Shown here: piece after piece, positions 1 to 20,899 of the stretch
Layout of the letters: each line of letters begins with the position of its first letter
How positions within the stretch are numbered: position 1 is the stretch's first letter
Virus record (IMG/VR): IMGVR_UViG_3300023180_000492
Location: 1 to 20,899 of that record
DNA length: 20,899 bases
From: a virus
Reading direction: 5' to 3' (one strand)
The notes under the pieces: generated by a model
What the model saw: the letters and a program-made list of their open reading frames with translations, nothing else
The model's database searches: none
What the model was told of the DNA's origin: nothing
Translations under genes and position numbers: made by a program

Positions 1-1
1 G

Positions 2-97
2 AATGAAGGTCTACGTGCTTGGATGGCACCAGTGGATCAACCACATGAAAACTTTGTATTTCCTGAAGAAGTATTGCCAAGAGGCAACGCTCTGTGA
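2..97 (+). CDS. psbD: Photosystem II D2 protein, C-terminal end (partial)
   Basis: Reading from base 2 gives an open frame of 31 residues ending in TGA, containing RAWMAP, DQPHENF and [12 protein letters not shown]. This is the conserved C-terminus of the photosystem II reaction-centre protein D2; D1 ends differently. Most of the gene lies upstream of the window. Cyanophages carry psbD, usually near psbA, to keep photosystem II running during infection; D2 sits in the thylakoid membrane and binds the special-pair chlorophylls and plastoquinone QA. The tail reads as intact with no frameshift. A terminator follows directly. The assignment is firm for this fragment; whether the rest of the gene is intact cannot be seen. 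Confidence 0.93.
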
Positions 98-103
98 TAT
101 ACT
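74..103 (+). promoter_or_regulatory. Candidate sigma70-type promoter overlapping psbD end
   Basis: TTGCCA (74-79) and TATACT (98-103) are separated by 18 bases, and TGA before the -10 box makes an extended -10; that TGA is also the psbD stop codon. Transcription would start near base 110, giving a very short leader to the glutaredoxin start at 128. Seen by eye only; both boxes deviate from consensus. Confidence 0.4.
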
Positions 104-127
104 GGGGGTCGAGAGACCCTCTTTTTT
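104..127 (+). terminator. Rho-independent terminator after psbD
   Basis: GGGTC (106-110), loop GAGA, GACCC (115-119), then TC and six T. It would end the photosynthesis transcript. The next start codon begins at the base after the T tract, so any read-through or new transcript enters the glutaredoxin gene at once. Confidence 0.8.
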
Positions 128-388
128 ATGGAAATTATTGCTTATACTACTAGGGGATGTAAATATTGTACTTACCTTGAAGAATTATTTGGTAGAGCAA
201 AAGTAGATTATAAAAAAATTGTAGTTGGAAATACTGCAAATGATTTTTCTATGAGTGCTTTCACTGAAGACTTTCCAGAAGTAGTTGGATTCCCCCATGT
301 AGTTATTGATGGTGAATCTATAGGAGGACTCGTAGAGACTGCTAAATTTTTAATGAATCTTGGATTAGTATCCGCACCAAAAAAATGA
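128..388 (+). CDS. nrdC: Glutaredoxin (T4 NrdC-like)
   Basis: An 86-residue protein, the usual size for phage glutaredoxins. The CxxC active site reads CKYC (residues 11-14) directly after the first beta strand. A GFPHVVIDG segment supplies the conserved cis-proline strand, followed by the GG of the glutathione-binding region near residue 67. It should reduce disulfides using glutathione; in T4-like phages the natural partner is ribonucleotide reductase, which fits nucleotide synthesis during infection. The start is placed at the first ATG after the terminator; the ribosome site is weak (GAGAG, 12 bases upstream). It ends in ATGA, overlapping the next frame by four bases. The family is secure; the physiological partner is inferred. 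Confidence 0.88.
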   Translation: MEIIAYTTRGCKYCTYLEELFGRAKVDYKKIVVGNTANDFSMSAFTEDFPEVVGFPHVVIDGESIGGLVETAKFLMNLGLVSAPKK

Positions 389-564
389 AAGATTTTAAAA
401 TAAATAGAGGCATAGAGCTCATGCTTAGGGGGGCGAAGAAGAAGGAAGCAGAAGAGGAACCTGCTCCCAAAGGAAAAGGTTTCGCTATCACCAAATTTTT
501 TACCCTGCTAAAGCGAAGAGTCTACTTCAACTTAGAACTTTGGTGGGACAAGAAACAAAGTTAG
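385..564 (+). CDS. Small basic protein of unknown function
   Basis: Open frame of 59 residues beginning in the ATGA overlap with the glutaredoxin stop. An internal ATG at 421 (47 residues) has GAG a few bases upstream and may be the real start. After a Lys/Glu-rich stretch (GAKKKEAEEEP) comes a hydrophobic/basic segment and the ending ELWWDKKQS. I do not recognise a family with a known function; the FFTLLKRRVYFNLELWWDKK-type ending resembles short conserved cyanophage proteins. The helix could lie on a membrane but is not a clear transmembrane segment. The small membrane protein at 579 follows after 14 bases, probably in the same transcript. Confidence 0.6.
   Translation: MKDFKINRGIELMLRGAKKKEAEEEPAPKGKGFAITKFFTLLKRRVYFNLELWWDKKQS
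400..406 (+). promoter_or_regulatory. T4-late-like promoter element ATAAATA
   Basis: ATAAATA lies in the N-terminal codons of the 385 frame, 14 bases before the alternative ATG at 421. The same element recurs before several genes here. Its place inside a reading frame makes it less certain than those at 803, 11561 and 16560. Confidence 0.3.
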
Positions 565-578
565 TTCGGAGTTGAACA

Positions 579-806
579 ATGGCACAAGCAACAGTCCTGT
601 ATTTTTCAGCAACAGTTTCGTTTATTTTTCTCTGCGTTGGTGTGATTGCTGGTTGGACAGCGAATGAAAAACTCCACGAGTTTATGTATGGTAAAGCACA
701 GGAAGAAAACATCCATCCAGAGATGTTAGATGGCGAAGGTCAATGGATTAATGAAGAACTATTGTCAGTTCGTTTCGTCGATGAAGATGAATATGACGAC
801 GAATAA
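579..806 (+). CDS. Small single-pass membrane protein, acidic tail
   Basis: 75 residues. Residues 5-26 are a hydrophobic stretch (FSATVSFIFLCVGVIAGW) consistent with one transmembrane helix; the rest is soluble and acidic, ending DEDEYDDE. GGAG (568-571) lies 7 bases before the ATG, supporting this start. No enzyme motif is visible. Small one-helix proteins of this kind are common in T4-like cyanophages and have no assigned role; a host membrane target is possible but is inference. The stop codon TAA is part of a late-promoter-like ATAAATA. Confidence 0.78.
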   Translation: MAQATVLYFSATVSFIFLCVGVIAGWTANEKLHEFMYGKAQEENIHPEMLDGEGQWINEELLSVRFVDEDEYDDE

Positions 807-809
807 ATA
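803..809 (+). promoter_or_regulatory. T4-late-like promoter element ATAAATA
   Basis: GAATAAATATAC at 801-812; the TAA at 804-806 is the stop of the membrane-protein gene. It lies 22 bases before the ATG at 832, the spacing expected for a late start site about 10 bases downstream. Confidence 0.5.
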
Positions 810-831
810 TACTTACGCAACCAATTAGGTC

Positions 832-1263
832 ATGAAATTATTACTCAATGAAGTGCTGCAAAAAGTAAGCAACGCTAAGACAAAAGCACAAAAGATTAAA
901 CTTCTGCAGGAATATAATACCCCAGCACTCAGACAAATTCTGATTGCTAACTTTGACGAGAGTATTGTATCAATGCTTCCAGAAGGTGACGTTCCTTACA
1001 CTCCAAATGAAGCGCCAGAAGAGACAGAGCACACGAAACTTGTTCATGAGTATCGTAAGCTCTATCTCTTCTTCAAGGGTGGTGCAAACATCTCTCAGAA
1101 CCGCCGTGAAACCCTCTTCATTCAACTGCTAGAGGGTCTCCACAAGGGCGAAGCAGAGGTTCTATGTCTGGTGAAGGATAAGAAACTTGGTAAGCGTTGG
1201 AAGATCACCAAACAGTGTGTGGAGGAGGCATTCCCTTCTATCCAATGGGGTGGTAGGTCTTGA
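832..1263 (+). CDS. DUF6433-like conserved phage protein
   Basis: 143 residues. Begins MKLLLNEVLQKVSNAKTKAQ and contains RRETLFIQLLEGL and LVKDKKLGKRWKITKQCVEE. I recognise this as the conserved cyanophage family described as DUF6433: a helical protein of about 140 residues found in T4-like phages of cyanobacteria. No function is established, no catalytic motif is visible, and the composition is soluble and mixed-charge. GC content and codon use resemble the neighbouring replication-type genes. One base separates its stop from the next ATG, so the two are probably co-translated. A late-type element lies just upstream. Confidence 0.75.
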   Translation: MKLLLNEVLQKVSNAKTKAQKIKLLQEYNTPALRQILIANFDESIVSMLPEGDVPYTPNEAPEETEHTKLVHEYRKLYLFFKGGANISQNRRETLFIQLLEGLHKGEAEVLCLVKDKKLGKRWKITKQCVEEAFPSIQWGGRS

Positions 1264-1264
1264 T

Positions 1265-1522
1265 ATGGCGAAGGGAGTTAATATTATTCATGCAAATTGT
1301 GATCCAGAACTAGCACAAGATAGATCTCTACCACATACTGCTTATCTAATAGAGTTTGATGATGGCAAAGGCGTTGTATATGACATCGCAGTTGCTAGTA
1401 AGAGAGTTGATATTTTTGATTACTATTGGGATAAATATCGCAATGTAATTAGCATGAGACAAACAGAAGGTAGGACTAATCCTAAGCTGTGGCAAGATCC
1501 CAGGAAAAAGAAGTCAAAATAG
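1265..1522 (+). CDS. Conserved hypothetical protein
   Basis: 85 residues from the ATG at 1265, which follows the previous stop by one base; GGTGGTAGG upstream can act as ribosome site. The frame is open farther upstream, but that part overlaps the DUF6433-like gene and is probably not used. The sequence has a compact alpha/beta look (AYLIEFDDGKGVVYDIAVA), then an aromatic helix (IFDYYWDKYRNVISM) and a basic tail ending RKKKSK, which could contact nucleic acid. I do not recognise a characterised family. It is the last gene before the riboswitch-controlled unit, and no terminator is visible after it. Confidence 0.65.
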   Translation: MAKGVNIIHANCDPELAQDRSLPHTAYLIEFDDGKGVVYDIAVASKRVDIFDYYWDKYRNVISMRQTEGRTNPKLWQDPRKKKSK

Positions 1523-1537
1523 TATCAACCGACACAG

Positions 1538-1566
1538 TTGTCAAAGCATACATAGTATGGTATAAT
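1538..1566 (+). promoter_or_regulatory. Strong sigma70-type promoter for the riboswitch transcript
   Basis: TTGTCA (1538-1543), a 17-base spacer and TATAAT (1561-1566), with TG one base before the -10 box (extended -10). The predicted start, about 1573, falls exactly at the first base of the riboswitch. Confidence 0.8.
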
Positions 1567-1573
1567 AACCATA

Positions 1574-1629
1574 CGTTCATCCCGCTCTCGGGCGGGACGC
1601 AAGTAAGTCGCGGAACGGAGCGTTCATCC
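1574..1629 (+). ncRNA. Glutamine-II (Downstream-peptide) riboswitch
   Basis: The transcript start is followed by CGTTCATCCCGC, then GCGGGACGCAAGTAAGTCGC, then GGAACGGAGCGTTCATCC. This matches my recollection of the Downstream-peptide/glnA RNA motif, which binds L-glutamine in marine cyanobacteria and their phages. Visible pairing: CGTTC (1574-1578) with GAACG (1613-1617), and TCCCGC (1580-1585) with GCGGGA (1592-1597). The Shine-Dalgarno GGAG (1617-1620) lies 10 bases before the ATG at 1631 and can pair with CTC in the first hairpin loop, a pseudoknot that would hide it. A second CGTTC (1621-1625) can pair with the same GAACG, giving an alternative hairpin. Glutamine binding would then set translation of the next gene. 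The class is well supported; the direction of switching is inferred from the family. Confidence 0.85.
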
Positions 1630-1630
1630 T

Positions 1631-1825
1631 ATGCTTTCATTAGCACTCATCTTTTTTAGTCATGTCCCAGTGGAGAATTATCTTCGCTGTGAAGACTTCA
1701 ATTGGTTGAGAGAAGGACTGGAAGAGACAACTCTTTTCACTCCTTTTGAGAAGGCTGATATTCTCATCCATTGGATGGAACATACAGACCCTCAATGTTT
1801 TGAAGCACAGGACGCAAACGACTGA
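1631..1825 (+). CDS. Riboswitch-controlled small acidic protein
   Basis: 64 residues, starting one base after the riboswitch. The N-terminus is hydrophobic (LSLALIFFSHVPV), too short to be sure of a signal or membrane helix; the remainder is acidic with Cys, Trp and His (EDFNWLREGLEE, ILIHWMEHTDPQCFEAQDAND). Its place directly under a glutamine-II riboswitch is the chief clue: in cyanobacteria such switches control glutamine-synthetase inactivating factors (IF17) or unassigned short peptides. Unlike inactivating factors, which are basic, this protein is acidic, so it is not obviously one. A role in host nitrogen metabolism is inference. The DUF4278-like gene follows after 43 bases with its own ribosome site. 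Confidence 0.75.
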   Translation: MLSLALIFFSHVPVENYLRCEDFNWLREGLEETTLFTPFEKADILIHWMEHTDPQCFEAQDAND

Positions 1826-1868
1826 AGGAACGGGGATTAATCACCCTACTCTTTCAGGAGACAAACTC

Positions 1869-2033
1869 ATGAACACCCTAAATCTCATCCGTAATCAGAT
1901 CAAGAAGCAAGCAGCTCTTCACGATGCTCAGATTGCTGTCACCTCTTACCGTGGTGTCCGCTATGAGTGCCAGCAAGGTGCTGAGGAAGTACATGGTACT
2001 TTCTGCTACAGAGGTCACACTTATAACAAGTGA
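1869..2033 (+). CDS. DUF4278-like small protein
   Basis: 54 residues. The ATG at 1869 has AGGAGA 8 bases upstream, so the longer in-frame opening from 1746 is not used. A helical N-terminus (LIRNQIKKQAALHDAQ) precedes two Tyr-Arg-Gly elements, SYRGVRYE (26-33) and CYRGHTY (46-52). The YRG pattern is typical of DUF4278, a short beta domain frequent in cyanobacteria and cyanophages, without a known function. It lies in the glutamine-riboswitch transcript, one base before a second YRG protein, suggesting they work together or arose by duplication. Family call is from pattern only. Confidence 0.68.
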   Translation: MNTLNLIRNQIKKQAALHDAQIAVTSYRGVRYECQQGAEEVHGTFCYRGHTYNK

Positions 2034-2034
2034 T

Positions 2035-2202
2035 ATGGAGAACTATCGATATCATTCAAAAGATATGGATAGTGATAGCAGACCACCCAGTTGTTATCAA
2101 CTCAAATATAGAGGAGTAACATACTGGTCCTGCTATCGGATGCACTTACACGAATACTTCGAGGGACTACTAAAAGTAGAACCAAGTAACAGGAGGGGTT
2201 GA
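2035..2202 (+). CDS. Second YRG-containing (DUF4278-like) small protein
   Basis: 55 residues, beginning one base after the preceding stop. It has KYRGVTYW near residue 25 and a further CYRMHLHEYFEGLL, so it resembles the preceding protein but is more diverged. Its C-terminal codons form the left arm of the terminator (2191-2198) and its TGA stop lies in the loop, also forming part of a promoter -35 box. No ribosome site of its own is evident, so translation is probably coupled to the upstream gene. Function unknown. Confidence 0.65.
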   Translation: MENYRYHSKDMDSDSRPPSCYQLKYRGVTYWSCYRMHLHEYFEGLLKVEPSNRRG

Positions 2203-2217
2203 TCCCCTCCTTTTTTT
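2191..2217 (+). terminator. Rho-independent terminator of the riboswitch operon
   Basis: Perfect 8-bp stem AGGAGGGG (2191-2198)/CCCCTCCT (2204-2211), loop TTGAT, and T tract 2211-2217. It overlaps the stop of the preceding gene, so the unit 1573-2217 is cleanly bounded by promoter and terminator. Confidence 0.92.
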
Positions 2218-2227
2218 ATGCTATAAT
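2199..2227 (+). promoter_or_regulatory. Sigma70-type promoter nested in the terminator
   Basis: TTGATC (2199-2204) sits in the terminator loop, then a 17-base spacer and TATAAT (2222-2227) preceded by TGC (extended -10). Transcription would start near 2234, ahead of the gene at 2252. Confidence 0.7.
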
Positions 2228-2251
2228 CCTGACACATGTTAGAATAAATAC

Positions 2252-2422
2252 ATGGATAAAGAGAGACTAAAACTCATCGTCAAGAACCTCAAGTCTCTGG
2301 TAGATGCGCTAGAGAGTGAGGTTTATTCTGACACCGATGCTTACAAGATTCAATTGCAGCAAGGTGGTCCGCAATTTGGATTCAATTATAATGATGGAGA
2401 CGATGATGGATACCCAGACTGA
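2252..2422 (+). CDS. Small acidic protein of unknown function
   Basis: 56 residues from the ATG at 2252 to TGA. The N-terminal half is a charged helix (MDKERLKLIVKNLKSLVDAL); the C-terminal half is Gln/Gly/Asn/Asp-rich (QQGGPQFGFNYNDGDDDGYPD) and likely flexible. It lies 18 bases after the predicted start site of the promoter at 2199-2227; no clear Shine-Dalgarno is visible. ATAAATA immediately before the ATG is probably too close to act as its late promoter. The next gene starts inside it (2406). Helix-plus-acidic-tail proteins of this size recur in cyanophages, but I cannot assign a role. Confidence 0.65.
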   Translation: MDKERLKLIVKNLKSLVDALESEVYSDTDAYKIQLQQGGPQFGFNYNDGDDDGYPD

Positions 2423-2609
2423 CTGGAGATACAGTGAGGAACGAATGGTTCTTCGCGCAGAAGTATTCCTCAAGTTGAAAAAGTATTTCAAATTGAAAAC
2501 TACCAAGCACCTGTACGAGTTCTGCCACGATTGGGTATCCCAAGGCAATCAAACTACAGAGGGTGCTGAAGAGGCATTCCTCCAATACTTACAGGAGGTA
2601 AATCTTTAA
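2406..2609 (+). CDS. Small helical protein of unknown function
   Basis: 67 residues from the ATG at 2406, six bases after GGAG (2396-2399); the ATG at 2403 is an alternative. The frame is open further upstream, but that part overlaps the previous gene almost completely. Content is helical and charged: MVLRAEVFLKLKKYFKLKTTKHLYEF, then CHDWVSQGN and EEAFLQYLQEVNL. No motif of known function is recognised. It overlaps the preceding gene by 17 bases and shares one base of its TAA stop with the next ATG, a sign of coupled translation. The last codons hold a near-perfect ribosome site, AGGAGGT, for the following gene. Confidence 0.6.
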   Translation: MDTQTDWRYSEERMVLRAEVFLKLKKYFKLKTTKHLYEFCHDWVSQGNQTTEGAEEAFLQYLQEVNL

Positions 2610-2884
2610 TGAGATACAAGGACACAATCAAAGCAGCAAAGAAAGCAATCAAGCTTGCGGAAAAGAATCCGATGCTGTATACTGATGAAGAGATCTGGTA
2701 CATGAAGAAAGCACTTCATACTGCCAAGAAAGATCTTGCAGCAAAACGTGAACGATTGAGTAAAGGATTTAAGAATGAAGCAACAACATGGGTCAGTACG
2801 CCTAGTGCAAGTGACTCCCGAAGCGGAGAAGACGATGGGGTACGTGGCGAGAGTCTCGAACCCGAACAATCAGGAGAATCCTAA
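2609..2884 (+). CDS. Small Lys-rich protein overlapping thyX
   Basis: 91 residues, with AGGAGGT (2593-2599) nine bases before the ATG. Residues 1-55 form a strongly basic helical region (DTIKAAKKAIKLAEKN, WYMKKALHTAKKDLAAKRER). From about residue 56 the frame runs 110 bases inside thyX in another phase and encodes a Ser/Gly/Glu-rich tail. Such a change of character suggests that only the first part is an old conserved module and the tail was gained by loss of an earlier stop. It could also be a recent frameshift; that needs comparison with relatives. The basic helices might bind nucleic acid; this is inference. Confidence 0.6.
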   Translation: MRYKDTIKAAKKAIKLAEKNPMLYTDEEIWYMKKALHTAKKDLAAKRERLSKGFKNEATTWVSTPSASDSRSGEDDGVRGESLEPEQSGES

Positions 2885-3425
2885 CGTCGCTGGTCTCCTG
2901 AAGTATTGCATCAAGCACAATCACTGGTCTGTGTTTGAGCAAGCATTCATGACTCTTGAGATTGAAACGAATCGTGGTATCGCAGCTCAAATTTTGCGTC
3001 ATCGTTCGTTCACATTTCAAGAGTTTTCTCAGCGGTATGCTGACAGTTCTATGCTGGCAGATGAGATCCCTCTGTTTGATCTTCGCCGTCAGGATACTAA
3101 GAACCGCCAGAATAGTATTGATGATGTTGATCCTTTCGTTCAACAAGAACTTGAGATCAGTATCAAGAGACACTTCCAGAGTGGTATGGACATCTACAAG
3201 CACATGCTAGAGATGGGTATTGCTAAGGAGTGTGCTCGCTTTGTTCTTCCTCTGGCAACTCCCACCCGTATCTACATGTCAGGATCTGTGCGTTCTTGGA
3301 TGCACTATATAGATCTACGCAGTGCTCATGGAACCCAGAAAGAACACATGGACATTGCTGCTCAGTGTAAAGAAATCTTCGCTGAACAATTTCCTATTTG
3401 TGCTGAAGCATTGGAGTGGAACTGA
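2775..3425 (+). CDS. thyX: Flavin-dependent thymidylate synthase ThyX
   Basis: 216 residues, normal for ThyX. The family signature appears as RHRSFTFQEFSQRY (residues 75-88), the phage form of RHRx7SxR. The N-terminal strand SVRLVQVTPEAE and ARVSNP are also typical, as is the C-terminal substrate-binding region (SWMHYIDLRSAHGTQKE). ThyX methylates dUMP to dTMP using methylene-tetrahydrofolate and FAD/NADPH, supplying thymidine for phage DNA. The start at 2775 keeps the conserved first strand, and AGGA lies 8 bases upstream; the ATG at 2835 would cut the strand off. The start region overlaps the previous gene by 110 bases. TGATG links it to the next gene. Confidence 0.95.
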   Translation: MKQQHGSVRLVQVTPEAEKTMGYVARVSNPNNQENPNVAGLLKYCIKHNHWSVFEQAFMTLEIETNRGIAAQILRHRSFTFQEFSQRYADSSMLADEIPLFDLRRQDTKNRQNSIDDVDPFVQQELEISIKRHFQSGMDIYKHMLEMGIAKECARFVLPLATPTRIYMSGSVRSWMHYIDLRSAHGTQKEHMDIAAQCKEIFAEQFPICAEALEWN

Positions 3426-3694
3426 TGGCAACATACCCTGTAGTAAATACAAAGACTGGTGAACAGAAGGACGTTGTGCTTAGCGTCCATGAATGGGATC
3501 AGTGGAAGATTGACAATCCAGACTGGACTAGAGATTGGAGTGATCCATCTACTTGTCCTTCCTCTGGAGAGGTTGGTGACTGGAGAGACAAGATGAGCAA
3601 AACTCATCCTGGATGGACAGACATTATGAAGAACAAGATTGTTCCTCAAGCAAAGGTCAAAAACAACAGAACTATTACCGACAAGTATCGTTAA
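3425..3694 (+). CDS. Conserved small cyanophage protein
   Basis: 89 residues from the ATG at 3425, which shares a base with the thyX stop. Tryptophan-rich core: SVHEWDQWKIDNPDWTRDWSDP, then GEVGDWRDKM and HPGWTDIM. I recall similar short proteins next to thyX or phoH in T4-like cyanophages. The layout (MATYPVVNTKTGEQ start, EW.QW..DNP centre, PGW.DIM end) resembles FmdB-type phage proteins that have lost the zinc-binding cysteines: only one Cys (in STCPSS) remains. This relation is a guess and no function is assigned. It sits four bases before phoH. Confidence 0.72.
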   Translation: MATYPVVNTKTGEQKDVVLSVHEWDQWKIDNPDWTRDWSDPSTCPSSGEVGDWRDKMSKTHPGWTDIMKNKIVPQAKVKNNRTITDKYR

Positions 3695-3698
3695 ACTT

Positions 3699-4451
3699 AT
3701 GCCACCAAGAAAGAAGACTACAAAAGCACCTGGACAAGGTATGACTGCGAAACAAAAGAAGCGCCGCAAGCCTATCGATGAGGCATACATGATTCCCATC
3801 GAACCTCTCACTCATAATCAACAGATCATGTTTGATGAGTGGGACAAGGGACAGATGATCTATGCCTATGGTGTAGCAGGAACTGGTAAGACGTTTGTTG
3901 CTCTCTATAAGGCACTAAAGGATGTACTCAATGAGTATACTCCTTACGAGAAAGTTTATATCGTTCGCTCCCTGGTTGCTACTCGGGAGATTGGTTTCCT
4001 TCCTGGCGACCATGAAGATAAGTCTTCTCTCTATCAGATACCATACAAGAACATGGTTCAGTCCATGTTTGAGATGCCTGATGACAATAGTTTTGAGATG
4101 CTCTATGATAATCTCAAGGCACAAGAAACTATCTCGTTCTGGTCTACCAGTTTCATTCGTGGCACCACTCTTGATAATTGTATTGTTATCATTGACGAGT
4201 GTCAGAACTTGAACTTCCACGAACTGGATAGTATTATCACTCGTGTTGGACAGGACAGCAAGATCATCTTCTGTGGTGATGCTGCTCAGACTGACCTACA
4301 AAAGATCAGTGAGCGTTCAGGTATCCTGGACTTCCAACGCATCCTACAGAACATGGATGAGTTCTCGCTGGTTGAATTTGGTATTGAGGACATCGTTCGT
4401 TCTGGTCTTGTCAAATCTTATATCATCAACAAAATCAATCTGGGTCTATGA
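3699..4451 (+). CDS. phoH: PhoH-like P-loop ATPase
   Basis: 250 residues. After a basic N-terminal tail (about 30 residues) the ATPase core has Walker A GVAGTGKT (58-65), Walker B IVIIDECQN (D166/E167) and an FCGDAAQTDL sensor-like segment near residue 210, as in PhoH proteins and helicase superfamily 1 cores. PhoH-like genes are nearly universal in T4-like cyanophages. Despite the name, a direct role in phosphate starvation is unproven; RNA-related ATPase activity is suspected. The start at 3699 is preferred over the upstream in-frame ATG at 3639, which lies inside the previous gene. The gene ends in an ATGA overlap with the exonuclease gene. Confidence 0.93.
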   Translation: MPPRKKTTKAPGQGMTAKQKKRRKPIDEAYMIPIEPLTHNQQIMFDEWDKGQMIYAYGVAGTGKTFVALYKALKDVLNEYTPYEKVYIVRSLVATREIGFLPGDHEDKSSLYQIPYKNMVQSMFEMPDDNSFEMLYDNLKAQETISFWSTSFIRGTTLDNCIVIIDECQNLNFHELDSIITRVGQDSKIIFCGDAAQTDLQKISERSGILDFQRILQNMDEFSLVEFGIEDIVRSGLVKSYIINKINLGL

Positions 4452-5143
4452 AGTTGTTTAATCATGTGGGACTAGATCCTATTGAAATGTCTGCTGAAAT
4501 GGTGGATGGCAAGCGTCTTTATCTAACACCAACAGGAGATAAGTTTCCATCTGTCACCACTGTGATTAGCAACAACAAAGAAAAGATGAAGGGCATCGCC
4601 AGGTGGCGAGCCCGTGTTGGTGAAGAGAAAGCAAATGCTATCTCCAATCGTTCTACTAGTAGAGGAACAAAGTATCACTCTATCGTTGAAGATTACTTCA
4701 ATAACAATCTTGACCTAAAGAAGTATAGTAAGTTCCCGCTTCCTGTTCTAATGTTCCAGCATTCTAGGGATATTTTAGACCACATAAATAATATTTACTT
4801 ACAGGAAGCAGCACTCTACTCCAAACATTTGGAGTTAGCAGGGCGTGTAGATTGTATCGCTGAGTTCGATGGAGTGCTGTCTATCATTGATTTTAAGACA
4901 GCAGCAGAACCCAAGCGTGAAAAATATCTTTATGACTACTTCGTTCAGGAAACTGCATACGCATGTATGCTTCAAGAAAATTACGGGTTGAGTGTTAAGC
5001 AACTCGTGACTATCGTTGCTTGTGAAAACGGAGAGACTCAAGTCAAGGTGCTTCCACCTAAGAAAGAATTCTTTATGAAATTAATGAGTTACATCGACGA
5101 ATACCAGGAACGATATGGAGAAAAAACAATTATTAGAGGATAA
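4448..5143 (+). CDS. PD-(D/E)XK exonuclease, Cas4/RecB-like
   Basis: 231 residues. The nuclease core reads: H77 in RGTKYHSIVEDY, D135 in AGRVDCIAEF, D148-x-K150 in SIIDFKTA and VQETAYA (166-172). This is the RecB/Cas4-type order H...D...DxK...QxxxY. The cysteine cluster of Cas4 iron-sulfur enzymes is not seen, so it is likely an iron-sulfur-free phage exonuclease. It may act in recombination or in host DNA degradation that feeds nucleotide synthesis. It overlaps phoH by four bases and is followed after four bases by the gp33-like gene. The fold is secure from motifs; substrate polarity is not known. Confidence 0.88.
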   Translation: MKLFNHVGLDPIEMSAEMVDGKRLYLTPTGDKFPSVTTVISNNKEKMKGIARWRARVGEEKANAISNRSTSRGTKYHSIVEDYFNNNLDLKKYSKFPLPVLMFQHSRDILDHINNIYLQEAALYSKHLELAGRVDCIAEFDGVLSIIDFKTAAEPKREKYLYDYFVQETAYACMLQENYGLSVKQLVTIVACENGETQVKVLPPKKEFFMKLMSYIDEYQERYGEKTIIRG

Positions 5144-5147
5144 GTTT

Positions 5148-5369
5148 ATGACCGCTGCGAGGTTCTCGCAGGAAGTGGAGAAGATTGCATTGCACAATCC
5201 TGATATGAATTATATTGATTCGGTTATCCACTACTGTGAGTTGAATGAAATTGAACTAGATAGTGTGAACAAATTGATTAGCAAACCTCTGAAGGAAAAA
5301 CTCCGTCATGAGGCACAGCAACTCAACTTCATGAAGAAGACTAGTCGTGCAAAACTTATGCTTGTATGA
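5148..5369 (+). CDS. 33: Late-transcription co-activator, gp33-like
   Basis: 73 residues from the ATG at 5148; an upstream in-frame ATG at 5115 would add 11 residues and overlap the exonuclease gene. AGAGG about 10 bases upstream supports 5148. The pattern SQEVEKIALHNPDMNYIDSV, then HYCELNEIELDSVNKLISKPLKEKLRHEA matches the helical RNA-polymerase-binding part of T4 gp33 and the short cyanophage forms. In T4, gp33 sits on the RNA polymerase beta flap and links gp55-dependent late promoters to the gp45 sliding clamp. The TAAATA-type elements in this window would be its targets. It is shorter than T4 gp33 (112 residues). ATGA overlap with the next gene. Confidence 0.72.
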   Translation: MTAARFSQEVEKIALHNPDMNYIDSVIHYCELNEIELDSVNKLISKPLKEKLRHEAQQLNFMKKTSRAKLMLV

Positions 5370-6055
5370 ACGTCCTCACTATTGACTTGGATTATATAAC
5401 TGACAAGTATTCAAGACTTGTAGACAGTGTTTATAGTAATGACTTTACTAATAAAAGATGGGGAGAGTTCTATAGCAATACCTATTATGATGAAGATCAT
5501 TTCAAAATAAACATAGACAACTGGTTGTATATTCTTGATGTGTATACAAAAGCACTTCCTGAGTGTAACAAAGTTGCCTTTGGATATGAGCATGACAGTA
5601 TTCTTTATGACTTGCAAGATGTAGATGAGCACATAAACATTGTCAATATTGATCAACACCATGACATATGTTATGTTGACGAACAATATAAAGAAGTTAT
5701 TGAATATGATATTGTTTCTCAGGCTGATTGGGTGCTATGGTTGGTGAAGAATAAAAATCTTTCCAGTTATACTTGGGTTGGAAATAAAAACTCTACACCT
5801 TTGGATAACAATGTAGTTCAAATGAACTGGAATTATAATTCTTTTTTAAAAGAACAACTAAAATTTGATACCTATAAGTTTGATTACATATATGTCTGTG
5901 CATCTCCACAATATCTTGCTCCACACCACTGGTATTACTTTGACATTATGAAAATTTTGTATAATAATATCAAAGGAAAAGAACCAGTCATGCATCCAAA
6001 TAAATTTGGGTATGATCTAAAGAAGTTTTATAAGTATAAGGATAAAGAAGTATGA
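5366..6055 (+). CDS. UPF0489-like putative metal-binding protein
   Basis: 229 residues. Starts MNVLTIDLDY and has GYEHDSIL near residue 73 and VNIDQHHDICY near residues 92-102. The Asp/His spacing resembles the metal site of arginase/deacetylase-type folds and UPF0489 proteins, whose reaction is unknown. The remainder is rich in Tyr, Asn and Asp. The DNA is visibly more AT-rich than thyX, phoH or gp32, suggesting separate acquisition, although it is tightly coupled on both sides by ATGA overlaps. No signal peptide is seen. An enzyme role (hydrolase or peptide modification) is possible but unproven. Confidence 0.62.
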   Translation: MNVLTIDLDYITDKYSRLVDSVYSNDFTNKRWGEFYSNTYYDEDHFKINIDNWLYILDVYTKALPECNKVAFGYEHDSILYDLQDVDEHINIVNIDQHHDICYVDEQYKEVIEYDIVSQADWVLWLVKNKNLSSYTWVGNKNSTPLDNNVVQMNWNYNSFLKEQLKFDTYKFDYIYVCASPQYLAPHHWYYFDIMKILYNNIKGKEPVMHPNKFGYDLKKFYKYKDKEV

Positions 6056-6393
6056 GTTTCTTTCAATCAGATATCATTCGCGGTGACATCCAAGAGATGA
6101 TGGATCTTCAACAGTTTTGTTTTAGATCTGCTATGAATTTTGTTCTTCTCGATGACGAGAGGAAGCTAGATTACTTTGAAAAACTTGAACTGTTGATTGA
6201 AAAGCAGAAAACTTTTTACTTCCGTATTAAGTTGAGTGACGATCCTGAAGCAGTCTCTGTCCTAGAGACCATGAAGCAGGGTATTATTATGCTTGGTGCC
6301 ACCCCAGGCACCACAGTCGAAGAGATGTTCGACGAACTGCTGCAGAAAGTCCAGTTCATGAAGGACAAACTGCAAAGTGGCACAGCGGATTGA
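6052..6393 (+). CDS. DUF1825 family protein
   Basis: 113 residues. MSFFQSDIIRGDIQEMMDLQQ, DYFEKLELLIEKQKTFYFRI and TTVEEMFDELLQKVQFMK match the all-helical DUF1825 family, found in cyanobacteria and their phages. Its function is unknown. The length and start (MSFF, ATGA overlap with the previous gene) agree with the family. The TGA stop forms part of the -35 box of the gp32 promoter, and the last codons form one arm of an inverted repeat, so its 3' end doubles as a regulatory region. Confidence 0.8.
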   Translation: MSFFQSDIIRGDIQEMMDLQQFCFRSAMNFVLLDDERKLDYFEKLELLIEKQKTFYFRIKLSDDPEAVSVLETMKQGIIMLGATPGTTVEEMFDELLQKVQFMKDKLQSGTAD

Positions 6394-6409
6394 CGCCCGA
6401 CGCTGTGCC
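6379..6409 (+). promoter_or_regulatory. Inverted repeat across the gp32 promoter (possible operator)
   Basis: Perfect 9-base arms GGCACAGCG (6379-6387) and CGCTGTGCC (6401-6409) around a 13-base centre that holds the -35 box. No T tract follows, so it is not an ordinary terminator. It could bind a dimeric regulator or form a hairpin in read-through RNA. Confidence 0.5.
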
Positions 6410-6418
6410 TGTTATAAT
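6390..6418 (+). promoter_or_regulatory. Strong sigma70-type promoter of gp32
   Basis: TTGACG (6390-6395), a 17-base spacer and a perfect TATAAT (6413-6418). Expected start is near 6425, 49 bases before the gp32 ATG. Confidence 0.82.
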
Positions 6419-6424
6419 GACTGA

Positions 6425-6473
6425 GTGATAGGGCATCACACAAACCAAATCCAAACTAATCCGAGAAAATCCT
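6425..6473 (+). promoter_or_regulatory. gp32 mRNA leader with 5' hairpin
   Basis: The predicted 5' end carries GTGAT (6425-6429), loop AGGGC, ATCAC (6435-6439), followed by an A/C-rich unstructured stretch in which AATCC recurs every 10 bases (6448, 6458, 6468). The hairpin-then-unstructured order recalls the T4 gene 32 leader, where gp32 represses its own translation. Loop AGGG can pair weakly with TCCT before the ATG. The ribosome site is weak (GAG, 6463-6465). Autoregulation here is inference. Confidence 0.45.
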
Positions 6474-7373
6474 ATGTCTTTCGCAGATCTGAAGCGTAAA
6501 TCCCAGAACAACTTCTCCTTCCTTCAAAAGGAACTGGAGAAATCATCCAGCGGTAAGAACGTTGATGAGCGTTTCTGGAAACCAGAGGTTGACGCTTCTG
6601 GCAACGGGTATGCTGTTATCCGTTTCCTCCCCGCCCCTGAAGGTGAAACTGTGCCTTGGGCGAAAGTCTACTCCCATGCCTTCCAAGGTCCTGGTGGGTG
6701 GTACATTGAAAACTCCCTGACCACTCTCAACGAGAAGGATCCCGTTGGTGAAGTCAACCGCCGTCTCTGGAACAGCGGTAGTGATGAAGACAAAGAGACT
6801 GCTCGTAAGCAGAAGCGTAAGCTCCAGTATTACAGCAACATCTATGTCGTGAAGGATCCTAAGCACCCTGAGAACGAGGGCAAGGTGTTCCTCTACAAGT
6901 ATGGTAAGAAGATCCATGACAAGATCCTTGCTGCCATGCAACCTGAGTTCCAAGACGAGACGCCTGTGAACGTCTTTGATCTTTGGGAAGGTGCTAACTT
7001 CAAACTGAAGATCAAGAAGGTTGCAGGTTACTGGAACTATGATTCTTCTGAGTTTGATTCTGTCTCTGCTCTCAGTGCAGATGACACTGAACTGGAAGGC
7101 ATCTGGAAGTCCGAGCACTCGCTTGAGGCATTCACTAACAAGGATCAGTTCAAGTCCTACGAGGATCTTGAGCGTCGTCTGAACATGGTGCTCGGTATCG
7201 CCCAACGTGCTGCCGTTCCTACCGTTGATGATGAAGAGTATGAGCCTGTCGCTGCTCCCGAACCTTCCTCGTTCCGTCAGCAAATGAGTGCTCCCTCTCC
7301 TGTCAAGGAAGAGGCAGTCGTTGATGATGACGATGCCCTGTCTTACTTCGCTCGCCTTGCTGAAGAGGACTGA
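6474..7373 (+). CDS. 32: Single-stranded DNA-binding protein gp32
   Basis: 299 residues, close to T4 gp32 (301). Basic N-terminal cooperativity region (MSFADLKRKSQNNFSFLQKE), central OB-fold core (GYAVIRFLP, GGWYIEN, YYSNIYVVKDPKHPENEGKVF, GKKIHDKI, PVNVFDLWEGANFKLKIKKV) and an acidic C-terminal tail ending in DDDDALSYFARLAEED. It coats single-stranded DNA at the replication fork and recruits replication and recombination proteins through the tail. The T4 zinc site is degenerate: His68 remains but the positions matching Cys77, Cys87 and Cys90 read Ser81, Asp89 and Gly92. It has its own promoter and is followed by two overlapping small membrane-protein genes. Confidence 0.95.
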   Translation: MSFADLKRKSQNNFSFLQKELEKSSSGKNVDERFWKPEVDASGNGYAVIRFLPAPEGETVPWAKVYSHAFQGPGGWYIENSLTTLNEKDPVGEVNRRLWNSGSDEDKETARKQKRKLQYYSNIYVVKDPKHPENEGKVFLYKYGKKIHDKILAAMQPEFQDETPVNVFDLWEGANFKLKIKKVAGYWNYDSSEFDSVSALSADDTELEGIWKSEHSLEAFTNKDQFKSYEDLERRLNMVLGIAQRAAVPTVDDEEYEPVAAPEPSSFRQQMSAPSPVKEEAVVDDDDALSYFARLAEED

Positions 7374-7492
7374 TGGGAGAAGCAGTTCACGCTTGGAACT
7401 CTATGACCTATGCTGAGGGAGCATTGTTCTCCCTCTGGGTCATCGGAATGTATTATGTAAAACTTCGCATGGATCGTAAGTTCGGACGATGA
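7373..7492 (+). CDS. Very small membrane protein after gp32
   Basis: 39 residues; the ATG shares a base with the gp32 stop (TGATG) and the end overlaps the next ATG (ATGA). A hydrophobic helix around residues 15-29 (EGALFSLWVIGMYYV) is followed by a basic end (KLRMDRKFGR), giving positive-inside topology with the C-terminus in the cytoplasm. No family is recognised. Its size and position suggest a translationally coupled accessory protein. Confidence 0.55.
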   Translation: MGEAVHAWNSMTYAEGALFSLWVIGMYYVKLRMDRKFGR

Positions 7493-7686
7493 AAAAATAC
7501 CTGAAGGTATTACTTCACCCAGTTACTCAGTTCAACTTGTTGGTCGTGGGGTTCCTGATCTTAGTTCAGGGACTTCACACCCACGCCCACTATACTATGA
7601 GTGTTGATACTGACAGTTACGTTCACAACTACTGCAAGAAAAACTTGAAGCAGTGTAAGCGTATCATTTCAAATTTGGAAGACTGA
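7489..7686 (+). CDS. Small membrane or exported protein
   Basis: 65 residues. MKKYLKVLLHP followed by a hydrophobic stretch (FNLLVVGFLILVQGL, residues 15-29) makes a single membrane anchor or uncleaved signal; the rest is polar with two cysteines (YCKKNLKQC, CX6C), which could form a disulfide if outside the membrane. It starts in the ATGA overlap with the previous gene. Function unknown; a holin- or spanin-like role is possible, but nothing in the sequence proves it. It is the last gene of the + strand cluster and converges on the minus-strand gp53 gene. Confidence 0.65.
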   Translation: MKKYLKVLLHPVTQFNLLVVGFLILVQGLHTHAHYTMSVDTDSYVHNYCKKNLKQCKRIISNLED

Positions 7687-7700
7687 TTCCATAAATCTGG

Positions 7701-7730
7701 AAAAAAAATTCGGGCAAATTTTTGCCCGAA
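7701..7730 (-). terminator. Terminator of the minus-strand gp4-gp53 operon
   Basis: On the minus strand, TTCGGGCAAA (7730-7721) and TTTGCCCGAA (7718-7709) form a 10-bp GC-cored stem followed by eight T (7708-7701 read in reverse). On the + strand no T tract follows, so it serves mainly the minus transcript, five bases after the gp53 stop. Confidence 0.88.
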
Positions 7731-7734
7731 AAAG

Positions 7735-8367
7735 TCATCCAGTTTTCTTTAGTCTCTGGTTAATATAATCTCCAGATTTTTTGTAAAGATTTTTCTTTCT
7801 GAAATCATTTACAAACTGTTGAAAATATCTTGGTTTGAGGAGATAGATTTCTCTTTTCTTTTCATTCTCATTAGTCAACCACTCAGCAATGGTAACGGGA
7901 GTTGCAATCTCGTTACCATTTTTTGTTTCTATACTACCATTGATGTTTAGTTTATGTGTTCCGTTGTAGAAAGTCTGATCTACACGTACACCAGTTCTAA
8001 ATTGTCCAATGTCTTCTTTAATTTCATAGTGATGAATAGTTCCGTATGCATTGTCATATTCACTCTCTAGAATTTTTGACAATTCATACGTAGTTTTTGG
8101 CCAATCATACTGAACGTTAGTCATATTATTTGACAGGATGATAACCCAGTCATAGAATGGATCACCATATGCTTTATTTGCTACTTGATCAGGACGTTCT
8201 CCATCTATAATAGCATACTTTGTAAAGAAGATGGAGTTAGAAAAGACATCATCATTCAATTTGTATCTACGAAAGAAATTCTTTGCAGTCACATAGTCCG
8301 ACTCAGAGAAAGGATAACTAATTGGTTTCTCATCATATGAGATGTTTGGTATGAGTGAAAAATACAT
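7735..8367 (-). CDS. 53: Baseplate wedge subunit gp53
   Basis: 210 residues from the ATG at 8367, nine bases after AGGAGG; a longer opening would need a TTG start at 8388. Begins MYFSLIPNISYDEKPISYPF and has YAIIDGERPDQVANKAYG followed by DPFYDWVIILSNNM and PRYFQQFVNDFRK, all typical of T4-like gp53. The middle resembles a LysM-like fold. In T4, gp53 joins neighbouring wedges around the hub during baseplate assembly, a late step before sheath addition. It is last in the minus-strand operon, 13 bases after gp48. Confidence 0.85.
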   Translation of the reverse strand: MYFSLIPNISYDEKPISYPFSESDYVTAKNFFRRYKLNDDVFSNSIFFTKYAIIDGERPDQVANKAYGDPFYDWVIILSNNMTNVQYDWPKTTYELSKILESEYDNAYGTIHHYEIKEDIGQFRTGVRVDQTFYNGTHKLNINGSIETKNGNEIATPVTIAEWLTNENEKKREIYLLKPRYFQQFVNDFRKKNLYKKSGDYINQRLKKTG

Positions 8368-8380
8368 TAGAATAATCCTC

Positions 8381-9556
8381 CTAAACAACAGAAGCAGTCC
8401 AGTCTTCTGAAAAGACTAGTTTTGTTTCCATGAAGTTTAATTTCAATTCATATGATACTGGTCCGCCACCTGAAAACGTTGAATAGTTATTATCTGGTGT
8501 GAAATTTACATTCATATCTGTAATAGCACACAGTTTATATTGTGGTAAATGCGGGTGTGGATCTGATCCTCTCATGTATTGCACTAGACATAACTTTGGA
8601 ACTTTTATAAAGGATGAACCAATAGCACTATTTTTGATACCAAATACACCTTCAGGACCTGCTCCATAACTTGGTAGCATTGCTCGTTTGAATTCTTTTA
8701 TTATGTCTTCAATAATTTTTGTTTCCTCCTGATAATATGGAGACATCCTAAAAGTCAAATCAAAAGTTCTTAGAGACATTGACTGGAATAATAGTTCTAC
8801 ATTGGGGTTTCTAATTACTCCCCCAACACTAGCAAAAACATCTCCAGATGAAATGTTATCTCCTGTAATACCTTTTGCCAGTTCTGAAACTGCGGTAGCA
8901 GCAGCGTTCACTCCCAATCTACTAGCAGTGTCTTTTGCTGTCTTTGTTAAACTTTGTAATTTTTTTATTGTACCATTTTTTCCTGCTGAGGAAAGTACAC
9001 CAGCAGTTATGCTACCAAACTTCTTTCCTTCCCAGTTACCTCTGTATGCATCTTGTATATCATCTGGCATATAGAGAAGAATCTGTTTGAATCCTTCTGC
9101 AGGCGAAGCATCATTTACACTCGAATTATATTCATTTAGGTTTAGGTTTATTGATACAGGATTGGTTGCATTTGGATTGCCTTGAGAATTGGGTCCAAAT
9201 GGTGGATTGTAATCATAAAATTGAAACAACACATAGTCCGATGTGTTGCCTTCTAACTTCATATCTTGTGGATACCTAAGAGACTGAGATGTGTTTACTG
9301 TTGCAGTTTGATCATTGTATGCACCAATCGGTTGTGTAAAATAACTACCAACTTTTGACCAATTTGCTGATAGAAGATCTTGTTCTAGTTGTCCAGTAAC
9401 AGGATAGTAATTAACATGAACTCCAGCATAAGTAGCTGTGACCTTTTCCTCATACACAACTTTTGTAGTTGGATCAAACCAATAATTTGTTCCATTACTA
9501 TCTTTTATGACAATGCTTGCGCCTTTTGGTTTTTTTCCTGTTGTGTTTCCAGCCAT
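8381..9556 (-). CDS. 48: Baseplate tail-tube cap gp48
   Basis: 391 residues (T4 gp48: 364). The signature RNPNVELLFQSMSLRTFDLTFRMSP lies in the middle and is followed by EETKIIEDIIKEFKRAM and a C-terminal beta part (LCAITDMNVNFTPDNNYSTF, GGPVSYELKLNFMET), as in tail-tube-like subunits. gp48 sits on top of the hub and, with gp54, starts tail-tube polymerisation. An Ala/Gly/Lys helix-rich insert near residues 180-235 is probably a surface domain. Its ATG overlaps the stop of the upstream gene (TAATG on the minus strand), showing translational coupling. Confidence 0.85.
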   Translation of the reverse strand: MAGNTTGKKPKGASIVIKDSNGTNYWFDPTTKVVYEEKVTATYAGVHVNYYPVTGQLEQDLLSANWSKVGSYFTQPIGAYNDQTATVNTSQSLRYPQDMKLEGNTSDYVLFQFYDYNPPFGPNSQGNPNATNPVSINLNLNEYNSSVNDASPAEGFKQILLYMPDDIQDAYRGNWEGKKFGSITAGVLSSAGKNGTIKKLQSLTKTAKDTASRLGVNAAATAVSELAKGITGDNISSGDVFASVGGVIRNPNVELLFQSMSLRTFDLTFRMSPYYQEETKIIEDIIKEFKRAMLPSYGAGPEGVFGIKNSAIGSSFIKVPKLCLVQYMRGSDPHPHLPQYKLCAITDMNVNFTPDNNYSTFSGGGPVSYELKLNFMETKLVFSEDWTASVV

Positions 9557-10245
9557 TACTTAGACATCTCCTTGGACTGTTTGTTGCCGTATCCTTTCAC
9601 AATTCTGTGACCTGTGATTTTATCATAGAACTTTTCATCAGTTTCTTCCCAGACAATCTTTTTATCGATAGGGAATGTAACTCCATTGATATTTTTCACA
9701 TAGTCCTCAGTCGGCAGGAGAATGGCAGTATCCCATTCATCAGCAGCGAGGTCAAGATATAGTCCTTCTACATGTGCTGATAGATATTTATGAAAACATA
9801 CCTTAGGTATGTCAATTCTACCTTGTATTAGTTTCTTTGTGACAATGATTCTTTTCTTGGGAGAGAGGTAGTGTAGGTTAGCACCCCAGAATTCTTCTTT
9901 TCCTGGTGCTTTGACGACATATACTAGAGGGAATCTGTCATAGTAAGGCAACCACTTCATCTTTGCCTTATATTCAAACATATACAGATGACCTGCTACT
10001 GTATATCTACGCAGTTCATTCTTATCTTGTTCTATAGCATCACCAATACGATCTCTTTTTTCGTTCAAGATATATTTGCTAAAATTTTTTTTGTATGTAC
10101 TAGCTTCATGCTTGACTGCATTTCTGTACCAAGAGAGAGATTTTTTCTCTCCATTAGTTTTTTCTGCTACTCTTTCAAAAAGTGTTTTGTATCCAGGATC
10201 TTTATTGACAGAGTTGCGCTGGATAGATGCAAATCCTGTTGCCAT
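9556..10245 (-). CDS. Conserved T4-like phage protein between gp4 and gp48
   Basis: 229 residues, with TAGGAG seven bases before the ATG. N-terminal half basic and helical (SWYRNAVKHEASTYKKNFSKYI); centre has a conserved-looking segment HLYMFEYKAKMKWLPYYDRF followed by PLVYVVK and GANLHYLSPKKR. The YYDRFPL and NLHYL elements occur in a protein often encoded near gp4/gp53 in T4-like phages. T4 has gene 2 (DNA-end protector) at the equivalent place, so a gp2-type DNA-packaging or head-completion role is possible, but I cannot confirm it. Encoded just before gp48 in the same transcript. Confidence 0.6.
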   Translation of the reverse strand: MATGFASIQRNSVNKDPGYKTLFERVAEKTNGEKKSLSWYRNAVKHEASTYKKNFSKYILNEKRDRIGDAIEQDKNELRRYTVAGHLYMFEYKAKMKWLPYYDRFPLVYVVKAPGKEEFWGANLHYLSPKKRIIVTKKLIQGRIDIPKVCFHKYLSAHVEGLYLDLAADEWDTAILLPTEDYVKNINGVTFPIDKKIVWEETDEKFYDKITGHRIVKGYGNKQSKEMSK

Positions 10246-10247
10246 TG

Positions 10248-10679
10248 TTATACTCCTAAGTGATCTTCGGTAAGTATTAAGAAGTTCATCTGCCTGTCTT
10301 CACAATACTCACGCGCTGCAGACCACTTAGATTGGTTTTTAGCGTATGTCAGAGCAGCATTACGATAAGCGGCAGTTCGTTTATTTTTGTCATTCGGGGG
10401 TTGTGTTTGTTTTTTGGGTTTAATCTCAATAATATATTTGGTGATAGCACCAGTCTTTTCACGAACTTTGATATAAAAATCTGGAAAGTATCTCCTCACT
10501 CTACCATCGGGAGCACGATAGGGAATGATTACCTCTTCGCTCCCCCACTCTATTATCGAGGGGTTGTTATCACAGAACACCATGAACTTTCGTTCCCATA
10601 ATGATCTATAGATAACACGAGTTGGATTGCCACGATACTTGCCAGGATTGATGGGTTTATACAATCCAGAGTATGCCAT
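10248..10679 (-). CDS. 4: Head completion protein gp4
   Basis: 143 residues from the ATG at 10679. MAYSGLYKPINPGKYRGNPT, YRSLWERKFMVFCDNNPSI, EWGSEEVIIPY, RRYFPDFYIK and IIEIKPKKQTQPP match T4 gp4 (also called gp50/65) throughout. The E...D...ExK arrangement (E60 region, PDFYIK, EIKPKK) is that of a restriction-endonuclease fold; in T4, gp4 completes packaged heads before tail joining. It is first in the minus operon, with a late-type element 24 bases upstream of its ATG. Its start codon overlaps the + strand late element of the divergent gene. Confidence 0.92.
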   Translation of the reverse strand: MAYSGLYKPINPGKYRGNPTRVIYRSLWERKFMVFCDNNPSIIEWGSEEVIIPYRAPDGRVRRYFPDFYIKVREKTGAITKYIIEIKPKKQTQPPNDKNKRTAAYRNAALTYAKNQSKWSAAREYCEDRQMNFLILTEDHLGV

Positions 10680-10684
10680 AAATA
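10678..10684 (+). promoter_or_regulatory. Late-type promoter element, + strand
   Basis: CATAAATATAG (10677-10687) before the tube-initiator-like gene. The identical 11-mer occurs at 12365. The element covers the complement of the gp4 start codon. Confidence 0.55.
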
Positions 10685-10702
10685 TAGTTGGACCAACATA
10701 GG

Positions 10703-10709
10703 TATTTAG
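10703..10709 (-). promoter_or_regulatory. Late-type promoter element, minus strand
   Basis: CTAAATA read on the minus strand, 24 bases upstream of the gp4 ATG. It faces the + strand element at 10678 across the palindrome GTTGGACCAAC (10687-10697). Confidence 0.55.
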
Positions 10710-10710
10710 T

Positions 10711-11490
10711 GTGTCTATAAACAACTTTTTGGCAACTATGTCAGCTCAGGGCGGAATGTCCTATAGCAATAACTTCGTTGTAAAGTTTACGAATAATAGT
10801 GGTGAAAATTTATTTGAATTTTTATGTGATGAGGCACAACTTCCAAATGTTCAGGCAGCTTCTGGAACATTGAAGGGTAGATACATGGGGGAAGGGCAAG
10901 TAAACTATGCTCACACTAGAATATTCTCTGAATTTCAGCTTGGTTTCATGTGTGATGCTAATCTAGAACCTTTGAGATTTTTGAATAGTTGGTTTGGACA
11001 GATCTTTAATGAGGTGCCATATGAAGTAGGTCCAAATAGATCATTGGAAAAGCACCAGTCTCAAGATGATTTAAGACCATATAATAGAACTAATGCTTTA
11101 GCATATCCAGAACAATATTGCAATAATATAATTGTTACAAAAACAGAATCTGGTCCAAAATCTACAACACAAAGAGCACCAGTTTCTTATTACTTAGAGA
11201 GAGCATGGCCATATGCTATTGATGCTGTTCCTCTTCAGTTTGGTGCTTCTCAAATAACTAAAGTTTCGGCACAATTTTATTATACAAGACATCAAATTGA
11301 ATTTTCTGATAACAGGACAACCAAAAATGATGTCAGTGTTATGGATAATGAATTCTATCCAAATGAAAATGGTATTGGTGGATATAGATCTGTAGTTACT
11401 GGTAGCGCACAAACTCAGGCTGGTATTGAAGCAGCACAACAGTTTACTGGTCAGCAACAACTAAATCAAACAAATGCTGGTATAGCGTAG
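10711..11490 (+). CDS. Tail-tube-like baseplate protein, probably gp54-type initiator
   Basis: 259 residues from GTG at 10711 (250 from the ATG at 10738). GTG is preferred because the peptide SINNFLATMSAQGG reads as a coherent N-terminus and AGG lies eight bases upstream. The sequence is a beta-rich tube-like protein: NNFVVKFTN, EFLCDEAQLPNVQ, TRIFSEFQLGFMCDANLEPL, then AVPLQFGASQITKVSAQFYY, resembling the gp19/gp54 tail-tube fold with a longer Gln/Ala-rich tail. In T4, gp54 joins baseplate and tube. The choice between gp54 and another tube-junction protein is not certain. It opens the + strand tail block and is divergent from gp4. Confidence 0.65.
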   Translation: MSINNFLATMSAQGGMSYSNNFVVKFTNNSGENLFEFLCDEAQLPNVQAASGTLKGRYMGEGQVNYAHTRIFSEFQLGFMCDANLEPLRFLNSWFGQIFNEVPYEVGPNRSLEKHQSQDDLRPYNRTNALAYPEQYCNNIIVTKTESGPKSTTQRAPVSYYLERAWPYAIDAVPLQFGASQITKVSAQFYYTRHQIEFSDNRTTKNDVSVMDNEFYPNENGIGGYRSVVTGSAQTQAGIEAAQQFTGQQQLNQTNAGIA

Positions 11491-11496
11491 CAAAAT

Positions 11497-11558
11497 CGAC
11501 TTTTCAGTTCCATAAAACTGGGAAAAATTTTTCCGCTAATTTTTGAGTCTAAAAGTCG
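11497..11558 (+). repeat. Nested inverted repeats between tail genes
   Basis: CGACTTTT (11497-11504) pairs with AAAAGTCG (11551-11558). Inside lie CAGTT/AACTG (11505-11509/11516-11520) and the perfect palindrome GGAAAAATTTTTCC (11521-11534). The 62-base block fills the gap before the late promoter at 11561 and could act as a terminator or RNA-stability element; there is no clean terminal T tract. Confidence 0.45.
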
Positions 11559-11560
11559 CG

Positions 11561-11567
11561 CTAAATA
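11561..11567 (+). promoter_or_regulatory. Late-type promoter element before gp26
   Basis: CTAAATATAC, 24 bases between the element and the ATG at 11592, in a true intergenic gap. Confidence 0.6.
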
Positions 11568-11591
11568 TACATATGATCTGATTTAGACATT

Positions 11592-12305
11592 ATGGCATTG
11601 CCCGTTTTAGACTTGCCAACTTATGAGTTGGAAGTTCCATCAAGTAAGAAAAAAATCAAATATCGCCCATTTTTGGTAAAGGAAGAAAAAGTTTTATTAA
11701 TTGCTTTGGAGAGCAATGATGAAACAAATATCAAAAATGCGGTATTGAACCTAATCAAAGGATGTGTTCAATCTAGAATAAAAGTAGAAAATCTTTCAAT
11801 CTTTGATCTAGAGTATATTTTCTTGAATATCAGAGCAGTTTCTGTTGGTGAAATTATTGAAATGAATGTTACTTGTCTGGATGACAATGAAACACAAGTA
11901 AAATATAATTTGAATCTTGCTGATGTAGAAGTTTTCTTTCCAGAAGGACATGATACAAAAATCATGCTTACAGAGACAACGGGCGTAATTATGAAATATC
12001 CGTCTTTTGATCGTTTTGTGGAAGGATCTTTTGTAGATTCTGAAATTGATCAAGATACTGTTACTAAAGTTATTGCCGAATCTATCGATCAAATTTTCCA
12101 AGGTGATGATGTCTATGATGAATCTACAACTACTAAGAAAGAAATGATTGAATTTGTAGAAAATTTGACAAATGCTCAACTTGAAAAAATACAAACATTT
12201 TTTGAAACCTCTCCAAGACTCCAGCATAGTTTTAAGATAAAAAATCCAAATACTGGAGTTGAATCTGATTATGAAATAAGAGGACTGCAGAATTTTTTCG
12301 GATAG
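11592..12305 (+). CDS. 26: Baseplate hub assembly protein gp26-like, tape-measure chaperone
   Basis: 237 residues. N-terminal beta part LPTYELEVPSSKKKIKYRPF and FLVKEEKVLLIALES, then FDLEYIFLNIRAVSVGE, which identify the T4 gp26-type (T4_baseplate) family; the C-terminal half is helical (FVENLTNAQLEKIQTFFETSP). In T4, gp26 is a hub assembly component; its place just before the tape measure corresponds to the lambda G-type tail chaperone. Its last codons, AAT TTT TTC, contain a slippery heptamer, and a second frame continues past the stop (see the separate entry). It is longer than T4 gp26 (208 residues). Confidence 0.82.
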   Translation: MALPVLDLPTYELEVPSSKKKIKYRPFLVKEEKVLLIALESNDETNIKNAVLNLIKGCVQSRIKVENLSIFDLEYIFLNIRAVSVGEIIEMNVTCLDDNETQVKYNLNLADVEVFFPEGHDTKIMLTETTGVIMKYPSFDRFVEGSFVDSEIDQDTVTKVIAESIDQIFQGDDVYDESTTTKKEMIEFVENLTNAQLEKIQTFFETSPRLQHSFKIKNPNTGVESDYEIRGLQNFFG

Positions 12306-12484
12306 CCCTATTCCATAATAGTTTGGAGGGCTATTATAAAACTAATTTTGCTTTGATGCAGCATCATAAATATAGCTTGAGTGATATTGAATATATGATG
12401 CCATTTGAGCGACAGGTATATGTCGCTTTATTGATGCAATATCTAGAACAAGTCAAACAGCAACAACAAGCGGCACAAAAGTAA
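12275..12484 (+). CDS. 51: -1 frameshift extension, gp51-like domain
   Basis: The frame one base behind gp26 is open from 12275 to TAA at 12482-12484. If ribosomes slip at 12293-12299, the product is gp26 residues 1-236 plus 61 more, 297 in all. The extension has KYSLSDIEYMMPFERQVYVA, then LLMQYLEQVKQQQQAAQK, a pattern (YxLSDIxxMxPWERxxYVxLL) I associate with T4-like tail chaperones such as gp51. An independent start is unlikely: the only ATG in the conserved part (12356) has no ribosome site and would leave 42 residues. The TAA overlaps the tape-measure ATG. The lambda G/GT tail chaperones work the same way. Confidence 0.7.
   Translation, partial: NKRTAEFFRIALFHNSLEGYYKTNFALMQHHKYSLSDIEYMMPFERQVYVALLMQYLEQVKQQQQAAQK
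12293..12335 (+). promoter_or_regulatory. Probable -1 ribosomal frameshift signal
   Basis: Slippery heptamer T TTT TTC (12293-12299) in the correct gp26 phase. Two bases on, ATAGCCCT (12302-12309) pairs perfectly with AGGGCTAT (12327-12334); an inner CCA/TGG adds three pairs. If the weak A-T pairs at the base are open, the spacer is five bases. The gp26 TAG stop lies in the stem. Confidence 0.72.
12366..12372 (+). promoter_or_regulatory. Late-type promoter element before the tape measure
   Basis: CATAAATATAG (12365-12375), identical to the element at 10677, inside the frameshift extension and about 110 bases before the tape-measure start. Confidence 0.42.
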
Positions 12485-15144
12485 TGGCAGCAGGAACAGT
12501 TGACTATACTGATACTACTGGTAATAGGGATTATCTAGGTATTATTGGTAAACAGATTGGAAGGCGTTTGAAAGAAGCTTCCAATATGGCAGCGGAAGAA
12601 CGCGCCTTTGCTGCGAAGAAAGCAGAACAAGGTGGAACGTCTCTAGAAGAAGCGGGGATTGGTAAAGGATATTTTTTCAAAAGAGCCCTTGGTTCAAGAT
12701 TTGGTGGTGATAGAATTGCCAGAACTAGGGGCAGATTAGGAGCACAAGGTCCTGGTACAGATCCTACCAAGAACTTCAAACAAAGGTTTCGTGGAGGATT
12801 TGATTATAATGTAACCAATCAAATTAATCAGGTAACAAAAGAAGTTAGTAGTGCTGTTGTTCCAATGTCTAGCGCATTGGTAACAGGATTGCGTGGAGTA
12901 GAAGGTGGATTGAGTGATGTTGGGAATGCTGTAAATAATCTTTCTAATAGTATAGGACAACTTGCTAGATCTCAAGAAGATATGGCGAGAGAAGTGATGA
13001 TGATGGGCGCATTTATGCGTGCATTTATGTCATGGATGCAAAGACAGCAGTCTCGTTCTAGTGCAAATAAAGAAGAAAAATCTATTGAAAATGCACTGAA
13101 AAAACTTAAAGGCAGTAGTGGACGTGGTGGTAATATTCGTGGATTGCTCTCTGGCGGTGGTGGCGGTGCAAGCAAAGCACAAAGTGCTATTGGCGCTGCG
13201 TCTTCTATTGCCAATCTTGCAGGAATTGCAACAAATAAAAAAACTGGGCAAGCTTTAGAGTTACTAAGTAAGTCTCCTCAAGCTGCTGCTACTGCTGTTC
13301 GTGGTGCTCAAACAGGTAGTCGTATGTTATTGAGTGCTGGTCGTACTGGCATTTCTGTAACATCAAAAAAAATTACTGATGCTGTCATGAGAAGAAGTGC
13401 TCAAAACCTTGGCGCTAAATCACTACAAGAGGGTTTTGAAAATCAAAATGCAGCTGTCAAAACAAAAAAAGCGATAGGTGGTACTAGGGCAAATCCTAGA
13501 CAGATGCAATATGACATTATTCCTTTCCCAAAAGATCAACTGGGAAGAGCGATTGCGGCAGAACGAGGATTCAGGACTCCTGATGCCTGGTATGCTAAAC
13601 AGTGGTACGATATGGTAAACTACAGAGGAAAATCTTCTGAAGAAGCAGTTCAAGCAATTTTGAAAGTTGATCCTTCTGCAGCTGCTTTTTTACAATCAGC
13701 GAAGGAAACAGGAAAGAGCTTGGGTGCTACAACACTTGCTGGAGCAACACCTGGAAGCACTATTAATCAAGCTGTAAGAAGTAGTGATGATGCGTTGAAA
13801 ACTGCAATAGGTGCATCTGATGGTATACTGGCAAGATTATTTGGAAAAGGTATTGGTAAAAGTATAATGAAAAAAATACCAGTTCTTGCTGGTATTGCTG
13901 GTATTGTTTTTGGTATTCAGCGTGCATTGGAAGGAGACTTCTTAGGTGCTGGTCTTGAAATTACTTCTGGTATACTTGGTGCTACTGGCGTTGGCGCTGG
14001 TGCTAGTGTAGGTATTGATGCTTTCCTTATTGCTAGAGATTTGGGAATGGGAGTTCCAATGGCGGAAGGTGGTATTCCACTAGGCAGAAATGTTTCAGCA
14101 ATTTTGAATGATAGACCAGATAGAGCAAAAGAAGCAGTAATGCCTCTAACTAAGGAAACCTTTTTGTCATTTGGTGAAGGTGTTCTAGATGCACAAAAAC
14201 TGAGAAAGCGAGAAACAATAAAATTACATGCCGCTGGTTTATCTGAGTATTATGATAAACAGGGTGGATGGAAAACGTTTGCAGAAATTACTAAAGATGC
14301 TGGTAACTGGATAAAGAATTTTTTTGGTGGGTTAGGCATCGGCGGCGGCAAAGAAGAGGAAGACACACCAGCTGCTGGCGCTGGTGCTGATCCTACAACA
14401 ACAGTAGGTGTAGGAAGAAATAAAATGGAACAACATATTTTGGAGTTCCGACAAGCAAGAAATGAAAAGTTTGGAGTTACTAGTGAAAGAAATGCCTCTA
14501 ATACAACTGGTAACCTCATGATTAGAGACTTGAGAGCACAAGGATCAACTGGAAGAGATAGTACAATTAATCCATATGCAGATGATCTTTCATATCAAGT
14601 TGATGACCATCAAGGTGATGCACATAGACATGGATATGGATTTGATATACCAGTAGCAAATGCAGATCAAGCAGCATTTGTCATAGATTTTTGGCGCAAC
14701 AAGAGAGGATACAAGATACTATATGGAGATGCGGGACATAAAAATCATGTTCATGTTGAAGTTCCAAGAGCTAAAATGGAAGAATACATGAAAAAAGTGG
14801 AGGCAAAAGTAGAAAAAACTCCAGAGATGTCAAGTTTCAGAGAAGATCCTGAAGAAAATAGAATACTTCAAGAAAAAGAGAGATATAAAAAAATATCTTA
14901 TGATCCTAATAAAATATTTGATAAAACATCTGAAGATTTGAAAACTGCATCTCTGATGAATTCCAAATCTTTAGAAACTTCTGGACTTGGAATGTTCTCT
15001 ACACCGATCACAAATATAGTAAATAACAATTACTACGGTGGTGGACAAGAAGGAGGCGGTCAAATAGTGGATGAAGCTGCTAATCCATTTATAGCATCTG
15101 GGACAGACTTTGCTAGATTCAAGTTTGTTGCTGATCTAGGTTGA
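12484..15144 (+). CDS. Tail tape measure protein with M15-like peptidase domain
   Basis: 886 residues, the longest helical protein of the tail block, placed right after the chaperone pair. N-terminal third: Gly/Ala-rich, charged helices (VTNQINQVTKEVSSAVVPMSSAL, GGLSDVGNAVNNLSNSIGQL). Residues about 455-525 are hydrophobic and Gly-rich (PVLAGIAGIVFGI, LGAGLEITSGILGATGVGAG), as in tape measures that insert in membranes. Residues about 690-760 hold HRHGYGFD (H714, D721) and GHKNHVHVE (H755/H757), matching the SxHxxGxAxD and HxH zinc ligands of M15-type peptidases; this could open peptidoglycan during DNA entry. It sets tail length and occupies the T4 gp29 position. TAATG start overlap. Confidence 0.82.
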   Translation: MAAGTVDYTDTTGNRDYLGIIGKQIGRRLKEASNMAAEERAFAAKKAEQGGTSLEEAGIGKGYFFKRALGSRFGGDRIARTRGRLGAQGPGTDPTKNFKQRFRGGFDYNVTNQINQVTKEVSSAVVPMSSALVTGLRGVEGGLSDVGNAVNNLSNSIGQLARSQEDMAREVMMMGAFMRAFMSWMQRQQSRSSANKEEKSIENALKKLKGSSGRGGNIRGLLSGGGGGASKAQSAIGAASSIANLAGIATNKKTGQALELLSKSPQAAATAVRGAQTGSRMLLSAGRTGISVTSKKITDAVMRRSAQNLGAKSLQEGFENQNAAVKTKKAIGGTRANPRQMQYDIIPFPKDQLGRAIAAERGFRTPDAWYAKQWYDMVNYRGKSSEEAVQAILKVDPSAAAFLQSAKETGKSLGATTLAGATPGSTINQAVRSSDDALKTAIGASDGILARLFGKGIGKSIMKKIPVLAGIAGIVFGIQRALEGDFLGAGLEITSGILGATGVGAGASVGIDAFLIARDLGMGVPMAEGGIPLGRNVSAILNDRPDRAKEAVMPLTKETFLSFGEGVLDAQKLRKRETIKLHAAGLSEYYDKQGGWKTFAEITKDAGNWIKNFFGGLGIGGGKEEEDTPAAGAGADPTTTVGVGRNKMEQHILEFRQARNEKFGVTSERNASNTTGNLMIRDLRAQGSTGRDSTINPYADDLSYQVDDHQGDAHRHGYGFDIPVANADQAAFVIDFWRNKRGYKILYGDAGHKNHVHVEVPRAKMEEYMKKVEAKVEKTPEMSSFREDPEENRILQEKERYKKISYDPNKIFDKTSEDLKTASLMNSKSLETSGLGMFSTPITNIVNNNYYGGGQEGGGQIVDEAANPFIASGTDFARFKFVADLG

Positions 15145-15154
15145 GGTAATTATA

Positions 15155-16567
15155 ATGGAGCAAAATTCTAAACAAATAACCTTACAGAGTTGTACAGTAA
15201 CATCTGCAGATGGTTCTAAAACAGAAGCTCTTGGTGGCGATAAAATAATTCTATTTACAGTATGGGAAAGTTTACTTTCTCCATTTATGACAGCATCTTT
15301 AGTTGTTAGTGATAGTGCAAATTTTATAAACAGATTTCCTCTTCAGGGTGGCGAGATAGTAAAATTAGAAATTAAATCTTCTTTTAGTGAAACACCATTC
15401 AAATATGAATTTGTACTTTGGAAAATTGCTAATAGAATATCCAAAAATAAAATACAAACGTATACTCTTGGATTGATATCAAAAGAAGCAATAGTAAATG
15501 AAAGTACTCGTATTTACAGAAGACTTGAAAATAATACAGAATCTATTGTCAATGAATTGCTAAAAAATGATCTAAAAACGGAAAAGACAATTTATTCAGA
15601 ACCTTCTAGATTCAAGATAAAGTATACTGGCAATAGAAGAAGACCTTTTGATATTATTGCTTCTATTCAAGAATTATCGGTATCTGAAAAAACAACATAT
15701 GGTTCTACAGATGCAACGGAATCGAATAGTGCCGATCAAAAGATTAGGGGTAGTGCTGGATTTTTCTTCTGGGAAAATTACAGAGGATATAATTTCTTTT
15801 CTATTGATTCCTTATGTGGTGAACCAGGAGGAGATTTTGTAAGTGATAAATTGAATTCACAATCATGGGGTCCTTATGAAGAAACCATTGCAAATAGAGA
15901 TAATATTGATCAAAGATTTATTATCTCCCAAGTTGCATTCAAATCTGAAATAGATATACTTACTGCATTGAGAAAAGGAAAATATTCTTCTACTATGGTA
16001 TTTTTCAATTATTCTACTGGACAGTATGACGAATACATTTATAATATCAGAGACAGTTATGATAATATGTCTCATCTAGGCGGACAGCAAAATGTCAATA
16101 CTATCAAGTGGGACAATGATGTTGATCTAGCAGAATCACCTACTAGAATAATGTCAATGCTTTTAGATCATGAAACGTGGTACAATGATACAGGAATTGC
16201 ATCTCCAGAAGAAGGTGATGGTTCTACATCTCCAACTGAATTTGCTGATTGGCAAAAGTACTATATTGCTCAAGGAATTGCCAGAAGAGAGTTATTGAAA
16301 AATCAAGAACTTACTATAGTAATACCTGGCAATCCTGATATGTGTTCTGGTGATAAGATTGATATTAGATTGCAGTCTAAATTGCAAGACAGTGAAAAAA
16401 CCAAAATGCCATATGACGAGGAAAGCAGTGGTGTTTATCTTATCAAAGATCTAACACATACCTTTAATTTTCTTGAAGGTGCAACTGGAACGCATAAGAC
16501 TACGCTAGAATTATTCAGAGACTCTTATGGTCTTGAAGGAACTGCGTCTAACCACGGCACTAAATAA
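15155..16567 (+). CDS. 27: Baseplate hub protein gp27-like
   Basis: 470 residues, longer than T4 gp27 (391). GAGGT seven bases before the ATG. Beta-rich N-terminal part (KIILFTVWESLLSPFMTASL, VVSDSANFINRFPLQGGE, FKYEFVLWKIANRIS) and a C-terminal domain (ELTIVIPGNPDMCSGDKIDI, GVYLIKDLTHTFNF) typical of gp27/gpD-type hub rings that hold the central spike. Neighbours agree: tape measure before, spike after. In T4 a trimer binds gp5 and forms the channel base. The identification rests on context and the hub-like C-terminal pattern. Its stop is built into a late promoter element for cp12. Confidence 0.75.
   Translation: MEQNSKQITLQSCTVTSADGSKTEALGGDKIILFTVWESLLSPFMTASLVVSDSANFINRFPLQGGEIVKLEIKSSFSETPFKYEFVLWKIANRISKNKIQTYTLGLISKEAIVNESTRIYRRLENNTESIVNELLKNDLKTEKTIYSEPSRFKIKYTGNRRRPFDIIASIQELSVSEKTTYGSTDATESNSADQKIRGSAGFFFWENYRGYNFFSIDSLCGEPGGDFVSDKLNSQSWGPYEETIANRDNIDQRFIISQVAFKSEIDILTALRKGKYSSTMVFFNYSTGQYDEYIYNIRDSYDNMSHLGGQQNVNTIKWDNDVDLAESPTRIMSMLLDHETWYNDTGIASPEEGDGSTSPTEFADWQKYYIAQGIARRELLKNQELTIVIPGNPDMCSGDKIDIRLQSKLQDSEKTKMPYDEESSGVYLIKDLTHTFNFLEGATGTHKTTLELFRDSYGLEGTASNHGTK
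16560..16566 (+). promoter_or_regulatory. Late-type promoter element before cp12
   Basis: CTAAATA overlaps the TAA stop (16565-16567) of the hub gene, 22 bases before the cp12 ATG. Confidence 0.5.
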
Positions 16568-16588
16568 TGTATACGGAGGTAACTAAAC

Positions 16589-16801
16589 ATGGAAAGCATC
16601 GAAAAGCATATTGAGGCAGACAAGGAAGAGCTTGCTAACCCTCAACTCTCACCCCAACGCCGTCGTCATATCGAAGGCGAACTAGAAGAATTAGAAGCAT
16701 ACGCAGAGCGTCATCCAGAAGATCATCATGATCCTTCATCTCTGGAACTATACTGCGACAATAATCCAAGTGCCCCTGAGTGCTTAGTATACGATGATTG
16801 A
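16589..16801 (+). CDS. cp12: CP12-like Calvin-cycle inhibitor
   Basis: 70 residues with a strong ribosome site (GGAGGT, about eight bases upstream). The C-terminus LELYCDNNPSAPECLVYDD is the CP12 signature, with Cys56 and Cys65 (CX8C) able to form the redox disulfide that binds GAPDH. The N-terminal cysteine pair and AWDxVEEL core of full-length CP12 are missing; a charged helix (RRRHIEGELEELEAYAERHPED) takes their place, as in short cyanophage forms. CP12 brings GAPDH and phosphoribulokinase together and switches off the Calvin cycle; phages are thought to use it to send carbon to the pentose phosphate path. It is cargo inside the tail block, between hub and spike. Confidence 0.88.
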   Translation: MESIEKHIEADKEELANPQLSPQRRRHIEGELEELEAYAERHPEDHHDPSSLELYCDNNPSAPECLVYDD

Positions 16802-16806
16802 TTGAT

Positions 16807-19722
16807 ATGGATGAATCACTGCGTATTCTACCTACTCATAGAATTGGTCACGATGGGTTCAATTGGTGGGTAGGACAGGTAGAACAAATTGCTTCGGAAG
16901 AACCAAATAATAAAGGCGGTTATCGCTGCAGAGTAAGAATTGTCGGGGATCACCCAAAGAGTAAGAAACTTCTCGACACTTCACTTTTGCCATGGGCGCA
17001 AATAATGATGCCCTGCAATGTTCCGTTTATGCCTGGCAACGTAGGTGGTGGTAGTCATGGATTGATCAAAGGATGTTGGGTTGTTGGATTTTATCTGGAT
17101 GAACACAAACAGAAACCCATAGTTATGGGTTCTATTGGACAAACACCAGGAGCAACAACAAAAGTAAATGAAGAAGAACCAGACGATACAGACGGATTAA
17201 AGAGAGTTTCCAATCCGTTAAATCGCCCAGTAAATCCATATACTGATGGTTCTAATGAGCCAGGTGGAACAACAAAAGATGGTGGTGGACTAGATGATGG
17301 AACAAAAGGTGGTGATGGTAAACCTAGAGTCAATCCACCAGCTAGAAGATATAAAGGTATTGAGGATGAAGAATGGTGTCAAGATGTAGCAGAGAAGTGT
17401 GATAAGCAAGATCTAAATCAAAGATTTACAACTCTGCTAAGCGAATTTTTATATGAAATACAAAGGAATGGCGGAAATGTTGGCACTTATCTAGTTAATG
17501 AGGTCAATGGAGAAATAAATGACGCTATAGGTGAAGCTAGAAAGTATGTTGATAAAGGAATTCTAATTGTAAATAAATTTATTGCTGAAGTAAAAGGATA
17601 TATTATTGGCAAGATGACTGCGGGGGTAAAAGACCTCATTCAATCTCTAATATATCCAAATAAAAAAGGAAATATCCTAACTCCAGTTACTGAGTGGTTC
17701 AATAATCTATTGAAAGACCTGAACTGTTCAATGGAAGATTTAGGAGAAAGACTAGAAAAATTTCTCACGGATCTTTTGATGAAAATAGTTCAGGAGATCT
17801 ACAAAAATGTGGTATGTCATGTTGATTCAATAGTCAGTCAAATTATTGGCGAAATTGAGAGATTGATAGAAGATGTTTTGAATTCTGTTCTTGGTCCACT
17901 TCAAGATATTCTAGGAGCAATTGCTGCACCTCTTAATATGATCGGTGGAGCAATTGATCAAGTCATGGAATTATTGGGAATTACTTGCTCTGGTCCAGAT
18001 CAAACATGTTCAAAATATAAATCAATCTGCACTGATGGAGAAGAGGAAGAAAACAAAGATGATGAAGAAGATTTCTTAGACAAATTACTAGACGGTATTG
18101 ATGATTTGTTTGGTGATTCTACTAAACCAGACTACACGAAATATACATGTCCAGAAGCATATGAAGGCAACACTTTATCTGTAACTACTGTTGGATTTAC
18201 TGGTGGAGTCCCAGACACTCCATCAGATACATTCATCGATGAAAATGGCGAAGTTCAAAAGATTTACAAGAATCAAATTGTATACAGTATTGACGATATT
18301 ACAATAACGGAAGGAGATGTAGGCAAATTTACTATTACGAGAAAAGGAAATACTAGTATTGCATCTTCCCTGAAATATTCAACTCTTATTGAAAAAGGAA
18401 CTGCTGAAGTTGATTCAGATTTCTTGGAACTAAAGGGGATTGTTGGATTTGCTGCTAATGCTACAAAAGCAACTATAGACGTTACAACTTTACTATCAGA
18501 TGAAATTGAGGAAGAAGAGTATTTCTATGTCAAATTAGCAATCAACTCTCCTAAAGCAGGTAGTCAATATATAAGCACTTTTGAAAAAAATATTGGCAAA
18601 TGTACTATAATTGAAGTCGATCAGACAGAACCATACAACCAATATACAAAGATAAATGTTCCTCTTGAGAAGAAATTGGGCGATACATTCCCAGAAAGTG
18701 TAACAACAATTCCTGTACCAGATAATGCTGTTGACAGTAATAATGACGGAATTCCTGATATTAATGATCTGCCAACAGTACCAACTTATAATATTACAAC
18801 AGACAAGAGTATTGTAAAAGAAGGAGAGTTTATAGTTTACACTATAACTACAGAAAATGTTAGTGCTGGAACGATATTATATTATACATTATTTGGGTCT
18901 GATATTACCCCCGATGATATTTTGGGTGGATCTTTGACTGGCAGTTTCACTATCGATAACGAAGGAAAAGCAAAAGTAACCATAGGCATACAAGATGATG
19001 GGGTAGTCGAAGAAGAAGAAACTCTTTCGTTTACTATCAATAATACAGGAGCATCTGTAGATGTTCTTATCCAACAGAATGATGAATCATTGTTCTTCTC
19101 TGGTGGTGATGGTGTAGATGATTTTGGAATAAATGATGAGGGAGTTGGAGAAAACAGTAAAGAAATTGTTATTTTAGAACCAAAACCTCCAACTGTTGAT
19201 CCAGAAAAAATTATTACTGATGAAAACGGTTCAATTATCGAAATTCCTATTGATGATCCTGGTGATCCGTGGGCAGAACCACCATATGTCTTTATTGGTG
19301 GGGAAGGGATTGGTGCAAAAGCAACGGCACTGTTAGACCCTAATGGATTTATTACAGAAATAAGAATCAAAGCGGGTGGATATGGTTACAAGAAGAACCT
19401 AGCAGAAGATAACAATGTTCGCTGTATTATTGACACATTTACTTTGATTAGACCAGGAATCGGGTATAAAGAACCACCAAACATCTATATCAATGGTATT
19501 CTTGGTCTTGCAGAAGTCGTTATTAATGATGATGGATTTGTTATTGGTGCTAGAATGTTAGATAGAGAAACGAGTTATACTAAGTTTCCTCGTATTGACA
19601 TTGTAGGTGGTGGAGGATATGGTGCTAAACTACTGCCATCTCTAGTTTGCCTAGATACTGAAGCACTTACTACAATTGGTTCTACTAAAATTGGAACTGG
19701 ACGTTACGTTGATTGCCCATAA
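16807..19722 (+). CDS. 5: Baseplate central spike gp5-like, with Calx-beta domains
   Basis: 971 residues from the ATG at 16807 (TTG at 16798 is an alternative). Residues about 12-115 form the gp5/VgrG OB-fold: HDGFNWWVGQVEQI, YRCRVRIVGDHP, GLIKGCWVVGFYLD, KPIVMGSIGQTPG. Residues about 190-420 are amphipathic helices (TTLLSEFLYEIQRNGGNVG, IVSQIIGEIERLIEDVL), then an acidic stretch. Two Calx-beta-like repeats follow (about 494-578 and 660-755; SIDDITITEGDVGKFTITR, KSIVKEGEFIVYTITTEN), with a calcium-type DSNNDGIPD near 641. The end (about 824-948) has GGGG/GYGYK-type beta repeats. No T4 lysozyme domain is seen. It tips the tail and contacts the host envelope. Confidence 0.8.
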   Translation: MDESLRILPTHRIGHDGFNWWVGQVEQIASEEPNNKGGYRCRVRIVGDHPKSKKLLDTSLLPWAQIMMPCNVPFMPGNVGGGSHGLIKGCWVVGFYLDEHKQKPIVMGSIGQTPGATTKVNEEEPDDTDGLKRVSNPLNRPVNPYTDGSNEPGGTTKDGGGLDDGTKGGDGKPRVNPPARRYKGIEDEEWCQDVAEKCDKQDLNQRFTTLLSEFLYEIQRNGGNVGTYLVNEVNGEINDAIGEARKYVDKGILIVNKFIAEVKGYIIGKMTAGVKDLIQSLIYPNKKGNILTPVTEWFNNLLKDLNCSMEDLGERLEKFLTDLLMKIVQEIYKNVVCHVDSIVSQIIGEIERLIEDVLNSVLGPLQDILGAIAAPLNMIGGAIDQVMELLGITCSGPDQTCSKYKSICTDGEEEENKDDEEDFLDKLLDGIDDLFGDSTKPDYTKYTCPEAYEGNTLSVTTVGFTGGVPDTPSDTFIDENGEVQKIYKNQIVYSIDDITITEGDVGKFTITRKGNTSIASSLKYSTLIEKGTAEVDSDFLELKGIVGFAANATKATIDVTTLLSDEIEEEEYFYVKLAINSPKAGSQYISTFEKNIGKCTIIEVDQTEPYNQYTKINVPLEKKLGDTFPESVTTIPVPDNAVDSNNDGIPDINDLPTVPTYNITTDKSIVKEGEFIVYTITTENVSAGTILYYTLFGSDITPDDILGGSLTGSFTIDNEGKAKVTIGIQDDGVVEEEETLSFTINNTGASVDVLIQQNDESLFFSGGDGVDDFGINDEGVGENSKEIVILEPKPPTVDPEKIITDENGSIIEIPIDDPGDPWAEPPYVFIGGEGIGAKATALLDPNGFITEIRIKAGGYGYKKNLAEDNNVRCIIDTFTLIRPGIGYKEPPNIYINGILGLAEVVINDDGFVIGARMLDRETSYTKFPRIDIVGGGGYGAKLLPSLVCLDTEALTTIGSTKIGTGRYVDCP

Positions 19723-20756
19723 TGACTGTACCTGCTAATAATTACCCTACCGATATTGCAAAACCAACAACTCCTGATGAAGAACAGGAGTTGGCAGAAG
19801 GTATTGTTTATCATTCATGGTTCAAAGGATCTTTGACCCGTTCAGAAATTTATGAAAGACAGTTGCCAGATGGACTTACGGGTGCTCTGAGAATTGACGG
19901 ACCAGAGGGAAACAGTGGATTCATGACATTCAAGTCTGATGGATCTGTTGTATTACGAACAGGAAAGAGAAATAAAGAGCAGGGTGCTGGTACAGGTAAA
20001 TTAAATATTCATACTCATGGAACTCAGCAAACACATGAGCAAAAGAGTTTTTATCGATACAATAAACAGGAAGGAGACAAAGAAGCACTGAATGTTCTTT
20101 GCTATGGTGATCATGTTGAACAATGTATAGGTTCTGAGAGACATATAAGAGCAAAGAAAATAATCATCACGGCAGATGAAGAGTTGATGCTAATTGGAAA
20201 GACACAAGTATTCATCCAATCTGGACCTGACGGTGGCGGTACAATTACAATGAATGCTGGTAGTGTAGAAAAAGTTACCAGTAATGATAAAGAAGTTATC
20301 ATTGGTCAAAAGTTGACTTTGGGTGTATCTGAAGAAACAAAGTTGAATTTTGATCCAAGATCTTCTGTCAATATTGTTTCTCCAGGACATGTTAATTGGA
20401 GCATTCTTGGGGACTATTCTACCTGGGTTGGTGGTATTGAGGAGCATATTATTGCTGGTGGTCCTGGTTCTCCACCACTAATAGTTAATAGAACTAGTGC
20501 CTTTACAGTAAAGACTGCTATTGGTGGTCAAGTATTTGATTCTGCTGATTATATTAATGCAAAAGCAGGTGGAGCAATTAGCGATGTAGCAGGAGGAGCT
20601 GCTACTTATACTGCAGGTGCTGCTGTAGATATCAAAGCAGGTGCTGCAGCTAACATTGAAGCTGGTGCTGCTGTTGGTATCAAGGCTGGTGCTACTGTTG
20701 ATGTTACTGCAATTGGCAACGTAAACCTCAAAGGTGCTCTGATTTTCCTCAATTGA
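19722..20756 (+). CDS. Beta-repeat spike/needle protein (gp5 C-terminal-like)
   Basis: 344 residues from the ATG at 19722, which overlaps the previous stop (TAATG); TTG at 19713 is an alternative. N-terminal part: GIVYHSWFKGSLTRSEIYER and ALRIDGPEGNSGFMTFKSDG, then a run of short beta strands (IIITADEELMLIGKTQVFIQ, TITMNAGSVEKVTS). The last 70 residues are imperfect six- to ten-residue repeats (VDIKAGAAANIEAGAAVGI, KAGATVDVTAIGNVNL), the periodicity of an intertwined beta-helix as in the T4 gp5 needle. It lies right after the OB-fold spike gene, so it probably completes or caps the spike; the T4 spike seems split over two genes. Alternatively, a short tail fibre. Confidence 0.6.
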   Translation: MTVPANNYPTDIAKPTTPDEEQELAEGIVYHSWFKGSLTRSEIYERQLPDGLTGALRIDGPEGNSGFMTFKSDGSVVLRTGKRNKEQGAGTGKLNIHTHGTQQTHEQKSFYRYNKQEGDKEALNVLCYGDHVEQCIGSERHIRAKKIIITADEELMLIGKTQVFIQSGPDGGGTITMNAGSVEKVTSNDKEVIIGQKLTLGVSEETKLNFDPRSSVNIVSPGHVNWSILGDYSTWVGGIEEHIIAGGPGSPPLIVNRTSAFTVKTAIGGQVFDSADYINAKAGGAISDVAGGAATYTAGAAVDIKAGAAANIEAGAAVGIKAGATVDVTAIGNVNLKGALIFLN

Positions 20757-20820
20757 TAACCCTACCTTATCAGACCCATCGGTTATCCGTATCAAAAACT
20801 GGCACAAGGGGGCTTGTTTT
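20757..20820 (+). other. Intergenic: inverted repeat and weak terminator-like hairpin
   Basis: GATAACC (20755-20761) matches GGTTATC (20781-20787). ACAAG, loop GGGG, CTTGT (20804-20817) followed by TTT could be a weak terminator for the tail transcript. Confidence 0.35.
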
Positions 20821-20842
20821 CGGCAACCTGCTATGCTAAATT
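20814..20842 (+). promoter_or_regulatory. Candidate sigma70-type promoter
   Basis: TTGTTT (20814-20819), 17 bases, TAAATT (20837-20842) with TG one base before (extended -10). The -35 box lies in the hairpin arm, as at 2199. Both boxes match only partly. Confidence 0.35.
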
Positions 20843-20872
20843 ACATCTGTAGCAAATGAGGGAGGTGCCTCA

Positions 20873-20899
20873 ATTACTCGCACCGAACTTCTTGACGCG
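20873..20899 (+). CDS. Start of an unidentified gene (partial)
   Basis: GGGAGG (20860-20865) is a strong ribosome site, yet the codon at the right distance is ATT at 20873, giving I/M-TRTELLDA, a natural N-terminus for a soluble protein. The alternative ATG at 20856 (MREVPQLLAPNF) lies before the ribosome site, and its own upstream region has none. The window ends after nine codons, so neither start can be confirmed and no function is offered. Confidence 0.3.

Follow-up and report, generated by a model that had tools for sequence, protein, structure and literature searches.

A phage RNA element with the predicted layout of two interlocked glutamine aptamers and a protein gene inside it

In ribosome-mediated attenuators and leader peptides, the translation of a small open reading frame (ORF) decides how the RNA folds, and in self-splicing introns with ORFs in their loops, protein genes are carried inside a folded RNA. 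The closest described relatives of the RNA analyzed here are the glutamine riboswitches. According to a review (PMC6316151), both type-I and type-II glutamine riboswitches activate on glutamine in cyanobacteria, glutamine aptamers are mainly located upstream of DUF4278 genes in these bacteria, and the N-terminal part of the glutamine synthetase inactivating factor IF17 corresponds to DUF4278. Tandem arrangements of glnA RNAs have been described (PMC2864571), and small ORFs are known to follow Downstream-peptide RNAs. Moreover, glutamine riboswitches in cyanophages and one linked to tmRNA in a methylophage have been published (PMC9964418, PMC9602691, and PMC9004378). The glnA riboswitch annotated in S-CREM1 (PMC9964418; OP535465) is the gene-less form of the present element; it was annotated as one 99-base glnA element, and neither the inner aptamer nor gene-bearing relatives are described in the accessible text. 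Searches of the accessible open-licence literature found no description of riboswitch aptamers that enclose a gene or interlock with each other, and nothing usable was found in the transcription literature on Syn9.

The window, i.e., the whole stretch of DNA analyzed, was a 20,899-base virus record (IMG/VR IMGVR_UViG_3300023180_000492, positions 1 to 20,899). A sequence-only reading of this DNA had proposed a phage-encoded glutamine riboswitch of the Downstream-peptide type, with a 64-residue gene right after it, and had suggested a covariance-model search as a check. When the whole window was compared with Rfam, no family was found at its gathering score. Under relaxed limits, both glutamine families were matched below gathering: the best match was Glutamine-II (RF01704) with 28.5 bits at 1571–1624 (E 6e-5, cut-off 33), and Glutamine-I (RF01739) gave 25.2 bits at 1572–1621, where 35 bits were needed. 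The core pattern of glutamine-riboswitch-like RNA matched once in the window (expected 0.00) and, together with the Rfam matches, supports the assignment to the glutamine-riboswitch class. However, judged from the sequence, the RNA at 1571–1624 represents the left part of a larger element, 1574–1833, and not the whole of it. A repeat of nine bases, CGTTCATCC, stands shortly before the start codon (1621–1629), and the 3′ part of the aptamer, GGACGCAAACGACTGAAGGAACGG at 1810–1833, overlaps the last codons and the stop codon of the gene. This 24-base part gave a single match in the window with up to three mismatches allowed, and the complete pattern 1574–1833 also matched once, 0.00 matches being expected in either case. 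Since the 3′ part lies at the end of the 64-residue gene (1631–1825), the gene is placed inside the RNA element and not after it. Accordingly, a glutamine-riboswitch-like RNA does exist where it had been seen, but it is not a type-II leader, as the outer layout is that of type I.

The outer aptamer has the P1 CGUUC/GAACG, the P2 hairpin, the AAGUA/GAA segments, the P3, and the long-range pair of Glutamine-I (RF01739), which shares the downstream DUF4278 gene as well. All strands of the type-I three-way junction P1/P2/P3 with its AAGUA/GAA segments are present in 1574–1833, and these segments were unchanged in 90/90 rows of the gene-bearing alignment, except R1824. Unlike in Glutamine-I, the P3 contains a whole second aptamer, and the P2 loops hold genes. 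With Glutamine-II (RF01704), the element has in common the occurrence in marine cyanobacteria and phages, small ORFs nearby, and the ligand-contact letters; in contrast to it, the ORF lies inside the aptamer, and the H-type pseudoknot formed with a P2 flanking GGAACG was not found, with at most CGC/GCG seen there by inspection. Instead, the strands needed for that pseudoknot form the inner P1 and P3, both of which covary. The inner aptamer is circularly permuted, with the order GGAACG-loop-CGUUCA-P2-CGC, closed by P3 and with the helices kept. As in tandem riboswitches, two aptamers for one ligand precede one gene, but here they would be interlocked by strand exchange and share a helix rather than stand side by side. 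A single type-II leader aptamer followed by the gene was ruled out by the pairing changes and by the 3′ part inside the gene end. At the level of sequence comparison, the architecture was thus shown to be that of two interlocked glutamine aptamers sharing P3, the outer one of type-I layout and the inner one circularly permuted. The coordinates are collected in Table 1.

Table 1. Positions of the predicted features in the window.
Feature	Position	Strand	Support
Sigma-70-like promoter, TTGTCA-17-TATAAT with extended TG	1538–1566	+	11/12 consensus letters
Palindrome TATGGTATAATAACCATA around the −10 box	1556–1573		Inverted repeat common in upstream stretches
Whole interlocked double glutamine aptamer, gene inside	1574–1833	+	Whole-pattern match, helices supported by covariation
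Outer P1, 5′ strand, pairing with 1828–1832	1574–1578	+	100% paired in 90 and 91 rows, invariant
Outer P2 hairpin	1580–1597	+	Covarying pairs; second gene here in 70 other elements
P3, 5′ strand AGUCG, pairing with CGACU 1819–1823, common to both aptamers	1606–1610	+	Compensatory changes
Inner P1 hairpin GAACG-GAG-CGUUC of the circularly permuted inner aptamer	1613–1625 (strands 1613–1617 and 1621–1625)	+	Double changes, none one-sided
Inner P2, 5′ strand, pairing with 1809–1812, adjoining the start codon	1627–1630	+	Several pair types
Nested gene, 64 aa, hydrophobic start, two cysteines, filling the inner P2 loop	1631–1825	+	ORF, phrog_13397 match
Inner P2, 3′ strand	1809–1812	+	Same support as 1627–1630
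Double-aptamer 3′ part	1810–1833	+	Single match, expected 0.00
Within the 3′ part: inner CGC; P3; stop codon; GAA	1813–1815; 1819–1823; 1823–1825; 1824–1826		
Within the 3′ part: outer GGAACG; long-range G	1827–1832; 1833		
Long-range pairs, outer and inner	1600:1833 and 1618:1815		
AGGAG ribosome-binding site of the downstream gene	1856–1860	+	GGAG in 309/339 downstream leaders listed
Downstream gene, 54 aa, two YRG motifs, DUF4278-like, basic	1869–2033	+	DUF4278 20.4 bits

Relatives were collected by pattern scans of viral contigs, which gave at least 355 distinct elements among the matches listed, including named phage stretches. These comprised 104 gene-less elements, 181 with an inner gene, 69 with inner and outer genes, and 1 with an outer gene only (L066:6504–6830), proportions that are not natural frequencies since two scan patterns required a gene-sized insert. 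What led to the outer genes was the absence of a nearby upstream CGTTCA in 80 elements; most of these have it approximately 200 bases further up, and another gene, which comes after it, ends at the outer CGC. A further 13 matches were set aside: in 11 the outer 5′ arm was not recognized, with 8 of these lying close to the start of a contig, and in 2 the inner hairpin was missing. Eleven named phage stretches, picked from the match lists and not a random sample, were opened, and all 11 contained the double element. Nested genes were present in eight, namely, S-WAM2, Syn9, P-SSM7, S-TIM5, S-SKS1, S-RIM8 A.HR1, S-RIM32, and S-SCSM1, and the gene-less ones were S-CREM1, ACG-2014f, and an S-PM2 deletion mutant. 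In Syn9, gp196 is the outer, gp197 the inner, and gp198 the downstream gene; S-TIM5 has both nested genes, and in S-WAM2 the annotated start of the nested gene is later than the start found here.

Several other features were observed among the relatives. One contig (L152) carries a gene-bearing and a gene-less element. Variants of a near-identical hairpin, ATTCGCTATTCGCAAATAGCGAAT, were found in the outer P2 of L005, L065, L076, and L097 and in the inner P2 of L039, L054, L056, and L127, which suggests that this hairpin is recurrent or mobile. Ten loci, e.g., L015 and L073, were without a second CGTTCA. Nine of them look like plain type-I glutamine aptamers; after the aptamer, a GGAAAC...GTTTCC hairpin surrounds the region where small genes start, and several of these genes visibly have a YRG motif. 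Such loci are likely the ancestral single form. When bacterial genomes were scanned with the junction GGAACGGAKCGTTCATC, at least 119 stretches were obtained, approximately 60 being expected by chance (estimate), and no cyanobacterial title was present among the 80 listed.

The nested ORF at 1631–1825 was indeed found to encode an acidic small protein (pI 4.31), as had been proposed. The protein matched phrog_13397 (E 9.7e-42), to which no function is assigned in that resource, and no Pfam family was matched. Its predicted structure has two main helices, 20–32 and 38–49 (pLDDT 82.1). The median dN/dS was 0.162 among 29 inner ORFs of 64 aa and 0.11–0.29 across ten length groups, three of which had fewer than 10 pairs, and about half or more of the differences between nested genes were at third positions. 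Purifying selection on the nested proteins was thereby shown at the codon level. All nested proteins listed have at least two cysteines, and a hydrophobic start was present in 93% of the inner and 100% of the outer ones by a simple index. Moreover, a profile comparison of the inner with the outer proteins showed them to be related (hhalign probability 92.2, E 5.8e-7).

Across the gene, the four pairs of the inner P2 form in 72 of the 73 distinct elements from the first scan, and the remaining case is a parsing artefact. The types were TCCC/GGGA (43), TCCT/AGGA (12), TCCT/GGGA (7), TCTC/GGGA (5), CCCC/GGGG (3), TCTA/TAGA (1), and TCCA/AGGA (1). The next three positions, the usual place of the start codon, were paired in 60, 35, and 36 of the 73, i.e., less regularly than P2. 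Across the outer gene, the first three pairs of the outer P2 were kept in 70/70 elements and the fourth in 44, compared with 29.7 in shuffles. In 239 of the 248 inner genes listed, the stop codon is at the same place, formed by the U of P3 together with the next two bases, RA; most inner proteins therefore end in DAND, DAHD, or similar. In the window, the stop UGA consists of the last base of P3 and the GA of the GAA segment. In 6/248 inner genes, including that of S-RIM32, the stop comes 15 bases earlier and the RNA is still kept, which argues for a constraint on the RNA itself. The claim of a ribosome site inside the fold did not hold beyond the window: GGAG is present at 1617–1620 but is not conserved in the relatives, which have GGAT, GGTTCC, and others in that place. 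As no steady Shine–Dalgarno site was found, translation of the nested gene is only predicted.

The reading that we favor, with somewhat more confidence than doubt, is that an interlocked double glutamine aptamer with a gene inside would act as an either-or switch. L-glutamine would be the ligand at one or both sites. The folded element would bury the start of the nested gene, which lies between the inner hairpin and P2, and would turn this gene off. Ribosomes moving from 1631 to 1825 would occupy strands of the two aptamers and keep these from closing. Since a ribosome at the nested start or stop covers both aptamers, glutamine and translation should compete, so that the nested and downstream genes would respond in opposite directions. 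The downstream DUF4278 gene would be favored by the folded form, in analogy with the activation of such genes by glutamine switches in cyanobacteria. Low glutamine would then lead to the nested gene and high glutamine to the DUF4278 gene, and each state would be self-reinforcing. A wider reading is put forward more tentatively: the RNA may be a glutamine sensor with two strand-interlocked sites and with hairpins that serve as gene slots, giving a bistable choice between small two-cysteine proteins and a DUF4278 regulator during infection. As part of the same joint claim, a single RNA may combine the roles of sensor, of messenger for one or two nested proteins, and of leader for a third protein. 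As in attenuators, translation of a small ORF should decide the RNA fold; unlike in attenuators, a ligand-binding aptamer encloses the ORF, whose protein product is under selection. Compared with introns bearing ORFs, the RNA here is a sensor instead of a ribozyme, and the helices of its fold overlap with start and stop codons.

The nested genes might instead be passengers, the double aptamer controlling only the DUF4278 gene while the P2 loops tolerate independently translated small genes. This would fit the 104 gene-less elements among the 355 listed, which have the same helices and the same downstream gene, and the lack of a steady ribosome site at the nested genes. However, the nested genes start and stop at fixed places in the aptamer (239/248 stops), a placement not required of free passengers, and the fold must be disturbed by a ribosome at the start or the stop. 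We therefore consider independent passengers unlikely, although they are the strongest competitor of the either-or switch.

The downstream gene was examined in the same elements. An ORF of at least 30 residues was within reach downstream in 339 of the 355 elements listed, and the YRG motif was present in 338 of the 339. The protein in the window has a pI of 9.14. It matched DUF4278 (PF14105) with 20.4 bits (E 6.9e-4), which is under the gathering score of 25.3, and is accordingly called DUF4278-like, not a member. Among 47 diverse relatives, 45 matched DUF4278 at E ≤ 0.01 (best 1.7e-7). By these sequence matches, a DUF4278-type gene was shown to be the constant downstream companion of the element. 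The sequence-only reading had contrasted its acidic protein with the basic IF17. The nested protein is indeed acidic, unlike IF17, but the wrong gene had been compared, since the basic DUF4278-like gene is the one at 1869–2033; this protein shares only the DUF4278-like part with IF17, and the nested protein has no Pfam match. No solved structures were found for the downstream protein. After the downstream gene, at 2035–2202, comes another small ORF, in which a YRGVTY motif is present (DUF4278 16.8 bits, below cut-off). In approximately 55 of the 339 elements (e.g., L007, L034, and L086), 56–67 bases lie between the outer GGAACG and the downstream start, compared with the usual 34 or so. These long leaders have an extra GGATC..GAAA..GAGAAGGTT hairpin, and no Rfam family passed its cut-off on four such loci.

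Glutamine might also turn both genes on, if the folded element presented the nested start as is thought for type-II switches. Activation by both types of glutamine switch in cyanobacteria, as stated in PMC6316151, agrees with this, but in the folded state the inner hairpin and P2 flank the nested start, and GGAG, where it exists at all, lies within the hairpin loop. Joint activation is thus regarded as improbable.

The ligand was considered from the positions equivalent to the glutamine contacts in type-II and type-I crystal structures (PMC6698751). These were unchanged at both sites in 90/90 rows, a conservation partly imposed by the search patterns and anchors, more at the outer than at the inner site. 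One inner long-range base differed in one of the 90 rows. In later scan patterns the inner hairpin was left free, and the core was still present in 355 of the 357 elements listed. The fold might be kept while one or both sites no longer sense glutamine, having another ligand or a purely structural role. In line with this, the inner junction differs from known glutamine aptamers, being without the AAGUA/GAA segments of the type-I aptamer; the unchanged contact positions and a downstream gene of the kind that glutamine switches control argue against it, and we hold a non-sensing fold to be very improbable.

The strands CGUUC and GGAACG are common to the outer and inner copies, so that the sequence would permit tandem as well as interlocked pairing. 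Consequently, the pairing was judged from base changes. Among the 355 elements listed, the closing pair of the inner P1 was G-C in 338 and C-G in 17, with no mixed pair; in the 90-row alignment it was G-C in 77 and C-G in 13, with none broken. Under tandem pairing, the same 13/90 rows are broken at both P1 helices, while the interlocked pairing keeps 90/90. The nested proteins of the 17 C-G elements were varied, and a spread of the inner C-G form by recombination is possible. In 91 gene-less elements, the inner long-range pair was G-C in 85, C-G in 4, U-G in 1, and other in 1, and tandem pairing would leave long-range pairs unpaired in 6 and 7 of the 91. The outer long-range pair has one swap (S-CREM1), which agrees with the interlocked pairing. 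The outer P1 is invariant in the 90 and 91 rows and is therefore without covariation of its own; its position follows from the next-level changes seen in the inner copy.

P3 consists of the two linkers paired with each other. Its first pair in the 91 gene-less elements was A-U in 54, G-C in 29, G-U in 4, and other in 4, and in an earlier set it was formed in 98/99, compared with a shuffled mean of 93.5. Position 3 of P3 was unpaired in 62/91 gene-less and 18/90 gene-bearing rows, and position 5, with the column as assigned, in 24/91 gene-less rows. In a long-linker class (e.g., P-SSM7, L013, and L022), both linkers are AGCCGACU, which is self-pairing with A-C mismatches at positions 3 and 6; A-C mismatches in P3 recur in other sequence classes and may be functional. 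A P4 stem after the element, seen in 239/353 compared with 54% in shuffles, was dropped.

Over the whole element, 35 double-change cells were counted in the gene-bearing set (6.4 in shuffles) and 89 in the gene-less set (27.1 in shuffles), counts that are not corrected for relatedness or recombination. The paired fraction was 99.0% (gene-bearing) and 95.4% (gene-less), compared with 28–61% for slid versions. RNAalifold found the outer P1, outer P2, inner P1, and inner P2 of the gene-less set unaided, and the Rfam type-I model spanned the outer aptamer in 3/5 gene-less loci scanned, with passing scores of 39.6–43.6 bits. A covariance model (R1) from the 91 gene-less elements gave 31.6 bits for the left part of the window and, unfiltered, 9.3 bits for the right part separately, as the gene-sized insert is not bridged by covariance models of the R1 or Rfam type. 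When the gene was cut out and minimum-energy folding was applied to six elements, the window, L002, L021, and L097 showed the outer P1 and the inner hairpin, L032 showed the inner hairpin without the outer P1, and L106 showed a tandem fold. The folding energy without ligand was −91.3 kcal/mol for the proposed fold and −102.5 kcal/mol for the unconstrained one, and no clear change at the downstream ribosome site was seen in minimum-energy folding. Two ordinary tandem aptamers, i.e., one at 1574–1617 before the gene and a second one split by it, would be allowed by the identical strands in most elements, by local formation of the first aptamer during transcription before the 3′ part exists, by the one gene-removed sequence of six that folds so, and by the precedent of tandem glnA RNAs (PMC2864571), but as a final fold they are contradicted by the inner double changes and the broken P1 and long-range pairs, leave P3 without a role, and are given the least credence of all.

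The near-ideal promoter noted earlier was confirmed by its match to the consensus and by the relatives, where a TATAAT-like box was present in 292 and TTGAC in 214 of the 347 upstream stretches listed. By the scanner, 1.7 promoter-like sites are expected by chance in such a stretch, and the transcription start predicted from the promoter is near 1573. The −10 box lies within a palindrome, TATGGTATAATAACCATA in the window and GGTCTATAATAGACC and TGTGTTAGTATTAACACA at other loci; the letters differ between loci and the symmetry is kept. Palindrome arms of at least 6 bp were present in 209/317 upstream stretches, compared with 5.8% of shuffles. The palindrome may be an operator or a hairpin shielding the aptamer in read-through RNA.

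The element is common, its left part being matched in 432 of 50,697 phage records. As the gene-bearing form in the window was missed by the family models, others may be hidden. If the favored either-or reading is true, the element shows protein genes enclosed by a ligand-binding aptamer whose own helices contain their start and stop codons, together with two aptamers that share one helix by strand exchange. Whether T4-like cyanophages read the nitrogen status of the host becomes testable in known isolates such as Syn9, P-SSM7, S-RIM8, and S-WAM2.

Follow-up and report, generated by a model that had tools for sequence, protein, structure and literature searches.

How the gp26-type gene of this phage DNA ends, and whether the open -1 frame that begins shortly before its stop codon is translated as part of it, are the questions raised by the locus described here. 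The window analysed, a stretch of 20,899 nucleotides, had been proposed in the initial annotation to carry a -1 frameshift in the style of lambda G/GT. Sequence comparison makes it very probable that this one gene gives both a short and a long tail assembly chaperone through a programmed -1 frameshift just before the stop codon. The proposed lambda style of shift is supported by the conservation of the heptamer, the -1 frame and the downstream structure, and by the lack of a consistent free start. The comparison drew on phage genomes and viral contigs, in which 282 gp26 loci were collected from independent genomes and metagenomes, and on a non-redundant set of 144 loci obtained by clustering at 85% identity. 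The features of the window are listed in Table 1.

Table 1. Features in and around the proposed frameshift site, with positions in the window.
Feature	Position	Strand	Basis
Tail tube protein, 5' of gp26	10711..11490	+	PF23849 Phage_TTP_2, E=1.3e-67
gp26-type ORF, 237 aa, putative short tail assembly chaperone (TAC-N, lambda gpG role)	11592..12305	+	PF12322, PHROG_150, T4 gp26 homology
Putative Shine-Dalgarno-like stimulator GAGGA (GAGG 12280-12283, AGGA 12281-12284)	12280..12284	+	~9-10 nt before heptamer
Slippery heptamer T_TTT_TTC (P-site TTT, A-site TTC; -1 re-pairing TTT TTT)	12293..12299	+	sequence
Putative -1 frame C-terminal domain, 61 codons + TAA (TAC-C; gp51 C-terminal domain)	12299..12484	+	PHROG_634, pN/pS, T4 gp51 homology
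Predicted downstream hairpin, arms 12302-12309 / 12327-12334, loop 17 nt	12302..12334	+	fold vs synonymous recoding
0-frame stop TAG of gp26, one codon after heptamer	12303..12305	+	sequence
886-aa ORF, presumed tape measure protein	12484..15144	+	starts in TAATG overlap; identity from position and length

The gp26-type ORF matches PF12322 (T4_baseplate) in Pfam with E=6.4e-68 and PHROG_150 ('baseplate hub') with E=6.1e-74. It follows the tail tube gene and precedes a long, tape-measure-like ORF, which is the usual order for a chaperone gene. Free of stop codons from 12275 onwards, the -1 frame has its post-slip stretch at 12299-12481 and ends in a TAA (12482-12484) that overlaps the ATG with which the 886-aa ORF begins, as had been pointed out. 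The predicted long product has 236 + 61 = 297 aa, in agreement with the size first estimated. For its -1 encoded part the search gave PHROG_634 'baseplate hub assembly catalyst' (E=1.9e-26) and also the terminal part of PHROG_150, the gp26 profile, because that family takes in two-domain single chains such as T4 gp51. No credible match was found for the -1 domain in Pfam or NCBIfam, nor for either gp26 or the -1 domain in a sequence search of the PDB. Pfam gave no tape-measure family match to the 886-aa ORF, the C-terminal stretch of which contains a D-Ala-D-Ala peptidase-like H...D...HVHVE pattern; its counterparts are annotated as peptidase M15 in P-HM2 and as an oxygenase in ACG-2014j.

The 0-frame end of gp26 reads AAT TTT TTC GGA TAG, and T_TTT_TTC fits the X_XXZ_ZZN motif with cognate A-site re-pairing. 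The initial annotation was right about the phase of the heptamer; its distance of six bases from the stop counts from the TTC codon, the true gap being the single codon GGA (3 nt). A T6 run followed by C, T or G is found in phase 0-2 codons ahead of the gp26 stop in 279/282 loci, and the spacing between heptamer and stop is one codon in 134 of the 144 non-redundant relatives. Elsewhere in gp26 bodies, in-phase XXXYYYZ heptamers occur at 157 of 33,686 codon positions, and of 25 window genes checked only three carry an in-phase heptamer of any kind within the final 10 codons. The codon ahead of the T6 run is NNT in all 144 relatives, whether it specifies Ser, Asn, Asp, Ala or Gly (given codon usage, log10 P is about -28, a value that treats the loci as independent, which they are not fully). 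The Phe-Phe pair at the site is encoded as TTT TTC in 131/144, while Phe-Phe elsewhere in gp26 is usually TTC TTT, with TTTTTC in 7 of 146 cases. In E. coli, ribosomes are prone to shift on U_UU.Y tetramers and UUY heptamers (PMC4066793); the frameshift efficiencies cited here are all from that organism, and the host ribosome is presumably cyanobacterial.

Transcriptional slippage at the T6 run could also generate the -1 product, since T runs can make the polymerase slip and runs of T7-T8 are present at the site in some relatives. The run is, however, nearly always exactly T6 followed by C in strict codon phase (131/144), known bacterial cases involve about 9 As or Ts (PMC5009743), and the SD-like and hairpin elements described below suit slippage by the ribosome. 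We consider a transcriptional origin extremely unlikely.

The -1 frame is open in 282/282 loci and, wherever it is complete, continues for 161 nt or more beyond the stop; the domain it encodes is under purifying selection, with a pN/pS of 0.17 against the relatives of the window. This is in line with the coherent domain that had been described in the open frame. Alignment of the junction across relatives had been suggested as a check, and both heptamer and -1 frame hold in it, with no single continuous frame seen. As homopolymer runs are error-prone, the apparent frameshift might reflect a sequencing error, or else a decayed gene, but the out-of-frame arrangement recurs in every one of these loci from independent genomes and metagenomes and the selection on the -1 domain speaks against decay, so that this explanation can practically be discounted.

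The -1 ORF could instead be a free-standing small gene, as the 'gp51' annotations of P-SSM2 and P-HM2 would have it, with its own start codon or re-initiation after the gp26 stop and no fusion to gp26. An ATG close to the end of gp26 is indeed present, and annotated as such a start, in some relatives, and in the window there is an in-frame ATG at 12356, with TTG codons at 12323 and 12353 as further candidates. The earlier statement that the frame has no start codon of its own was therefore too strong, although it holds in that all three candidates lie inside the conserved domain and none has a Shine-Dalgarno sequence at a usable distance. The column of Met12356 is occupied by I, V, L, K or H in 34/144 relatives, in 39 of the 144 loci the -1 frame is free of ATG, GTG and TTG codons as far as 10 codons beyond the heptamer, and any -1 frame start with a Shine-Dalgarno sequence is present in only 6/144, five of these being ATG. 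A free gene would also leave the invariant heptamer, the NNT rule and an SD-like site placed for slippage unexplained, and in T4 gp51 both domains are on one chain. Such a gene is thus very unlikely, and a frameshifted fusion is the reading that we follow below.

In line with the initial annotation, T4 uses the separate genes 26 and 51 where the cyanophages appear to rely on one gene and recoding. The junction had been described as a gp26-like chaperone joined to a gp51-like tail; the frameshift in this description is supported, while the nature of the tail is refined by profile comparison. The 297-aa fusion aligns with T4 gp51 collinearly over its full length (243 columns, hhalign probability 99.2) and the -1 C-domain alone aligns with the gp51 C-terminus (probability 95.9). 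The 237-aa product aligns with T4 gp26, and the T4 gp26 and gp51 profiles are themselves homologous to each other (98.7). Since the fusion is collinear with T4 gp51, the whole predicted 297-aa chain is the equivalent of gp51 (lambda GT) and the 237-aa chain that of gp26, rather than the long form being gp26 with gp51 added. T4 gp26 (L096:5803-6429) ends in R-G-L-K-E-F-F, with codons GAG TTC TTT at the last three residues; the T6 run is absent and the -1 frame is closed at once. The long form of T4 comes from gene 51, and the two genes are divergently transcribed. T4 thus keeps the GLKEFF residues without T6, which argues against the protein sequence as the reason for T6 in the other phages, and this end of T4 gp26 would fit a relic of the slip site from when duplication replaced slippage.

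Structure prediction, for which the model alignment comprised viral contig loci only, gave an AlphaFold model of gp26 with a pLDDT of 86.5, the top Foldseek match of which in the PDB was the HK97 tail assembly chaperone 2OB9. Residues 1-94 of the model matched 3fgx, 2ob9 (HK97 TAC) and 3klu with Z of 7.0-7.2, a moderate score below 8, with Z falling to 2.8 at rank 5; a TAC fold of the N-domain is thereby suggested. The -1 domain was modelled as three helices (pLDDT 75.5), for which Foldseek returned no match.

Upstream of the heptamer there is a further element that had not been recorded before. By the published spacing rule an SD-like stimulator lies 6-17 nt ahead of the motif (PMC4066793), and such a sequence is found there in 112/144 relatives compared with 10% of control positions; in the window GAGG lies at 10 nt and AGGA at 9 nt. 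Synonymous codon choice at the site is biased, with Glu encoded by GAG in 74% of cases against a background of 29% and Gly by GGG in 24% against 6%. The predicted pairing with the anti-SD tail of 16S rRNA is -6.67 kcal/mol, compared with -5.26 kcal/mol after synonymous resampling, and none of 200 trials was as low.

The 8-bp stem described downstream of the heptamer is real, with arms ATAGCCCT and AGGGCTAT, and begins 2 nt past it, closer than the 4-10 nt rule. The minimum free energy fold also pairs TTCC with GGAG inside the hairpin, and the core, GCCC...GGGC, has an energy of -9.8 kcal/mol and begins its G-C pairs at +6. A hairpin by the strict published rule is found in 58/144 relatives. 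Folding is stronger than in dinucleotide shuffles (mean z -2.95, the gp26 body being about 0) and than in synonymous recodings, with z of -3.8 for the window, a family median of -2.0 and -0.6 for control stretches. The exact stem has 8/8 pairs in the window and 7/8 in one relative (L009) and is broken in most close relatives, so it is nearly specific to the window and what is conserved is only some hairpin. RNAalifold found no structure shared by 131 aligned junctions and a search of Rfam gave no match; as the register of the stem shifts between clades, structure was tested per sequence only. The position of the hairpin is conserved while its sequence and register are not, the stem of the window being one clade's version. 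By the measures used here, both the SD-like GAGG and the hairpin are under selection beyond coding needs.

From these elements, their conservation and the homologies we infer that slippage takes place, how often it does so, and that the products act as chaperones in this phage. Most ribosomes would terminate at 12303 (TAG) and so yield the 237-aa short form. Some would pause at T_TTT_TTC, aided by pairing of GAGG with 16S rRNA some 10 nt upstream and by the hairpin downstream, and the two Phe tRNAs would re-pair one base back, most likely by simultaneous or P-site-led -1 slippage. Translation of 61 more codons would then give the 297-aa long form as a minority product. On the model of lambda gpG/gpGT, the tape measure protein would be coated by many short forms, and a few long forms would use their -1 encoded domain to bring in tail tube subunits.

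In Ackermannviridae and related phages (L006:2209-2405, L098, L101, L288, L289, L290) a homologous -1 ORF is also seen past the gp26 stop. In place of a canonical heptamer these loci show just T_TTC (ATT TTC ATT TAA or CTT TTC AAG TAA). In E. coli only one tetramer is more shift-prone than U_UU.C (PMC4066793), and a single-tRNA slip is therefore possible there. It is conceivable, at perhaps a little under an even chance, that a dnaX-like three-part signal of SD-like element, T_TTT_TTC and hairpin in the chaperone gene is ancestral to the whole T4 superfamily. It would have been kept in Kyanoviridae, KVP40-like Vibrio phages, Pootjesviridae and others, replaced in the T4 branch by duplication into 26 and 51, and reduced in Ackermannviridae to a bare T_TTC tetramer.

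Xu, Hendrix and Duda reportedly described the lambda gpG/gpGT shift and conserved tail-chaperone -1 frameshifts in 2004. The conservation of these shifts, lambda included, was reviewed in 2016, with T4 still excepted from the frameshifted tail chaperones (PMC5009743). According to PMC10885494 and PMC12846349, which cite it, the 2022 work of Vladimirov, Gautam and Davidson (Virology 566:9) recognised the tail chaperones of T4-like phages; the citing papers also mention a short gene with a longer fusion gene in some T4-like phages (PMC10885494) and poly-T sites as known frameshift signals in TAC-N genes of T4-like phages (PMC12846349). The kind of system is thus, going by these papers, already known from lambda G/GT and from T4-like tail chaperones. 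In the literature consulted, with Virology 566:9 represented by the papers citing it, we found no account of the SD-like element, the quantitative conservation or the annotation of this genome.

That routine gene calling would miss the fusion had been anticipated, and the database records of 25 annotated relatives contain no joined chaperone CDS (0/25). The entries named 'gp51' in P-HM2 (L091:1297-1389, 30 aa) and P-SSM2 (L090:1210-1383) are -1 domain fragments with arbitrary starts. A single joined CDS of 297 aa would replace gp26 and the missing or arbitrarily started 'gp51', giving marine T4-like cyanophages a defined pair of putative tail-length chaperones. Cyanophages and T4 would offer a natural comparison of two proteins made by recoding and by gene duplication, and the upstream element suggests an SD-based slippage stimulator acting on cyanobacterial ribosomes.

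The arrangement resembles lambda gpG/gpGT in that one gene, just 5' of the tape measure position, would give a short product and one extended in the -1 frame; it differs in having T_TTT_TTC rather than lambda's heptamer, a larger gp26-family N-domain and a conserved SD-like stimulator. As in E. coli dnaX, an SD-like element lies upstream of a slippery heptamer and a stem-loop downstream, but heptamer and host are different, and the dnaX shift gives a shorter product where the one predicted here is longer. The Vandenendeviridae phage Adele (PMC12846349) likewise has a poly-T site and a -1 frame that is open in every genome and missed by routine annotation, although it belongs to a different family and uses a GTTTTT motif. 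With T4 the likeness is in the proteins, the short and long forms being full-length homologues of gp26 and gp51, and the difference in how they are made: T4 has two divergently transcribed genes and has lost the T6 run and the -1 frame, whereas the cyanophages would use one gene and recoding.
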